DNA from: an uncultured Chthonomonas sp.
GTDB taxonomy: Bacteria; Armatimonadota; Chthonomonadetes; Chthonomonadales; CAJBBX01
DNA: 64,000 nucleotides
Direction: 5' to 3'
Assembly: GCA_903951425.1 (NCBI GenBank)
Contig: CAJBBX010000156.1
Span: forward strand, 1 to 64,000
Every line of letters starts with the position of its first letter. Positions within the stretch are counted from its first letter, which is position 1. The notes beneath the pieces are model-generated. The model made no database searches. It saw only the letters and a list, made by a program, of their open reading frames with translations, and was not told where the DNA came from. Below are positions 1 to 64,000 of this stretch, piece by piece. The translations under genes were made by a program, and so were the position numbers.

Positions 1-292
1 CGCCACACTGCGGACACGGTAGTGCGGGCAGGCCGGCGTCGTCGCCGCTGCCCTGGCACACTTTGCATATCCCGACCGCCTTCGGGTCGGCGGGCAAGCG
101 CCCGAGCCCCGAGCAGGCGGTGCAGGTGAGGGCCTTGACGGCGCCGGCGCCCCTGCAGTGCGCGCAAGGTACGGACGGGGCCGGCACATCGACCTTTCCC
201 GCTCCGAGGCAGACCGGGCATGCTGACATGGCCGACAGGATGCCGAACGGGTCCACTCCAGTGCCTGCGCAAAAAAGACAGGTATCTATCAT
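1..292 (-). CDS. Cysteine-rich CxxCxGxG protein (DnaJ zinc-finger-like), 3' end cut by window edge
   Basis: I read this frame directly because it is too short for an ORF list. It starts at ATG 292 with a GGAGG site six bases upstream and stays open for 97 codons to the left edge. The visible protein is a string of six CxxC pairs at residues 5-8, 25-28, 43-46, 57-60, 76-79 and 93-96, most followed by GxG (CAGTG, CLGAG, CRGAG, CSGLG, CQGSG). This is the zinc-knuckle pattern of the DnaJ central domain, but there is no J-domain ahead of it and there are more knuckles than the usual four. It lies 83 bp downstream of gvpC on the same strand, so it probably belongs to the gas vesicle operon. A chaperone or scaffold role in vesicle assembly is inference only. 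The intergenic gap holds an imperfect 8-bp hairpin at 345-363. Confidence 0.6.
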   Translation of the reverse strand, partial: MIDTCLFCAGTGVDPFGILSAMSACPVCLGAGKVDVPAPSVPCAHCRGAGAVKALTCTACSGLGRLPADPKAVGICKVCQGSGDDAGLPALPCPQCG

Positions 293-375
293 AATCTGCC
301 TCCGGGACCGATCCGAACTGCAGCGACGCCTACGGGCGCAGGGCGCAAGCGCTCTGCGCTCGCAGGCGCCACAGC

Positions 376-1260
376 CTAGCCCTGCTTCTTGCCGGGGCCG
401 CGCCGCTCCTGGTCGGGGCGTCGGGTCTCGGCTACCGGCGTGGGAGCGGCGACGATCGGGGCGGATGCCACGACCACCGGTACGCTCACTGGAGCCGGTG
501 CGACAGGTGCGGGCGCCGGCGCCACAACCGGAGCCTGGGCCTTCACAGGCGCAGGGCTTGCGGCCCGCTTGGGTTGCGCCGCCGGTCCGGCCCAGGCCGC
601 CCGAGCGCCCATCAGGTCGTCCGCCAGAGCCTTGCGCGACTCAGCGACACTTTGCGCCGACGTCGCGACGAAGTCTGCACGGGCAGCCTTGTCACGCTTG
701 GACTGCTGGGCGTGGCTCCAGAGGAAGCCACCCCGGAAGCGATCTACATCGGCCGAGAGCGTCGTCGTGAACGCTCGGCGCTCGGCGGCGGCAGCTGCGG
801 CCATTCGGCCGCGAGAGGTTCGGAACCCCTGGACCATGGCATCGGTATCGCTCCGTAGCTCGCGCCCAAACTTCTGGCGCTCTGCTCCGGTGCGGGCGGC
901 CATTTCCTGGCGGGCCGAACGAGTCGCGGACAGTGTGGCTTCCACGTCCGCACTCAGGTCGTTCGCGAACTTGCGCCGCGCCGCCCTGGTGTCGTTCGCC
1001 ATACGTTGATGAGACGCGGCGAAACCGGAGCGCATGGCTGTCACGTCCCGGTCCAGGCCCTGCACGAACGCTTGACGCTGGGCACTCGTCGAGGCGGCCA
1101 TGGCGGAATGCGTAGCCCGGAAGCCGGACTGCATATCGCGTGTCGCCTTGCACAACGAAGCAACCGTCTGCTTCGTCTCCTGACCGAGCGTCACTCGGTC
1201 GCTGCGCAGATCGGTGATCTCACCGCGCAGACGCATCATGGCCTCGGTAAGCGTCCCCAT
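376..1260 (-). CDS. gvpC: Gas vesicle protein GvpC (33-residue repeat shell-strengthening protein)
   Basis: GvpC binds the outer face of the GvpA ribs and stiffens gas vesicles. Its hallmark is a tandem 33-residue repeat. In this 294-residue protein five gap-free 33-mers are visible at residues 49-81, 82-114, 115-147, 148-180 and 181-213, with a consensus of basic residue, F, L, D/S-D, hydrophobic, GF/R, S, MA, T/A and R at fixed spacing. A partial repeat precedes them. The repeats are followed by an Ala/Pro/Val-rich tail of about 70 residues and a basic C-terminus. I chose ATG 1260 because AGGAAGGGG lies seven bases upstream; a TTG six bases earlier is the alternative. The gene is 79 bp downstream of gvpA, the usual gvpA-gvpC order. 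The repeats match the cyanobacterial type in length and spacing rather than in detailed sequence. Confidence 0.85.
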   Translation of the reverse strand: MGTLTEAMMRLRGEITDLRSDRVTLGQETKQTVASLCKATRDMQSGFRATHSAMAASTSAQRQAFVQGLDRDVTAMRSGFAASHQRMANDTRAARRKFANDLSADVEATLSATRSARQEMAARTGAERQKFGRELRSDTDAMVQGFRTSRGRMAAAAAAERRAFTTTLSADVDRFRGGFLWSHAQQSKRDKAARADFVATSAQSVAESRKALADDLMGARAAWAGPAAQPKRAASPAPVKAQAPVVAPAPAPVAPAPVSVPVVVASAPIVAAPTPVAETRRPDQERRGPGKKQG

Positions 1261-1296
1261 GATCAATCCCCTTCCTGAGACCCTGAAGACAGAGGA

Positions 1297-1323
1297 GGGG
1301 CCCGCCGTCGGTCGGCGAGCCCC
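1297..1323 (-). terminator. Intercistronic hairpin between gvpA and gvpC
   Basis: On the minus strand an 11-bp stem (one G-U pair) with a five-base loop lies between the gvpA stop and the gvpC ribosome binding site. The arms are 1297-1307 and 1313-1323. A pyrimidine-rich TCCTCTGTCTTC follows but there is no clean T-run. It could act as a partial terminator or as an mRNA-stabilising 3' end, so that more GvpA than GvpC is made. The function is inference. Confidence 0.45.
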
Positions 1324-1339
1324 CGAGCCCCTGCACTGG

Positions 1340-1558
1340 CTAGGCCGGCGCGGCCGCGGCGGCGGTCAGGCCGATGGCCTCGGCGTACTTCAGGTAGGTC
1401 TCGACGGAGGCGATGACCACGCGGGCCTCGATGGAGAGAAGCTCGATGCCGACGAGGGACACCTTCACCCACGCGTCGATCACGATACCCTTGTCGAGGA
1501 TGCGATCCACAACTTCGGCCAGGCTCGAGGAGTCGGTGCTCTTCTGTACTCTTGCCAC
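1340..1558 (-). CDS. gvpA: Gas vesicle structural protein GvpA
   Basis: GvpA is the small amphipathic protein that polymerises into the ribs of the gas vesicle wall. The 72-residue product is nearly textbook: [17 protein letters not shown], then [15 protein letters not shown], then an [20 protein letters not shown] segment and an Ala-rich end, matching cyanobacterial GvpA to the C-terminus. I prefer GTG 1558 (product starting [13 protein letters not shown]) because AGAAGGGG lies eight bases upstream; GTG 1565-1567 would add three residues. The gene has a 170-bp leader with a candidate promoter and a palindrome, which suggests it is transcribed separately from the upstream regulator genes. A hairpin follows the stop. 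Confidence 0.97.
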
Positions 1559-1614
1559 GATGTTCACCCCTTCTTGATGTTGCCTGCAGCTTGCGTTGTC
1601 CTTGCTGCTCGGTG

Positions 1615-1643
1615 ACTATAGTGTAATGTATAGGGGCTCCGTC
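1615..1643 (-). promoter_or_regulatory. gvpA: Candidate promoter of gvpA
   Basis: This AT-rich patch in an otherwise GC-rich leader contains a minus-strand TATAGT (-10-like) at 1620-1615. The hexamer 17 bases upstream, GACGGA, is a poor -35. This pattern is typical of activator-dependent promoters. A transcript would start near 1608, leaving a leader of about 50 nt before the GTG at 1558. No sigma-54 -12 element fits. Confidence 0.4.
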
Positions 1644-1647
1644 GTAC

Positions 1648-1664
1648 ATCGGGGAAACCCCGAT
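1648..1664 (-). promoter_or_regulatory. Perfect palindrome upstream of gvpA (candidate regulator site)
   Basis: The sequence ATCGGGG-AAA-CCCCGAT is a perfect inverted repeat with 7-bp arms. It lies just upstream of the weak -35 of the gvpA candidate promoter, centred about 48 bp before the likely transcription start. That is a typical position for a class I activator. The NarL-type regulator encoded immediately upstream is the obvious candidate ligand (inference). It could instead be a weak terminator of the regulator gene, but no T-run follows. Confidence 0.4.
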
Positions 1665-1728
1665 TCAGGGTGCCATTAGTACTGGTTGTGTCTCAGTACC
1701 TCTCCTAGTCTCGGCGAGAAGCCCTGCG

Positions 1729-2394
1729 TCAGACATGGGTAATGCCTTCGCGAAGCGCAAACTTGACAAGGTCCACCAGGCTGTGGCATCCCGTCTTGCG
1801 GCTGATCTGCTGCCGGTGGCTCTCAACCGTCTTGACGCTGATGCAGAGCGTGGCGGCGATCTCGGTGGTGCCTTTGGCCTCGACCAGCAGGTGCAGCACC
1901 TCGCGCTCGCGGGCGCTCAGGAGGCTGAAGAGCGACAGGTCGTCCGTCCCCCGCATCTCCATGAAGGCCCCCACTACGGTGTTGGTGATCTCGGGGCTCA
2001 GGTACCGCCGTCCCCGCTGGACGGCGTGGATGGCCGAGGACATCTCGTCGAAGGCGCAGTCCTTCAGCAGGTACGCCGAGGCCCCGGCCTTGAGCATCTC
2101 AAGGATCAGGTGGGAGTCGGAGTGCATAGAGAGGCCGATCACCTTGGCGTCCGAGCGGTGCGCGCAGATCTGCCGCGTGGCGTCGATCCCGTTCAGGTCG
2201 GGCATCGCCACGTCCATCACGATGATGTCGGGCGCATCCTTGATGGCCACCTGGACGGCGTCGCGCCCGTTGGAGACATCCGCCACGGACCCCACTTCGG
2301 GTAGCTGCACGAGCAACGCCCGAATTCCCTCGCGCAGCATCCTGTGGTCGTCGGCCAGTAGCACCGACAACGGCTTGCCAGTCGTCATCATCAT
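1729..2394 (-). CDS. NarL/FixJ-family response regulator in the gas vesicle operon
   Basis: This is a 221-residue two-domain regulator. The receiver domain spans residues 9-125, with acidic residues D15/D16, the phosphoacceptor D61 in VMDVAMPD and the later conserved K in LLKD. A LuxR/NarL helix-turn-helix lies at about 155-215 (LSAREREVLHLL, then ISVKTVESH). The start ATG overlaps the kinase stop by four bases (ATGA), so the two are cognate and co-translated. The gene ends 170 bp before gvpA, whose leader carries a palindrome of the kind such regulators bind. Control of gvpA and perhaps the whole cluster is inferred from position only. Confidence 0.9.
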   Translation of the reverse strand: MMMTTGKPLSVLLADDHRMLREGIRALLVQLPEVGSVADVSNGRDAVQVAIKDAPDIIVMDVAMPDLNGIDATRQICAHRSDAKVIGLSMHSDSHLILEMLKAGASAYLLKDCAFDEMSSAIHAVQRGRRYLSPEITNTVVGAFMEMRGTDDLSLFSLLSAREREVLHLLVEAKGTTEIAATLCISVKTVESHRQQISRKTGCHSLVDLVKFALREGITHV

Positions 2395-4256
2395 GCTTCA
2401 CACTCTCTGCCGTCGCACGGCACTGCAAGGGTAACGGTCGAGCCTCGGTCCGGACAAGAGCAGATGCTGAGTGTGCCTCGGATTTCGGCCAGGCGCTCAC
2501 GGATGCTGACCAGGCCGAACGAGGCGCGGGTCCGGGGTCGGCCTCGCACGGCCTGGGCCGGAAATCCCACGCCGTCGTCTCGGACTGCAATCGTCAGCTG
2601 CCCCTCGGCCACGCTGAACGTGACCGATGCGTGCGTGGCGTTGGCGTGCTTGACAACGTTCACCATCAGCTCCCGGGCCGATCGATAGAGCAGCTTCTTC
2701 TTCACCGGGTCCTGCAGCTCAAGCGGCTTGGAGGCCACGACTACCACGAACTCGACGCCGAACCGCGTTGACAACTGCTGGGCCAAGTGCTCGACGGCCG
2801 CCTCCAGCCCCGCGTTGAACAGGGGTGGGGGACATAGCTCGCTGGTCAGCGATCGCGTCAGGTCGATGGCCTCCTGCACGAGGGTATGCACGGTCTGGAG
2901 CCGCGGGGCCAGTGGGGTCTCGGCCGCGTCGCGCCGCGCCTCCGCCAGCGTGATCTTCGCCAGCGCAAGGAGCTGTCCGACGCTGTCGTGCAGCGTCGCA
3001 GCCAGTGCGCGTCTTTCGGCCTCCTGCGCCATGCCGATCTCGGCCGCCAACGCCGCAGCCTGCCGCTCGGCGGCCTGCCGCTTTTCTGCGGAACGTTCGA
3101 GCGCGGTCATGTCCTGGCACGACACACTGGCGCCGACAGGCACACCGTCTGCGGAGCGTCGAGGCGCGTATGCCACGTGGGCCGCGAAGATCGTCCCGTC
3201 CTGCCGCAGGGCCTTGGTGTCGGTCTCCCACCGCGTGCCGAGGGGCCCGCCGTCGGTGCCGATGGGAGCCCCGGGCAGGCTCTGCCACAGCGACGCGATG
3301 GGCGTCCCGGCGGCGCTCCAGTCGGCGGGAAGGCGCCAGAGCCGCGCCCACGCCTTGTTGGCGTAGGTCAGCTCGCCGTCGCCGCCGACCAGCGCCGTAG
3401 CGCCCAGGCACTGATCCAGCGCCTCCGCCAACGAGGCCCGGGTATTGTCGTTGGCCTTGGCGTCCGAGATCTCCCGGACGGAGCCGATGATCCCAACCAC
3501 CCGGTTCTGCGATCCGCGATGCGCCTGGTAACGCCACTCGTACCAGTGGTCGCGGTCGTCCACCCGGACTCGGATCTCGCCGTGCTCGGCCACTCCCGAC
3601 CGCATCACCCTGGTCTTCGCCTCGATGCTGTGTGCCGCGTAGGGGTCGGGAGCCCGGTCGTAGTCGCTCGTGCCCAGCGCGATCCGCTCCGCCAGTCCGT
3701 CGGGGACCCCTGCAACCCTGATGTAGCGCAGGCCCGCGTCTTGCACAAATGTGCAGACCGGGACGAGCTCTGCGGCAGCGCTCAGCCATTCGGACTGCTC
3801 GTGTACCTGCGTCTCTAGCGCCACGCGACCCGTGCGGTCCTCATAGATGATGACGACCTCTCCGCCGGCCGTCGGCGAGACCTCCAGATGGAGGTAGCGG
3901 CGCGGAGATGCCTCGCGCGGGCCGTGGAGCCCCACCGAGGCCCTGAGGGCGCCGGAGCGGACCTGAGCCAGCAACGGCCGCATCGCTGAGGCTTCTATGC
4001 CCATGAAGAACCCGGTCAGGCTCTTGTCCACCGCCTGCTCGCGCCGCAGGCACTCCATCTGCTCTGCGGCAGGATTGAGGTCCACGACCACGAGCCCATG
4101 CTTCTTGGGCGACAGGCGGCAGACCACCACTCCGCACTGGATATGGTCAAAAAGGTTGTTGTAGCGCGCAATGTGGCGGCAGACCGATGGAGCGGCATCC
4201 GATTGTCCCGCGTCGACGCCGTAGCGCCTCTCGGCCGTGCTGAGTGCGGGCGTCAT
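2391..4256 (-). CDS. Triple-PAS cytosolic histidine kinase (NarL-type) in the gas vesicle operon
   Basis: The 621-residue sensor has no transmembrane segment. Three PAS-like modules occupy roughly residues 30-145, 155-270 and 278-395, followed by a coiled linker rich in AERQAAAL. The HisKA_3 dimerisation helix carries phosphoacceptor H423 in LHDSVGQLL. A HATPase domain follows, with an N-box (ARELMVNVVKHA) and a G1 box (DDGVGF), near 510-605. The start ATG overlaps the gvpL/F stop (ATGA), and the stop overlaps the regulator start, so sensor, regulator and GvpL/F are translationally coupled. The PAS domains could sense redox state, oxygen, light or a metabolite; no haem or flavin cysteine signature is obvious. 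A signal for buoyancy control is a reasonable inference. Confidence 0.88.
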   Translation of the reverse strand: MTPALSTAERRYGVDAGQSDAAPSVCRHIARYNNLFDHIQCGVVVCRLSPKKHGLVVVDLNPAAEQMECLRREQAVDKSLTGFFMGIEASAMRPLLAQVRSGALRASVGLHGPREASPRRYLHLEVSPTAGGEVVIIYEDRTGRVALETQVHEQSEWLSAAAELVPVCTFVQDAGLRYIRVAGVPDGLAERIALGTSDYDRAPDPYAAHSIEAKTRVMRSGVAEHGEIRVRVDDRDHWYEWRYQAHRGSQNRVVGIIGSVREISDAKANDNTRASLAEALDQCLGATALVGGDGELTYANKAWARLWRLPADWSAAGTPIASLWQSLPGAPIGTDGGPLGTRWETDTKALRQDGTIFAAHVAYAPRRSADGVPVGASVSCQDMTALERSAEKRQAAERQAAALAAEIGMAQEAERRALAATLHDSVGQLLALAKITLAEARRDAAETPLAPRLQTVHTLVQEAIDLTRSLTSELCPPPLFNAGLEAAVEHLAQQLSTRFGVEFVVVVASKPLELQDPVKKKLLYRSARELMVNVVKHANATHASVTFSVAEGQLTIAVRDDGVGFPAQAVRGRPRTRASFGLVSIRERLAEIRGTLSICSCPDRGSTVTLAVPCDGRECEA

Positions 4257-5092
4257 CCTGCGTCTCCTTCAAGCGCCGGCGTGAAGCTGTACGGCGCCAA
4301 CGGACCTGCCGGCCGAAGTCGTATGCCGGTGGTCGTGGCCTCGGCGGTCACAGCAGCGACCTCGCACTGGAAGTCGTGCAGGTGCGCGGCGTCGACCAGG
4401 AACGCCCAGTTCAGGATCACCTCGACGCCTGCCGGCTCTTCGCCGGTCTGGAATACCTCGCGACGGCGCACGGCCGAAGCATGCCCGGCCAGCCTCTGGC
4501 CGATGGCGAAGCAGGCCTCCTCCAACCGGGGCCCCATCTCCTGGGTAGCCCGGAGCGTCGATCGCCGTACCGCCAGGTACCGGACGCCGGGAGGCAAGGC
4601 GTCTACGTCTCCCTCCTCCAGGAGGAACCGATCGGCCAATGCCGCCCTGGCCGCCTCACGGTCCAGTGTTCCGGTGACGGCCCACTCATGCTTGCCGTCC
4701 GCCTCGGCTAGGAACGACAGGATGACGCCGCTCCGTTCCTCTGTGTACAGAAGCAGCGCGGGCTCCGCCGAGAAGGCCAGCCCGAACGGCACCGGGAAGA
4801 CGGGGCCGGAGCGCATGGCGCGCTGGAGCGCCTCCTCGTGCCGCATGACCAGCGCGGCCAGCGCACGCGGGTCGCACGGGACGCCGTCGGCTCCGGCAAC
4901 CTGCAGCGCGGCGGCCGGGAGCGGGCTCCAGATTGCCGCCACTCCGGCGCAATCCGATACGCGAACCGGGATGCCGTCCGCCGTCCTCCAGCCATCCGGT
5001 GCGTCGATGCGGTCGGCCGAGGCGAAGCCGTAGACGTACAACACGGTAGCCTTGTCCGCGCCCGCCTGCCTGCGGTTCGTCGCGGCGCTCAA
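4253..5092 (-). CDS. gvpL/F: Gas vesicle protein GvpL/GvpF family
   Basis: GvpF and GvpL are accessory proteins needed for vesicle nucleation; GvpF contacts GvpA. The 279-residue product shows family landmarks: YVYGF near the N-terminus, a central DPRALAALVMRHEEAL helix, VFPVPFGLAF (the VlPmrFGt motif) and the C-terminal GPLAPYSF hallmark (GPWPPYSF in relatives). It starts at TTG 5092, whose last two bases and the next A form the stop of the AAA+ gene (TTGA overlap), and its stop overlaps the kinase start. L and F cannot be separated by eye, so the symbol is given as a pair. Confidence 0.88.
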   Translation of the reverse strand: MSAATNRRQAGADKATVLYVYGFASADRIDAPDGWRTADGIPVRVSDCAGVAAIWSPLPAAALQVAGADGVPCDPRALAALVMRHEEALQRAMRSGPVFPVPFGLAFSAEPALLLYTEERSGVILSFLAEADGKHEWAVTGTLDREAARAALADRFLLEEGDVDALPPGVRYLAVRRSTLRATQEMGPRLEEACFAIGQRLAGHASAVRRREVFQTGEEPAGVEVILNWAFLVDAAHLHDFQCEVAAVTAEATTTGIRLRPAGPLAPYSFTPALEGDAG

Positions 5093-7272
5093 CCCTCTGC
5101 CCCGCGGCGGGCGTGCATGATGTCGGCGATGGCCTGGTCCAGATCGGTAGTCGTCACCACCGGCCCGGGCGCAGTGGCCGGAGCGATTCCATCCTCGAAC
5201 CCTTCCGCCAGCCGCACTTCCACGGTCCTTCGGACGGCCCGACGGGCGGCCGTGGCACAGGCGCCGGCGATGTCGGCCCCGCTGAACCCGGGGGTCCGGG
5301 CCGCCAGCGCGGCGGTGTCCACCGGTCCGTCCATGGGCTTGCCGCGGAGATGTACCGCGAATACCTGGGCCCGCGCCGCCTCGTCGGGTAGCGGGATGTC
5401 CACCACCTCGTCGAACCGGCCCGGTCGTAGGGCGGCGGGGTCGAGCATGTCCGGGCGATTGGTCGCACCGAGCACGAGGATGCCGCGGAGCTCCTCGATG
5501 CCGTCCATCTCCGCGAGGAACTGGCTCAGCACCCGCTCCGATACGTGCGAGTCCGAGGAGCCCATGCCGCGCGCTGGGATCAGTGCGTCGATCTCGTCCA
5601 TGAAAATGATGCAGGGCGACGCCTGCCGGGCCTTGTGGAACAGCTCGCGGATGCCGCGCTCCGATTCGCCCACGAACTTCGAGAGAACCTCGGGCCCCTT
5701 GATGGAGATGAAGTTAACGCCGCTCTCGCTGGCGAGTGCCTTGGCCAGGAGCGTCTTCCCCACTCCAGGAGGTCCGGCGAACAGCACGCCCTTGGCCGGC
5801 TTCACGCCGGCGGCCTCGAAGACGTCGGCATGCTTGAGCGGCCACTGGACAGTCTCAACCAGCCGCTGCTTGACGCCCTCCAGCCCGCCGACATCGTCCC
5901 AATGGACTTCGGGCACTTCGACGAACACCTCCCGGGTGGCCGACGGCTCCACATCCTTCAGCGCCGTCTGGAAGTCGTCCATGTGGACCTCGATGGCCGC
6001 CAGGCGCTCATAGGGGATGCGGGTCAGCGCGAAGTCGATCTCCGGCAAGATCTTCCGCAGGCAGGCCATGGCGGCCTCCCGGCAGAGGGCGCTCAGGTCG
6101 GCTCCGACGAACCCGTGCGTGATCTCGGCAACGTGCTTCATGTCCACGTCGGAGGCCAGGGGCATCCCGCGGCTGTGTACGTCCAGGATTTCCTGGCGCC
6201 CGTACCGGTCCGGGATGGGAATGGCGATCTCGCGGTCGAACCGGCCCGGTCGCCGCAGGGCGGGGTCCAGGGCGTTCGGGATGTTCGTCGCGCCGATGAC
6301 GACGACGTTGCGCCGCTGTGTCAGCCCGTCCATCAGGGCCAGCAACTGCGCCACGATCCGCTTCTCGACGTCGCCCACCACCTGCTCGCGGCGAGGCGCG
6401 ATGGCGTCGATCTCGTCCAGGAAGACGATGCTGGGCCCCTTGCGCGTGGCCTCCTCGAAGATGCGCCGCAGGTGGGCTTCACTCTCGCCGTAGAACTTGT
6501 GGACGATCTCGGGGCCGCTGACCGAGAAGAAGGCAGCCTCGGTCTCCCGGGCGATGGCCCGCGCGATGAGGGTCTTGCCGCATCCTGGAGGCCCATGCAG
6601 GAGGACGCCGCGCGGCGGGTCGATCCCCAGCCGCTCGAACACCTCCGGGTACCGCAGGGGCAGTTCGACCATCTCGCGGATGCGGCTGAGCTGCGACCTC
6701 AGGCCGCCGATGTCCTCGTAGGAGATGCCCTCGCTCTTGCCGGAGGCCGCGCCCTTGCCGGCCGGCGCGGTCTTGCCGACCACGAGCTCCGTGGACGCGC
6801 CGATAATCACGCTTCCTGCGGGCTGTGTGGCCTCAACGCGGAAATCCGCCCAGCGGCTACCGAAGAGGGTCACCCGGAGCAGGTCGCCGGAGGTGACCGG
6901 TATGCCGTCCAGCAGGCTGCCGATGTAGCGCATGTCCCGGTCATCGGGGGTGATGGTGGTGGGGGCCAGCGTCACGCGCGCGGCGGCGGGAACAGCCTTC
7001 TTGGCAACCACAACGAATTCATCCAGAGCCGCGCCGGTGTTCTCGCGGATGATGCCGTCCATCTGCGCACGTGACTGGCCGCGTAGCTCTTTGTATGTGG
7101 GCATCACCTTGCAGACGGTGCGCCGCTTTCCGGTCACCTCTACGGTGTCGCCGATCTGAGCCCCTAGCCGCTCGATGGCGTCGGGGTCCAGCCGAACAAT
7201 GGCGCGTCCAACGTCCTTCTTCAGGGCCTCGGTGACCCGGTACTTCGCGTCGACCCCGATGTCGGATGCCAT
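5089..7272 (-). CDS. CDC48/VCP-like double-ring AAA+ ATPase
   Basis: The 727-residue protein has the full Cdc48/VAT layout. An N-terminal substrate or adaptor domain (double-psi barrel, IGDTVEVTG) spans 1-180. D1 has Walker A GPPGCGKT with K233 and Walker B FLDEID with E287. D2 has GPPGVGKT with K506 and FMDEID with E560. Arginine-finger regions (RRPGRFD, LRPGRFD) follow both modules. Both rings look catalytically intact. ATG 7272 is chosen because GGAG lies seven bases upstream and the family N-terminus starts there; the frame is open 42 bases further. It overlaps gvpL/F and lies 68 bp after gvpH. Cdc48 proteins unfold or extract substrates, so a disassembly or assembly-remodelling role for vesicles is plausible. 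It is not a GvpN, which is a smaller single-module MoxR-type ATPase. Confidence 0.93.
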   Translation of the reverse strand: MASDIGVDAKYRVTEALKKDVGRAIVRLDPDAIERLGAQIGDTVEVTGKRRTVCKVMPTYKELRGQSRAQMDGIIRENTGAALDEFVVVAKKAVPAAARVTLAPTTITPDDRDMRYIGSLLDGIPVTSGDLLRVTLFGSRWADFRVEATQPAGSVIIGASTELVVGKTAPAGKGAASGKSEGISYEDIGGLRSQLSRIREMVELPLRYPEVFERLGIDPPRGVLLHGPPGCGKTLIARAIARETEAAFFSVSGPEIVHKFYGESEAHLRRIFEEATRKGPSIVFLDEIDAIAPRREQVVGDVEKRIVAQLLALMDGLTQRRNVVVIGATNIPNALDPALRRPGRFDREIAIPIPDRYGRQEILDVHSRGMPLASDVDMKHVAEITHGFVGADLSALCREAAMACLRKILPEIDFALTRIPYERLAAIEVHMDDFQTALKDVEPSATREVFVEVPEVHWDDVGGLEGVKQRLVETVQWPLKHADVFEAAGVKPAKGVLFAGPPGVGKTLLAKALASESGVNFISIKGPEVLSKFVGESERGIRELFHKARQASPCIIFMDEIDALIPARGMGSSDSHVSERVLSQFLAEMDGIEELRGILVLGATNRPDMLDPAALRPGRFDEVVDIPLPDEAARAQVFAVHLRGKPMDGPVDTAALAARTPGFSGADIAGACATAARRAVRRTVEVRLAEGFEDGIAPATAPGPVVTTTDLDQAIADIMHARRGAEG

Positions 7273-7340
7273 AGTGCTGCTCCGTTCTTTGCGCGGCCCC
7301 GTCGTCGCGGCCATGCTCGGCCGTTACCCTTGCGGAATGC

Positions 7341-7862
7341 CTATCTGAGAAGCCGGATCTCGACGACGCCGTTGTTGCAGGAGGTGACCATCCCGTCGCG
7401 CCGCGCGGCGTGCGGCAAGAGGACCTCCTTGGCGTAGCGCGCCTTGCCGTGCTGGGCGCTGATGGCCAGGATATCGTCGGTTAACTCCACGGTCAGGTCG
7501 GAGCTGCCGATGCCCGGCATCTCGGCCACTACGAGGATGTGGTCGTCCTCCTCGAAGACGTCCACGATGGGCTCGCGGACCTCCTCGACTATGGCGCGGC
7601 CCGTGCTGCTGTCGGTGTGGACGTTTCCGAAGGGCTCAACCTTGACCCCTTCGTCGCCCAGTCCGACCTTGACCGTGAACCCGTAGACACCCTTCATGGG
7701 CTTGCCGCCGGACTCGGTCGTGAACTCGCCGCTCTTGGAGACCTCCCGAGCCGTCTCGGAGATGCCCTCAAGCTTCTCAAGCAGGCCGGTCAACCCTTTG
7801 AGGATGCCCCCAAAGCCCGCTTCGAAGCCTGTACCGCCGCCCTGGTCGTCAGTTCGTTTCAT
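7341..7862 (-). CDS. gvpH: GvpH-like Hsp20/alpha-crystallin protein
   Basis: This 173-residue protein has a Gly-rich N-terminus, a helical segment (ILKGLTGLLEKLEGI) and a linker with the motif KGVYGFTVKVGL and VEPFGNV that is typical of gas-vesicle GvpH. A C-terminal alpha-crystallin fold follows (VDVFEEDDHILVVAEMPGI through NNGVVEIRLL). GvpH proteins act as small heat-shock chaperones or regulators in gas vesicle clusters. Start ATG 7862 has GGAGG nine bases upstream and overlaps the end of the preceding gene by 14 bp. The frame is open upstream, but the extension is Arg-rich shadow sequence of the preceding gene. Confidence 0.85.
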   Translation of the reverse strand: MKRTDDQGGGTGFEAGFGGILKGLTGLLEKLEGISETAREVSKSGEFTTESGGKPMKGVYGFTVKVGLGDEGVKVEPFGNVHTDSSTGRAIVEEVREPIVDVFEEDDHILVVAEMPGIGSSDLTVELTDDILAISAQHGKARYAKEVLLPHAARRDGMVTSCNNGVVEIRLLR

Positions 7863-8484
7863 CAGCACTGGCCTCCGTGATAGGCGTGAGGAGAGGGAAA
7901 CGCACCTCAATGTCCGGCGCCAGCCACGGGCGCACGTCGTGGAGCGCTCCAAGGAACAGGATGCCGATGCGGCCGGCGATCAGCGTCTCGTCGATCCTCT
8001 CGGCGATGTACCGATCGCGTTGCATCAGGAGGGCGGCCCTGCGCTCGGCGTCGGCCGTCGTATCGTCGGCCGGAGCGCCGGAGTTGGCCGCCGCGATGGC
8101 CCGCTTGATCAACTCGTAGTCCTTGAGCAGGAGCTCGCCGGACTCGGTGCCGACCAGTTCGGCGCCTCGGGCCATCAGGTCGCAGAGCAACTGGTGGTTC
8201 AGGCTTCCGCCCTGGGCAAGCTCCCGCACGATGGCCTGCTCGTGGCCGCAGACAGGCAGGCTGTCCTGGTAGAGCATCGCTCCGGCAAGGCCAATCCCGA
8301 GGCCGTCGACGACCTCGCGGACATCCTGCCATGTTGTGGAGATGCGGCGGCGGTTCGCTTCCCACTGCTGGAGGCCCTGGCGCTCGACGCCGGCCCGGCG
8401 GAGCGTGGGGGCGAGATCGCCCATATCGGTTTCGGTGTGGAGTACCGGGAAGTAGACCAGTGCGCGCCTTGCGTCATTGCTCAA
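7849..8484 (-). CDS. Conserved protein of unknown function, first gene of the gas vesicle operon
   Basis: The 211-residue product has no signal peptide or membrane helix. The N-terminal part contains RALVYFPVLHTETDMGDL, then a region with LYQDSLPVCGHE and GTESGELLLKDYELIK. The C-terminal part has RDRYIAERIDETLIAG followed by GILFLGALHDV, which resembles the short RD-IA-RI-TL-GILF-G-H motif of TraB/ChaN-like proteins. I do not recognise a defined function. The start is TTG 8484 with AAGG upstream; no ATG or GTG fits better. The 14-bp overlap with gvpH and the first position in the run make it a likely vesicle accessory or regulatory protein by association. Confidence 0.6.
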   Translation of the reverse strand: MSNDARRALVYFPVLHTETDMGDLAPTLRRAGVERQGLQQWEANRRRISTTWQDVREVVDGLGIGLAGAMLYQDSLPVCGHEQAIVRELAQGGSLNHQLLCDLMARGAELVGTESGELLLKDYELIKRAIAAANSGAPADDTTADAERRAALLMQRDRYIAERIDETLIAGRIGILFLGALHDVRPWLAPDIEVRFPLLTPITEASADETN

Positions 8485-8867
8485 TCGGGTGCCGCCTTGC
8501 GATTAGTGTTCACTCCTGCCCCTCTAGAGTACGCACGTACCTATCACAAACGGTACGGCCTACCATGGTGCGTGTCCGGTGTATTTGCTGCGGCAGTACC
8601 AGTGCATGACCAGATTTGGGGGCGAGGCGTGATTCGATGATCGGGGCCGCGTCGGCGTATCAGGCAGGGGAAGGGATTCACTCCGTAATCAGAATAGACC
8701 CGCCGAAGTGACCACTGGTGACGGCCCGCGGGAGCCTGACGCTATCTGACGCCGGTTGCCGGCGCGTTGCCGGACGCATCGTCCGGTTCGCGGCAATCCA
8801 GCGCCGGAACCCATCGGCGTTGGCGTGTCGGCAGGGAACCTCGCCCAGGCCGCAGAACCTACGCGGT
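8485..8867. other. Divergent intergenic region between the gas vesicle operon and the glycosidase block
   Basis: These 383 bp separate the TTG of the gas vesicle operon (minus) from the ATG of the GH42-like gene (plus). I see no coding sequence here. It contains the inverted repeat and promoter-like pair described separately (8521-8557) and a locally AT-richer stretch at 8675-8700 (GTAATCAGAATAGAC) that may hold the plus-strand promoter. No riboswitch or RNA gene is recognisable. Confidence 0.6.
8521..8557 (-). promoter_or_regulatory. Candidate promoter with overlapping inverted repeat for the gas vesicle operon
   Basis: On the minus strand TTGTGA (8549-8544) and TAGAGG (8526-8521) are 17 bases apart, a weak sigma-70-like pair starting about 37 bp before the operon TTG. 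The -35 is straddled by the inverted repeat CGTACC (8536-8541) and GGTACG (8552-8557) with a 10-base spacer, suited to a dimeric regulator. The match is weak and position is the main support. Confidence 0.3.
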
Positions 8868-10823
8868 ATGAACAGAACGTGCCTCATGGTCGCGGCCGTT
8901 GCGCTCCTGGCGGCTTGCGCCGGCGCACAACAGGACGCGCCGCCCATCGGCAAGACCCGCATCCCCTGGTACACCGGCAACATGAGCGTCTACCCGTTCA
9001 TGTCCTACTGGGGCACCTTTGCCGGGCCGGCGTCCGATCTGGCGACGCCGCAGCGCATCGCGCAACTCAAGCGGATCGGCGTCTTCGCCGACTGCGACTA
9101 CCAGTCGTGGTGCATGGTGGAGCAGGCGCCGGGCAACTGGGACTTCTCGCTCTACCGCGGCAACGCCGACGCGCTCCATGCGGCCGGCATCGGCTACGTG
9201 CCCTTCTCCTGGGTCCACTTCCCGCCCAAGTGGTACCTGGAGCGGCCCGAGTTCGTCCCCTACCAGTGCGCCGAGCACGGCGAGAAGCTGCTCCAGCTCT
9301 CGCCTTGGGCGCCCAACGTCTGGGACATCTACCGGGAGTTCTACAAGCGCCAGCATCAGGCCATGGGAGAGCGCGTGGGGTGGATCCGCATGTCCACTCC
9401 GTCGGACTACGGCGAGATCGGCTACCCCGCCGCCATGACCTCGTGGCTCGTGCCCCAGAAGCACGCCCACGCCGGCTACTGGTGCGGCGACCCCTACGCC
9501 CGCGAGGACTTCCGCGCCGAGATGCGCCGCAAGTTCCGTGGCCTGGCCGCGCTGAACGCTCGCTGGGGCACGGCATTCGCCACGTGGGATGCAGTGGCCT
9601 ACCCGGCGCTGGAGGGCAGTCAGGGGGCCGCACAGGCCCGTAAGAGCGGCTCTGCGCAGGACCGCCGCCGCTGGCTCGACTTTGTCGACTGGTACTACGG
9701 CGTCTGGATCCGCTTCACGCCCCGCATGGCGACGCTGCTCCGGTCCATCTACCCCACCAACCCGCTCGTCGCCTCTGTGGGCTACGCCTCCGAGGTGACC
9801 TGCTTCGGCAACGACTACACCGCCATCCCCAAGATGGCCGCCAGGGCGGGCCTGGCCCTGCAGACGCCCGGCAATGTCTCCTACTACGGCGTCAAGCGCG
9901 TCTCCACGGCGTGCCGTTTCTACGGATGCCCCTTCTACACCGAGCCGCCGGGCGATGTGCCGCCGGACGCCGAGGTCGCTCGCTTCTTCTGCGACATCTC
10001 CAACGGCGTGCAGGTCTACTTCGAGTACCCCGACAACCTGGACCGCGCGCGGGCCAAGCTGGTCACGTACAAAGAGCACATGACCGGCGGGCGTCCGCTC
10101 GTCGACCTGGCGCTCTTCCACCCGACCACGGAGCACAGGCTGAACGCAGGCGAGGGCAACTTCCCGCTGGACGTCTTCCTGTTGAGCGAACAGGGGCGCG
10201 ACCGGTACGACTTCGACGTCGTGGACGAGTCGCTCATCGCCGACGGCGCGCTACGGCCCTACCGGGCGCTGGTCTACGTGGCGGGCCGCGTGGTGGAGGC
10301 CCGGACGCTGGCCAAGCTGGAGGCCTGGGTCCGCGCGGGCGGCATCCTGCTCACCTGCCGCCTGGGCGGCGTCGAGACCGTAGAAGGCGACCGTACAGCC
10401 TGGCGGCGGCTGGTCGGCCCGGAACCGGCAATCGCCGCTCCGGGGGCTCAGCGCTGGGACTGGGCGGCCGTTCGGGCATCCTGCGTGCGCCGCGTGGGCA
10501 AGGGCGCCGCAGTTGCGTTGCCCGTGGCTCCCAGCGACCGTGATCGGCTTATGGAGGCCGTCGAGCGGCTGGCGCACCATGCGGCGGACCTCGTGCCCGG
10601 CGCCGCCTCGGCCCCGCTCATCGACGGCGTGGCTGACGGCGTGCAGGCGACCCTCCTGCCCGACCGCATCCTCTACTTCAACCCGTCGGACGCACCGATC
10701 ACCAAGCGCATCCGCTTCCGCCCGGCCGACTGGACCCGCAGCCGCCTGCGCCCGGACCCCATGGAGCAGGAGCTGATCCTTCCCCCGCACTCCATCGAGG
10801 CGATCCTCCTGAAAGCGCTGTGA
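8868..10823 (+). CDS. Secreted GH42-like glycoside hydrolase (putative lipoprotein)
   Basis: The 651-residue protein starts at ATG 8868 with a signal peptide ending in LLAAC-A, a plausible lipobox. A TIM barrel follows: RIAQLKRIGVFADCDYQSWCMVE, APGNWDFSLY, then DYGEIGYP, where E183 is a candidate acid/base. The segment near 400-500 (LVDLALFHPTTEH, YRALVYVAGRVV, WVRAGGILLTCRLGG) matches the glutamine-amidotransferase-like trimerisation domain of GH42 beta-galactosidases. A small beta domain ends the protein. The GE-YP motif is also reminiscent of GH14, so the exact family and substrate are open. It converges on the WbsX-like gene. Confidence 0.7.
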   Translation: MNRTCLMVAAVALLAACAGAQQDAPPIGKTRIPWYTGNMSVYPFMSYWGTFAGPASDLATPQRIAQLKRIGVFADCDYQSWCMVEQAPGNWDFSLYRGNADALHAAGIGYVPFSWVHFPPKWYLERPEFVPYQCAEHGEKLLQLSPWAPNVWDIYREFYKRQHQAMGERVGWIRMSTPSDYGEIGYPAAMTSWLVPQKHAHAGYWCGDPYAREDFRAEMRRKFRGLAALNARWGTAFATWDAVAYPALEGSQGAAQARKSGSAQDRRRWLDFVDWYYGVWIRFTPRMATLLRSIYPTNPLVASVGYASEVTCFGNDYTAIPKMAARAGLALQTPGNVSYYGVKRVSTACRFYGCPFYTEPPGDVPPDAEVARFFCDISNGVQVYFEYPDNLDRARAKLVTYKEHMTGGRPLVDLALFHPTTEHRLNAGEGNFPLDVFLLSEQGRDRYDFDVVDESLIADGALRPYRALVYVAGRVVEARTLAKLEAWVRAGGILLTCRLGGVETVEGDRTAWRRLVGPEPAIAAPGAQRWDWAAVRASCVRRVGKGAAVALPVAPSDRDRLMEAVERLAHHAADLVPGAASAPLIDGVADGVQATLLPDRILYFNPSDAPITKRIRFRPADWTRSRLRPDPMEQELILPPHSIEAILLKAL

Positions 10824-10853
10824 GGCGGGCGGATGAGTAGCCTGGGCAGACGC

Positions 10854-10886
10854 GTCGGACGTGTCTGACCCGTCCGACATGTCAGA
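10854..10886. repeat. Nested inverted repeats of the TCGGAC/TCTGAC type between convergent genes
   Basis: GTCGGAC (10854-10860) pairs with GTCCGAC (10872-10878), and TCTGAC (10864-10869) pairs with GTCAGA (10881-10886). The two stems interleave, so they are alternative hairpins, and the two halves also read as a direct repeat of about 18 bp. The element spans the 58 bp between the convergent stops at 10823 and 10882 and overlaps the second stop. It may be a bidirectional terminator or a copy of a short dispersed repeat. Confidence 0.45.
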
Positions 10887-12495
10887 TTGGGGCCCCCAGC
10901 AACCGCGCCTTCGCGGCCGCCACCAGCTCCACCGTGTCCACGTCGATGGCGGCGCCCGCGGCGTCAACCGGATCGATGCGCAGGCGCTGCAGCGTGCCCG
11001 CCCAGCGCGGCGAGGCCGTCAACGGGATGTCGTAGGTGCGCCACGTGCCGTCGGCCTGCACACGGAACGAGGCGCTGCTCTTTTCCGACATGGCCCGGTC
11101 GGCGGTGTCCCAGAAGACCTGGCCGGTCCGCTCGGCTGCAGGCCCAGTCGGCGTCACGCGCATGCGGATGCGTAGCACACTCACCTCGGAGCAGGGCACG
11201 AAGGTCCAGGGGCTCGTGATCTGCGGGTCGCCGTGGTCGGCGGTCATGTGCAGCGCGCCCCACTCTGCCTTGAGGCCCGTCGTACCCGTGGAGGTCCAGC
11301 CCTGGGTCTCGCGGTCGAAGGTCCACAGGGTCTCGCGAGGCAACGTTGCGCTGAACGCCGGATTGGGCCGGCCGAGCTTGCGCGGCGTGGGGTCCGTGTG
11401 CTTCGGAGCGCCGGGGCAGAAGACGCTCCGCACCTTGTCCAGGTAGGCGAAGCCCCACTCCACGGTGGGCTCCAGGATGCACCCCTCGCCCCACTCGTTC
11501 CACGCCTCGATCATGACGATGTTGTCGCGGTTCACATGCTCCCGAGCGTTGCGGAGTTGCTTCTCAAAGAGCGCCGGTGTGGAGCCCGTCCGAAGCAGGT
11601 CCCTGTCGCGGCACCATGGCCTCCGATCCCAGCCGGGCATCACGGTGGGCCAGAAGCGGCCGTCCGTGAGCTTGCCCCAGTGGTTCCAGAGGTTCACGCC
11701 CTCCTGCTCCAGCGCAGCGTAGGGCGCCTCTGCCTCCGTGCCGGGACCGATGATCTTGGTGCCCGCATACGGGTAGTTGTAGATCGAGAAGGAGCTGACC
11801 CCTGCCGCCAGCGTGTCGCGCAGGATCTGCTCTCCCACGATCTCGCCCTCGCAGCTGACGATACGGACGCCGGGCAGGCCCGCCTCCCGCGCCCGCTGGT
11901 CCAGCAAGCCGAACGCCTTCCTTGCGCCCTCCACGCCCAGGTTCTTCACGAAGCTGGCTGCGGAAAGGATCATCACCACGGGCTTCCCGTCCAGCCACAG
12001 GCAGCTCGGGTGCTTCAGGTACTTCGGCACGATGACGTCGGCGAAGCTCCGCATCTGCTCGGCGGTCATGGTCTGCCACGGTGCGTGGTTGCACCAGTTG
12101 ATACAGAACTTGAACCGGTCGATGTACTTGGAGCGCAGCAGGCTCCGCTCCAGCGCGCCCTCGAGCATCTCCGTGCCGTCGTGCGTGTAGTAGTCATAGG
12201 CGAAGAAGCTCACGCCGTGGTCCAGCGCCCACTTGATGTGCCAGTCGGCGGTCTCAACCCGCGCCTGGTCATAGGGCCCCAGCATCGGCTGGAGCACCTT
12301 GGGGTTGGCCAGGATGGGCCACCAGGACTCGGGCCGCTCCCATCCGGGGAAGTAGTAGACACCTACGATCCGGTCGGCGCGCGGAGGCGCCGGCGCGGGC
12401 ACGCCCCTGGGGGCGGGCGTAGCCTGCCCGGCTGTCGCGGCGCAGACCAGCGTCGCCGCCATCATCGCAAGGCCGGCGCGGGGACATCTGGGCAT
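10882..12495 (-). CDS. Secreted WbsX/GH99-like glycosidase with C-terminal carbohydrate-binding-like domain
   Basis: The 537-residue product starts at ATG 12495 (AGGAG eight bases upstream) with a signal peptide ending near AATAGQA. The catalytic region has WbsX/GH99-like landmarks: VGVYYFPGW, then HGVSFFAYDYYTHDG, FKFCINWCNH, VVMILSAASF and VMIEAWNEWGEGCILEPT. WbsX proteins were first named as glycosyltransferases, but the GH99-like fold and signal peptide point to an exported endo-glycosidase (alpha-mannan type in GH99). Residues from about 375 form a beta-rich domain resembling a carbohydrate-binding module. It lies 14 bp after the upstream permease gene and so may be read with it. Confidence 0.75.
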   Translation of the reverse strand: MPRCPRAGLAMMAATLVCAATAGQATPAPRGVPAPAPPRADRIVGVYYFPGWERPESWWPILANPKVLQPMLGPYDQARVETADWHIKWALDHGVSFFAYDYYTHDGTEMLEGALERSLLRSKYIDRFKFCINWCNHAPWQTMTAEQMRSFADVIVPKYLKHPSCLWLDGKPVVMILSAASFVKNLGVEGARKAFGLLDQRAREAGLPGVRIVSCEGEIVGEQILRDTLAAGVSSFSIYNYPYAGTKIIGPGTEAEAPYAALEQEGVNLWNHWGKLTDGRFWPTVMPGWDRRPWCRDRDLLRTGSTPALFEKQLRNAREHVNRDNIVMIEAWNEWGEGCILEPTVEWGFAYLDKVRSVFCPGAPKHTDPTPRKLGRPNPAFSATLPRETLWTFDRETQGWTSTGTTGLKAEWGALHMTADHGDPQITSPWTFVPCSEVSVLRIRMRVTPTGPAAERTGQVFWDTADRAMSEKSSASFRVQADGTWRTYDIPLTASPRWAGTLQRLRIDPVDAAGAAIDVDTVELVAAAKARLLGAPI

Positions 12496-12509
12496 GGGTG
12501 TCGCTCCTG

Positions 12510-13889
12510 TCAGTGCGGCAGTCCGAAGATGAAGTAGACCAGGCAGAGGGCCGAGAGTGCCAGCAGGCCCGGTTTCAGCTCACGGCCGCGCCCTGCCAGA
12601 GCCTTGATGACGGGGTAGATGACAAGCCCCGCTGTGAGCCCATTCCCGATGCTGTAGGTGAACACCATCATCGTGATGCTGGTGAGAGCCGGAGCGGCTT
12701 CAGTGATGTCGCTCAGGTCGAGCTTTGTCAGCAACCCGGCCATGAGGACGCCGACTACCACCAGCGCCGGGCCGTAGGCGTAGGTCATTCGCTGCAGCGG
12801 CTCAAGCAGCGGGATGAAGAAGAGAGCCGCGACGAAGAGTAGGCCCGTCACCACTGCGGCCAGGCCGGTGCGTGCCCCCTCGCGGATGCCCGTGGCTGAC
12901 TCGATGTAGGCGCCGCTGGTGCTGGTTCCCACGCAGGCCGCGAACATGCAGGTGAGGGCGTCCACGGTCATCGGCTTCTCGACCTCGGGGAAGGAGCCGT
13001 CCTCGCGCAGCATCCCCGCCGCCGCGCCAACGCCGACCAAAGTGCCCAGGGTGTCGAGGAAGCTCATCAGGAACAGCGTCATCAGCACCGGCAGTAGCGA
13101 TAGCCGGAGTACGCCGGTGATGTCAAGCCGGAATGCGAGATCGCCCAAGCTGTACTGGCCGAGGAAGGGCGTTGCCGCCAGGGCCCTCGGCGCGGGTCCG
13201 AGGCCCATCGCGATGCCCGCCACGCCCGTCGCTGCCATGCCGATCAGGATCGCCCCTGGTACGCGCCGGTGCAGTAGCGCGCAGATCAGGAGGAAGCAGC
13301 CGACGGACAGCAGCGCTTGGGGCGTATGGAGTGCGCCGATCTTGAGCGGCACGTCGGGAGCACGGAGAAGACCTGTAGGCAGCGTTAGCGCGGCTGGGTC
13401 CATGCCCGCGGCGCCGCTGGTGACGATGCCGGTTTCGTACAGGCCAATGAGCGCCAGGAAGAGGCCGATACCCACTGCAAAGGAGAGCTTTAGGCTCACC
13501 GGGATGGCGTCAAAGAGCCAGCCACGCAGTTTCAGCAGCGTGAGGATGAGGAAGAGGGCGCCGCTGACGAAGACGGTGCCGAGCCGTTGCTCCCAGCCGA
13601 TGCCCATGGCGGCCAGGCCGAACGCGATGAAGGCGTTCTCGCCCATGTAGGGAGCGACGGCGATCGGCAGATTGGCGTAGAAGCCCATCAAGAGGCAGCC
13701 GAAGGCTGCTGTCAGGATGGTCGCTACCGTGCTCGGACCAGCAGGTATGCCCGCGAACGCCAGGATCGCGGGGTTGACGACGATGATGTAGGCCATGGTC
13801 ACGAAAGTCGTGATGCCGCCGATAGCCTCGATCTTGAGCGACGTGCCGCGCTCGCTGATCCGAAACCGCGATTCAAGGGCCTCTCTCAT
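12510..13889 (-). CDS. AzgA/NCS2-type purine permease
   Basis: The 459-residue integral membrane protein has about 12-14 hydrophobic helices. The N-terminus (GTSLKIEAIGGITTFVTMAYIIVVNP) and ANLPIAVAPYMGENAFIAFG are diagnostic of the AzgA (adenine/guanine/hypoxanthine) branch of NCS2 proton symporters. MSFLDTLGTLVGVGAAAGML is the second conserved loop and GTSTSGAYIESATGIREGARTGLAA the third. I use ATG 13889, which overlaps the stop of the preceding secreted enzyme (ATGA); the longer frame covers that gene's coding sequence. The substrate is assigned by family only. Translational coupling to a glycosidase is unexpected for a nucleobase permease. Confidence 0.9.
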   Translation of the reverse strand: MREALESRFRISERGTSLKIEAIGGITTFVTMAYIIVVNPAILAFAGIPAGPSTVATILTAAFGCLLMGFYANLPIAVAPYMGENAFIAFGLAAMGIGWEQRLGTVFVSGALFLILTLLKLRGWLFDAIPVSLKLSFAVGIGLFLALIGLYETGIVTSGAAGMDPAALTLPTGLLRAPDVPLKIGALHTPQALLSVGCFLLICALLHRRVPGAILIGMAATGVAGIAMGLGPAPRALAATPFLGQYSLGDLAFRLDITGVLRLSLLPVLMTLFLMSFLDTLGTLVGVGAAAGMLREDGSFPEVEKPMTVDALTCMFAACVGTSTSGAYIESATGIREGARTGLAAVVTGLLFVAALFFIPLLEPLQRMTYAYGPALVVVGVLMAGLLTKLDLSDITEAAPALTSITMMVFTYSIGNGLTAGLVIYPVIKALAGRGRELKPGLLALSALCLVYFIFGLPH

Positions 13890-15094
13890 CGCTCTTTTCC
13901 TCGCCCGTGCGCCGGGCGCATGTCGGCATCCGTGAGGCGCATCCGCATCCAGCGCATCTCTTTGTAGCGATAGTCCCAAGCCGCGCCGGGCTGCGTCTCC
14001 GGTTTCCACGCGTAGAAGACGGTGAGCCACATGGCGCCGCCCTCGTCGCGCACCGCCAGCGCCTCAGGCACGTGCGACGAGGCCAGCCCTTCCGGCCGCA
14101 CATGGCCCAGCACGCGCCACTCGCGGCCGTCGTCGGACCGGGCCACCGTGATCTGCCGCCCGTCGCCCCCAAGGGCCTCGGGAAAGCCTGGCGCATCCGA
14201 TAAGGCGTACCAGACCCGCCCGGCCTTCACGACAGAGGTATTGGGCCAGTCGCGCAGGATCGGATCACGGCCCGACCGAAGCACGCGCCATTCGGCGGGG
14301 TTCATGAAGTCGCCCCTGCACTCGGCCTCGCCTCCGCAGAGGAAGGTGCCGGGATGGTAGTAGTCGAACCAGAGCCGCCACCGCGTCCCGTCGAGCGCCA
14401 GGCTCGGGCGGTGGTAGGACCCGTAGTGGCCGTCGGGCGGGAAGCTGGACGTGGCCTTGGCGGAGATGTCCCACCGGTTGGCCGTCTCGCCCTCCCAGAG
14501 CAGTAGCGGCCGCTCGGAGGTGCGCCAGTGGATGCCATCGCGCGAGGTGGCGCCCATGACGCAGTTGGTGATGTACATGCGCTGCGGCGTCATCTCAACG
14601 TGGGGCTCGAAGCCGACGCTGGAGTAGGCCATGTGATAGGTCCCGTTGCAAACCACCACCGACGGGTCGCCCACGGCCGCGTTGTCGAAGGTCCTGGTCC
14701 CGCGGGCCAGCACCGGCGCCCAGAGCTCGGGCTTGCCGCTCGTATCCCACGTGGCGCGATCCTGTGCGTCCCCGGCGTAGACCTCCCATGCCGCCATGTC
14801 GCGCGAGCGGGCGTGGTAGATGGCGTCGCCGCCGGGACCGGGCAGGTTGTTGTCGTGCGCCGCCCATCCAAAGAACCACATTCGGTACGGGTAGCGCCGG
14901 TCGGCCACCCGCACCACGCGCGCGTTGTACAGGTTGTGGAATGGCCCCAACACGCGGGTGCGGGGCGTCTCCCACCGGGATGTCAGGTCATTCAGCCGAC
15001 CCGCGTCGGCAGGCGAGGCGAGGTAGCGTTGAGCCGCGACCGGCATGGCCGAAGCGAGCGTACAGAGCGCAGCCGCCACCACCCCCCACCCCAT
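13886..15094 (-). CDS. Secreted beta-propeller glycosidase-like protein (GH32/43/130 fold)
   Basis: The 402-residue protein has an N-terminal signal peptide (VVAAALCTLASAMPVAAQ). Blade-like repeats typical of five-bladed propeller glycosidases follow: YPYRMWFFGW, GDAIYHARSRDMAAWEV, DPSVVVCNGTYHMAYS, YGSYHRPSLALDGTRWRLWFDYY and AGRVWYALSDAP, with alternating D, W and S-x-D turns. The exact GH family cannot be read by eye. The start ATG 15094 lies seven bases after the URO-D-like stop, and its own stop overlaps the purine permease start. It probably degrades or binds an oligosaccharide outside the cytoplasm. Confidence 0.65.
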   Translation of the reverse strand: MGWGVVAAALCTLASAMPVAAQRYLASPADAGRLNDLTSRWETPRTRVLGPFHNLYNARVVRVADRRYPYRMWFFGWAAHDNNLPGPGGDAIYHARSRDMAAWEVYAGDAQDRATWDTSGKPELWAPVLARGTRTFDNAAVGDPSVVVCNGTYHMAYSSVGFEPHVEMTPQRMYITNCVMGATSRDGIHWRTSERPLLLWEGETANRWDISAKATSSFPPDGHYGSYHRPSLALDGTRWRLWFDYYHPGTFLCGGEAECRGDFMNPAEWRVLRSGRDPILRDWPNTSVVKAGRVWYALSDAPGFPEALGGDGRQITVARSDDGREWRVLGHVRPEGLASSHVPEALAVRDEGGAMWLTVFYAWKPETQPGAAWDYRYKEMRWMRMRLTDADMRPAHGRGKER

Positions 15095-15101
15095 GGCGCA
15101 C

Positions 15102-16274
15102 CTATCGTCCCAGCTCGACGCACCGCCTGCGGTAGTGGCGGTAGTTGCTGAGGCTCACCTCTTCGGGCACCCCGTGATCGCAGGTGGGTATGTAGCCGCC
15201 CCGCTCGCGCATGGCGGGCAAGATGCGCTCCACCATCTCGTCGATCTCCTCGGTGGGTCGGGCCAGGACCCGCTTGTCGATGCCGCCGAACATGACCAGG
15301 TCGGGGTACCTGCGGCTGATCTCCACCACGTCGCAACCCGAGGCCACCTCGAACGGCGACATCACGTCCATGCCGATCTCGCGGTAGACGTCGATGGCTG
15401 CACGGGCATCGCCGTCGGTATCGATCTGCAGGTAGAGGTGGCGGCTCTGGTCGATCTGCCGTGCGCGGATGTTGTTCAGCAGCCGCCGGTAGTAGGGGAG
15501 GAGGAAGCGGCGCATCATGGCCGGTGAGATGAGCAGGCCGTGGTTGTAGCAGATGTCCTCGGCCAGGTAGACCTCGTCCAGCGTAACGTGGGCCTGGTGC
15601 CACGAGATGACGCGGTCCGCCAGGTCCAGCCATGCCTGCATGCAGGCGTGGATCAACTCGGGCTCATCGATGAACTTCAGCAGCAGGTCGCCGGGGCCAA
15701 TCAGGCTCCGCAGGTACATGTAGCCGCCGATGAGGTTCTGCTGCACCATCATGCCCTGCCCTGCGAGCCGCTTGACGGCCTCCATCCGCTCGTCGAAGCC
15801 TTCACGGCGCTCGGGGGAGTCGGGGTCCATGCGCCACTTCACGTCGCGGAGCCAAGTCGCCATGTCCTTGACCGGGTGGTCCATGTACTCGGGCATGAAG
15901 CCGTTGCGGCGCCCCTTAAAGTAGAGGACGTGCCGCCCGGCGAAGTCCTGCACCACCTCGTGGTCGCCCCGGTCCTCCAGAACCCTCTCCTCGAAGAAGG
16001 GCACGAAGGCCGCCTCGCACCAGCCCAGCTGGCCCAAGGAGACTGCGCCGCCGGCCTCGTAGCTGAACTCCTCGGCGAAGTTGGCGTCGCGTGAGAGGCC
16101 CTCTTCGAACCAGCGGTCGAGGCAGTAGTAGCCGAACTCGCGGCGCACCAGGGGCATCCCGGGCGTCATGGCGTACGTATCGCGCAGGCGGCGGGCGGCC
16201 TCGCACATCCGCTCGCGCGGGACCATGGCGTGGATGCCGTCGGCGGGTGGCGTGGTCGTCGTCTGGCTCTCCAT
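15102..16274 (-). CDS. Uroporphyrinogen decarboxylase-like (URO-D superfamily) protein
   Basis: The 390-residue protein starts at ATG 16274 with AAGGAGG upstream. It has the C-terminal half of the URO-D TIM barrel: EVYLAEDICYNHGLLISPAMMRRFLLPYYRRL, LQIDTDGDARAAI, MSPFEVASGCDV, VMFGGIDKR and GGYIPTCDHGVP. These align with the superfamily that includes HemE and the corrinoid methyltransferases MtaA/CmuA. The HxC zinc site of the methyltransferases is not evident; the equivalent strand reads QIDTDGD. The context is secreted glycosidases and not haem synthesis, so HemE activity is unlikely. A second paralogue lies at 39145-40269. The substrate is unknown. Confidence 0.75.
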   Translation of the reverse strand: MESQTTTTPPADGIHAMVPRERMCEAARRLRDTYAMTPGMPLVRREFGYYCLDRWFEEGLSRDANFAEEFSYEAGGAVSLGQLGWCEAAFVPFFEERVLEDRGDHEVVQDFAGRHVLYFKGRRNGFMPEYMDHPVKDMATWLRDVKWRMDPDSPERREGFDERMEAVKRLAGQGMMVQQNLIGGYMYLRSLIGPGDLLLKFIDEPELIHACMQAWLDLADRVISWHQAHVTLDEVYLAEDICYNHGLLISPAMMRRFLLPYYRRLLNNIRARQIDQSRHLYLQIDTDGDARAAIDVYREIGMDVMSPFEVASGCDVVEISRRYPDLVMFGGIDKRVLARPTEEIDEMVERILPAMRERGGYIPTCDHGVPEEVSLSNYRHYRRRCVELGR

Positions 16275-16313
16275 GTGGGCCTCCTTCCCGGCGGCGGCCC
16301 TGGCGGGCGACGG

Positions 16314-16994
16314 TCAGCCGGTCGTCTGGGACTTCGACACGGGCGGCGTGGAGTCCTCCATCTTCGCCATCATGGCGGCCAGGTCGGGCTCAACCCGATC
16401 CCTGCGGAAGACGCGGGCGATGGTCAGGAAGATGATCTTCAGGTCTGACCAGGCGCTCATGGTGCGGACGTACTCCATCTGGAGGTGGAGCTTTTTGGGG
16501 TGGATCAGCTCCAGGTAGGCCGCATCGGGGTCGTCGAAGGTGGCCAGCACGGCGCCTTCGTCGCTGTTCCAGAGGGAGGCCCAGTCGGTGATGCCCGGGC
16601 GTACCTGCAGGATGACGCGCTGCTCGTCCGGGAACATGTCGACGAAGCGCTGCACGTCGGGCCGGGGACCCACGAGGCTCATCTCGCCGACGAGTACGTT
16701 CCAGAGCTGTGGCAGCTCGTCGACCTTGAACTTGCGGAGGAAGGCCCCGATGCGGGTGATCCGCGGGTCGTTGTCCGGGCTCAGGCCGGTGGCGCCGGCG
16801 TCGGCCCCCACGCGCATGGTACGGAATTTGAGCTGGTAGAACGGCTTGCCGTGCCGGCCCACGCGGCGCCCCCGGTAGAGCACCGGCCCCGGCGAGCCCA
16901 CCTTGATGAGCGCGGCGACCACCAGGGCCACCGGCCAGAGCAGTAGGAAGCCCACCACTGCCCCGAATATGTCAACCGCTCTCTTCTGCGCCAA
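16314..16994 (-). CDS. Bacterial sugar transferase (phosphoglycosyl transferase, WcaJ/PglC-like)
   Basis: These monotopic enzymes move a sugar-1-phosphate from a nucleotide sugar to undecaprenyl phosphate and start exopolysaccharide or glycan synthesis. The 226-residue protein shows [29 protein letters not shown] (the re-entrant membrane helix), [51 protein letters not shown] (with the catalytic D-E pair) and [10 protein letters not shown]. The start at TTG 16994 has AGGA seven bases upstream, but the frame is open further upstream through the divergent leader, so the N-terminus is uncertain. It is the first gene of a minus-strand run ending at 10882. Confidence 0.9.
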
Positions 16995-17196
16995 ACCGTA
17001 ATCCTGTGGGTGCGCGCCACTCCGGCCTTGGGAATCCGGTCGGCCGTCCGCGTTTGCCTGTCCTCGCGCTACTTGGCGGCGAGCGACCGTGCTGTGTGCC
17101 CGAACAGTTTACCCAGCCGAACCCGCGTACGCTTACCGGCCGCTTTGGGCCATAACGGTTAGGCCCGTCGCTCGAGCGGCGGTCAGGGAGGATCCC

Positions 17197-18156
17197 ATGC
17201 GCGCCTTCGTCACCCGTGATCTGCCTGCTCCGGCGCTGGACCGTATCCGCAACGTCGCCGAGGTGGATGTCTGGCCCGAGCCCGGCCCGCCTCCCGCCGC
17301 CGCCTTGCGCGAGCGCGTGCGCGACGCCGACGGCCTCCTATGCCTTCTGACCGATCTCGTCGACGAGGCACTGCTGGCCTGCGCCCCTCGCCTGCGCGTG
17401 GTGAGCCAGATGGCCGTAGGCGTCGATAACATCGATCTGGCCGCCTGTGCCCGGCGCGGCATCGTGGTCGGCAACACACCGGGCGTGCTCACCGAGACCA
17501 CGGCCGACCTCGCCTTCGCCCTGCTCATGGCCGCCGCCCGCCGGCTCGGCGAGGCCGAGCGCCTCCTCCGCTCCGGCGGCTGGGGCAGTTGGTCGCCCCT
17601 CTTCCTGGCGGGGTCGGATATCCACCACGCGACGCTGGGCATCGTCGGCATGGGCCGCATCGGCTTCGAGATGGCCCGCCGCGCTCGCGGCTTCGAAATG
17701 CGCATCCTCTACACCAGCCCGCGCCCCTGCCCCGATGCCGAGCGCGACGTGCACGCCCGCCGCGTGACGCTGAACGAACTGCTGCAGGAGAGCGACTTCG
17801 TGAGCCTCCACTGTCCGCTGACGCCGGCAACGCGAGGCCTCATCGGCGCCCACGAGTTGGCGGCCATGAAGCCCACGGCGGTGCTGGTCAACGCCGCCCG
17901 TGGGGCCGTGGTGGACCAGCGCGCCCTCTTCGAGGCGCTGCGCGACCGCAGGATCGCAGCCGCGGGGCTCGACGTCTACGAGAGTGAGCCGCTCCCGATG
18001 GACGACCCGCTACTGACGCTGGGGAACGTGGTCCTCGCCCCGCACATAGGCTCAGCCTCGGTGGCGACAAGGATCCGCATGGCCATGATCGCCGCCGACA
18101 ACCTCGTGGCAGGCCTGCAAGGCCGGCCCCTGCAGTATGCTGTTGCGATGCCATGA
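17197..18156 (+). CDS. D-2-hydroxyacid dehydrogenase (glyoxylate/hydroxypyruvate reductase-like)
   Basis: The 319-residue NAD(P)-dependent enzyme starts at ATG 17197 with AGGGAGG upstream. The visible elements are [36 protein letters not shown], the nucleotide fold [19 protein letters not shown], and the catalytic Arg in [11 protein letters not shown], Glu in YESEPLP and His in LAPHIGSAS. The enzyme reduces a 2-oxo acid such as glyoxylate or hydroxypyruvate, which fits downstream sugar-acid catabolism. It stands alone, divergent from the sugar transferase gene and convergent with the deacetylase gene. Confidence 0.9.
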
Positions 18157-18199
18157 CCATGGCCGCTGTTCGCCATCGTCCCCGCACAACCCCAGCCGC

Positions 18200-18248
18200 T
18201 GGTTGAGTAGGCCCGCGCAGTCGTTCGCGCGGACCCTATCGAAACCAC
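18200..18248. repeat. REP-like palindromic intergenic element
   Basis: Between convergent stops lies GGTTGAGTAGG, then CCGCGC and GCGCGG around an eight-base loop, then CCTATCGAAACC. The outer arms GGTTgagTAGG and CCTAtcgaAACC are complementary at their ends and the inner arms pair perfectly. The ends resemble the GGTTGAGTAG/TATCGAAACC palindromes that are frequent between genes in some high-GC bacteria (recalled, not searched). It may serve as a bidirectional terminator. Only one copy is seen in this window. Confidence 0.5.
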
Positions 18249-18285
18249 CGGCGCACCCGAGCGAGGGGCTCGCGCCGCCCTGCTC

Positions 18286-19284
18286 TTACCCCAACCGCAG
18301 CCTCCGCAGCGAGCCGACCTGCTCCCTGGCCACGGCGCGGAGGCGCGTCAGGTCGAGATCGGGCGGCACAATGATCCAGCCTGCCATGCCTGCCACGTTG
18401 GCGTCCAGTTCGCCTGCCGCGGTATGTAGTTCCTCAGGCGTCAGCGCCTCCGGCGTTGCGGCGGCGAAGCGGGCGTTCATCTCGCGGATGGTCTGGAGCG
18501 TCACGCCGGACTCGTCGCGCACCGCCCGTACGGCGCGGCGCATGCCGGCCAGAGCCTCGGCGTAGTCGGCGTCGCTCTTCTGGGGTGCGGGCTGCCACTG
18601 CTCGCGGGGCGGGTTGGCGCCTCCGCTGAAGTTGGCTGCGTCCCAGAATGCTTCGTGGCGCACGCGCGTGGGGTGCCCCGTGAAGATCTCGGCCCACTGC
18701 ACGCCGGACGCCGACCAGCCTGCCAGCGAGCGTAGCGCCGCCTGCGTGTTGGCCTCGCGCTGGTCGGGCAGGTGGTACTGGCCGTCGCCCAGGTACGTGC
18801 CGCCGGGGTAGGCGATGGCCCCGCAGTAGAGGTGAACGTCGCCGCCGGGAACGCGGCTGTGCGCGTAGACGCAAGCAGGCACGCCGAGGAGGGCCATGCC
18901 CGCGTTCATCTGCGGCCCCCAGGTGTTGCCCGGCCCGCCGTGGCACGAAGGGAGGTCGCCGAAGAGCTGCGACACGGCGTCGACGCCGTCTCGCTCGCGC
19001 TTCAGGACCTCCTCGATGCCCTCATGCCAGCCCAACGGCGCCAGGTACTGCGACACGGTGGGCGGAACGCTGTGGTAGTCGGTGTGGTAGCCGACATCGT
19101 GCCGGGCCAGGGCCGCCACCACGTCAGTCCGCTTGCGCCGCTCCCACTGCCGCGCCCGCTCGCCCACAACGCAGAAGGTGGCGCGCAGCCCCTCTTCGCT
19201 CAGCAGGTCGGCTATGTCGCGGGCGGCGTCATCGGCTTCCGGGGCGATGATGTCCTCGACGTCCAGCAGCAGTGTGGCGTACAT
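18286..19284 (-). CDS. NodB-like polysaccharide deacetylase-fold protein
   Basis: The 332-residue protein begins with LLLDVEDIIAPEADDAA. Then GLRATFCVVGERARQWERR and ALARHDVGYHTDYHSVPPT give the Asp and the H-x-D-H metal site of carbohydrate esterase 4-type deacetylases. The tail (residues 150-332) is atypical and includes a predicted sugar-binding-like GGPGNTWGPQMNAG and QWAEIFTGHPTRV. It has no signal peptide, so it acts in the cytoplasm or is released otherwise. It starts 12 bp after the ndk stop and is probably co-transcribed with it. The substrate is unknown. Confidence 0.65.
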   Translation of the reverse strand: MYATLLLDVEDIIAPEADDAARDIADLLSEEGLRATFCVVGERARQWERRKRTDVVAALARHDVGYHTDYHSVPPTVSQYLAPLGWHEGIEEVLKRERDGVDAVSQLFGDLPSCHGGPGNTWGPQMNAGMALLGVPACVYAHSRVPGGDVHLYCGAIAYPGGTYLGDGQYHLPDQREANTQAALRSLAGWSASGVQWAEIFTGHPTRVRHEAFWDAANFSGGANPPREQWQPAPQKSDADYAEALAGMRRAVRAVRDESGVTLQTIREMNARFAAATPEALTPEELHTAAGELDANVAGMAGWIIVPPDLDLTRLRAVAREQVGSLRRLRLG

Positions 19285-19296
19285 GGGCAGGGCCTC

Positions 19297-19716
19297 CTAC
19301 GGGAGCAGGTCGTCGCCGAACCAGAGCGCGAGTTCGGCCTCTGCAGTCTCCAGGGCATCGGAGCCATGCACGAGGTTGGTCCTGACCTCGGTGGTGAAGT
19401 CGCCGCGGATGGTGCCCGGCAACGCCTCCTCGGGCTTGAGGGCGCCCATCATCCTGCGGACGAGCGAGATGGCCTGCGTGCCTTCCCAGCACATGGCCAC
19501 CACCGGCCCGCTTATGATGAAGTCGACCAGCGGCTCGTAGAAGGGCTTGCCTTCGTGGGCCGCGTAGTGCCTCTCGGCCAGCGCCCGGTCCGGCTGCAGG
19601 AGCCGCAGCCCCACGAGCCGCAGCCCGCGCCGCTCGAACCGACCGATGATCTCACCCACCAGTCGCCGCTCCACGCCATCCGGCTTGATCATCACAAAAG
19701 TGCGTTCGATCGCCAT
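19297..19716 (-). CDS. ndk: Nucleoside diphosphate kinase
   Basis: Ndk transfers the gamma phosphate of ATP to nucleoside diphosphates through a phosphohistidine. The 139-residue protein is of full family length. It has [14 protein letters not shown] at the start, [17 protein letters not shown] and the active-site [20 protein letters not shown] with H117. I use ATG 19716, six bases after a GGAGG site. It is a housekeeping gene set among carbohydrate genes and precedes the deacetylase-fold gene by 12 bp. Confidence 0.97.
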
Positions 19717-19813
19717 CTCTACCCTCCTGAGTGTAGCCGCGCACGTCGGCGGGCTGGACGGTTCCAATGAGGCCGGCGGCTTCTAGGGCCTCGCCATCGC
19801 GCCCGTACCCACA

Positions 19814-22375
19814 CTAATACTCGCCCCGGATGCCTTCTATCTCCAACTGCCCCGGCGCCGCGCCGTGTTCGGGGTCCAATCGCAGGCGCGTGATGCGCCT
19901 GCCCCGCCACAGGGGGTGGTCGCCGACCGGAATGCGGATGTCGCACATGGAGGCGCCTGCCTTAACAGGAAATCGGATGCACATCTCCTCCGCGCTGGCC
20001 TGCACGCCCTCGGCGCGGAAGTAGAGCTGGCCGAACTCGCCGCAGGTGGCGCGCATTCGGATGACCAGCGTCTTCACGCTGTCGGGCGCGAGGTCGAGCG
20101 GCGGGGCGGCCATGTAGGGGTCGGGGCCGGTGATGTCGGCCACCATCCTGCCGCCCTGCAGCCGCATGGGTCCCAGGTCGCTCAGGCCAGTCCAGCCGTG
20201 GAGCGAGGTATCGAACCGGAAGTCCACGCTGGTCCGCTTCACCGACGATGGCGGCCGCCACGGGTGGGCCTTGCCCTCCACCACGGCGTCTCCGGTGCGC
20301 GGGTCCATCTCCACGCGCTTGCGGCCGGCGACCCAGACCGTGGGCTTGGAGCAGCCCATCATCGTGGCGCCGCGCGGGTTCACGTACTTCAGCGCCGCGG
20401 CCCGGTCCCGCACGAAGTCGATGCGCATGGTCGAGCCGGGCGGGCCGGCGGAGTAGGCCGTGAAGCTGCCGTCGGCCTTCCACGCCGCCCAGGCCGACTT
20501 GCCCAGCGTCAACGTGCCGTCAGGCGTGGCGGCCGTGCAGGCCTCGGCTCCGCGGTTCACCAGCACCGTGAGCCCGTTGGTGTAGCGCACGCGGATGCGC
20601 TCGAAGGCCCTCGGCTGCGGGTTCCAGAAGACGGGCAATGGGTCGATGCCCGCGTCCACCAGTTCCTCCAGCGACTGCCATCGGCCCGAGCTCCAGTAGC
20701 CGACGTCGCGCACGGGTTGCATGGCGGTGAGGCGCTGCAGGCGGCCCATCACGAGGCACTCGGTGAGCACGAAATCCCAGGGCATACCGGGGTAGTAGAA
20801 GAGGTACGCGCCGTTGCCGTAGAGCGCCTCACAAGCCCGGTAGTCGTCGTATTGCGCCGGGTCGGTGAGGTAGGTCGCCTTGCCGGCAGACCAGTTCGCG
20901 AAGGGCGGCATCTCGAAGAAGCGGTACATGAGGCCCATGCCGTGGAACGTCGAGAGGCCGTGGATGCGGCGGAGCTTGAACTCCGGCGTCATGAGCCGAT
21001 GGTGGCCGTCGTAGATGCCGAAGTCGCCCGTGTCCACGTACCGGCCCAGGAGCTGTTCGTCGATATTCGTCTCGCTGCCCAGCGGTCCCCGATGCGCGGC
21101 CTTGATGAGCCTGCACATCTCCCGCTGCCGGGCAAGGACCCGGCCCATGGAGGCGAACGCGGGTTGGGCCGGGTCGTAGTCGGCGTAGCCCCACGGCGCG
21201 GCGGCGCTGGTGATCTGGTCGGTGAACGAGGCGTTGGCCGCGAACAGCCTCTGGATCTCGGCCTCCTGCCGGCGGGCCAGCGCAAGCCAGTCGCCGGGGC
21301 GCGTGTACCAGGCGGGCTTGCCGTCGGCGCCCGTGGCCTGGCGCGCCTTGCCCTCGCGGACGCTGGGCGAACCAGGCCGCAGGTAGACATAGTTGGTCCG
21401 TAGCCCGAACCGACCCATTCCCCGCGCCAGCTTGCTGAGCCGCGCGAACTCGGCCACGCTGCCGATGCCGGGATTGGGCGGGCAGTCGGGCATGCGGAGG
21501 CTGTCCGGCAGCAGGCTGTCGAACCCGCCTGCCTGCCAGTTCTCGAAGAGCGTGAGGAAGCGCGTGGCGCCCCCGGTGAGCAGGGCCAGGCGGCGTAGCA
21601 GGTACTCGGTGTCGGCGGCAGTGCCGTCCCAGACATCGAGGTACAGCATGGACGCCAGGTCGCGGCCGTACTCGCTGGGCTCGGTCTCCGGCGGCGGCGC
21701 GGCCTGCCAGAGGCTACCCGAAGCCCGCACCTCCAGCGTCTCGTCCAGCGGCGGCCTCGAGCCGTCGGTGCGGGGCGAGTAGACGACGTGCATCCCCGCG
21801 TCGAACGCCCCTGTGCCGGTGAACCGTTGGTCCTGCGCGTCCCATGCCGACCCGTTGGAGGCGGCCATACGCCAGCCAGAGGCCAGGTAGAGGTCCTGGT
21901 CTTTGAGCCTCGCCACGCGCGGCCAGAAGGGCTGCCCGTAGGGTTCGGCGTTGCGGGTGTACCCGATGCGGAACCAGGGCCCCGCTGCCTCCACGCTCCC
22001 GGCGCTGATGCGCACCGCGGGAGCGGTGGCCTCGTGGATGCGTAGACGCAGCACGCCGTCGACCGGGGCGACATCGACCGTCCACTGGGCCGAGCCCTGG
22101 TCCCACGTGGCCCGGTAGCGATGCCGCATCCCGCTGGCCGCACGCGCCGAGAGCAGCAGCGCCACGCGCCCCTCGGAGGCTCGCACCTGCTTGCCGCCCA
22201 CCACGAAGACCGGGTCGGCCACGCGCAGGATCGATGCGCGGCCTGCGCCTACGGCCACCCGCACCGATCGGTCGGCGGGCACGTAGACGCAGGCCGGATC
22301 TACCGGCTTGCGGAGGTGGGGAGGTGACGACGTGAGGAGGTGAGCGGCGAGCGCCACCGGCCAGAGGACTGTCAC
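19814..22375 (-). CDS. Secreted TIM-barrel glycosidase-like protein (GH101/DUF5696-like)
   Basis: The 853-residue protein begins at GTG 22375, which overlaps the stop of the GH2 gene (GTGA). A short hydrophobic N-terminus could be a signal peptide. Residues 100-270 are beta-rich. A barrel region follows (MLYLDVWDGTAADTEYLL, TRFLTLFENWQAGG, GLRTNYVYLRPG, GSETNIDEQLLGRYVDTGDFGIYDGHH, ALYGNGAYLFYYPGMPWDFVLTEC), resembling the DUF5696 or GH101-like layout of endo-acting glycosidases. The final 140 residues look like a carbohydrate-binding jelly roll. The family call is tentative. Co-translation with a beta-mannosidase-like enzyme suggests that they attack the same glycan. Confidence 0.6.
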   Translation of the reverse strand: MTVLWPVALAAHLLTSSPPHLRKPVDPACVYVPADRSVRVAVGAGRASILRVADPVFVVGGKQVRASEGRVALLLSARAASGMRHRYRATWDQGSAQWTVDVAPVDGVLRLRIHEATAPAVRISAGSVEAAGPWFRIGYTRNAEPYGQPFWPRVARLKDQDLYLASGWRMAASNGSAWDAQDQRFTGTGAFDAGMHVVYSPRTDGSRPPLDETLEVRASGSLWQAAPPPETEPSEYGRDLASMLYLDVWDGTAADTEYLLRRLALLTGGATRFLTLFENWQAGGFDSLLPDSLRMPDCPPNPGIGSVAEFARLSKLARGMGRFGLRTNYVYLRPGSPSVREGKARQATGADGKPAWYTRPGDWLALARRQEAEIQRLFAANASFTDQITSAAAPWGYADYDPAQPAFASMGRVLARQREMCRLIKAAHRGPLGSETNIDEQLLGRYVDTGDFGIYDGHHRLMTPEFKLRRIHGLSTFHGMGLMYRFFEMPPFANWSAGKATYLTDPAQYDDYRACEALYGNGAYLFYYPGMPWDFVLTECLVMGRLQRLTAMQPVRDVGYWSSGRWQSLEELVDAGIDPLPVFWNPQPRAFERIRVRYTNGLTVLVNRGAEACTAATPDGTLTLGKSAWAAWKADGSFTAYSAGPPGSTMRIDFVRDRAAALKYVNPRGATMMGCSKPTVWVAGRKRVEMDPRTGDAVVEGKAHPWRPPSSVKRTSVDFRFDTSLHGWTGLSDLGPMRLQGGRMVADITGPDPYMAAPPLDLAPDSVKTLVIRMRATCGEFGQLYFRAEGVQASAEEMCIRFPVKAGASMCDIRIPVGDHPLWRGRRITRLRLDPEHGAAPGQLEIEGIRGEY

Positions 22376-24699
22376 GCCACCTCCCAGACCGTCCCGTCGA
22401 GGACGCCGGCCTTGGCCAGCGCCGCGCGGCACCAGGCCAGGTCGAAGGGCGGATTGCCCGCCAGGTAGTGGCTCCGGCCGTCGCCGGTCTCGGATGCCCA
22501 TGCGATGGAGAGCAGCCGCTGCTCATCTGGAACGGCGGGCACGACGCCGACCACGCACGCGGCGTCCGCCTCGGCCACGGCCGCCCCCTGGGCCACGACG
22601 TCGCCCGTGTCCACGTCGGTAACGGTCCAGTCGAGGTTGATCTCCTCCTGCGTGTCATTGCAGGCCACGAGCTGCCGCACGCCGTCGCTCTCCTCGCGCA
22701 GAGCCAGGCAGAGCGGCTGCTGCGAGGCCTTGATGACGTAGTAGGCCAGCTTCTTGCCGAAGTAGTAGTCCACCACCGCGTCGCTCAGCTGCGGCCAGCC
22801 GTCGAGGATGTTCCACCAGATGATGCCCGTGCGGCGCCATTTGCCCGTGCGGAACCGTTCGATGAAGAACTTCATGGCCTCGGCCTGCGATACCTGGCTG
22901 GCGAAGGCGTAGTCGGCCACGTTGTCGGGCACCGTGCCGAAGAGCGTCCGCACCTGGCTGGCCATCAGCTCGACGCGGTAGTCGAAAAGGTCCACGCCCG
23001 GCACCGGCGACGTGCAGTGGAGTACCCACTCGTCGTTCCCCTGGTAGGGCCAGACCTTGTCGGGCGAAAGGAAGCGAGCCAGGCTGTCCGGCGAGGGGCA
23101 CCCGTGGTAGCCGGTCTCGCTGGCGAAGTGGCAGATGGACGACGTGTAGAACTGACCCTTGTAGTAGTCGCGCGGGCCCCAGAGGTGGTCCTCGGGCAGA
23201 AGGTGGACGCCCTGCCGGAAGGCCGCCGGCGAGATGTAGGGCGAGCTGGGCAGGTAGTGGCGAGTTGGGTCCTCCTGCCGAACGATCTCAGGCAGCACCA
23301 CGCGGGTCAGCACGTTGCTGTTGGGATCGACCACGGAGCCGCCCCAGAGGAACGAGTAGTCGCACTCGTTGTCGCCGGACCAGAGCGCGATGGAGGCGTG
23401 CTGCCGCAGCCGCCGAACCACGGCCCGGGCCTCGTGGGCAATCGTGACCTGGAAGTCGTGCTCCTGGGGATATATTGCGCAGGCCATGGCGAAGTCCTGC
23501 CAGACCATGATGCCTTTCCGGTCGCAGAGGTCGAAGAAGAGGTCGCTTTCGTAGACGTTGCCTCCCCAGCAGCGCACCATGTTGCAGCCGATGTCTTCCA
23601 CCAACTCCAGTGCGGGCTCGGTGCGGGAGATGTCGCGGCAGTGGAAGGCGTCGAGCGGAACCCAGTTGGAGCCGAGGATGAAGATGCGGCGGCCGTTGAC
23701 GATGAACTCGAACTTGCCGGCGCCCGCCTCGTCGGTCAGGTCCGTGCGGTCCAACTTCACGGTCCGGACGCCCAGCGTGAGCGCCAGGGAGTCGATCTCC
23801 GCGCCGTCCTTCAGCAGCCGCGCGGTGACGTCGTAGAGGTTCTGCTCCCCGCTGCCGCGGGGCCACCAGAGCGCGGGATTCTCGATATCGAAGCGGAACT
23901 GGCCTGTGCCGAAGAGGATGCGGCGGCGCTGCGTGAAGGTTCGGTGGCCGCAAACGCCGGTCACCTCCAGCTCGTAGCGCGAGGTATAGCCGGAGCCGAT
24001 CCGTCCGCGCCAATGGAGGATCATGCTCGATCTTGAGGCGTCCTCGGCCAGCCCGATGGTCTCGATGAAGAGGTCATCGAGCCGCTCGCAAGGCAGCGAG
24101 AGGAGCGAAACGGAGCGCCAGATGCCCCCCGAGACGGCCCGGGGCATGATGTCCCAGCCGTACATATGTGGCGCCTTGCGCGCGTAGAGCGACTCGGCGT
24201 TGGAGGCCATGGCGTTGACGATACGCGGCGCATCATGCTTGGCCGCCTCGGTCACGGCCGGCAGGATGTGCACGCAGAGCGTGTTGTGGCCCCGAAGCTG
24301 CCCTGTGACATCGATGCGGTGCTCGATGAGCATGTTGTCAGGGCAGGCGATCAGGTGGCCGTTCAGGAAGACACGGGCGTGGCAGTCGATACCCTCGAAA
24401 ACGAGGAACGCGTCATGTCCGGGCGCATCATCGGCGTTGAACTCGCGGTAGTACCAGAGGTGCCGGTCCTCCAGCGCCGGAAGCAGGGCCATGTTCATGC
24501 CGTGGAACGGCTCGGGCAGGATGCCGGCCTCAACCAGGTCCAGCTCCATGCAGCCGGGCGTCGTAGCGGTGATTACGGGAAGCCCCGCTTCGCGGGCCTC
24601 TGCGGCGGTCATCGGCTCTGTCGCGCCGGGGCCGTCGTGGAACGCGCACTCCCACGGGCCGTCGAGGCTCAGGCACGTTTGCTGCTGTCTCAGGTTCAT
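22372..24699 (-). CDS. GH2 beta-mannosidase-like glycoside hydrolase
   Basis: The 775-residue cytosolic enzyme (no signal peptide) has the GH2 order. A sugar-binding jelly roll (DGPWECAF, LWYYREF, FEGIDCHARVFLNG) is followed by an Ig-like linker, then the barrel from about 330. The acid/base is E445 in LWSGDNECDY, which fits the WSGNNE motif of beta-mannosidases. The nucleophile is E528 in FASETGYHGCPS, aligned with SEFGFQSYPS. The fold and both catalytic residues are intact. It starts at ATG 24699 (GGGAG upstream) and heads the two-gene unit with the GH101-like gene, divergent from the KimA-like permease. The substrate is probably beta-mannosides, but other GH2 specificities are possible. 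Confidence 0.85.
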   Translation of the reverse strand: MNLRQQQTCLSLDGPWECAFHDGPGATEPMTAAEAREAGLPVITATTPGCMELDLVEAGILPEPFHGMNMALLPALEDRHLWYYREFNADDAPGHDAFLVFEGIDCHARVFLNGHLIACPDNMLIEHRIDVTGQLRGHNTLCVHILPAVTEAAKHDAPRIVNAMASNAESLYARKAPHMYGWDIMPRAVSGGIWRSVSLLSLPCERLDDLFIETIGLAEDASRSSMILHWRGRIGSGYTSRYELEVTGVCGHRTFTQRRRILFGTGQFRFDIENPALWWPRGSGEQNLYDVTARLLKDGAEIDSLALTLGVRTVKLDRTDLTDEAGAGKFEFIVNGRRIFILGSNWVPLDAFHCRDISRTEPALELVEDIGCNMVRCWGGNVYESDLFFDLCDRKGIMVWQDFAMACAIYPQEHDFQVTIAHEARAVVRRLRQHASIALWSGDNECDYSFLWGGSVVDPNSNVLTRVVLPEIVRQEDPTRHYLPSSPYISPAAFRQGVHLLPEDHLWGPRDYYKGQFYTSSICHFASETGYHGCPSPDSLARFLSPDKVWPYQGNDEWVLHCTSPVPGVDLFDYRVELMASQVRTLFGTVPDNVADYAFASQVSQAEAMKFFIERFRTGKWRRTGIIWWNILDGWPQLSDAVVDYYFGKKLAYYVIKASQQPLCLALREESDGVRQLVACNDTQEEINLDWTVTDVDTGDVVAQGAAVAEADAACVVGVVPAVPDEQRLLSIAWASETGDGRSHYLAGNPPFDLAWCRAALAKAGVLDGTVWEVA

Positions 24700-24823
24700 G
24701 TCGGCTCCCTAGTCGTGGTGTCGCCCGCAGATTCACCCGAGAGGGGCCGGACTCCTCCGTCCGGGCGTGTCGCGCCAATCGCGGTACACTATCGACCGAT
24801 CCGATACCAGAGGCCACCACAAC

Positions 24824-26938
24824 ATGCCACTCAACGCCCAACCCGGCCAGACCCGCTGGCGCGCAGGCCACAAGCCCGCGGCCGAGCAGATGCAGCGCTC
24901 GCCCCTGGATATCCTGCGAACGCTCCTCTTCGGCAAGCCCATCGCCACGGAGCACCAGGAGCACTCCAAGCTGCCCAAGTACCTGGCGCTGCCGGTCTTC
25001 TCGTCAGACGCCATCTCGTCCACAGCCTACGCCACGCAGGAGATCCTGCTCGTGCTGGGCGCCGCGGGCCTCTGGGCGATGTCCAGCAAGGACCTCTATT
25101 CGCGGCTTGGCATGGGCATCACGTTCGGCATCGTGAGCCTCTTGCTCATCGTGGTCGCATCGTACTACCAGACGGTCTTCGCCTATCCGCAGGGCGGCGG
25201 CTCCTACATCGTCTCCAAGAGCAACCTGGGCATCCTGCCGGGCCTGGTGGCCGCTTCGGCGTTGCTGATCGACTACGTGATGACCGTGGCGGTCTCTATC
25301 AGCTCCGGCGTTCAGAACCTCGTTTCGACGCCCTTCGCGCAGCACCTGGGCCTGCACCACCACGTAGTCCCGGTGTGCGTTATGCTCATCTCCATCGTCA
25401 CCGTCCTGAACATGCGTGGGCTCAAGGAGTCGGGTGCGCTCTTCGCCGGTCCCACCTACCTCTTCATCACGATGGCCGTCCTGATGATCGCCCTGGGCGT
25501 GGCGGGCTCGTTCGGCCTCTACGAACTGAACCTGGGCTCGATCGAGGCGGAGCGCATACGCGCTGAGGCCGCGGGGCTCAAGCAGGCCGCCGGAGGCATC
25601 TCCGGGATGGTGCTCCTGGGAGTGATCCTGCGTGGCTTCGCCAACGGCTGTTCTGCCATGACGGGCACCGAGGCGGTGAGCGACGGCATCCCGGCCTTCC
25701 GCAAGCCGGAGAGCCGCAATGCGTCGATCACCCTGATCTGGATGGCCATCATCCTGGGCTTCCTCTTCCTGGGCATCTCCTACCTGGCCACCCAGTTCCA
25801 TGTGGTCTACGTCCACTACGGCCATGGTCACGGAGCCGCCTCCTCTTCGCCGGTCATCGAGCAGCTCGCGAACATGGTCTTCGGCCAGACCGGCGCCCCC
25901 TGGCGCGTGGCGCTCTACTACACCATGCAGATCAGCACCATGCTGATTCTGGTCCTGGCGGCCAACACGGCGTTCGCCGACTTCCCGAGGCTCAGCTACT
26001 TCCTGTCGCGCGACCGCTACCTGCCCCGGCAACTGGCCAACGTCGGTGACAAGCTGGTATACACCAACGGCATCCTGATGCTGGGCTTTTTCGCCTCGCT
26101 GCTGGTGATCCTCTACCATGGCAGCGTCGACCGGCTGATCCCCCTCTACGCCGTGGGCGTCTTCACGGCCTTCACGCTCTCGCAGTCCGGCATGGTGAAG
26201 CGCTGGCTGACTGAGCGTGGGCCGCGGTGGCGCCTCAAGGCCGCGATCAACGGCTTCGGCGCCATGTGTACCGGGATCGTGATGATCAACGTCCTCATCG
26301 AGAAGTTCCTCGAGGGCGCGTGGATCGTCGTGGTGACGTCCGTCGTGCTGGTCTTCATGTTCCGCGGCATCTGGAACCACTACGAGAGCTGCCGCCGCTG
26401 CCTCTCGCTGGTGAACCGTGAGCCCGACCGCGAGCAGCCGATAAACACGGTCCTGCTGGTCTTGCCGAGCCTCCATCAGGGCGTCTTCCCGGCGCTGAAC
26501 TACGCCAAGAGCCTCTCGCAGGACTGCCGGGCCATCCACATTGAGATCGACCCAGCCGATACTCCCCGCCTCATCCGCGAGTGGGACCAGTACGTGGGGC
26601 CGGACACGCCGCTGGTCATCATGCCCAGTCCGTTCCGGTCGCTGGTGGCCCCGCTGGTGCGCTACGTGCGCGAGGTGAGCAGCGAGCGGCCCAACCACGT
26701 CGTCACCGTCGTCGTGCCGGAGTTTGTGCCGGGCAAGTGGTACCACCGCCTGCTCCACAGCGCCAACGGCCTGCTGGTGAAGCACTACCTGAGCCACCTG
26801 CCGGGTGTCATCGTCAGCAACGTGCGCTACTTCCTTGTGCACGAGCAGGGCAAGGTGGAGACGCCGCCCATGGCCTGCCTTACCCAGCCCAGCGGCGCGC
26901 CGGAGGGCATGCGGCCTGACACGGGCCATGGCGACTGA
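24824..26938 (+). CDS. KimA-like APC-superfamily potassium importer
   Basis: The 704-residue protein carries about 12 hydrophobic helices and a C-terminal cytosolic domain of about 180 residues. The N-terminal signature LPVFSSDAISSTAYATQEIL matches Bacillus subtilis KimA, including the D and Y spaced by seven residues (D62, Y69 here) that are implicated in K+ binding in KimA. Charged or polar kinks follow in YPQGGGSYIVSKSNLG. ATG 24824 is preferred over GTG 24767 because the alternative adds only weak sequence; no strong ribosome site decides it. KimA is normally controlled by c-di-AMP, but I see no ydaO-type riboswitch in the 124-bp leader. Its stop overlaps the hydrolase start by 11 bp. Confidence 0.85.
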   Translation: MPLNAQPGQTRWRAGHKPAAEQMQRSPLDILRTLLFGKPIATEHQEHSKLPKYLALPVFSSDAISSTAYATQEILLVLGAAGLWAMSSKDLYSRLGMGITFGIVSLLLIVVASYYQTVFAYPQGGGSYIVSKSNLGILPGLVAASALLIDYVMTVAVSISSGVQNLVSTPFAQHLGLHHHVVPVCVMLISIVTVLNMRGLKESGALFAGPTYLFITMAVLMIALGVAGSFGLYELNLGSIEAERIRAEAAGLKQAAGGISGMVLLGVILRGFANGCSAMTGTEAVSDGIPAFRKPESRNASITLIWMAIILGFLFLGISYLATQFHVVYVHYGHGHGAASSSPVIEQLANMVFGQTGAPWRVALYYTMQISTMLILVLAANTAFADFPRLSYFLSRDRYLPRQLANVGDKLVYTNGILMLGFFASLLVILYHGSVDRLIPLYAVGVFTAFTLSQSGMVKRWLTERGPRWRLKAAINGFGAMCTGIVMINVLIEKFLEGAWIVVVTSVVLVFMFRGIWNHYESCRRCLSLVNREPDREQPINTVLLVLPSLHQGVFPALNYAKSLSQDCRAIHIEIDPADTPRLIREWDQYVGPDTPLVIMPSPFRSLVAPLVRYVREVSSERPNHVVTVVVPEFVPGKWYHRLLHSANGLLVKHYLSHLPGVIVSNVRYFLVHEQGKVETPPMACLTQPSGAPEGMRPDTGHGD

Positions 26939-27881
26939 GTTGCCCTCCGCCGAGGCCCGCCGCGCCGCCCTGCAGTGTTGCCTGGGCGGCCCCTGGCCCG
27001 CTTCCGGCCCGCTGGACACGGAGGAGCACTGCTCGGAGGCGTGTGACGGCTACACGCTGCGCCGCGTCTCCTACCTTGCCGAGCCGGATGAGCGCGTCCC
27101 CGCCTACCTGCTGATCCCCGATACGGCCACGCCGGACGCGCCCGCGCCGGCCGTCGCAGTCTGGCACCAGCACAACGGTCAGTACGACCTCGGCGGCTCC
27201 GAGCCCGCGGGGCTGTCCGGCGATCCCATGCACCACACCGGCGCGGCCCTGGCGCGCCTCGGCTACGTGGTCCTCTGCCCCGACGCGCTCTGCTTCGGTG
27301 GCCGGCGCGACGAGAAGCTCCATGGCGCTGACTACGAGCGCTTTGAGTTCCTGCGGTACGTGGTCCGCGGCAGGAGCCTGGCATGGAAGTCGATCCTCGA
27401 TATGCGCCGGACCGTGGATCTGCTCTGCGGCCTGCCCGCGGTCGACGCCGACCGCCTGGGCTGCTACGGCCACTCCATGGGCAGCACCCACACGTGGCTC
27501 GTGGGCCCCTGGGAGCCGCGCCTGAAGTGCCTCGTGGGCAACTGCTGCCTGCCCACCTACGCCGCCATCGAGCGGATGCGCCTGCTCCACTGCTTCCCAA
27601 ATTTCGTGCCCGGATGGATGGAGCACGGCGATACGCCGGAGATTGCCGCCCTGACAGCGCCCCGCGCAATGCACCTCAACTTCGGCACGGACGACAGCGG
27701 CAGCCCCATCTCCGAGGTCCGCGAGGCCGTTGAGACCATCGCCGTCCGCTACGCCGAGGCCGGCGCGCCTGACGCCTTCACCTGGTACATCGAGGAGGGC
27801 GCGGGCCACGTCCTCTCCGAGGAGATGTGGCGCCGCACCCGCCAGTGCCTTGCGCACCATCTGGGCGGCAGGGCGGAGTAG
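26928..27881 (+). CDS. Alpha/beta hydrolase (dienelactone hydrolase or acetyl-xylan-esterase-like)
   Basis: The 317-residue protein starts at ATG 26928 inside the last codons of the KimA-like gene. The nucleophile elbow GCYGHSMGS carries S183. An upstream PAPAVAVWHQHNGQYDLGG loop and CPDALCFGGRRD, and a late GAGHVLSE His segment, complete a triad-type fold. The family resembles dienelactone hydrolases and DUF-type esterases linked to carbohydrate operons. There is no signal peptide. The substrate is unknown; removal of acyl groups from sugars is plausible given the neighbours. Confidence 0.75.
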   Translation: MATELPSAEARRAALQCCLGGPWPASGPLDTEEHCSEACDGYTLRRVSYLAEPDERVPAYLLIPDTATPDAPAPAVAVWHQHNGQYDLGGSEPAGLSGDPMHHTGAALARLGYVVLCPDALCFGGRRDEKLHGADYERFEFLRYVVRGRSLAWKSILDMRRTVDLLCGLPAVDADRLGCYGHSMGSTHTWLVGPWEPRLKCLVGNCCLPTYAAIERMRLLHCFPNFVPGWMEHGDTPEIAALTAPRAMHLNFGTDDSGSPISEVREAVETIAVRYAEAGAPDAFTWYIEEGAGHVLSEEMWRRTRQCLAHHLGGRAE

Positions 27882-27900
27882 GCCTCCGGATCTGCCCGCC

Positions 27901-29022
27901 CTACCAGTCCGTGACTGAGCCGTCCTCCAGGTAGAGCTCCGGGTTCGGCCAGCCCCGCTCCATGACCTGCGACTGCAGCGCCTCTTCGTCCAGCTCGATG
28001 CCCAGGCCCGGTCCCGTGGGCAGGTCCACGTAGCCGTCCTTCACCACGAAGGGCTGCTTCAGGACGCCGTCGCCCAGATGGGCGTGCTCCTGCGCCACCA
28101 GATTGGGTATGCAGGCGTCGAGCTGGATGCAAGCCGCCAGCGCCACGGGCCCCAGCGGGCAGTGCGGCGCGATCCCCGCGTAGTAGGCCTCGGCCATCCC
28201 GGCGATGAGCCGACACTCCAGGATCCCGCCCGCGTGTGACAGGTCGGGCTGCAGGATCGAAGCCGCCCGCTTCTCCAGCGCCTCGCGGAACTGCCACTTG
28301 GTGAAGAGCCGCTCGCCCGTGGCGATGGGGATATGCGTCTTGCGCGCCATGTCCGCCAGGACGTCGAGGTTCTGGCACTGCACCGGCTCTTCGATGAACA
28401 TGGGCTGGTAGGGCTCCAGCGCCTTGATCAGCACCATGGCGGTCTGCGGGCTCACGGCGCCGTGGAAGTCGATGGCGATATCGATCTCCTTGCCTACCGC
28501 CTCGCGCATGGCCGCGAAGACCGAGACGGCGCGCTCCACGTAGGCCATATCCTCCACGATGCGCGGCGGACGTCCCCCGGCGATGCCGGTCTTCAGCGAT
28601 CGAAAGCCCTGTGCTACGCGCGCTTTGGCGGCGGCCGCGGCCTCCTCGGGCGTTCCGCCTCCACACCCGGCGTACATCCGGATGCGGTCTCGGGTGGCGC
28701 CTCCCAGCATGGAGTAGACGGGTAGCCCCACGGCCTTGCCTGCCAGGTCCCAGAGGGCCTGCTCCACGCCGGAGAGCGCACTGGTGAGGATGGGACCGCC
28801 GCGGTAGAAGGCGTGGCGATACATGGCCTGCCAGTGGTGGGCCACGCGGGTGGGGTCCTTGCCCACCAGGTAGGGCTCCAGCTCGGCCACCGCTGCCGCG
28901 CAGGTGGCCGCCCGGCCCTCCAGGATGGGCTCCCCGAGGCCGACGAGCCCTTCGTCCGTGTGTACCTTCAGGTAGAGCGACCGCGGCCGCACCATGAACG
29001 TCTCAAGGCGGGTGATCTTCAT
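27901..29022 (-). CDS. Mandelate racemase/enolase-family galactonate dehydratase-like enzyme
   Basis: The 373-residue product starts at ATG 29022 after GGGAGGTG. The opening MKITRLETFMVRPRSLYLKVHTDEGLVG is typical of D-galactonate dehydratase (DgoD). Catalytic elements are SLKTGIAGG, the metal ligands in IAIDFHG, FIEEPV and ATGERL, and the His of PHCPLGP. All are intact. Sugar-acid dehydration would feed a keto-deoxy acid to aldol cleavage, which matches the hydroxyacid dehydrogenase nearby. It is convergent with the hydrolase gene (19 bp gap) and divergent from the large GH2 gene. Confidence 0.88.
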   Translation of the reverse strand: MKITRLETFMVRPRSLYLKVHTDEGLVGLGEPILEGRAATCAAAVAELEPYLVGKDPTRVAHHWQAMYRHAFYRGGPILTSALSGVEQALWDLAGKAVGLPVYSMLGGATRDRIRMYAGCGGGTPEEAAAAAKARVAQGFRSLKTGIAGGRPPRIVEDMAYVERAVSVFAAMREAVGKEIDIAIDFHGAVSPQTAMVLIKALEPYQPMFIEEPVQCQNLDVLADMARKTHIPIATGERLFTKWQFREALEKRAASILQPDLSHAGGILECRLIAGMAEAYYAGIAPHCPLGPVALAACIQLDACIPNLVAQEHAHLGDGVLKQPFVVKDGYVDLPTGPGLGIELDEEALQSQVMERGWPNPELYLEDGSVTDW

Positions 29023-29177
29023 GTACGCACCTCCCATGACGGTTGCCGACGCGCACATGGTACCCAAGGGTGGGGCAGTCGGTGGCCGGCTCGACACGGC
29101 GCCTGCCTCCTTCCGGCAGGTGCCGGGCCATCCCGTGGCGAACCTACTGGGCAACTTGGGCTTGGGGGGCAACGGGT

Positions 29178-32100
29178 ATGCGGGGTTGTGGGCGCAGGGC
29201 GAGGGCGGTAGCCTCATCGGTGGTCTGGGTGGCCGGCCTGCTGTCGGCTGCCGGCGCCGGGGCGCGGCAGGCGGCATCGGTCATCTGGATCGAGGGCGAG
29301 GCCGCCCAGTGCAACGTGAAGCCGAACATCGCGGGCTGGGGGCGCAAGGAGTTCCTCTCCGGCGAGCAGTGGCTCCACGTCTCCATCGACGCCGACAAGG
29401 TGGATAGCCAGACCCCGGTCGGCGGCGTCCTCATGACCTACCCCATTCACCTCGCAACCGCAGGCGCCTACGAGGTCTGGGACCGCATCGGCTTCGAGTT
29501 CGCTCGCACACCCTTCGAGTGGCGCGTCGACAACAGCGCCTGGCAACGTGTCCTCCCCGACCAGCTCACCTGCGACCTGATGGAGTTGGACCTCTGGTGC
29601 GAGGTCGCATGGCTGAAGCTGGGCGATGCCGCCCTGACGGCCGGGAGCCACACGCTGGAGGTGCGCCTGCCCCGCACCGCCGACGCCAAGGGGCAGCGTG
29701 AGCGGATGCTCTACGCCTCGGACGCGATCTGCCTCTCTCCGACCCCGTTCCGGCCCAACGGACGCCTCAAGCCCGGCGAGATGCGCGGCGACGCCCTGGA
29801 CGCCGAGGCCGCCAAACAGACATTCCAGGTTCCCGAGATGGACAAGCAGGGCCGCACCACGGTCGCGATGAAGGGCGCTTGGGAGATCTGCCGCGCCGAT
29901 GAGCAGACGCCCGCACCCGTTGCCGAGCCCATCCGCGATCTGCCCGCCGACCCCGTCTGGACCGGCATTCCGGTGCCCGGCGATAAGAACACGCTGCGCC
30001 CCGACCTGCTCATGGCCCACCGGATCTGGTACCGCACCCGCGTGAACTTGCCGTCCGGCGCGGCCGGCCGCTCCTGCTTCCTCCGCTTCCCGCAGAACAA
30101 CCTGAACACGACCGTGGTGGTGAACGGCATCCCCTGCGGCTTCAACAAGAACCCCTTCGTCCTGTTCGACATCGACGTCACCAAGGCCATCCGGCCGGGC
30201 GTGAACGAAGTGCTGGTGGGCATCCGCGACGCCTGGTACGCCTACTCCTACCCGCCCAGCGACCCGTCGAAGCTCCGCAGACAGTTCAACCTGCCGCCCA
30301 AGTTCCTCGGCGACGGTTTCCAGCGGCTGGCCTATCCGATCTGGAACCATGCCGAGTCGGGCCTGCTGCAGACGCCCGAGTTCTGGGTGGCCGGCCGCGC
30401 CCGCGCAGCCGATGTCTTTGTCCGACCCTCCGTGGCGCGTAAGGAGCTTGCCGCCGACATCACTGTCAGCAATCCCGGCGCCGAGGCCGTGACCGCCCGT
30501 GTGAAGGTCTCGGTGCTGGACCGGGCCACCGGCAAGGTCGCGCTGGAGCTGCCCGGCAAGGAGGCCATGCTCCAGCCCGGCTCCGAGCAGACGCTCACCG
30601 TGGCGGCGCCCTGGGCCGCCCCGAGGCTCTGGTGGCCCGACGCGCCGCACCTCTACCTGCTCCGCGCTGTCGTTGAGACCGACGCCGGTACGCCCGACAT
30701 CTGTGACACGCCGTTCGGCTTCCGCGAGTGGAGCTGGGCGGGCCGTGACTTCCGCCTGAACGGCATCCCCTGGCGCCTCTGGACCGACTGCCACGCCGCC
30801 GCCACGCCCGCCGAGTGGCTCGCCGACCACCGTACCAATGGCCACCGCATGATGCGCTTCTGGGGCACCACCTGGATGGGCATGTCACCGGAGAAGGCTC
30901 TGGACACCTTCGACCAGAACGGCGTCGTTGTTCGCCGCTCCGGGATGCTTGACGGCGAGGCCATCGGCTACATGGCCATCGAGGAGGACGCCGAACTGAA
31001 GAGGCTCGGCGGCTCCGACGTGAAGATGGACCTGATGCGGAACTGGAAGGACCAGCTGGTCGCGCAGGTGCGCGGCGAGCGAAACCACCCCTCCGTGATG
31101 ATCTGGTCCATCGAGAACGAGTGGCTCTATATCAACTGCATCAACCTCTACGGCGGCATGATGGACGCCTTCGAGCGTGAGGTGAAGACCGTTGCCGACG
31201 CCGTGATGGCCGTCGACCCCACCCGCCCGTTGATGACTGACGGCGGCGGCGCGAACAAGGACCAGTCGATGCCGGTCCACGGGAACCACTACGTCTTCGA
31301 TCCGGGGAACGGCCGATACCCAGACCTCGCCTACGAGACCAACGCAAAGGGCGGCGGGCGCGACCGGTGGGTCTGGGACGAGAAGCGCCCGCGCTTCATG
31401 GGCGAGGACTTCTTCGCCACGGGCATCAACCCGTTCGACTACGCCTACTACGGCGGCGAAGAAACCTTCCAGGGCAAGGCGCAGTCGCGGCGGGCGGCGG
31501 GGATCATCTACCGCATGCTCACGGAGGGCTACCGCTGGGTCGGACAGAGCGCCTGGCAATTCTGGATGGGCCAGGGCGACGCCACCGGCCAGTACGTCTC
31601 ACAGGCCGAGCGGGCCGCCTTCTGCCGCGAGTGGAACTGGACCTTCAAGGCCGGATCCACCGTGAAGCGCACCATCGGCGTCTTCAATGACAGCCGCTTC
31701 AGCGACCCGCTCACGTTCACCGCGCAACTGGTCGCGGCGGGCAAGGCGATCTGGCGCACCTCGCGGGTCTGCACTCCGGCGCCAGGCGCGTCGCAACGCT
31801 TCACGATCGATGTGCCCATCCCCGCCTCCTCGGGCCGCAAGGAGTACGCTCTGCTCCTGGCCCTGACCACAGCGGGCAAGGAGGTCTTCCGCGACACCAA
31901 GGCCGTCTCAGCGCTGGGCGCTACCGAGCCGATCGCCCCGCAGCCGGCGGGCGCGGTCGGCGTGTACGATCCCTCCGGCGCGGTTGTCGGCGCACTCACG
32001 GGCCTTGGCGTGAAGTTCACGCGCGTCACCTCGCTGCCGCTGGCGCCTGCCGCCTGCAAGGTTCTCATCATCGGCCCTGACGCGCTCACGGCTGCGGAGG

Positions 32101-34196
32101 CCGCGTCGAGCCGCCTGGCCGCGGCTGTGGCGAGCGGGCGACGTCTCATCGTGCTGGAGCAGAAGCACCCGCTCCGCTATCAGGGCCTGCCCGCCGAGAT
32201 GGAGGCGGCGCAGAACGAGGGCCGCACCGCCTACTTCGAAGACATGACCCATCCCATCGCCGCAGGCCTGAAGCAGAAGGACCTCTGGACGTGGGGCGTC
32301 GACCTGCCCGTCTACCGCGACGCCTACGCCAAGCCGAGCCGGGGCGCCAAGTCGCTCATCCAGTGCCACATGCGGCTGGCCAACACGGCCATGGCCGAGG
32401 CGCCTGTTGGATCAGGCCTTATGCTGCTCTGCCAACTGGCCGTGGGTCGCAACGCCTCCACCAACGCCGTAGCCGGCCGCCTGCTGTCTAACATGCTCCG
32501 CTACGCCCTGGAGTACAAGCTCGAGTACCGTCCCGTGGCGGCCGCCGTGGAGGGCGACAAGCTCTTCGCGGCCGCGCTGGAGAAGATCGGCCTGAAGCAC
32601 ACGAAGGCGCAGGGACCGCTGCAGGCACTGGCGACGCCGGGCGCGAAGATCGCCGTCATCGAGGCCGGCCCGCAGAACCTCAAGGCGTTGGCCGGCGCAC
32701 CGGATGCCGTGCGGCGGTTCACTGCGGCCGGCGGCTGGCTCTTCCTCCACGGCCTCTCCACCGAGGGGCTGGCCGACTACAACAAGGTCGTCGGCGTCGA
32801 CCACATGGTCCGCCCGTTCCGTCAGGAGCGCGTCACCTTCCCGGCCGTGCGCCACCCTCTCACCGCCGGCCTCACCAACAGCGATGTGGTGATGTACAGC
32901 GGCGAGCGCATCTTCGGATGGACCGCCGACGAGTTCGTGGCGTCGGACATCTTCAACGCTTGCGTAGACTACGACGAGGTGGCCCCGTTCGCCAAGTTGC
33001 CCTCCGACTACCACTACAACATGGTCAACGGCATGGTGTCGGCCGACGCATGGAAGTACATCTTCTCCTTCGACCTCACCCGCGACAAGCCCGAGTTCAT
33101 CATGGAGTTCCCCAAGCCGCAGGAGCTTACCGGCATCGAGTGGATCGGCAACGCCTTCTACCACCTCGTCACGCGCCTCGAGCTGAGCGACGGCGTCAAT
33201 ACGGCGGCGCTGGCCGTGAAGCCCGGCAATGAGCCGCAGAGCTTGGAGATCAAGCCCGCGGTCAAGGGGTCGCGCATCACGCTCAAGATCACCGACTGGG
33301 CCAAGGTGAGCACGGGCGCCAACGTGGTGGGAGTCGACAATATCCGCCTGACCGCCAGGCGCTCGCCGGAGTTCCTCGTCCGCGTCCACCCGCTGCTGAA
33401 CAACGGCGGGCTTATGCAGTACGACATGGGCAAGGGCGGGATCGTCCTCTGCAACCTGCTCATCAAGGAGCGCGAGCAGGTCCCGGATAACGCGACCAAG
33501 AAGCTGCGCATCCTCTCCGCGCTGCTCCGGAACCTGCGGGCGCCCTTCTCCGGCTCGGCCACGGTGATCGCCGGCGAGAACCTTGACTACGAGCCCGTCG
33601 ACCTCTCCAAGGCCGCCAACCAGTACAAGGACGCCCGGGCCTGCTTCGGCGACCGCGAGCGGACGCTGGCCGACCTGCCCAACGGCAAGAACACCTTCGC
33701 AGGCGTCCCGTACAACGTCTACAGCTTCGCCACATCTCCTGTGCCGACCATCGTCATGCTGGGCGGCAGTGGGGTGCCGGGCAACCTGCCGGACGCTGTG
33801 CGGGGCATTGCGGTGAACCGCAAGGCTGACGCGCTCTTCTTCCTGCAATCCGCTAGGATCGATCAGGGCCGCGATGACCGTGAGCGCCGCGAGGGCAAGC
33901 GCTACGAGTTCGCGCGCTACGTCGTCCACTACGCCGATGGCCAGACGGCGGCGATTCCGCTCTGTGTGGAGATCGATACAGCCGACTACCGGCAGGATGT
34001 GCCCCAAGCGATGCCCGGCGCACAGCTCGCATGGAGCAAGCCCTTCGCCGGCGGAGGCGGCAGCGCGGTAGCATACAGCAAGCAGTGGAACAATCCCAGG
34101 CCCGACGAGGCCATCGCCTCGGTGGATCTGGAGTACGGCCCCGACCGCCGGGGCGTGCCGGCTCTGCTTGCCCTTACGGTGGCGCGGAGGAGGTAG
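29178..34196 (+). CDS. Large secreted multidomain GH2-family glycosidase
   Basis: The 1672-residue protein starts at ATG 29178 with a signal peptide (RRARAVASSVVWVAGLLSAAGAGA). An N-terminal carbohydrate-binding-like domain is followed by the GH2 jelly roll (MAHRIWYRTRVNLP, VVVNGIPCG), an Ig-like domain and a TIM barrel. The acid/base is E648 in WSIENEW and the probable nucleophile is E743 in FMGEDFF. After about residue 850 come two glutamine-amidotransferase/ThuA-like Rossmann segments (KVLIIGPDALTAAEAASS; KIAVIEAGPQNLKAL), a jelly-roll discoidin-like domain (YIFSFDLTRDKPEFIMEF) and a final beta domain. Its length is well above the usual 600-1100 residues of GH2. The trailing domains may mediate binding or carry a second activity. 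Confidence 0.85.
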   Translation: MRGCGRRARAVASSVVWVAGLLSAAGAGARQAASVIWIEGEAAQCNVKPNIAGWGRKEFLSGEQWLHVSIDADKVDSQTPVGGVLMTYPIHLATAGAYEVWDRIGFEFARTPFEWRVDNSAWQRVLPDQLTCDLMELDLWCEVAWLKLGDAALTAGSHTLEVRLPRTADAKGQRERMLYASDAICLSPTPFRPNGRLKPGEMRGDALDAEAAKQTFQVPEMDKQGRTTVAMKGAWEICRADEQTPAPVAEPIRDLPADPVWTGIPVPGDKNTLRPDLLMAHRIWYRTRVNLPSGAAGRSCFLRFPQNNLNTTVVVNGIPCGFNKNPFVLFDIDVTKAIRPGVNEVLVGIRDAWYAYSYPPSDPSKLRRQFNLPPKFLGDGFQRLAYPIWNHAESGLLQTPEFWVAGRARAADVFVRPSVARKELAADITVSNPGAEAVTARVKVSVLDRATGKVALELPGKEAMLQPGSEQTLTVAAPWAAPRLWWPDAPHLYLLRAVVETDAGTPDICDTPFGFREWSWAGRDFRLNGIPWRLWTDCHAAATPAEWLADHRTNGHRMMRFWGTTWMGMSPEKALDTFDQNGVVVRRSGMLDGEAIGYMAIEEDAELKRLGGSDVKMDLMRNWKDQLVAQVRGERNHPSVMIWSIENEWLYINCINLYGGMMDAFEREVKTVADAVMAVDPTRPLMTDGGGANKDQSMPVHGNHYVFDPGNGRYPDLAYETNAKGGGRDRWVWDEKRPRFMGEDFFATGINPFDYAYYGGEETFQGKAQSRRAAGIIYRMLTEGYRWVGQSAWQFWMGQGDATGQYVSQAERAAFCREWNWTFKAGSTVKRTIGVFNDSRFSDPLTFTAQLVAAGKAIWRTSRVCTPAPGASQRFTIDVPIPASSGRKEYALLLALTTAGKEVFRDTKAVSALGATEPIAPQPAGAVGVYDPSGAVVGALTGLGVKFTRVTSLPLAPAACKVLIIGPDALTAAEAASSRLAAAVASGRRLIVLEQKHPLRYQGLPAEMEAAQNEGRTAYFEDMTHPIAAGLKQKDLWTWGVDLPVYRDAYAKPSRGAKSLIQCHMRLANTAMAEAPVGSGLMLLCQLAVGRNASTNAVAGRLLSNMLRYALEYKLEYRPVAAAVEGDKLFAAALEKIGLKHTKAQGPLQALATPGAKIAVIEAGPQNLKALAGAPDAVRRFTAAGGWLFLHGLSTEGLADYNKVVGVDHMVRPFRQERVTFPAVRHPLTAGLTNSDVVMYSGERIFGWTADEFVASDIFNACVDYDEVAPFAKLPSDYHYNMVNGMVSADAWKYIFSFDLTRDKPEFIMEFPKPQELTGIEWIGNAFYHLVTRLELSDGVNTAALAVKPGNEPQSLEIKPAVKGSRITLKITDWAKVSTGANVVGVDNIRLTARRSPEFLVRVHPLLNNGGLMQYDMGKGGIVLCNLLIKEREQVPDNATKKLRILSALLRNLRAPFSGSATVIAGENLDYEPVDLSKAANQYKDARACFGDRERTLADLPNGKNTFAGVPYNVYSFATSPVPTIVMLGGSGVPGNLPDAVRGIAVNRKADALFFLQSARIDQGRDDRERREGKRYEFARYVVHYADGQTAAIPLCVEIDTADYRQDVPQAMPGAQLAWSKPFAGGGGSAVAYSKQWNNPRPDEAIASVDLEYGPDRRGVPALLALTVARRR

Positions 34197-34225
34197 GCGG
34201 GGCCAAGGGGCGCCCTGCGCACCCC

Positions 34226-34254
34226 TTGACCACCGTCACCTCCTCGGCTATACT
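34226..34254 (+). promoter_or_regulatory. Sigma-70-type promoter of the small PH-domain membrane protein gene
   Basis: TTGACC (34226-34231) and TATACT (34249-34254) are separated by exactly 17 bases. Each matches its consensus at five of six positions. Transcription would start near 34261, with a 27-nt leader, GGAGG and ATG 34288. This is the best promoter match I found in the window. Confidence 0.65.
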
Positions 34255-34287
34255 CCGCCACAGGCCGAATGCGGCAGGAGGTGCGAC

Positions 34288-34917
34288 ATGACCATGCCTG
34301 AAGTCGAGATCCAAAGGACCGTGCTTGCCGAGCTGGCGCCGGGCGAGAAGATTAAGTGGCTGGGCAAGCCCGACCCCGCCCAGTACGCCCGGCAGGCCCT
34401 GCCGATGGTCGTTTTCGGCATTCCATGGACCCTCTTCGCCCTCTTCTGGGAGGGCGGCGCCATCCAGCCTGCGCTTCAGGGGATCGGTCGCGCCGGCGGG
34501 CCGGGCATGGCCTTCTCGATCATGTTTCCGCTCTTCGGCCTGCCCTTCATCGGCATCGGCATCGGCATGCTCACCTCGCCGATCTGGTACCGCCGCAAGG
34601 CCGCCAATACGATCTACGCCGTCACCGATCGTCGAGCCCTCATCATTGAGGACGCCGGCCGTCGAACGGTGCAGAGCTTCGATCGTTCCGTCATCGCGCA
34701 TCTGACCCGAAACGAGCGTGGCGACGGTTCGGGCAATCTGCTCTTCGGGCCTGACAACAACCTCGAGTGGGCTTACCGCCGCCGCACCTCAGGCAGCCGA
34801 ACGACCCCCGGCTTCTACGGCATCCGGACCGTCCGCCAGGTGGAGCAGCTCCTGCGCGAAACGCTGGATGCCCGGCCCGCCCTTGAACGCGACAACGACG
34901 GCCCCACTGCGCCCTGA
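34288..34917 (+). CDS. Small membrane protein with bacterial PH-like domain
   Basis: The 209-residue protein has ELAPGEKIKWLGKPDP at the N-terminus, then two hydrophobic helices (MVVFGIPWTLFALFW; AFSIMFPLFGLPFIGIGIGML). The rest carries NTIYAVTDRRALIIEDAGRRTVQSFD, the pattern of bacterial PH-like (bPH/DUF304) domains. It starts at ATG 34288 with AGGAGG and has its own promoter. The function is unknown. It lies 17 bp before a sugar oxidoreductase gene and may be co-transcribed with it. Confidence 0.6.
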   Translation: MTMPEVEIQRTVLAELAPGEKIKWLGKPDPAQYARQALPMVVFGIPWTLFALFWEGGAIQPALQGIGRAGGPGMAFSIMFPLFGLPFIGIGIGMLTSPIWYRRKAANTIYAVTDRRALIIEDAGRRTVQSFDRSVIAHLTRNERGDGSGNLLFGPDNNLEWAYRRRTSGSRTTPGFYGIRTVRQVEQLLRETLDARPALERDNDGPTAP

Positions 34918-34934
34918 CCATCTGGAGGATCCCA

Positions 34935-36071
34935 ATGCAGACGTACCGGATCGGCGTGATCGGCGCCGGCATGATGGGCAAGACGCACTCATGGTGCTGG
35001 CAATCGCTACCCTTCTTCTATGAGAAGCTGCCCTACCGCTGCCTCCTCCATGGTGTGGCCACCTCGCGCATGGCCAGCGCCGGGGCCGCTCGCGACGCCC
35101 TGGGCTTCGCCCGAGCCTATGAGACGCCCGAGGCGCTTATCGCCGATCCGGAGATCGATATCGTCGACATCGCGTCGCCGAACGACGCCCACGCCGACCA
35201 GCTCCTGGCCGCCGCGGCGGTCGGCAAGAAGGTCTACTGCGACAAGCCTCTAACCGGCAGGCTTGACGAGGCTGAGCGGCTTGCCGCGGCCTTGCCCGAC
35301 CCGGTATCCGTCGGCCAGATGGTCTTCCACAACCGATGCCTGCCCGCCACCATCCTCGCCCGCCGCATGTGCGAGGAGGGCCGCTTGGGCGAGATCATCG
35401 GCTTCCGCGGCGCCTACCTCCACGCGGGCAACGTGCCCGAGGGCAAGCCCCTGGCATGGAAGGACAGCCGCGCCATGGGGGCCGGCGTGCTGTACGACCT
35501 GGGCTCGCACCTGGTGGATCTGATCACTTGGATCTGCGGCTCGCCGCTGGCCGAGGTACACGCCCGGCAGGTGACGCTGAACCCGCGCCGCCCATCCCGT
35601 GAGGACCCCTCGCGCTGGGTCGAGCAGGACTCCGACGACATGACGCTCATGTCTGCCCGGCTGGCCTGCGGCTCCGTGGGCTCGCTGGAGTGCTCCAAGA
35701 TCGCCACCGGCGCCATGGATGAGCTCCGTTTCGAGATCCACGGCCGCAAGGGAGCCCTGCGGTTCAACCTCATGGACGCCAACTGGCTGGAGCACTTCGA
35801 CGCCGCCGATCCGGAGATGCCCTACGGCGGCTCGTCCGGCTTCAAGCGCATCGATTGCGTCCGGCGCTATCCCTCGCCGGCGGGCTTCCCCTCGCCGAAG
35901 GCCACGGTCGGCTGGCTCCGGGCGCACCTGCACAGCGTCTACACCTTCATCAGCGCGGTGCACGCGGGCGCGCCGTTCGAGCCGTCCATCCAGCGCGGCA
36001 TCGACCTGGAGCGCATGCTCGCCGCCGTGGAGCGCGCGGCCCGGTCCGGCGCCTCGGAGCGTCTGGCGTGA
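34935..36071 (+). CDS. Gfo/Idh/MocA-family sugar oxidoreductase
   Basis: The 378-residue enzyme has an N-terminal NAD(P)-binding fold (YRIGVIGAGMMGKTH), the family dinucleotide motif in its CDKPL form and a C-terminal catalytic domain with AGVLYDLGSHLVDLI. Such enzymes oxidise or reduce sugars and inositols, or cleave glycosides by redox. It has a GGAGG site nine bases before ATG 34935. The stop codon overlaps the GTG of the GNAT-GH38 gene (GTGA), so the two products are made together and probably act on the same sugar. Confidence 0.88.
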   Translation: MQTYRIGVIGAGMMGKTHSWCWQSLPFFYEKLPYRCLLHGVATSRMASAGAARDALGFARAYETPEALIADPEIDIVDIASPNDAHADQLLAAAAVGKKVYCDKPLTGRLDEAERLAAALPDPVSVGQMVFHNRCLPATILARRMCEEGRLGEIIGFRGAYLHAGNVPEGKPLAWKDSRAMGAGVLYDLGSHLVDLITWICGSPLAEVHARQVTLNPRRPSREDPSRWVEQDSDDMTLMSARLACGSVGSLECSKIATGAMDELRFEIHGRKGALRFNLMDANWLEHFDAADPEMPYGGSSGFKRIDCVRRYPSPAGFPSPKATVGWLRAHLHSVYTFISAVHAGAPFEPSIQRGIDLERMLAAVERAARSGASERLA

Positions 36072-39000
36072 CGGCGCCGGACGCCGCGCGCCATCGGCCT
36101 GCAGTCGCGCTGGAGCCCCTGACCGCTCGCAACGCCGAGGAGATGTCGGCCTACCTCGACGCCCAGGACGGCGGCACGCTCAAGTACTTCCACCCCAAGC
36201 GCACCGACGTCGCGTACATTCGGCGCCTCCTCTCCGGCGACACGGACGGCTTCGTGGTGGCCTTTGGCGCCTGGGCCGACGCCAAGCCCGATGACCCGTC
36301 CGGCCAGGCGCCGATTGTCGATGGGCGGCGCCTCGTGGGCTACATCTGGCTCTTCGAGATGCAGACCGACAGCCCGCTCCTGGGCATCTGCGTGGCCCCG
36401 GGCTGGCGCCGGCAGGGCATTGGGCGCAGTCTGCTGGAGCGGGCCATCGAGTCGGTCTTCCTCTGGGGCAAGCGTGAACTCCGCCTCAGCGTCGATATGG
36501 GCAACGCAGGCGCCATCGACCTGTACAAGAAGCTCGGATTCGTCATCACGCAGGTCGGCGACAGGGAGCGTGTGGGCTACCACTCCATGGCCCTGGACCT
36601 GTCGGCCAGGCATTCGCAGCGCGTGGAGGCAATCCGCCGGCGCTGCGCCCGGACCCGCATCGCGCTGGTGCCCTACACCCACTGCGACTGGGCCTGGGTC
36701 CACACGCGGGCATGGCACGAGCGCCGCTACGCCCTGATCTTCGCCGAGACGCTGGAGATCATGCGGCGCGACCCCGACTACCGCTGGTACATCGACAACT
36801 GGGCCTGCCAGCTCGCTCCGCTGCTCGACCTTCGGCCCGACCTGCTGCCGGATCTGCGCAGCCGTATCGCCGAGGGGCGCATCGCGGTCTGCGGCGGCTA
36901 CGCCAACGTCCGTCCGCACATGGTCGGCGATGAAACCTACGTTCGCAGCCTGCTCATCGGGCGCCGCCTCTTCGGCGAGGCCTTCCCCGAGGCCGACCTG
37001 AGCGTGCAGGCCGACTCGGTCGATGTCGCCACCGGGCACCCGCAATTGCCGCAGCTGCTGCGCCAGGCCGGCTACACCTCGTTGCGCTTCTGGCGGCCCT
37101 TCTCGTCGCTCAGCATCAAGGGCATCCCCGTGGACTTCCGCTGGGAGGGGCTCGATGGCTCGCAGGTACTCGCCTCGCGCGGCGGCTACGGCGGCCTCTT
37201 CGCCCCGGCGGAGGCGCACCGGCCGCTCCTGCAGCCCGAAGCGCTCGAGGCCGATGACATGGCAGAGATGCTCTGGGACGCGGAACTGCGCGAGCGTGCC
37301 TGGCTGGCCCCCACCGAGATGCTCTGGCTCTCACTCGGCTGCGACGATACCCGCCCGCTGCGCACCATCGACGACGCCCCTGCCGACGCCCCGGCATTAG
37401 TCGCCCGATGGTGCGAACTGGGCTTGGGCCAGATCGCCTTCGCCACGCCGGTGGACTACTTCACCGAACTCCGAGCCCGCGCTGACCGCCTGCCGCTGAT
37501 CGCTGGCACGCTGGACCCCTGCGATGTGGCCTACAATGCCGCCTGGAACGGCGAGCGTGGCCTGGCCGTCCAGCGCGTGGGCAACGATGCCCTCCTCACG
37601 CAGGCCGAGGCCGCCGAGGCCCTGGCGTCGCTGGCTCCGGGCGCCGAAACGCCCCCGGACGATCTCGTGCCGCACGAGGCGCTCTGGCGCGACCACCTCC
37701 TCACCTGCGCCCACGCCACCCAGTGGCTCTTCACCGAGGACTTCGCCGAACTCAAGGAGATGGCCGACCGCGTGGGTCTCGAGGCCCGCCGCCTCCGGAC
37801 CGAGGCCCTGCGCGGCCTGGCGCGCGGCGTCCGCCTCCCGCACGATACGCTGGGCGTCGTCTGGAACCCGCTCCCGTGGCGCCGCACCGTGGCCGTGCCG
37901 GTGCAGGTGGCCCGTTACGGCGATGACTGGCCGCTAGAGCTGGTCGACGGCGCCGGACGCCCGCTGCTGGAGCAGACCCTGGGAGCCAAGACGGGCCAGG
38001 GCGGCTACCCCGAGGAGACACGGCTGATCTCGCTGGGAATGCCTCCCATGGGCCTGGCCATGGTGCGCGAGCGGCCCCGCAATGCGGCGGAGGTCATCCC
38101 TGGGCCGGACCACTTCCTCGGGCCGCCCGAAGGCTCCGAGTTGCTCGACCTCGTCCTCCACGATGTGGACTGCCCCGGCGGCCCGCTCCATGTGGGTCCC
38201 ATCACCGCATCGCACACCCCGGTCTGGGGCGACTGGGCGCAGCTTGAGGACGGCCCCGTGCGCCGGCGCACCCGTCTGACCGGCGAGATCGACGGCCTGC
38301 CCCTGACGATGACGTTGGACCAGCACGCCGGCTCGCCGATGCTCGACGCCGAGGTGCGGATCGACTGGCCGGGCCGCGATGGTTTCCTGGCGGCCCGCAC
38401 TCCGTTGCCGCCCGGCGCTCGCCTCTTCGGCGATATCCCGTTCGGGGTGGAACTGAAGGACATCGAGAACGAGCCGTACCTCAAGGATGCTTGGCCCGCC
38501 TGCAACAGCATGGAGCGGTGCCGCGAGGGCCTCTTCTATGCCCGGAGCTTCGTGGCCTGTCAGGCCGACGGGGGAGGGTACGCGCTGATTGGCCGCAACA
38601 CCGACCGGTACTACCGCCGTAGCCCGGATGGCGCTTGGCTGGAGCACCTCCTCCTCAACCGCGTCGTCTCGCTGGACGAGTGGGAGCATCACGTAGAGCC
38701 GTCCACCATCGGTGGCAGGGGACCGCATACGCTCCGCTTCAGCCTGCTGCCCTACGCCGGCACATGGCAGGAGGCGTGCGTACCACGCTTGGCAGCCGAG
38801 GCGCGGGCCGGAGCCGTAGTAGGTCGCCCGGTACGCTCGGCGGGCGCACCGCTCGCTGATGCGGGCCCCGAGCTCTCGGTGGAGCCCGGCTCAGTCCTTG
38901 CCACAGCCGTATGGCGCAGCGCGAACGGCTTCCACGTCCGGTTGCACGAAGCCCACGGCGCACCCGCCGAGTGTGTGGTCCGCCTTCCGTTCGCGCCGGT

Positions 39001-39127
39001 CTCCGTGGAGTGCCTCGACCTGGCAGGCGGGCCGGCTGCGGGTATTGTGCCGGCCCTGCGCGGCTCGGAGGTCCGCTTCTCCCTGCCGCCATGGAAGATC
39101 GTGACCGTCAAGGCGCATCTGGATTAG
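36068..39127 (+). CDS. GNAT N-acetyltransferase fused to GH38 alpha-mannosidase
   Basis: This 1019-residue protein begins at GTG 36068 in a 4-bp overlap with the oxidoreductase. Residues 1-180 are a complete GNAT domain: a YIWLFE beta strand, the acetyl-CoA motif VAPGWRRQGIGRSLLE and the closing strand IDLYKKLGFV. Residues from about 195 are GH38: the metal site H205-x-D207 in YTHCDWAW, and LPQLLRQAGYTSLRFW after D319 of VDVATGHPQLPQ, aligned with the nucleophile of DTFGYSAQLPQ enzymes (the FG is replaced). The beta-rich C-terminal domain is also present. No gap, stop or frame change is seen at the junction, so it looks like a real fusion. I know of no described GNAT-GH38 fusion, but I could not search. 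Confidence 0.8.
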   Translation: MTAPDAARHRPAVALEPLTARNAEEMSAYLDAQDGGTLKYFHPKRTDVAYIRRLLSGDTDGFVVAFGAWADAKPDDPSGQAPIVDGRRLVGYIWLFEMQTDSPLLGICVAPGWRRQGIGRSLLERAIESVFLWGKRELRLSVDMGNAGAIDLYKKLGFVITQVGDRERVGYHSMALDLSARHSQRVEAIRRRCARTRIALVPYTHCDWAWVHTRAWHERRYALIFAETLEIMRRDPDYRWYIDNWACQLAPLLDLRPDLLPDLRSRIAEGRIAVCGGYANVRPHMVGDETYVRSLLIGRRLFGEAFPEADLSVQADSVDVATGHPQLPQLLRQAGYTSLRFWRPFSSLSIKGIPVDFRWEGLDGSQVLASRGGYGGLFAPAEAHRPLLQPEALEADDMAEMLWDAELRERAWLAPTEMLWLSLGCDDTRPLRTIDDAPADAPALVARWCELGLGQIAFATPVDYFTELRARADRLPLIAGTLDPCDVAYNAAWNGERGLAVQRVGNDALLTQAEAAEALASLAPGAETPPDDLVPHEALWRDHLLTCAHATQWLFTEDFAELKEMADRVGLEARRLRTEALRGLARGVRLPHDTLGVVWNPLPWRRTVAVPVQVARYGDDWPLELVDGAGRPLLEQTLGAKTGQGGYPEETRLISLGMPPMGLAMVRERPRNAAEVIPGPDHFLGPPEGSELLDLVLHDVDCPGGPLHVGPITASHTPVWGDWAQLEDGPVRRRTRLTGEIDGLPLTMTLDQHAGSPMLDAEVRIDWPGRDGFLAARTPLPPGARLFGDIPFGVELKDIENEPYLKDAWPACNSMERCREGLFYARSFVACQADGGGYALIGRNTDRYYRRSPDGAWLEHLLLNRVVSLDEWEHHVEPSTIGGRGPHTLRFSLLPYAGTWQEACVPRLAAEARAGAVVGRPVRSAGAPLADAGPELSVEPGSVLATAVWRSANGFHVRLHEAHGAPAECVVRLPFAPVSVECLDLAGGPAAGIVPALRGSEVRFSLPPWKIVTVKAHLD

Positions 39128-39144
39128 CCCCGAGGAGGCCGTCC

Positions 39145-40269
39145 ATGACCGAGCGTGAGCGTTGGCTGGAGACGATGCTGTTCGGCAAGCCCGACCGGGT
39201 GCCCTGGTCGCCGGGCGGTCCCCGCGAGTCGACGCTGCGGGCGTGGCGCACCCAGGGCCTGGCCGAGGGTGAGGACTGGTATGGCCGGCTCCGCGACGAG
39301 GTCGGGTTGCCGCCGTTGGTGCATGAGCCGCGCCCCGCCGTCTGGATCAAGCACACCATGGAGCCCATGTTCCCCGAGGTCGTGCTCGAGGAGCGGGCCG
39401 ATAGCCGCGTCGTGCAGGACTGGAAGGGCAACGTCTGCGAGATATCCAGCGCCTTCGACGTGAGCTACCTCCGCTCGGCCAGGGACTTCGTCACGCGCCG
39501 CTGGATCCGCTGCCCGGTGGAGGGTTGGGCCGACTGGGAGGCGATGAAGCCACGGTATGACCCGCAAGACCCCTCCCGCGTCCCCGCCGACCTGGCGCGG
39601 AACGCCGAAGTCCTTCGCGCGCGCGACCACGTCGTCGGCCTCCACGTCCACGGTCCCTTCTGGCAGATGCGCGAGTGGATGGGCTTTGAGGGGCTCTGCA
39701 TGGCCTTCATCGAGCAGCCCGACCTGATCGAAGATATGGTGCGATTCTGGACCGAGTACGTGGCCGAGCTGCTCATGCGCGTGGTCCCGCTGGTGCAGCT
39801 TGACTACTTCCACATCTCCGAAGACATGGCCTACAAGGTTAAGCCGATGATCGGCCCGGCCATGTGCCGCCGCTTCCTCATGCCCTGCTGGGCCGCCTGG
39901 GGCGAGGTCATCCGCGCCCACGCGTGTCCGGTCTACCAGGTCGATTCGGACGGCTTCGTGGGTGACCTGATCCCAGTCTGGATGGAGGCCGGCATCAACG
40001 CCACCGATCCGCTGGAGGTGGCCGCCGGCAACGACCTGCCCGCCCTCCGCCGCCGGTTCGGCCGCCAAATCGCCTACTGCGGCGGCGTCGACAAGCGCTG
40101 CATGGCCAGGGGAGGGAAGAGCCTGCGCGAGGAGCTAGCGCGCCTGACGCCCGTGGTCCACAACGGCGGCTATATCCCCAGTTGCGACCACGGCGTCCCG
40201 CCGGACATCAACTGGCCCAACTTCGTGGACTACGCGCGCCAACTAGCGAGGATCACCGGCTGGCTCTAG
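39145..40269 (+). CDS. Uroporphyrinogen decarboxylase-like (URO-D superfamily) protein
   Basis: The 374-residue protein begins at ATG 39145 after GAGGAGG, 17 bp behind the GNAT-GH38 gene. It opens with ERERWLETMLFGKPDRVPWSPGG, the usual N-terminus of this URO-D-like branch, and ends with VYQVDSDGFVGDL, TDPLEVAAGNDL, AYCGGVDKR and GGYIPSCDHGVPPDI. These segments align with the paralogue at 15102-16274. As there, the HxC of the corrinoid methyltransferases is replaced by an acidic D-x-DG motif. It closes the run of carbohydrate genes from 34288. The role is not known. Confidence 0.78.
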   Translation: MTERERWLETMLFGKPDRVPWSPGGPRESTLRAWRTQGLAEGEDWYGRLRDEVGLPPLVHEPRPAVWIKHTMEPMFPEVVLEERADSRVVQDWKGNVCEISSAFDVSYLRSARDFVTRRWIRCPVEGWADWEAMKPRYDPQDPSRVPADLARNAEVLRARDHVVGLHVHGPFWQMREWMGFEGLCMAFIEQPDLIEDMVRFWTEYVAELLMRVVPLVQLDYFHISEDMAYKVKPMIGPAMCRRFLMPCWAAWGEVIRAHACPVYQVDSDGFVGDLIPVWMEAGINATDPLEVAAGNDLPALRRRFGRQIAYCGGVDKRCMARGGKSLREELARLTPVVHNGGYIPSCDHGVPPDINWPNFVDYARQLARITGWL

Positions 40270-40356
40270 CCGACCGCCGTCGGCAACCGCGTCAACTCGG
40301 TCAACCCCGTCACAACCGGACCGCCCGCGTACAACCCCATCCATACACACGCACCC

Positions 40357-40391
40357 AAAACGGCCCCGGAGCGCCATGCCCCCGGGGCCGT
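40357..40391 (-). terminator. Rho-independent terminator of the subtilase gene
   Basis: Reading the minus strand after the stop at 40417, a 10-bp perfect stem (arms 40391-40382 and 40369-40360, ACGGCCCCGG/CCGGGGCCGT, 12-base loop) is followed by TTTTGGG. This is a classic GC-rich stem with a short U-run. The rest of the 40270-40416 gap shows nothing else. Confidence 0.8.
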
Positions 40392-40416
40392 CTGTGAGCC
40401 TTGCTGCCGCGAGCGC

Positions 40417-43400
40417 CTACGGCACCACGTTGAATGGGGTGCTGCCCGTCGTGGCTACGTACCAGGTGTCGCCGGCGAACTCTGCCGTGGCGGTGTGCGC
40501 CCCAATCGGCTCGCCTGCGGGGATCGACCAGTTCACCGTCGCCCATCCGTCGGCCGCCACGTTGGCCGAGCCGATGACCGAGCCGTTTACCTTGAACGTG
40601 ACGGACTTGCCGGGCTGGATCACGTAGTCGGGTAGGCTTCGCACGTAGGCCTTGAGCGGGTGGGTCGTGCCCACCTTGCCCGACCGAACATAGGTCCACA
40701 GGTAGAGGTTGCCCTGAAGCGCCCCGAGTTTGCCTGTGTTGGACGAGGCCGGGTAGCCCGCGTTGCCGGCCCAACTGGCGCCGATAACGCGGTTGCCCGC
40801 GCCCGTCCCTTCCGGGACCGTGTACCCGAACGAGATGTATCCGCTGGCGTTGGTCGCCTGCGACCCCACTGAAGTACCGTCCACGGTCATCGACATCGTC
40901 TTGCCCGGGATGATCGCGTTGGCAAGGGTGTATAGGTAGGCCTTCAGCACGGTGTAGGTCTTGATTTTCACGTTTAGCCGGTCGACCACATAGACCTTGG
41001 TGGCCACGCTGGTTGAGGTGAGCGTGGCGGAGCCTTCGCACGGGTCGTAGGTGGTATCGCCGCCGAACCGCGCCGTGATGGCCCTGCTCGCCGCGCCGTC
41101 GGTTATGGCCCAGTTAAGCACGGCCTCGCCCGCCGCCGATGTGGTCGCCGAACCCACCGTCGTGCCCGCCACGGCGAAGGTCACCGTGCGGCCGGAGAGC
41201 CAGGCGTTGTCGCTGGTCCGTTTCAGGTATCCCTTCAGCGTGACCGTGGTCGTGTAGATGCCGGTCCGATCGACCGTGTACATGGAGGTCGGTGCCCCGA
41301 CGGCCGTCAGCGTGGCGCTTCCGGTACTCGCCGCGTAGCCGCCGCCACCCGCGAATGCGGCGTCGATGGCATGCGTTCCGGCCGCAACCGCGATGGTGTA
41401 GCTGTAGTTCGCCACTCCCGCCGCGTCGGTGATGCCCGACCCGACGCTCGTACCCGCCACCTTGAAGCCCACCGTCTGCCCGGCGATGGCGGCGCCATTG
41501 GACGTCCTGGTCAGCGTGGCGCTCAGGCTCACCGCCGCGCCGGTGTTGCCGGTCCGATCCGCCACCGTCAGCTTGGACGCGGTCTGCGGCAGGCTCAGCG
41601 TGCCCGTGCCGCTGGAGGCCAGGAAGATGCCCTCGCCCAGGAAGTCGGCCTTGATCGGATGCGACGCTACGCCGGCGGGCACGACATAGATGACTGTTGC
41701 GACGCCGGTTGCGTTGGTGTAGGCGCTACCGATGACGCTACCGTCAACGAGGAACTGGATCGGCTCGTAGTCGACGATGGCGTTGGTGTCGGCCCGGCGC
41801 AGCGTGGCGGTCAGGCGCGCATTGGTGCCGGCGCCCGCGGTCACGTCGGGTACCGTCAGCGTCGTGGCCACACCCAGGATGTTGAAGTCGATGCCCGGCA
41901 GGTCGCAACCGGCGGTCACGGGCAATGACAGGATCGTTTGGCTATCGCCCTGGAATGTCGCTCGCACGGTATACGTGCCCGGCGCGATGTTGGTGAACCT
42001 GTAGCCGCCGTCAGCGCGCGTACTGGTGGTCTGGATCGTGCCGACGGTCGGGATCGCCTTCACTGTGGCGTTGGCCGCCGGCGAGCCCTTGTACTGGACC
42101 ACTCCGACCAGACCGCCCACCGAATCGGCGCGCGGGTTCGGGTTGCTGGTCAGATTCAGCGTGTTGTATACGTGCATCAGCCCGTAGCCGTAGTACTGGT
42201 TCCATCCGCCGCTGAAGTCGGATGCGCGCTGCAGGGCCTGCCATGTCTGGATGATGGTGGCCGGCGTCCGCGGCAGTCCCTTCTGACCGATGTAGAGCGC
42301 CGCCAGCCCGGCGACCTGCGGCGAGGCCATGGAGGTGCCCATCAGGTACTCGTAGTTCATGGCGGCTTCAGCGTCGTCGTTCAGGGTGCAGTGGTAGGTC
42401 GGCATGGTGCTGTAGACGCCCAGCAGCCACATGATGTCGTAGTCAAAGTCGCCGCCGGGCGCCGTGATGGCCACCTGCTCGCCGTAGTTCGAGTAGGACG
42501 CGAGGCTGGTTCGCGAGCAGGCGGAAACGGCAAAGACGCGGCTCAGGCAGGCCGGGTAGTTGGGCGTGCTGAAGGTGCCGTCGTTGCCGATGGCCGCGAC
42601 GCACATCATGCCTCTGTACCAAGCGTAGTTGATCGCGTCCTGCTCGGCCTGCGAGTACATGTAGCCGCCCAGCGAGAGGTTGCAGACCTGCGCCCCGGCG
42701 TCTGCCGCGTAGACGATGCCCGCAGCGATGTCGGTCTCGTAACCCATGCCGTCGGCGGTGACCACCTTGATCGAGATGACGTCGGCGTTGTAGCCCACGC
42801 CCACGGTGCCTACCGCGTTGTTTGTAGCGGCCGCAGCGATCCCGGTGACGTGCGTCCCGTGGCCGTACTCATCCCATGCGTCCGTGTCAACCACGCCGGT
42901 GATGATGGAGCGGTCCAGCGGCCGCAGGAGTTGGCCACCGGCGGCCACCGCCGATCCCGTACCGCCGGCGTTGATGAAGTCCGGATGGTCGTAGTCAATG
43001 CCGGAGTCAACCACAGCCAGCAGCACCCGGTTGGTCCCCTTGGCCACGGAGGAGCTGTAGTACTTGTTCGGCCAGATGCTCCACCCCGCCACGTTCTCGG
43101 TCATGTGGGAGTCCCACTTGTACCATGTGTAGATCTCGGGGTCGGTGGTGATATTGTGATCATAGTCGGTGTAGGCGGGGTCGTTCGGGTCAGCCACGAG
43201 CGGGTAGCGGATGGCCAGCGGCTCGATGTAGAGCACGTCCGGGCTACGGCGCAGCGCCTCGACGGTGGCCGGGTCCTCGATGCGCAACCGCTGGATATGC
43301 AGCTGCGGAATCGCGGAGATGACCCGGACCTGCGGGCTCTGCACCATCGCCGCGCGGCCGGTCTGCCACGCCTTGGCGCGGAAGCGCACGGCGTACTCGT

Positions 43401-43617
43401 GGGGCACGACCGCGGGCCGGTGGGCGGCCAGGCGCAGGGGCTCTCGGAAGTAGCGTGTGCCGCCGGCAGCCAACCGGGCCAGCTCGCGCCGCGCCTCCTG
43501 CGCCTCCGGCGAAAGGGGAACCGGCATCTTTAGCCGCTGTGCGTTCGATTGGGAGCAGACGCTCACGAACAGGACGGCTGCTGCCGCCTGCCAGGAAGAT
43601 CGGTTGTGCAACACCAT
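40417..43617 (-). CDS. Secreted subtilisin-like protease with five Ig-like repeats
   Basis: The 1066-residue preproprotein starts at ATG 43617 (GGAGGG nine bases upstream) with a signal peptide (SSWQAAAAVLFVSVCSQSNAQ). A propeptide of about 130 residues precedes the S8 domain, whose triad is D204 (AVVDSGIDYDHPDF), H253 (GHGTHVTGIAA) and S429 (GTSMASPQVAG). After the catalytic domain comes a carboxypeptidase-regulatory-like beta domain (ADGGYRFTNIAPGTYTVRATF), then five Ig-like repeats of about 95 residues. Each repeat has a V-D-R-T-like opening, a TFxVxGTxVGS strand and a closing AxFxGxxxYxxSTG strand. No cell-wall anchor or sorting signal is visible. A strong terminator follows. Confidence 0.92.
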   Translation of the reverse strand: MVLHNRSSWQAAAAVLFVSVCSQSNAQRLKMPVPLSPEAQEARRELARLAAGGTRYFREPLRLAAHRPAVVPHEYAVRFRAKAWQTGRAAMVQSPQVRVISAIPQLHIQRLRIEDPATVEALRRSPDVLYIEPLAIRYPLVADPNDPAYTDYDHNITTDPEIYTWYKWDSHMTENVAGWSIWPNKYYSSSVAKGTNRVLLAVVDSGIDYDHPDFINAGGTGSAVAAGGQLLRPLDRSIITGVVDTDAWDEYGHGTHVTGIAAAATNNAVGTVGVGYNADVISIKVVTADGMGYETDIAAGIVYAADAGAQVCNLSLGGYMYSQAEQDAINYAWYRGMMCVAAIGNDGTFSTPNYPACLSRVFAVSACSRTSLASYSNYGEQVAITAPGGDFDYDIMWLLGVYSTMPTYHCTLNDDAEAAMNYEYLMGTSMASPQVAGLAALYIGQKGLPRTPATIIQTWQALQRASDFSGGWNQYYGYGLMHVYNTLNLTSNPNPRADSVGGLVGVVQYKGSPAANATVKAIPTVGTIQTTSTRADGGYRFTNIAPGTYTVRATFQGDSQTILSLPVTAGCDLPGIDFNILGVATTLTVPDVTAGAGTNARLTATLRRADTNAIVDYEPIQFLVDGSVIGSAYTNATGVATVIYVVPAGVASHPIKADFLGEGIFLASSGTGTLSLPQTASKLTVADRTGNTGAAVSLSATLTRTSNGAAIAGQTVGFKVAGTSVGSGITDAAGVANYSYTIAVAAGTHAIDAAFAGGGGYAASTGSATLTAVGAPTSMYTVDRTGIYTTTVTLKGYLKRTSDNAWLSGRTVTFAVAGTTVGSATTSAAGEAVLNWAITDGAASRAITARFGGDTTYDPCEGSATLTSTSVATKVYVVDRLNVKIKTYTVLKAYLYTLANAIIPGKTMSMTVDGTSVGSQATNASGYISFGYTVPEGTGAGNRVIGASWAGNAGYPASSNTGKLGALQGNLYLWTYVRSGKVGTTHPLKAYVRSLPDYVIQPGKSVTFKVNGSVIGSANVAADGWATVNWSIPAGEPIGAHTATAEFAGDTWYVATTGSTPFNVVP

Positions 43618-43740
43618 CGAAAGGCCCTCCGGCATGGTGATACGGATGCGGCGGCAAGGCGCCCCTGCATCACTCTCAAGACGGGCCGTCGGGCGGCGTT
43701 GTTCCCCGGACCGGGCCCGCCTTCGCCGGGCGGAACGGCA

Positions 43741-43776
43741 AAGGGCGCCGATCCCATCGCGGGGGTCGGCGCCCTT
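43741..43776 (-). terminator. Hairpin terminator after the aldolase gene
   Basis: AAGGGCGCCGA (43741-43751) and TCGGCGCCCTT (43766-43776) form a perfect 11-bp stem with a 14-base loop, about 30 bp past the aldolase stop on the minus strand. Only a short TTTGCCG follows, so it is a modest intrinsic terminator. It separates the aldolase from the subtilase gene. Confidence 0.6.
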
Positions 43777-43804
43777 GGACCTTCGGACTGGTTCCGGCCG
43801 GAGC

Positions 43805-44758
43805 TTATTTGCTCCCGACGAGCGCCGTGGCCGCCTCAAGCTGCCCTGCCGAGCCCAGGAGCTCGTTCCGGCTGGCGATGAAGTCCGCGTAGGCCGGCAT
43901 GAAAAGCTTGCCGGGGTCGCGCAGGTCGAACTTCTCGGGCTTGTCGCGGAAGAACTCGCGGTGGACGCGGCACCAGACCAGGCGGCCGTCGGTGTCGATG
44001 TTGATCTTGCAGACGCCCTTCTGGGCCGCCGGCAGGTACTCGGCCGGGTTCACGCCCTTGGCGCCGCGCATGGCGCCGCCGGCGGCGTTGATCCGCTCGA
44101 CTTCGTCCTGAGGCACCGACGAGGAGCCATGCATGACCAATGGGAAACCCGGGCAAAGGCGCTGGATCTCCTCGATGACCTCGAAGTGGAGGCCCTGGCT
44201 GCCGGAGAACTTGAACGCGCCATGGCTGGTGCCGATGGCGCAGGCCAGGCTGTCGCAGCCTGAGCGCTCGATGAACTCCTTGGCCTCGGTCGGGTTCGTC
44301 AGCTTGGCATCGGCCTCGGCCACGGAGACGTGCTCCTCGACGCCGCCCAACTGGCCCAGCTCCGCCTCGACGGTGATGCCCTTCGGGTGGGCCGCATCTG
44401 CCACGCGCTTGGTCGCCGCGATGTTCTCCTCGAAGGAGAGGTGCGAGCCGTCGATCATCACGGAGCTGTAGAAGCCGCTCTCGATGCAGTCGTAGCAGGT
44501 CTGCTCGTCGCCGTGGTCCAGATGCACCGCGAAAAGGGCATCCGGCCAGATCTGGTCGGCCGCGCGGATGATCGCCTCGAGCATCAACTTGTTGGTGTAC
44601 GAGCGGGCGCCCTTGCTGATCTGGATGATGAACGGCGCCTTGGACGCCATGTTCCCCTGGAAGAGGCCCATGGCCTGCTCCAGATTGTTGATGTTGTACG
44701 CCCCAAGGGCATACTTGCCGTACGCATGCTCGAATAGCGCGCGGGTCGAAACGATCAC
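43805..44758 (-). CDS. fba: Class II fructose-bisphosphate aldolase
   Basis: The zinc-dependent enzyme cleaves fructose-1,6-bisphosphate (or a tagatose relative) in glycolysis and gluconeogenesis. The 317-residue sequence has GAYNINNLEQ, the zinc motif VHLDHGDEQTCYDCI, EAELGQLGGVEE, AIGTSHGAFKFSG with a metal His, LVMHGSSSVP and KINIDTDGRLVWCRVHREFF, of typical family length. The start is GTG 44758 with GGGAGG six bases upstream. It is a single-gene unit with a hairpin after it. Specificity for fructose or tagatose bisphosphate cannot be read by eye. Confidence 0.95.
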   Translation of the reverse strand: MIVSTRALFEHAYGKYALGAYNINNLEQAMGLFQGNMASKAPFIIQISKGARSYTNKLMLEAIIRAADQIWPDALFAVHLDHGDEQTCYDCIESGFYSSVMIDGSHLSFEENIAATKRVADAAHPKGITVEAELGQLGGVEEHVSVAEADAKLTNPTEAKEFIERSGCDSLACAIGTSHGAFKFSGSQGLHFEVIEEIQRLCPGFPLVMHGSSSVPQDEVERINAAGGAMRGAKGVNPAEYLPAAQKGVCKINIDTDGRLVWCRVHREFFRDKPEKFDLRDPGKLFMPAYADFIASRNELLGSAGQLEAATALVGSK

Positions 44759-44903
44759 TGAATGCCTCCCTTGCTATCGCTCACCGACCGGACCTGCCGG
44801 CTCGGCTTGCACACCATGGCATACGCGCCGCGCGGCCAAAACCGCATTCCGCGCGCGTTCTAACGTATGCGCCTAAGTCTACCCTCGGCCGGGCTCAAGT
44901 TGC

Positions 44904-46025
44904 TCAGGGGGCCTCGCCGGCGGTCACCTTGAACTTGGCCTTGGAGCCGTCGCGCCGCACCACTTCCACCGAGACCTGCTGGCGGATGCTCAGCTTCCGC
45001 TCCATCTCTTTCACCTGCTCGCCACTGGTGATGGCCTGCCCGTCGACACCCACGATCACATCTCCGGCCTCAAGGCCGCTCTCGATGGCGGGCCCGTCTT
45101 GGAAGAGCCGCATGATTACGGCGCCCGGCACCGAGGCCACGCCGTAGCGCCGCACATAGGCGTCGTTATTGGTGTCCGTGATCAGCCCCAGCCATGGCCG
45201 CTTCACCTTACCGAAGCGCTTCAGCTCGTCGGCCACGCGCAAGGCGGTGTCGATGGGGATGGCGAACCCGATCCCCTGGGCGTCGGGACGGACCAACGAG
45301 TTAATGCCGATCACCTTGCCCTGCAGGTTAACCAAGGCGCCGCCCGAGTTGCCGGGGTTGATGCCGGCGTCGTGCTGGATCATGTCGGCATAGATGCGGT
45401 CATCTACCTGGATCGGCCGGTTGAGCGCGCTGATCACGCCGTGGCTCACCGTGAACCGCAGTTCCAGCGGGTTGCCCAGGGCCACCACGATCTGGCCGGG
45501 GATCACTCCGCGCACCGTCCCCACCTGGGCGGCCGGCAGGTCCTTGCCGTCGATCTTCATCAGCGCCACGTCGGTGGTGTGGTCCGCGCCCACCACCGTG
45601 CCCTGGAACTTGCGGCCGTCGAGCAGTGTGACGCTGATCTTCCGGTTCGCTGCGTTGGTAGCACCCACCACATGCTCGTTCGTCAGGATGTAGCCGTCCC
45701 GCGTGATGATCACCCCGGAGCCGTGGCTGGCCATGTCGCGGGTGACCGGTCGGCCGTCGCCGAAGAAGTCGTCGAACATCGACCGCTGCATCTGCACCCG
45801 GTCCGTGCGGTCAATGTTCACCACGGACTTGTTGGCCGCCTGAGCCGCCCGGGCGTAGACCTCCTCCGGCGCCAGCGTCGTCTGCGGCGCGGCCGGAGCG
45901 ACGTTGAGCCCGTTGGTCTGCGCATCGCTGAAGGGCATCTGCCACGCCACGCGCAGGCCGGAAACGACCAGCCCTGCGGCGAAGAGGGCGATGCCCCCGA
46001 TGATCATGGTTGCCGATCTACCCAT
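44904..46025 (-). CDS. HtrA/DegP-family (S1C) serine protease
   Basis: The 373-residue protein has an N-terminal membrane anchor (ATMIIGGIALFAAGLVVSGL) and a trypsin-like domain with the complete triad: H118 (TNEHVVGA), D152 (HTTDVALMKI) and S227 (NPGNSGGALVN). A single PDZ domain lies at about 285-370 (SGLEAGDVIVGVDGQAI). One PDZ and an anchor fit DegS/HtrA-like periplasmic or extracellular quality-control proteases. ATG 46025 follows GAGGTGA. It lies 34 bp after lepA, so the two are probably co-transcribed. Confidence 0.93.
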   Translation of the reverse strand: MGRSATMIIGGIALFAAGLVVSGLRVAWQMPFSDAQTNGLNVAPAAPQTTLAPEEVYARAAQAANKSVVNIDRTDRVQMQRSMFDDFFGDGRPVTRDMASHGSGVIITRDGYILTNEHVVGATNAANRKISVTLLDGRKFQGTVVGADHTTDVALMKIDGKDLPAAQVGTVRGVIPGQIVVALGNPLELRFTVSHGVISALNRPIQVDDRIYADMIQHDAGINPGNSGGALVNLQGKVIGINSLVRPDAQGIGFAIPIDTALRVADELKRFGKVKRPWLGLITDTNNDAYVRRYGVASVPGAVIMRLFQDGPAIESGLEAGDVIVGVDGQAITSGEQVKEMERKLSIRQQVSVEVVRRDGSKAKFKVTAGEAP

Positions 46026-46059
46026 GCGTCACCTCACACCATGCCTGTCGATACGGTCG

Positions 46060-47871
46060 TCAGGACTCCCCTATTTTGAGGACGCTCAGGAACGCCTCCT
46101 GCGGGATCTCCACTGCGCCGATCTGTTTCATCCGCTTCTTGCCCTCTTTCTGCTTCTCGAGTAGCTTCCGCTTGCGGGTGATGTCGCCGCCGTAGCACTT
46201 GGCGGTGACGTTCTTGCGGAAGGGCTTCACGGTCTCCGCGGCGATGATCTTGCCGCCGATGGCCGCTTGGATGCGCACCTCATACTGCTGGCGTGGCACC
46301 ACTTCCTTCATCTTCTCGGCCAGGGCTTTGGCTCGCGGGAAGGCCTTCTCGCGGTGGGTGATGAAGGAGAGGGCGTCCACCGGGTCGCCGTTGAGCAGGA
46401 TGTCCAGCTTGATGAGCTTCGACTCCCGGTATCCGCTCGGTTCGTAGTCGAACGAGGCGTATCCCCGCGTCCGGCTCTTCAACTGGTCGAAGAAGTCCAT
46501 CAGGATCTCGCCCAGCGGCATCTGGTAGTGGAGTACCACTCGGTCCGGCCCGGGGTGGTCCATCTTCACGAACTCGCCGCGGCGGTCCCTTGCCAGGTCC
46601 ATCACGGTGCCCACGTAGGTCGAGGGGATGAACACCGTCGCCTCAACGTAGGGCTCCTCGATGGAAAGGATGGTCGTGGGCTCGGGCATATGCGCCGGGT
46701 TGTCGACCTCGATCATCGTGCCGTCGGCCCTGTTCACGTGGAAGACCACCGAGGGTGAGGTGGCGATAAGCTCCAGCCCGAACTCGCGCTCCAGCCGCTC
46801 CTGGATGATCTCCAGGTGCAAGAGGCCGAGGAAGCCGCAGCGGTACCCGAACCCCAGCGCCGCCGACGTCTCCGGCTCAAACGAGAGCGCCGCATCGTTC
46901 ATCTGCAGCTTCTCAAGGGCCTCGCGCAGGTCCGGGAAGTCCTTGCTGTCGATGGGGTAGAGGCCGCAGAAGACCATGGGCTTGGCCTTGCGGTAGCCGG
47001 GCAACGCCTCTGTGGCGGGCCGCTCGGCTTCGGTAACAGTGTCGCCCACGTTGGCCTCGCCGATGGTCTTGATCGACGCGGTGAAGAAGCCCACCTCGCC
47101 GGTGAGCAGCGCCTCGCTGTTCTCCATCTTCGGTCGGAAGACGCCTACCGTGCCGACCTCGAACTCCTTGCCGTTGGCCATGAAGCGGATCGGCATGCCG
47201 GGCTGCATCTTTCCGTCGATGATCCGCACGTAGCAGACCACGCCCAGGTAGGGGTCGAAGTGGCTGTCGAACACCAGGGCCCGCAGCGGCGCCAACGGGT
47301 CGCCAGAGGGCGGCGGGATGAGTCGCACGATGCGGTCCAGGATGTCGGCGGTGCCGATGCCCTGCTTGGCGCTGGTCAGCACCGCCTCGTGGGCCTCCAG
47401 CGAGAGGACGTTCTCGATCTCGTCGCGCACGCGCTCGGGCTCGGCCGCCGGCAGGTCGATCTTATTGATGACCGGGATGATCGCCAGGTCGTGCGCCATG
47501 GCCAGGTTCACGTTCGCCATGGTCTGCGCCTCTACGCCCTGGGCCGCGTCCACCACCAGCAGCGCGCCCTCGCAGGCCGCCAGCGACCGCGAGACCTCGT
47601 AGGTGAAGTCCACATGGCCGGGCGTATCGATGAGGTTGAGCTCGTACCCCTCGCCGCTGGGCGTGGTATGCCGGAGGCGGACGGCCGTCATCTTGATGGT
47701 GATGCCGCGCTCGCGCTCGATGTCCATGGTGTCCAGCGCCTGGGCCTGCATGTCCCGACCGGTGATGGCTCCGGTATGCTCCAGGATGCGGTCGGCCAGC
47801 GTGGACTTGCCGTGGTCGATGTGCGCGATGATGCAGAAGTTTCTGATATGGTCTTGGGAGTATGTGTTCAT
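46060..47871 (-). CDS. lepA: Elongation factor 4 (LepA, back-translocating GTPase)
   Basis: LepA is a ribosome-associated GTPase related to EF-G. The 603-residue protein has all G motifs ([33 protein letters not shown]), a domain II ([14 protein letters not shown]) and the LepA-specific C-terminal domain with [48 protein letters not shown]. The length is standard. It starts at ATG 47871 ([12 protein letters not shown]); I see no strong ribosome site there. A useful phylogenetic marker for the host. Confidence 0.98.
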
Positions 47872-47944
47872 AGGTTGGAGGTAGGCGTTGGTCGACTCTG
47901 CGCCGCTTGCATTATAGCACCCGCCCGCTCACCGGTCGGGGAGG

Positions 47945-49030
47945 CTACCGGCAGAGGTCAACGATGCGCTGGGCCGCCAGCGCCGCGCCGCCGCCGGGCA
48001 CGGCCCTGGGGCCAGCCTCTCGCAGGCGAGCGGCTACGGCCGGATCGAGGAGGCGCCCGACGGCGTCGGCGACTTGCGCGGCATCCAGCGACCGTAGCCG
48101 CAGCGCCGCGCCCGCCTCGGCCAACCGGTCGGCGCGGGCCTCCTGGTCGTCGACTTGCCGCGCAAAGGGGTAGAGCGCCGTGGGCACACCGTGGTGCAGC
48201 AGCTCCATTGTGGAGTTGTAGCCCGCCGCGCTGACGGCCGCGTCGAAGGCGCCGTAGAGGTCCGCCATTGGGTAGTAGCGCACGGCCGTCACGCCGGGCT
48301 GGCGCGGGGCCGCTCCCCGATAGAGGGGCGCCGCCGCCACGGCCACATGCGCCGCGCCGCCGGCCAGGGCGCCCACGGTCTGCTGCAGCGCGGCGTCCAT
48401 ATCCTTGTCGCCGCCGCCGCCGAACGTGACGTAGACCACCGGTCCCTGCTCGGGCAACCCCAGCAGAGGGCGAGCCTCGGCGCGGGGCAGCGCTTCGTCC
48501 GCCTCTCGGAGCAGGATCGGCCCGGTCCAGGCGGTCTCCAGCCCATCCGGCACGGGCGCCTCCTCCTCGCCGGGGCTGTGCGGCACGATGGCGAGGTCGT
48601 AGAGCGCCAGCGTGTTCTGCATCAGCGCCGTCCGTGCCGCCTCCATCCGCTGGGCGCGGAAGACGAACACGCGCCGGCTGTCCCATCGCAGCACCGGCAG
48701 CAGCTCCTGCATCGCGCCGGCCGGGAAGGTATCCACCACCAGTACGTGGGGATGGAACGAGGCCATCAGGTTCAGCGTCACCGTCTGCAGCATCCGCGAG
48801 TAGGTGCCCGGACGCAGTCCGGCCTGCGCACGGAGGCTCTTGGAGGGCACCTTGAAGGCCGCGAAGCCCTCCCGATAGATCACATCCTCGGCCTCGGATG
48901 AGGTGAAGTAGACGATCTCAGCCTCGGGCAGCAGGCTCCGTACGCGCCGCCCGATGGCCAGGAGCCGGGAGACGTGCCCCAGCCCCAGGCCGTTCACGGC
49001 GTAGAATAGGATGCGCGGACAGCGGACCAT
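47945..49030 (-). CDS. MurG-like GT-B glycosyltransferase
   Basis: The 361-residue protein has the GT-B layout: RILFYAVNGLGLGHVSRLLAIG at the N-terminus, a second Rossmann half with VVYVTFGGGGDKDMDAAL and a donor loop (YYPMADLYGAFDAAVSAAGYNSTMELLHHGVPTALYPFARQVDDQEARADRL) that resembles MurG and MGDG synthase donor sites. It likely transfers a nucleotide sugar to a lipid or glycan, in the cytoplasm or at the membrane. It lies between lepA and the TPR gene, with 12 bp to the latter. The acceptor is unknown. Confidence 0.8.
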   Translation of the reverse strand: MVRCPRILFYAVNGLGLGHVSRLLAIGRRVRSLLPEAEIVYFTSSEAEDVIYREGFAAFKVPSKSLRAQAGLRPGTYSRMLQTVTLNLMASFHPHVLVVDTFPAGAMQELLPVLRWDSRRVFVFRAQRMEAARTALMQNTLALYDLAIVPHSPGEEEAPVPDGLETAWTGPILLREADEALPRAEARPLLGLPEQGPVVYVTFGGGGDKDMDAALQQTVGALAGGAAHVAVAAAPLYRGAAPRQPGVTAVRYYPMADLYGAFDAAVSAAGYNSTMELLHHGVPTALYPFARQVDDQEARADRLAEAGAALRLRSLDAAQVADAVGRLLDPAVAARLREAGPRAVPGGGAALAAQRIVDLCR

Positions 49031-49042
49031 GGGCGCTCCGCG

Positions 49043-50806
49043 TCAGGACTGGTCGGAGCCCAAGAAGTCGGCCCCGGCCGCATCCCTGTCGCCGCCAACG
49101 TCGGAACCCGAAGAGAGGAAATCGACGCCCGCTGCGTCGGACGTGGTGTCCAGCGACGATGCCGCACGCTCGGACGAGTAGTCGGAGTAGTTGTGGTGGT
49201 CCGGGTAGAAGGTGTAGCCGCCGTACCCCATGCCGTAGCCGCCGCCCCAACCCCAGCCCCACGCCGGCCGGTGCCAGCTCCAGAACATATGGTCGATGAC
49301 CGAAAGCGTCACCATGTCGCTGAGTAGCGATCCGCCGCCGTAGCCCCTGCCGTAGTAGTCGTTGTACGGGTTGTAGTCCGGGTACGCATACCAAGGCACC
49401 GTCCGCCCCTGGTGCTCGAACGCACGGATCTGGGGCATGGCGCCGGTCTTGATGGTGGCCAGGTCGGCCATGCAGGCCAGGACCTTCTGCCGCTCACCTT
49501 CCAGCTTCACCGTCACAGGGGTCAGTTCGTCCAGGTAGCTGGGGCGCGAGCAGAAGAAGCAGACGCCCTTCTCTTCCTCAGGCACCGAGGACCAGTCCGT
49601 GCCGTCCGTAGATGATCGCACGGCTTCGGCGTAGACCGGCGGGGCGGCCCCGGTAGCTCCATTGGAGCCGCCGGGGCCACGGTCAGGGCGCGATGCCACC
49701 GTGCGAGCCCCCTCAATATCGCCCTGTGCGGATGCCAGCAGGGCCTCGGCTCGCTGGAGCTCGGAGTCCTTTCGCGCGCGGACCACAATGCGCGCTGCCT
49801 CGTCCAGCTTGGTGCCGGCGCTCAGGCGGTACTCGCGCACCCGGGCAGCCGCCGTTGGCGAGAGCGACTCCTCCAGGCTGTCAAGGCTAGAGATGGCCGC
49901 GATGATGTCGGTCTTCTTCCGCTCGATGGAGGAGCGCCGCGCCCGCATGGAGCGCCGGTTGGCCGCTGATCGCAGGGCCACCACGGTGATGACGATGCCG
50001 CCGCCTACCAGCAGGACCGTGAACCAGACCATGCCCGTGCTCCTTGTCTGCGCCGTCCGCGTGGCCACCAGCGACCGGGCAAGCTGCTCTAGCCCCTCCG
50101 TGTAGCGGCCCGTCTCCATCATGGGCGCCACCTGCTTTACGGCATCCCGCAGCTTGGTCTTGGACAACTGCTTGCTGGACGCCGACACTCCCGCGCGGCT
50201 GGCGGCAATGACGTACCCTGAGCCGAGGTTCAGGTAGTCGCGGATGCGCGATGCCTCCCGCGCCAGCGTCGAGCTGCCGGATCGGGAGTTTAGGACGGCG
50301 AACTTCACCACGGTAGGCTTCAGCGAGTTGGCAACCGCCTGCAGCCGCGCCGCGTCCACGTTCATGCCGGGCGCCACGTAGACATCACCCGACATGAGCG
50401 CCGCCGTGATGCCGCCTGAGCTCGCCGAGGAGGGCTGCGACCCTCGCCGGCCGCCCTCATTGCCGCCCGACTGGTGCGGCCTCGCCTTGGCTTCCAGTCG
50501 TTTGAGCGTCTCGTCCACCTTTGCTGGATCGCTGGCGAAGCCCTTGCTGGGGTCTACCTTGACGGCCTGCTGAACGGCCTGCAGAGCATCGTCAGGGCGG
50601 TTGAGCTTGTTGTACGCGAAGTTCAGCTGCCACCAGGCCTTGGCGTTGCCGGGCTCTTGACGGGTGGCCTGCTCCAGCCGCTTGGCCGATTCGGCATACT
50701 TGCCCGCCTTGTAGAGAGCTCTTCCCTCGTCCAGCGGCCCGGCCCATGCCGCGCATGCGGCGGCCAACAGCGCCAGGCCCAGCATGGCCGGTCGTAAGCG
50801 TCCCAT
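49043..50806 (-). CDS. TPR-containing secreted or membrane protein with cysteine pair, function unknown
   Basis: The 587-residue product starts at ATG 50806 (AAGGAG seven bases upstream) with a signal peptide (MLGLALLAAACAAWA). TPR-like helices follow (GRALYKAGKYAESAKRLEQATR, GNAKAWWQLNFAYNKLNRPDDALQAVQQA). A region with VDAARLQAVANSLKPTVVKFAVL and a transmembrane helix (MVWFTVLLVGGGIVITVVAL) comes next, then a coiled coil. The C-terminus has GVCFFCSRPSYL and a Gly/Tyr/Trp-rich tail (WHRPAWGWGWGGGYGMGYGGY). I recognise no function. The ORF is open upstream, but that extension is shadow of the deacylase gene. It precedes the glycosyltransferase by 12 bp. Confidence 0.7.
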   Translation of the reverse strand: MGRLRPAMLGLALLAAACAAWAGPLDEGRALYKAGKYAESAKRLEQATRQEPGNAKAWWQLNFAYNKLNRPDDALQAVQQAVKVDPSKGFASDPAKVDETLKRLEAKARPHQSGGNEGGRRGSQPSSASSGGITAALMSGDVYVAPGMNVDAARLQAVANSLKPTVVKFAVLNSRSGSSTLAREASRIRDYLNLGSGYVIAASRAGVSASSKQLSKTKLRDAVKQVAPMMETGRYTEGLEQLARSLVATRTAQTRSTGMVWFTVLLVGGGIVITVVALRSAANRRSMRARRSSIERKKTDIIAAISSLDSLEESLSPTAAARVREYRLSAGTKLDEAARIVVRARKDSELQRAEALLASAQGDIEGARTVASRPDRGPGGSNGATGAAPPVYAEAVRSSTDGTDWSSVPEEEKGVCFFCSRPSYLDELTPVTVKLEGERQKVLACMADLATIKTGAMPQIRAFEHQGRTVPWYAYPDYNPYNDYYGRGYGGGSLLSDMVTLSVIDHMFWSWHRPAWGWGWGGGYGMGYGGYTFYPDHHNYSDYSSERAASSLDTTSDAAGVDFLSSGSDVGGDRDAAGADFLGSDQS

Positions 50807-50858
50807 TCGTTCGGCTCCTTGGTCGGGTACTGTGGCGCCTCCGACGGCGCTCGACACA

Positions 50859-52454
50859 CTAAGGTTGATACGCCCCTCCGGCGGTGCGGGTTTCGACCGG
50901 GCCGGCCTGGCGGCCCCGGATGGCGCGCCCCGGCTTGGCTCCGGTGTGCTTTCCGTTGCGAACCACGACCTCGCCGTTGACCACCACCCAGGGGATCCCC
51001 GCCGGGAAGGCGTGGGGCTGCGCAAAGGTGGCCGTGTCCGCCACGCTGCTCGGGTCGAAGACTACCACGTCGGCCGCCCTGCCGGCCGCCAGCCGCCCTC
51101 GTTCGGCGATTCCGAACGTGTCGGCGGGCAGCGACGTCATCTTACGAACCGCCTCCTCCAGCGTCAGCAGGCCCTTGTCGCGCACGTAGCGGGCAAGCAC
51201 CCGGGCGTTGTTGCCGTAGCCGCGCGGGTGGGGCACGCTCTTGCCGACGCGCCGCACGCCGGAGTCGGAGCCGACCATTGTATGCGCGTCCTGCATGAAG
51301 GCCTGCAGGTCTTCCTCGCTCATCCCGTGGAAGACCGCCCCGGCGCCGCCCTTGGCCTCGATCTCGAGGATCAGGTCGACCTGGTTCGCCAGGTCGGTAT
51401 TGCCCTTCACAATCCGGGTGGCTTCCGGCAGGTCCAGTCCGTTCAGCTTCCGGTTGCATCGGCAGTCTGCCAGCGTCACCCAGTTGAAGTCCGGCCGCTT
51501 GCGTCGCGCAGGAGTCTCGCACATCTCCGCTTCCATCCGTGCGCGCTCGGCCGGATCAGCCAGCCGCTTGCGGAACGCCCCGGCGCCGCCCTCCAGCGCC
51601 CAGGCCGGGATCAGTTGCCCCAGCCCCGTGCTCGATGCCGTGTAGGCGTACTGGTCCTGCGTCACGCGGAGGCCCTCGGCGCGGGCGGCGTTCAGCAGTC
51701 CGAGAACCTCGGCGTGACGACCCCAGTTGTTATCGCCGGAGAGCTTGATGTGCGAGACCTGCACCGGGATCCCCGCGCCGCGGCCTATGGCCAGCGTCTC
51801 CTCCAGCGCAGCCCGTATGTTGGTCCCCTCCGAGCGCATGTGGCTGGTATAGATGCCCCCAAACCGCGCCGCCACACGGGCCAGGTCGATGATCTCGTCG
51901 GTCTTTGCGAAGACGCCCGGCAGGTAGATGAGCCCCGTAGACAAGCCCAGCGCGCCCTGCCGCATGGCCGTCTCCACCATGCCGCGCATGGCCTCCATCT
52001 CCTCGAAAGTAGGCGGCCTGTCGAAACTGCCCCCCATGGCCTTCTCGCGCACGGAGCTGTGGCCCACCAGCATCCCGATGTTCAGCGAGATGCGCCTCCG
52101 CTCGGCCTCCTCCAGGGACGCGCCGATGTCGTCGGGCGACTCGCCGCAGTTGCCCGCGATCACCGTAGTCACGCCGTCGCGCACGAAGTTCTCGGCTCTG
52201 GGTAGGACCAGCACGTTCTCGGCGTGGGTATGCACGTCGATGAAGCCCGGCGCCACCGTAAGCCCCGAGGCGTCGATCTCCCTGCGCCCCTTGCCGAGGC
52301 AAGGCTCCACCGCCACGATGCTCCCGGCGCGGATGCCCACGTCGGCCGGGCGCGCGGGAGACCCCGTGCCGTCGATGACGGAGCCGCCCCGGATCACCAG
52401 GTCGAACCGTGCCGGCGGTCTGACGGTAGTGTGAGGTAACGACAGCATGAACAT
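50859..52454 (-). CDS. N-acyl-D-amino-acid deacylase (amidohydrolase family)
   Basis: The 531-residue protein has the D-aminoacylase branch pattern: FDLVIRGGSVIDGTGSPARPADVGIRAG, the metal motif PGFIDVHTHAE, DGVTTVIAGNCG, SHMRSEGTNI, VQVSHIKLSG and the late FHGMSEEDLQAFMQ and SDSG segments. These enzymes hydrolyse N-acyl-D-amino acids or dipeptides, often in cell-wall recycling. I use ATG 52454 (GGAGGAG eight bases upstream); ATG 52496 is an alternative. There is no signal peptide. It lies 53 bp upstream of the TPR gene and is divergent from the GH gene. Confidence 0.85.
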   Translation of the reverse strand: MFMLSLPHTTVRPPARFDLVIRGGSVIDGTGSPARPADVGIRAGSIVAVEPCLGKGRREIDASGLTVAPGFIDVHTHAENVLVLPRAENFVRDGVTTVIAGNCGESPDDIGASLEEAERRRISLNIGMLVGHSSVREKAMGGSFDRPPTFEEMEAMRGMVETAMRQGALGLSTGLIYLPGVFAKTDEIIDLARVAARFGGIYTSHMRSEGTNIRAALEETLAIGRGAGIPVQVSHIKLSGDNNWGRHAEVLGLLNAARAEGLRVTQDQYAYTASSTGLGQLIPAWALEGGAGAFRKRLADPAERARMEAEMCETPARRKRPDFNWVTLADCRCNRKLNGLDLPEATRIVKGNTDLANQVDLILEIEAKGGAGAVFHGMSEEDLQAFMQDAHTMVGSDSGVRRVGKSVPHPRGYGNNARVLARYVRDKGLLTLEEAVRKMTSLPADTFGIAERGRLAAGRAADVVVFDPSSVADTATFAQPHAFPAGIPWVVVNGEVVVRNGKHTGAKPGRAIRGRQAGPVETRTAGGAYQP

Positions 52455-52643
52455 GGGTGCGCTCCTCCGTGTGCGTGGCGGGGCCATGAAGACCACCGAG
52501 CCTGCCTACGGTATACACGATGGGTCAAGGCGCCACCATCGGCCGTGCGCCCTTGAGCTACCTCCGTCAACCCCGTCCCAGGGCAGCCGCCCGCCGTCTG
52601 CGGTACCATGGCTTCCAACCACGGCGCAGGAGGGCGACAACCC

Positions 52644-55529
52644 ATGACGGACTGGACAGGCCTGGGAGCCCTCTGGGATCCCTCCGAGCTGGGCTACCAC
52701 CGGGCCGTGGTGCGTCTGGAAGCCCCCGCCGAGTGGGCCATCGCTCGCCTGCCGTGGCGGCGGCGCGACGACCGGGTCGCCGACGGACTGCTCATCGCCG
52801 AGGGCCCCGACGGCGTCCGCGTGCCCTGCCGTGCACAGTCGGGAGCATTCGCCGCCGAGGGCGTGGTGGGCTTCGGCCCCTGCCCGGCGGCGGGCGTTTA
52901 CCACATCTACTTCAGGCCCACGGTGCAGGAGGGCGTCTACTACCCCACGGCGCACTACACGCTCGCCGACGAGCCCCCGGTTCCTGAGTGCCGTGGCCTG
53001 GTCGCCGACTTCGTCCGCTTCGAGGCCGCCCTGCCGCACCACGAGCGCACCGATATGGACCTGCCGGCAACCGAAGCCGAGGAGGCTACGCTCCGCGAGA
53101 GCCTTGGCTCGCCGCCCTTCGTGGCGTTGGTCGAGGACCGCTTCCACCCGATCCGCCTCTTCGACCGCCTGCCCGTCCGGTGGCTGGACCGCCGGCCGGA
53201 CCACCGGGTCGCCCTCTCGGCGCAACCGGGCCAGGACCTGGTCTTCCAGGTTGGCGTCTGGGCAGCGTCCGAGCCGGTGGAGGGCGTCGCCGTAGCCTGG
53301 GCGGGTGACCCGCCGCCGGGCCTTGGCACGATCCGTTGTTTCAACACCCGCTGCGTGAGCCAGGCCGGCGTCGCCTCCGATCTGACGGTGCGCGCCGACA
53401 AGGGCAGCTTGCTGGCGCACTGGTGCGGCGTACAGGTGGACCTCAACGCTGCCGCGGGATCGATCCAGGGCGCCGTCGCCGTGGTGAGCGCGTGTCGCCG
53501 CGTGGAGCTTCCCGTCGAGGTGGCGGTCAGCGGCCCGCCGCTCGACGACTGCGGCGACAGCCGCCCGGAGCTGCTCAGCCGCCTCCGCTGGCTCGACAGC
53601 CGCATCGCCGACGACGGCACGGTGCCGCCCCCCTTCACCCCGGTGCGGGTCGATGGGCGCGATGTGTCGATCTTGGGCCGTACCGTCTCGCTGGGGGCCG
53701 ACGGTCTGCCGAGGCAGATACACAGCGCCTTCGCGCCCGACGTGACGTCGATCGAGGGTCCGCCGCGGCCGATGCTGGCCGCGAGCCTCCTCTTCGCGGC
53801 GGTACGCGCCCCCTTCAGCCATGCCCTGTTCGAGGGCGAGCCCTGCGCTCCTGCGCCGCGCACCGATGCAGAGGCCGATGTGGCCTGGTCGGGCTCCTCC
53901 GGCGACCTGGACCTCCATGTGGAAGCCGTGATAGAGTTCGACGGCACGCTGGAGTACCGCCTCCGGCTGCACGCGCGCGAGGCCGCCGACTTGGCCGGAG
54001 CCGACCTCTCGTTCGAGATGCAACCCTGGTGCTCGACGCATATGATGGGCCTCGGCGTTCGCGGCGGATCGCGGCCCGAGGCGCTGGAATGGCGCTGGGA
54101 CCGGGCGCGCAACCAGGACGCTCTCTGGATCGGCGCACCCAACGGCGGCCTGCAGCTCACGCTGAAGGACGAGGCCTACGTTCGGCCGCTCAACACCAAC
54201 TTCTACCAGCAGCAGCCCCTGGTCCTGCCCCGCTCGTGGCACAACGAGGGCAGGGGAACGGTCACCGTACACACCGGGCCCGCAGGCGGCGCCCGCGTTG
54301 TCTGCGCCTCCGGCCCGTTCCAGATGGCGGCGGGCGAGGAACTACGTTTCGACTTCCGGTTGGCCGTCACGCCCTTCAAGCCGCTGGACGCCGCTGCCCA
54401 CTTCGGCGCGCGCTACCACCATGCCCTGCGACCGGTGCCCGAGATCGCCGCCAAGGGCGCCAACGTGGTAAACGTCCACCACGCCACGGAGATCAACCCC
54501 TACATCAACTACCCCTTCCTGCGCCCCGAGGCCATGAGGGCATACATCGGCGAGGCCCACGCTGCGGGCATTCGCGTGAAGATCTACTACACCGTGCGCG
54601 AGCTTACGACCCGCGCGCCGGAGCTATGGGCCCTCCGCAGCCTCGGCGACGAGGTGCTTACCCCCGGCCCCGGCGGCGGCTACGCCTGGCTGCAGGAGCA
54701 TCTGGAGCAGACCTACCTCTCGGGCTGGTTCGCGCCCAACGTGGAGGACTGCAGCCTCATCCTGGGTGGCATGAGCCGGTGGCAGAACCACTACCTGGAG
54801 GGCCTCGACTGGTTGGCCCGCAACGTGGGCATTGACGGCCTCTACCTCGATGACGTTGCCTTCGACCGCCAGACGATGAAGCGCATCCGGCGCATCCTGG
54901 CCGCACACCGCCCCGATCCGATCATCGACCTCCACTCGGCCAACCAGTACAACGGGCGCGACGGGTTCGCCAGTAGCGCCAACCTCTACATGGAGCACCT
55001 GCCATACATCGATCGGCTCTGGTTCGGGGAGTACTTCGACTACGACGCGCCGCCCGACCAGTGGCTCGTGGAGATGAGCGGCGTTCCCTTCGGCCTCCTG
55101 GGCGAGATGCTGGAGAAGGGCGGCAACCCCTGGCGCGGCATGCTCTTCGGTATGACGAACCGCTTGGGCTGGTCGGTTGATGCCGACCCGAGGCCGGTCT
55201 GGAGCCTGCTGGACCGCTTCGGCATGGAGGGCGCGGCCATGCGCGGCTGGTGGACCGACCGGCCGCCCGTGCGAACCGACCGCGGCGACGTCCTCTGCAC
55301 CGCCTACCTCAAGCCGGGTCGCGCCCTGCTGGCGGTGGCATCGTGGGCCCCTGAGCCGGCGGAGGTGCGGCTAACGCTGGACCGGGCGGTTCTGGGCCTG
55401 GGCGATGGCCCCATCGCATGGCGCGCCGCAGCCTCCGAGGGCTTCCAGGAGGCCGCTCGCTTCACCGGCGGTGAGCCGATCCCGGTGGCGCCGGGTCGCG
55501 GCTGGCTACTGGAGGCCGAGCCCGGCTAG
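52644..55529 (+). CDS. Glycoside hydrolase-like TIM-barrel protein (DUF6067/GH123-like)
   Basis: The 961-residue protein starts at ATG 52644 after AGGAGGG and has no signal peptide. An N-terminal beta domain of about 280 residues and a second beta domain to about 570 lead into a barrel. There VNVHHATEINPYINYPFL, YYTVRELTTRAPE, GIDGLYLDDVAFDRQTMKRIRRI (D736/D737), IDLHSANQYNGRDGFASSANLYMEHLPYIDRLWFGEYFD and ANRGWTDRPP-type segments follow. This matches the DUF6067/GH123-like group of large bacterial enzymes. The substrate is unknown. Its TAG shares bases with the stop of the convergent FAD gene (CTAG). Confidence 0.7.
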   Translation: MTDWTGLGALWDPSELGYHRAVVRLEAPAEWAIARLPWRRRDDRVADGLLIAEGPDGVRVPCRAQSGAFAAEGVVGFGPCPAAGVYHIYFRPTVQEGVYYPTAHYTLADEPPVPECRGLVADFVRFEAALPHHERTDMDLPATEAEEATLRESLGSPPFVALVEDRFHPIRLFDRLPVRWLDRRPDHRVALSAQPGQDLVFQVGVWAASEPVEGVAVAWAGDPPPGLGTIRCFNTRCVSQAGVASDLTVRADKGSLLAHWCGVQVDLNAAAGSIQGAVAVVSACRRVELPVEVAVSGPPLDDCGDSRPELLSRLRWLDSRIADDGTVPPPFTPVRVDGRDVSILGRTVSLGADGLPRQIHSAFAPDVTSIEGPPRPMLAASLLFAAVRAPFSHALFEGEPCAPAPRTDAEADVAWSGSSGDLDLHVEAVIEFDGTLEYRLRLHAREAADLAGADLSFEMQPWCSTHMMGLGVRGGSRPEALEWRWDRARNQDALWIGAPNGGLQLTLKDEAYVRPLNTNFYQQQPLVLPRSWHNEGRGTVTVHTGPAGGARVVCASGPFQMAAGEELRFDFRLAVTPFKPLDAAAHFGARYHHALRPVPEIAAKGANVVNVHHATEINPYINYPFLRPEAMRAYIGEAHAAGIRVKIYYTVRELTTRAPELWALRSLGDEVLTPGPGGGYAWLQEHLEQTYLSGWFAPNVEDCSLILGGMSRWQNHYLEGLDWLARNVGIDGLYLDDVAFDRQTMKRIRRILAAHRPDPIIDLHSANQYNGRDGFASSANLYMEHLPYIDRLWFGEYFDYDAPPDQWLVEMSGVPFGLLGEMLEKGGNPWRGMLFGMTNRLGWSVDADPRPVWSLLDRFGMEGAAMRGWWTDRPPVRTDRGDVLCTAYLKPGRALLAVASWAPEPAEVRLTLDRAVLGLGDGPIAWRAAASEGFQEAARFTGGEPIPVAPGRGWLLEAEPG

Positions 55530-57262
55530 CTCGAACCGGCCCACGGACGCTCCCTCGCCCACGCCGCGCCCGTGTTGACCATCTCCTGCACGATCCGGAG
55601 CCCGCCGTACCACTCCATCGGCACGCTACTCCGGTTCAGCAGGTACAGGTTCGGTACGGCTGACCGCAGGCTGGACCCGCGGCAGTCCCACGTGTACCGC
55701 GTCGAGCCGTGCGACCAGGCCCTCCGCACCAGCGCTTCGTCCCACGCATCGCGGGGGCTCAGGTTCCGGTAGTCCATCTGGTAGGTCATCCAGAGGTCGG
55801 TCGCGGGCTGGTCCACGAAGTCCTCCGGGCCGTAGGGACTGGCGGTGGCGAACGCCGCCGAGGCGCGCCGCACGTAGAGCTGTGCTGGGAGCCGCACGCG
55901 TAGCGCCGGGTTACCCGTCACCCAGCGCAGATAGGCCTCCAACTGAGGTCGCTCCGTGTTGCGGATCGGTGCGAACTCGGCGTCTCGCGTCAGGCTGTGG
56001 TCGTGCTGCAGCACGGTTCGGTCCAGCCGGTAGGAGAGGCTGTTGAACGTGGCTTGGTCGAGTGGCGCGGTGACGTTGAAGCCGCTGCTGCACCGCCGCG
56101 TATTGAGCCACTCGAGGTCGGCGCTCCGCCCCCGCACCGCGAGGCAGTGCATCCAGAAGTCGAACCCCTGAGCCAGCGCCTGGTACCCCAGCTGGTAGGT
56201 CCGGTTGGCGAGAACGTGGTTCTGCCGCACGGCTTGGCGCATCTGCCGTAGCGCACTGCGCCCGCCCGCCGAGGCGACCAGCCGCTCTTCTGACACTCCT
56301 AGCGCCGCCAGGATGCTCCCCGCCGATGTGCGGGCTCGGTCGCGTAGCGCGGGCCAGTCGCTCGGTCTGATGCCGCCCACGTCGAACACCAGCCCGCAAG
56401 CCAGGTTCGGCACGTCGATGCTCATCGGAAGGCCCGCCTTCTCGGCCACGATGCCCTCCGGCTCGGCGTCCAGCATGGCCGTGCCGACCAGCCGGACGCC
56501 CTCCTCGGTGGTGATGGAACCCACCCCCGCGGCGCCCCTGCCGACCTGCAGGCTGTTGTAGGTTCGTGTGCCCACTAGCGCGACGCCTGCGTACTGCCGC
56601 CGCAGGAAGGCGCGGATCTTGCCGTCGGTCTCTGCCGGGATGCAGACCCAGTTGCCTGCCCGCATGCCCAGGCCCTGGCGGAAGAGCGCCACCTGCTGCG
56701 GGGGGTGCGGCGTACCGGGGATGCAGTCGAAGTAGCGCAGGTTGCCGCCCGTGTCCGCCGTGAGCCCGCCCAGCGGACCCGCGTGGACCAGCGCCACGGT
56801 GGCCCCGGCGTCAGCTGCGGCCATGGCCGTGACGATAGATTCGATCTCTCCGCCCACCACGACCACGTCTGCCCGCACCGTCCGTCTGACATGATGCGGC
56901 CTCGGCGACCAGTCCAGCGGGGTCAGCGACAGGCCGCCCTTGCCGGCGCGCACGGCGAACCGCACGCAACCGGGAGCCTGCGCCCGCGCCCGGTCGATGA
57001 GCGCCACCGTGGCTGCTGCGCGCGGTACGGAGACGCCCGGCTGGCCCGCGGCGAGCGCCCGCAGGAGCCGATCGCGCCTGAAGGCAAGGTCTCGGGCGTA
57101 GGGCCGCGCCCCGTCGGCCAGTGTGACCGCGTCCATAATCGGCTCAACGCCATTCGGCCCGGTGGATGCATGTCCGGCGCTCCAAGGCGTCCCGCACCCC
57201 GTTGTCTGCAAGAGTGTGACAACCGCTGCAATCTCCATCGCGCATCGGCGGCGGCGCGTCAC
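55526..57262 (-). CDS. FAD-dependent oxidoreductase with atypical dinucleotide loop, putatively exported
   Basis: The 578-residue protein begins at ATG 57262, which overlaps the peptidase stop (ATGA). The N-terminus is RRRRCAMEIAAVVTLLQTTGC, a basic stretch, hydrophobic core and TTGC that is nearly a lipobox. After about residue 130 comes a Rossmann-like VVVGGEIESIVTAMAAADAGATVALV, in which the usual GxGxxG reads GGEIES. PLGGLTADTGGNLRYFD and a C-terminal NLYLLNRSSVPMEWYGGLRIVQEMVNTG fit the glucose-inhibited-division/succinate-dehydrogenase-like FAD superfamily. The substrate is unknown. It shares its stop with the GH gene. Confidence 0.7.
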   Translation of the reverse strand: MTRRRRCAMEIAAVVTLLQTTGCGTPWSAGHASTGPNGVEPIMDAVTLADGARPYARDLAFRRDRLLRALAAGQPGVSVPRAAATVALIDRARAQAPGCVRFAVRAGKGGLSLTPLDWSPRPHHVRRTVRADVVVVGGEIESIVTAMAAADAGATVALVHAGPLGGLTADTGGNLRYFDCIPGTPHPPQQVALFRQGLGMRAGNWVCIPAETDGKIRAFLRRQYAGVALVGTRTYNSLQVGRGAAGVGSITTEEGVRLVGTAMLDAEPEGIVAEKAGLPMSIDVPNLACGLVFDVGGIRPSDWPALRDRARTSAGSILAALGVSEERLVASAGGRSALRQMRQAVRQNHVLANRTYQLGYQALAQGFDFWMHCLAVRGRSADLEWLNTRRCSSGFNVTAPLDQATFNSLSYRLDRTVLQHDHSLTRDAEFAPIRNTERPQLEAYLRWVTGNPALRVRLPAQLYVRRASAAFATASPYGPEDFVDQPATDLWMTYQMDYRNLSPRDAWDEALVRRAWSHGSTRYTWDCRGSSLRSAVPNLYLLNRSSVPMEWYGGLRIVQEMVNTGAAWARERPWAGSS

Positions 57263-58326
57263 AGGCAGATGAGCTCCTTTGGGAATCGCGTCAGGATCTC
57301 GCAGCCCTCAGGCGTCACCAGCACGTCGTCCTCGATCCGTACGCCGCCCAGCCCCTCGATGTAGACGCCGGGCTCCACGGTCATCACCTGGCCGGCCTCA
57401 AGCGTCCAGTCCACGGTGGGGGAGAGGCGGCCCGCGTCGTGTACCAGTGCGCCTAGCCCGTGGCCCAGGCCATGCCCGAAGTACTGCGCCAGCTCGGCCT
57501 GCCCGAGGGATGTCCGGGCGACGCCGTCCACGGCCTTGCCCGATGCGCCCGGCGCGATGGTGGCCAGCGCGGCCAACTGCGCCTTCAGCACCTCTGAGTA
57601 GATCTCTCGCTGTCGGTCGCTGGGGCTTCCCAGCACCACGGTCCGGGTGATGTCGCTGCAGTAGCCCTCCACGCTGGCGCCGAAGTCAAACGTGATGAAG
57701 TCGCCCGCCTCGAGCCGCTTGTCGCTGGGGAGGCCGTGCGGCCGCGCACTCCGCTCGCCGCTGACCACGATGGCCGGGAACGCCATGCCTGCGCCCTGGC
57801 GGTGGAAGAAGACATCGATCTCCCACGCCAGCTCCTTCTCCGTAACGCCCGGCCTGATGCGCCCGAGGAGCCGCTCCATGCACTGGTCGGCCAGGCGGCA
57901 GGCGCGGCGGATCAGGGCGATCTCGTTCGCGTCCTTAACGGCCCGCAACCGGCCGATGGGATCGTCGGCTGCACACAGGGCCATGCCGGTGAGCTTGGCT
58001 TCCCATCGCTGGAGCCCGCCCACGGTCACATTGGCCTTGTCGAACGCCGGACGGCGAACGCCCGCCGCCCGCAGCTCCTCCAGCAGCACGTCCGCACCGT
58101 CCTCCGGGTTGGCGTAGGTCCGTACCGCGAAGTCCGGCGCCTGCTCCGCTGCCTGCAGCGTGTACCGGCTGTCCGAGATGAGCACCGCCGCCGTGGCCGA
58201 CACGACGGCCTGCCCGAAGGAGCCCGTGAAGCCTGTGAGCCAGCGCAGGTTGGCCAGGTCGGTGACAATGAAGGCCTGCGCGCCCGAGGCCGCCAGGGCC
58301 GAGCGCATGCGGTCGAGGTGGGACAT
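57259..58326 (-). CDS. M24 metallopeptidase (Xaa-Pro aminopeptidase family)
   Basis: The 355-residue enzyme has the creatinase-like N-terminal domain (FIVTDLANLRWLTGFTGSFG, VSATAAVLISDSRY) and the pita-bread catalytic domain. The metal ligands are visible in DFITFDFGASVEGYCSDITRT (two Asp), FGHGLGHGLG (His), MTVEPGVYIEGLGGVRIEDDVLVT (two Glu). The family cleaves Xaa-Pro peptides. It starts at ATG 58326 after AGGAG, 18 bp after the aldo/keto reductase gene, and its stop overlaps the FAD gene start. Confidence 0.93.
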   Translation of the reverse strand: MSHLDRMRSALAASGAQAFIVTDLANLRWLTGFTGSFGQAVVSATAAVLISDSRYTLQAAEQAPDFAVRTYANPEDGADVLLEELRAAGVRRPAFDKANVTVGGLQRWEAKLTGMALCAADDPIGRLRAVKDANEIALIRRACRLADQCMERLLGRIRPGVTEKELAWEIDVFFHRQGAGMAFPAIVVSGERSARPHGLPSDKRLEAGDFITFDFGASVEGYCSDITRTVVLGSPSDRQREIYSEVLKAQLAALATIAPGASGKAVDGVARTSLGQAELAQYFGHGLGHGLGALVHDAGRLSPTVDWTLEAGQVMTVEPGVYIEGLGGVRIEDDVLVTPEGCEILTRFPKELICL

Positions 58327-58344
58327 GGCGAACTCCTAGCGGCT

Positions 58345-59472
58345 CTAGCCGCCGGCAACTGCGCCGAAGAGGTCGGCGCACTCCTTCAGTTGCTCACGAA
58401 TGGCGATCTTCTGCGGGCAGTGCTCCTCGCACTCGCCGCACTCCTGGCACCAGTCGGCCTTCTTGCCCTTCACCCACTGCCCGCCGATGGCGTCGTACAT
58501 GCCCTGCGCGTGGGCCTTCAGCCCGTAGACGCGGTACATGTTCATCGCCTGGAAGATCTGAGGGATATTGATCTCCTGCTTGCAGTGGTCCAGGCAGTAC
58601 TTGCACCCGGTGCAGTAGAGGTCGGCCAGCCGCTTGTTCTCCTCCATAGCGGCGTTGATGCCCGCCACCTCGGCGTCCGACAGCGGCGCGGCGTTGGACG
58701 CCGTGGCCGCGTTCTCCTCAACCATCTGCGGGGCGTTCATACCGGAGAGCGCGCAGTCCACGTTTGGGTTCGCGAAGACGAAGCGCAGGGCCAACTCGGC
58801 GCTACTAGCGGCACGGATGCCGGCCTTCGCGGCCACGTCCGCCGGTAGCCCGGCGATGCGCCCGCCGCCCACGGGGCCCATCACCACCGTGCCCAGCCCC
58901 TTGGCCTTGGCGTTGGCCAGCGCAGGCTCATTGGCGCGGTCGAGCAGGTTGTACTGGCAGAGCACCGAGGAGAAGATGCCCAGGTCGATGATCTCAGCCA
59001 TCACCTCGGGCTGGTCGTGGAAGGAGAAGGAGATGTTGCGGATCAGGCCTTCCTCCTTGGCGCGGATGGCCTCGGCGATCAGCTCGTCGCGCTGCTCGTG
59101 CTCGAGGAACCACTTGCCGATCCCGTGGAAGTGGTAGAAGTCCAGGTACTCCATGTCCAGGCGGCCGAGCTGCTCCTCCAGCGTCGCCCGGTAGGAGCGG
59201 CCGGGCGAGACCGGGAACTTTGAGGAGACGCAGACGCGGTCGCGCCACCCCTTGACGGCCCGGCCCACCGTGACCTCGCTCAGCCCCTCGCAGTACATAT
59301 AGGCCGTGTCGATGTAGTTCACGCCGAGTTCGAACGCCCGATGGATCATCGGGATGGCCACATCTTCGTCCACCGCGTTTTTGCCGTCGATCTCGCGCAT
59401 AGGCAACCGCATGGCGCCGAAGCCCAGCCGCGAGATGCCGAAACCGGTCGTGCCAAAGGGTGTGTATCTCAA
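58345..59472 (-). CDS. Aldo/keto reductase with C-terminal 4Fe-4S ferredoxin motifs
   Basis: The 375-residue protein has the AKR barrel with Asp and Tyr in YIDTAYMYCEG, Lys in CVSSKFP and His in YLDFYHFHG, the normal tetrad. The C-terminal segment carries two cysteine clusters (CTGCKYCLDHC near 285 and CQECGECEEHC near 340), ferredoxin-like [4Fe-4S] sites. This two-part architecture is a known AKR group in anaerobes and other bacteria. The start is TTG 59472 with AGGAG seven bases upstream. It heads the operon with the peptidase and FAD genes. The partner electron donor is not known. Confidence 0.92.
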   Translation of the reverse strand: MRYTPFGTTGFGISRLGFGAMRLPMREIDGKNAVDEDVAIPMIHRAFELGVNYIDTAYMYCEGLSEVTVGRAVKGWRDRVCVSSKFPVSPGRSYRATLEEQLGRLDMEYLDFYHFHGIGKWFLEHEQRDELIAEAIRAKEEGLIRNISFSFHDQPEVMAEIIDLGIFSSVLCQYNLLDRANEPALANAKAKGLGTVVMGPVGGGRIAGLPADVAAKAGIRAASSAELALRFVFANPNVDCALSGMNAPQMVEENAATASNAAPLSDAEVAGINAAMEENKRLADLYCTGCKYCLDHCKQEINIPQIFQAMNMYRVYGLKAHAQGMYDAIGGQWVKGKKADWCQECGECEEHCPQKIAIREQLKECADLFGAVAGG

Positions 59473-59517
59473 TGCCTTGCTCCTGGAAGCGGGGTCGTGG
59501 GCCGGGCGGGGCCCGCG

Positions 59518-60975
59518 TCAGGTTTCGGCGCGGTTGGCGGGCGCCTCAGGGAACGTCAGTTCAACGTCAACGCCCGGGCCGTCTGCGCGGTTGTGGATGG
59601 TAACGGCGCCACCTACGCTCCATGTGATGTTAGCCACCAGCGGCAGGCCCAGGCCCATGCCCGGCACTTCGCCGGTCCAGAGCTTCTCGGCCTGGAACCC
59701 CGGTAGCCACACCCGCTCCATCTGCGCTGCGGGAATGTGCGCTCCGTCGTCGCTGATGCTGATGCGAATCTTGCCGTCGCCGGGCGACGTGACCCGGATC
59801 GTGACGGTAGGGGTGTGCTCGGGATGGAACTTGCGGCAGTTGTCCAGCACCTCGCGCAGGATCTGCTCGGCCGCTGCCCGGTTGATCGGCAGGTACCGGT
59901 CGCGTACGGTGGTGGCGATCATCGTCGATGCCGGCGCGATCGAGATGGAGCGGCAGAGGCCCGCCACCAGCGCCGTGATGTCTTGCACGCGGCACGAGCC
60001 GACCCAGATGCCTGTGGTCGACTCAAGGTGGTTCAGGATGTCCTCGACCTGCTCGTGGAGCCGTTGCGCCGACAGGTACGCATCGTCCAGCGTCTCGCGC
60101 ACAACCTCCGGCGGCAACCCCGCGAGGTCGTTCACGATGAGGTCAAGGCCGCCGATGACTGCGTTCAGCGGTGTCCTGAACTTGTGCGCCACCGAGGCGT
60201 GCAGGAACGACGAGCCCGCGGCCAGCGCCTGCTCGACCGTGATGTCGCGAAGGTGCAGGGTAGCGCTGGGTGTGGCACGACTGACCATGGGCAGGTACTC
60301 GACCAGAAGCCAGAGGCTGCTCGAGTCCTGCGTCTCCGGACGGACGAGGAATTGTGCCGCAGGGCTCTGCTGTAGGTGCGGCCACCGCGACCATGAGGTC
60401 TCCGGGAAGCCGTTGAAGTGCCTCTGGGCCAGCTCCAGGAAGTCGGGACGGGCTTCGATCTCCTCGTCCCGCGCCAACAACAGCCGTCGGGAAGCTGAGT
60501 TCGCATAGCGGATACGGCCATCGTGGTCGACTACGACGTACCCGTCCACCGCATGGTCAACGATCCAGTCGAACCTGCGATGCTCCTCGCGCAGCCGGCT
60601 GTACCGGTCAAGCCGCGTGATCATCTGGACCCGGCTACGGAGCAGGACGGTATCGAGCGGCTTGGTGAGGAAGTCATCCGCCCCGGCGTTCACACCGTTG
60701 ATCCGGGATTCGTGGTCTTCCAGCGCGGTGACCATCACCACGGGCACCTCGCGAAGCACGGGATCCTCGCGCAACCTGCGGCAGACCTCGTACCCGTCCA
60801 TCCGCGGCATCATGATGTCGAGGAGGACGACGTCTGGAGCGACGCGCGCGGCTTGCTCTAGCGCCTCCTCGCCGTCACCGGCATGCACTAGGTCGTAGTC
60901 ATCAGAGCCCAGCGCGTTGGCGATGAGGTGGCGCGAGATCACGTCATCATCCACGATCAGTACTACTGGCTTCAC
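59518..60975 (-). CDS. Hybrid receiver-PAS-histidine kinase protein
   Basis: The 485-residue protein has a receiver domain at 1-125 (VLIVDDD; phosphoacceptor Asp in VLLDIMMPRMDGYEV), a PAS domain at about 130-240, a HisKA domain with the phosphoacceptor His in SVAHKFRTPLNAVIGGLD and a HATPase domain with N-box REVLDNCRKF, G1 DDGAHIP and G2 GMGLGLPLV. All kinase boxes look intact. It starts at GTG 60975 with AGGAG nine bases upstream. It lies 175 bp after a second hybrid kinase gene on the same strand and may work with it. It has no transmembrane helix. The signal is unknown. Confidence 0.92.
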   Translation of the reverse strand: MKPVVLIVDDDVISRHLIANALGSDDYDLVHAGDGEEALEQAARVAPDVVLLDIMMPRMDGYEVCRRLREDPVLREVPVVMVTALEDHESRINGVNAGADDFLTKPLDTVLLRSRVQMITRLDRYSRLREEHRRFDWIVDHAVDGYVVVDHDGRIRYANSASRRLLLARDEEIEARPDFLELAQRHFNGFPETSWSRWPHLQQSPAAQFLVRPETQDSSSLWLLVEYLPMVSRATPSATLHLRDITVEQALAAGSSFLHASVAHKFRTPLNAVIGGLDLIVNDLAGLPPEVVRETLDDAYLSAQRLHEQVEDILNHLESTTGIWVGSCRVQDITALVAGLCRSISIAPASTMIATTVRDRYLPINRAAAEQILREVLDNCRKFHPEHTPTVTIRVTSPGDGKIRISISDDGAHIPAAQMERVWLPGFQAEKLWTGEVPGMGLGLPLVANITWSVGGAVTIHNRADGPGVDVELTFPEAPANRAET

Positions 60976-61150
60976 GGGCGGCGGCTCCTACACTCGGTGA
61001 ATGCGTGCACGGTTCCGCGCCGAATCGGACCGCAACGGGTCTGAGACACGGATGCCAACGTTCATTGTGCCCCAAATGTGCCGTGCATCTATCGATGGTG
61101 GAGGAGTACGCGTTCTGGTTGGCGGCTGAGCCGCTTTCAGGTCCGTGTGG

Positions 61151-64000
61151 TCAAGCCCGACGGACCGCCTGGATCTCGTCGATGGCGGTGTGCGAGTCAT
61201 CGACATCGGCCTGCAGCTCCTGCAGTAGCTCTGTAGTATCCGCCGCCGCATCGGCGCTGGCGAGCTCCAGTAGCCTTGCACGATGCGCCACGCGCTTCGC
61301 GCTCACCTGTCCTGCCGTGCCCTTCAGTGTGTGCGCCGCCGCCTTGAGTGCGGCTCTGTCCTTGGCCTCGACGGCGTTGTGGGCCTCGGCGAGCCGCGTG
61401 AGGGATTCTGACCTGTATAACTCAAGCAGTTCCAAGGCGAAACCTGTATTGCCATCGACTCGGCGGATCAGGTCCGGCATGTCGATGGCGCTGTCGGATG
61501 CCGGTGCGGCGCCGGGTTCAACGGAGCTGGCCGCAATCGCCGGTGCGCCCGACATGGCCGCGACAAGCTCCTGCGTACCGAACGGCTTGGCAAGGAACGC
61601 ATCCATGCCGCTCTCCGCCACCTTCTCGCGGATGCCCGGCTGCACGTAGGCCGTCATGGCGACGATGCGCGCCCTGTGCGTGCCGCCGGCCTCGCGGCGG
61701 CGGATCGCCCGGGCGGCCGCCAGACCGTCCAGGTCGGCCATCTGGATGTCCATCATGATCACGTCGTAGGGCGTCTTCTCGGCCATGGACACGGCTACCA
61801 GGCCGCCGTCGGCCTCGTCGACCGTGATGCCGTGGCTCTCCAGCGACCGGCGCGCCAGGGCCCTGTTCACATCGATGTCGTCGACCACAAGGGCCCGCAG
61901 AGTGCCGACAGCGGTCCGAGTGGCCTGTGGCTCGCTCGCCTGCGTTGCGGCCTCGCTCCGGCAGGCAGGCTCCGAAGAGGCGTCGGCGTCATGCAGCAAC
62001 AGGGCGACGGTATGTACTGCTCCGCCGCCCGGGTTCGGCGCAGCTCTCACCGATCCGCCCTGCAGTTCGGCCCAGCGTCGCACGGTCTCCAACCCCTGCG
62101 CCCGTACACCGGCCGTTCCGGCCGTAGCGTCGCTCGACGCGGCCTCCTCATGGCTCGCATCCTGCGGCGTGGGGCCGGTGTCCGACACGCGCAGCGTGAC
62201 GCGAACAACGCCGTCTCCCATATCCTCGGCCTCGGCCCATAGCGCGACGCGGCCCGCTTCCGTGCATGCGACGGCGTTGCCGGCCAGGTTCGCCAGTATC
62301 TGCGAGACCCGCACGCGGTCGCCGAAGAGGGCGCCGGGTAGCGACGGAGCGGCCTCGGATGCGAGCTCCAGGCCCTTCAGCCGGGCCGTGGCCCGCAGGA
62401 GGTCCACCGTCTCAGCCATCAACTGCCGCACATTGCACAGCTGCAGGGCGGTCTCGTCCGCTGGGGCGTCGCAACCGGCCACGGCAAGGAGGTCGTCGAT
62501 TGGGCGCATCATGGAGTTGGCTGATCTCTCCACCAGTGTCAGCATCTCGAGCTGCTCGGCGCTGAGGGGCGTCTCGCGCAAGGCCGCCACCCAACCGAGC
62601 ACACCGTGCATGGGCGTTCGGAGCTCATGGCTCATGTTACCGATCAGCCGTGCCCGCGCACTGAGGGTGCTCCGGAGCAGGTCGGTCTGCGCCGCCACCC
62701 GGGCATCAAGCTCTTCACTGTGGCGCAGCCGCTCGGCCACGAACCGCGCCCGCTCTAACTCATGGCTGGCTCTGACCGCCACAATCTCCAGTACGGCCTG
62801 CACGATCTCTGGTTCCTCGATCTCGGCGCGGCTGTAGAGGGCGATGAGGCCCAGCACACCCCGTTCCGTCGACCAGAGCGGGGTCCCTGCGAAGCCCTCG
62901 GCTCCCAGGCGCTGCAGGAGGGCGTCCTTGGGGTACTTACGCCACACCCCTGTCGCGTGCACGGCGAGGTAGCCCGTTACCACGTCGCCTGCCGCCGTCC
63001 CATCGACGCTGAGCCGGCTCTCCGCCAGTCGGGCGATGTCCGGCGAAGCGGCCACCACGCTGACGACGCGGTCCTCGGGGTCCCATTCGCCCACGGCCAC
63101 GCCGTCTACCCGCAGTTCGCGGCTGAGGAACTGGACCATGGCGTCAAGATATGACGGGCCGTCGTCGTCCCATCCCAGGCGCGCGGCGAATTCCAGTGCG
63201 CGCGCTACGGCCTGGGCATAGGCCACGTTGCGTGCCACTGCAAGGATCAGCCGCTCGGAGCCGACGTCGATGGCCCGCAGCGTCACCTCCACCGCATGCT
63301 CGGTCCCGTTCTTCTTTCTGTGCGACGTGGTGAGGGTCATTGATCCGCCGTGGTCGGCGAGGCGGGCCAGGTGGCTCGTGACACCATCGGCCCTCTTCGA
63401 GGCGTCGACCGCCCGGAAGTTCATGGCTGTCAGTTCAGAGAAGCTGAAGCCCAGCGCCTTGCATGCCCGTGTATTGGCCATGGAGATGCGGCCGGTGCGA
63501 TCGACCACGAAGACCTCATCGGTGGACTGCTCGAAGAGCGCCTTGAACCGGTCCTCGCTCAGCCGTAACCGGGCCTCGCTACGCTCCCTGTCCGTCACGT
63601 CGGTGAAGATAATCCCGAGGTGGTCCATCTCGGTCTGGAAGGCGTACACCTCGTACGTGATGCTATCAAGCCCGCGGCGAGCCGTGTAGAGGGCCGGTTC
63701 CGCCCGTCCACCGGCCGCGGCCGCCTTTCGCAGGTTCGTCAGAGCGTCCTTGCCGCCCAGGGCAGGGAAGATCACCTCCAGCGGTTGCCCGAGGAGGTCG
63801 GCGGCCGGCCGGGCCAGCAGGTTCCGCGCGGCCTCGTTGGCGCTCTGGACCACAAGCGCGCCTTCGGTCTGCAGCGCGCAGGTCAACGTTCCGAAGGGCG
63901 CATTGTCGAGGACCTCGCGAAGGAGGCCGTTCCCGTCGTCCGCTTCGCGCCTATCAGGCGCAAGTGCGCTGACGTCGGTGAAGAACGCCGTAGAGCGGTG
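61151..64000 (-). CDS. Hybrid sensor histidine kinase (PAS-PAS-GAF-HisKA-HATPase-REC-Hpt), 5' end outside the window
   Basis: The frame is open from the right edge to the stop at 61151, so the gene starts outside. The 949 visible residues contain two PAS domains (LLREVLDNAPFG at the edge; FKALFEQSTDEVFVVDRTG), a GAF domain near 260-420, and HisKA with NMSHELRTPMHGVLGW. The HATPase has N-box NLAGNAVACTEAG, but its G2 region reads AGVRAQGLETVRRW in place of the usual GTGLGL. A receiver follows (MMDIQMADLDGL), then an Hpt domain with phospho-His in AAAHTLKGTAGQ. The degenerate ATP lid may reduce kinase activity. The Hpt could phosphorelay to another receiver. Confidence 0.9.
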   Translation of the reverse strand, partial: HRSTAFFTDVSALAPDRREADDGNGLLREVLDNAPFGTLTCALQTEGALVVQSANEAARNLLARPAADLLGQPLEVIFPALGGKDALTNLRKAAAAGGRAEPALYTARRGLDSITYEVYAFQTEMDHLGIIFTDVTDRERSEARLRLSEDRFKALFEQSTDEVFVVDRTGRISMANTRACKALGFSFSELTAMNFRAVDASKRADGVTSHLARLADHGGSMTLTTSHRKKNGTEHAVEVTLRAIDVGSERLILAVARNVAYAQAVARALEFAARLGWDDDGPSYLDAMVQFLSRELRVDGVAVGEWDPEDRVVSVVAASPDIARLAESRLSVDGTAAGDVVTGYLAVHATGVWRKYPKDALLQRLGAEGFAGTPLWSTERGVLGLIALYSRAEIEEPEIVQAVLEIVAVRASHELERARFVAERLRHSEELDARVAAQTDLLRSTLSARARLIGNMSHELRTPMHGVLGWVAALRETPLSAEQLEMLTLVERSANSMMRPIDDLLAVAGCDAPADETALQLCNVRQLMAETVDLLRATARLKGLELASEAAPSLPGALFGDRVRVSQILANLAGNAVACTEAGRVALWAEAEDMGDGVVRVTLRVSDTGPTPQDASHEEAASSDATAGTAGVRAQGLETVRRWAELQGGSVRAAPNPGGGAVHTVALLLHDADASSEPACRSEAATQASEPQATRTAVGTLRALVVDDIDVNRALARRSLESHGITVDEADGGLVAVSMAEKTPYDVIMMDIQMADLDGLAAARAIRRREAGGTHRARIVAMTAYVQPGIREKVAESGMDAFLAKPFGTQELVAAMSGAPAIAASSVEPGAAPASDSAIDMPDLIRRVDGNTGFALELLELYRSESLTRLAEAHNAVEAKDRAALKAAAHTLKGTAGQVSAKRVAHRARLLELASADAAADTTELLQELQADVDDSHTAIDEIQAVRRA

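Follow-up and report, generated by a model that had tools for sequence, protein, structure and literature searches.

A conserved in-frame fusion of a GNAT acetyltransferase domain to a GH38-family glycosidase in Armatimonadota

A single gene in the window, the 64,000-nucleotide stretch of an uncultured Chthonomonas sp. contig analysed here, encodes a GNAT acetyltransferase domain joined in frame to a GH38-type glycosidase. The same fusion is carried by 10 of 291 Armatimonadota genomes and by one Kiritimatiellota MAG (L035). The best reading is that the product is a two-headed enzyme acting in the cytosol as part of a sugar-degrading route. The first-pass annotation had described the in-frame joining, a complete GNAT domain with an RRQGIG motif and a 4-bp overlap with an upstream sugar oxidoreductase gene, and all of these are borne out by the analysis below. 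The features discussed are as follows.

34935..36071, + strand: Gfo/Idh/MocA oxidoreductase (PF01408, PF02894, PF22725; N- and C-domain profiles both match)
36068..39127, + strand: GNAT-GH38 fusion gene (uninterrupted frame, Pfam matches, an AF2 model and 11 homologous fusions)
36101..36601, + strand: GNAT acetyltransferase domain, residues about 12-178 (PF00583, Foldseek matches to SpeG-type GNATs, dN/dS)
36407..36424, + strand: acetyl-CoA P-loop RRQGIG, residues 114-119 (G117 and G119 invariant in 10 of 10 aligned fused GNATs)
36602..36649, + strand: linker, residues about 179-194, predicted helical (stop-free in every homologue)
36650..39124, + strand: GH38-fold hydrolase, residues 195-1019, with catalytic barrel, helical bundle and beta domains (PF01074, Foldseek)
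36680..36688, + strand: zinc ligands H205 and D207 of an HxD motif (invariant in 28 of 28; SpGH38 H13/D15)
37022..37024, + strand: catalytic nucleophile and zinc ligand D319 (invariant in 28 of 28; SpGH38 D125)
37028..37030, + strand: A321, where SpGH38 has the mannose-positioning F127 (A, G, S, T or C in 28 of 28, never F)
37343..37345, + strand: general acid/base D426 (invariant in 28 of 28; SpGH38 D232)
37712..37717, + strand: zinc ligand H549 with A550 after it, aligned to SpGH38 H351-D352 (H549 and A550 each in 28 of 28)
39142..40269, + strand: URO-D-family protein downstream of the fusion (PF01208, 24.5 bits; conserved within the genus only)

The open reading frame begins with a GTG at 36068 and runs uninterrupted for 1019 codons (1019 amino acids), its start overlapping the stop of the oxidoreductase gene, which ends at 36071, in the sequence GTGA. 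Both Pfam domains score above their cut-offs: Acetyltransf_1 (PF00583) at residues 83-158 (E 3e-14, 53.6 bits against 20.7; GNAT families together cover 83-159) and Glyco_hydro_38N (PF01074) at residues 198-470 (E 4e-21, 76 bits against 25). The C-terminal sandwich, Glyco_hydro38C2, is matched weakly, slightly under its cut-off, at residues 946-1014. An AF2 model made from a 28-row alignment has a pLDDT of 87 and a pTM of 0.88. In Foldseek searches this model matches solved GH38 enzymes across nearly the whole length of those enzymes, 2wyi among them (SpGH38; E 7e-37, TMt 0.71 by target length), and SpeG-type GNATs are matched as well (TMt about 0.7). No signal peptide was seen on inspection by eye.

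Because the fusion recurs in frame in related genomes, it is not an assembly error. Whether it occurs elsewhere was a question posed by the first-pass annotation, and among the Armatimonadota genomes the identity of the homologous fusions ranges from 34 to 91%: 91 and 88% within the source genus, 46-50% in genomes G007, G009, G011 and G040, and 34-38% in G043, G056 and G216. The junction (residues ~178-198, positions 36600-36660) is free of stop codons in 11 of 11 independently assembled genomes. The idea that a sequencing or assembly artefact merged two genes, for example by deleting a stop at the junction, is refuted by the identical in-frame arrangement in these 11 assemblies; nothing was found in its favour, and its probability is negligible. 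The other outcome named in advance as fatal, that homologues are always two separate genes, fails also, in that the unfused homologues simply lack a GNAT domain. The annotation had known of no described GNAT-GH38 fusion, and a search of the open-access literature found no paper that brings GH38, acetyltransferase and GNAT together. The combination is undescribed within that literature, the domain kinds themselves being already known; together with the altered GH38 pocket described below, it constitutes new variants of known domain kinds.

The GH38 half belongs to its family by a profile match above the curated cut-off, the full fold, the zinc ligands, and the nucleophile and acid/base. In SpGH38, the alpha-mannosidase of S. 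pyogenes, the zinc ligands are H13, D15, D125 and H351, D125 is the nucleophile, D232 is the acid/base, and F127 and D352 help to hold the sugar (PMC2815779). Residue equivalences between the two proteins were set by alignment, and conservation was counted over 28 rows of the GH38 clade. With its catalytic residues kept, the GH38 half is expected to be a zinc-dependent, retaining-type glycosidase. The two sugar contacts are another matter: the F127 and D352 positions are occupied by A321 and A550 in the fusion, never by F and never by D, respectively, in the 28 rows, whereas a number of ordinary GH38 paralogues in the phylum retain the PDxFG and HD motifs. Since these contacts are replaced clade-wide, something other than a plain mannoside may be the substrate. 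Judging from the alignment and the model, the sugar pocket appears to differ from those of known alpha-mannosidases, and mannose specificity is not expected. The original label of alpha-mannosidase is supported as to family and chemistry but not secured as to mannose, and the substrate of the clade is probably misnamed in databases.

The GNAT half shows the PF00583 profile, the SpeG-type fold and the family's P-loop, Q/R-x-x-G-x-G/A, in the form RRQGIG. An FHP motif and one Cys are likewise invariant in the subfamily; the fused GNAT of G040 lacks the usual tyrosine of an LYxxLGF motif. The domain is apparently active. Stand-alone copies of the subfamily are present in the same genomes as the fusion, and other fusions of it exist. 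In G031, G040, G045 and G058 it is joined to a different domain of ~430 amino acids, of which a modest model (pLDDT 68) resembles the GH20 N-acetylglucosaminidase GcnA (2epn, E 3e-7), and in G040 it is fused behind a ceramidase-like hydrolase (the ceramidase match is under the curated cut-off). Because these GNATs sit on hydrolases of the amino-sugar or N-acyl type, and because an aminotransferase belongs to the gene cassette described below, the acceptor favoured here is an amine carried by a sugar or a cyclitol, and acetylation of an amino sugar by the GNAT half is plausible.

Members of the GH38 clade mostly lack the GNAT domain; such unfused proteins are encoded by 18 further Armatimonadota as well as by Omnitrophota, Desantisbacteria and other lineages. 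No GNAT of the fusion's family was found beside unfused GH38 genes in the flanks examined, and a Rosetta-stone split, with a separate GNAT gene adjoining an unfused GH38 gene, was rejected accordingly. On the GH38 tree the fused rows require at least two label changes. On the GNAT tree, which was built without the L081 row, a single clade of fused GNATs apart from the stand-alone copies is rejected (p-AU 0.007, to be read with caution given the short domain). The trees of both domains suggest that a GNAT was joined to GH38 more than once. Repeated joining, or a single joining followed by losses and replacement, would fit these trees, and either would imply a functional tie between the two domains; recurrent joining in particular points to such a tie. 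Within the source genus, the GNAT has a dN/dS of 0.14-0.17 and the GH38 part one of 0.16-0.18. As these values are low and similar in each, both halves are kept by purifying selection of similar strength.

The genomic surroundings of the GH38 clade reveal a conserved cassette, namely a class III aminotransferase, a cupin, a MocA oxidoreductase, an FGGY kinase and a creatininase-family hydrolase, a gene set that co-occurs strongly with the clade. The fusion closes a contiguous run of cupin, MocA, FGGY kinase and creatininase-family genes in G040, and of class III aminotransferase, cupin, FGGY and creatininase-family genes in G007. Unfused GH38 genes are found in the same company, after aminotransferase, cupin, creatininase-family and MocA genes in the Omnitrophota MAG L044, and after cupin, aminotransferase, FGGY and creatininase-family genes in G268. 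G004, which has no GH38 of the clade, carries the aminotransferase, cupin, MocA, FGGY and creatininase-family genes, together with a ribose-type ABC transporter (judged by eye). Across the 291 genomes, and ignoring kinship, the creatininase is present in 25 of 28 GH38-positive genomes against 16 of 263 others (Fisher p 3e-22), and the aminotransferase in 22 of 28 against 30 of 263 (Fisher p 8e-14); glycerate kinase, used as a yardstick with kinship likewise ignored, is present in 21 of 28 against 112 of 263. A close match to the aminotransferase is absent in the three G043-type genomes. No paper linking creatininase with inositol, or aminotransferase with cupin, was found in the open-access literature searched.

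The link between the fusion and its upstream oxidoreductase was part of the first-pass annotation, and it has been strengthened, since orthologous MocA genes adjoin GH38 in other lineages. In the source genome, the MocA that adjoins the unfused L044 GH38 has 48 matches, the best of them being the 34935-36071 gene (272 against 157 bits), the cassette MocA of G040 likewise matches it best, and it is 62-64% identical to the cassette MocA of G040, G009 and G004 (64% for the last). By these sequence comparisons the operon partner is the cassette copy rather than a random paralogue. The creatininase and aminotransferase orthologues of the source genome lie on other contigs. The three-step sugar route proposed earlier is therefore too simple, in that the cassette comprises at least six genes elsewhere and is scattered in the source genome. 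The URO-D-family gene at 39142-40269 was considered as a further member and rejected: the L040 cassette contains a URO-D gene of which it is not the orthologue, the match to that gene in the source genome being on another contig, and a role for its product in the system is doubtful.

We tentatively propose, as a possibility short of probable, that the GH38 half would cleave a small imported glycoside that bears or yields an amine; the GNAT half would N-acetylate this amino sugar or aminocyclitol, either ahead of cleavage or directly following it; MocA would oxidise the released unit; and the remaining cassette enzymes would finish its breakdown. Acetylation would not be essential to the core route, because most relatives in the GH38 clade lack the GNAT, and the cassette aminotransferase may not act on the fusion's sugar. 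The lack of a close aminotransferase match in the G043-type genomes, the placing of the creatininase and aminotransferase genes on other contigs in the source genome, and the missing GNAT tyrosine of G040 also count against the proposal. A bolder version, speculative and unlikely, is that N-acetylation of the amine by the GNAT half makes an amino-sugar substrate cleavable by the GH38 half, whose pocket would have lost its fit for mannose; this would entail a new GH38 specificity and an undescribed aminotransferase/MocA/creatininase sugar pathway. If true, such an acetylate-then-cleave protein would be the first self-contained enzyme of its type.

Several alternatives must be weighed against this proposal. 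The protein could be an ordinary alpha-mannosidase that releases mannose, with a tethered GNAT that acetylates an unrelated small amine or was carried along by operon fusion. The family match, the intact catalytic residues and the stand-alone GNAT copies all agree with this, but the clade-wide replacement of two mannose contacts argues against it and the recurrent fusion and shared selection speak for a tie, so that it seems unlikely. A mannosylglycerate-type hydrolase supplying glycerate kinase would account for the best NCBIfam GH38 match (mannosylglycerate hydrolase, NF007331) and for the glycerate kinase genes near the fusion in G040, G043 and G056. However, that match scores 41 bits where the cut-off is 1138, and a close glycerate kinase match is absent in the source genus and in G007, G009 and G011, making this explanation very improbable.

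The remaining alternatives concern the GNAT half. It is unlikely to be a protein acetyltransferase of the Pat or RimI kind that acetylates lysines or N termini and so sets the activity of the glycosidase or of partner proteins: profile matches to RimI exist, and the structural matches of the related GNAT fused to the GH20-like domain include Pat GNAT domains, but the RimI matches fall far under the equivalog cut-offs and the invariant FHP and Cys residues set the subfamily apart. A non-catalytic GNAT serving assembly or allostery has a precedent in O-GlcNAcase (GH84), a glycosidase whose pseudo-HAT domain has the GNAT fold (PMC12494797, PMC3919268). That enzyme has lost its P-loop, whereas G117 and G119 are invariant here and dN/dS is about 0.15, and we consider a purely structural role quite improbable.

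The proposed amine-acetylating glycosidase can be compared with several known systems. SpGH38 (2wyh/2wyi) shares the full fold, zinc ligands, nucleophile and acid/base with the fusion, but the two are about 15% identical across the structurally matched region; its D352 and F127 are Ala in the fusion, and it has no GNAT. Mannosylglycerate hydrolase of the MngB type supplies the best curated GH38 profile, yet at a score far from membership. GNATs of the SpeG, PA1377 and 2ge3 type are alike in fold and P-loop, but their identity is low, and the fusion's GNAT has its own invariant FHP motif and an attached glycosidase. In the lysosome, HGSNAT acetylates an amino sugar so that the glycosidase NAGLU can act; the two are separate, unrelated proteins and HGSNAT is not a GNAT, so the likeness to the fusion is one of logic only. 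Through the fusion, the GH38 clade is linked to an uncharacterised sugar pathway of several genes that spans Armatimonadota, Omnitrophota and Kiritimatiellota. It represents a conserved, probably recurrent union of an apparently active acetyltransferase with a glycosidase. The known counterpart, O-GlcNAcase, is also a glycosidase bearing a GNAT-fold domain, but it belongs to another GH family, has the opposite domain order, with its pseudo-HAT at the C terminus, and carries a dead GNAT that is unable to bind acetyl-CoA.

Other genes in the window include the following:

15111-16229, URO-D-family protein beside sugar genes
34288-34917, small protein, encoded with the GH2 gene on one side and that of the Gfo/Idh/MocA oxidoreductase (MocA) on the other
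39142-40269, URO-D-family protein beside sugar genes
40417-43839, (-) strand, large subtilisin-like protease (assigned by eye)

The small protein is kept within the genus; it has no match in Pfam and a weak PuhB-like match (24 bits). The two URO-D-family proteins are 30% alike, and URO-D-like genes also adjoin unfused GH38 genes in L037, L039, L040, L041 and L046. By eye, the protease ends in C-terminal repeats of beta-rich domains.

At L130 3074-10632, genome G004 carries a cassette encoding a class III aminotransferase, a cupin, a MocA, an FGGY kinase and a creatininase-family protein, followed by an apparent ribose-type ABC transporter. The cassette looks like a catabolic route for some sugar or cyclitol.

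The GNAT subfamily of the fusion protein occurs in other settings:

L113 6972-7424, L114 7839-8306 and L117 520-1008, stand-alone paralogues
L081 1069-2913 (genome G040), C-terminus of a neutral-ceramidase-like hydrolase
L078 1363-3189, L079 1619-3442, L080 2566-4383 and L082 1804-3642, joined to a different domain of ~430 residues

Each stand-alone paralogue (three genomes) lies at the end of an operon that looks like a branched-chain-amino-acid-type ABC transporter. The ~430-residue partner domain has no Pfam match in these four proteins; in a modest AF2 model, its predicted fold resembles that of GcnA, a GH20 N-acetylglucosaminidase.
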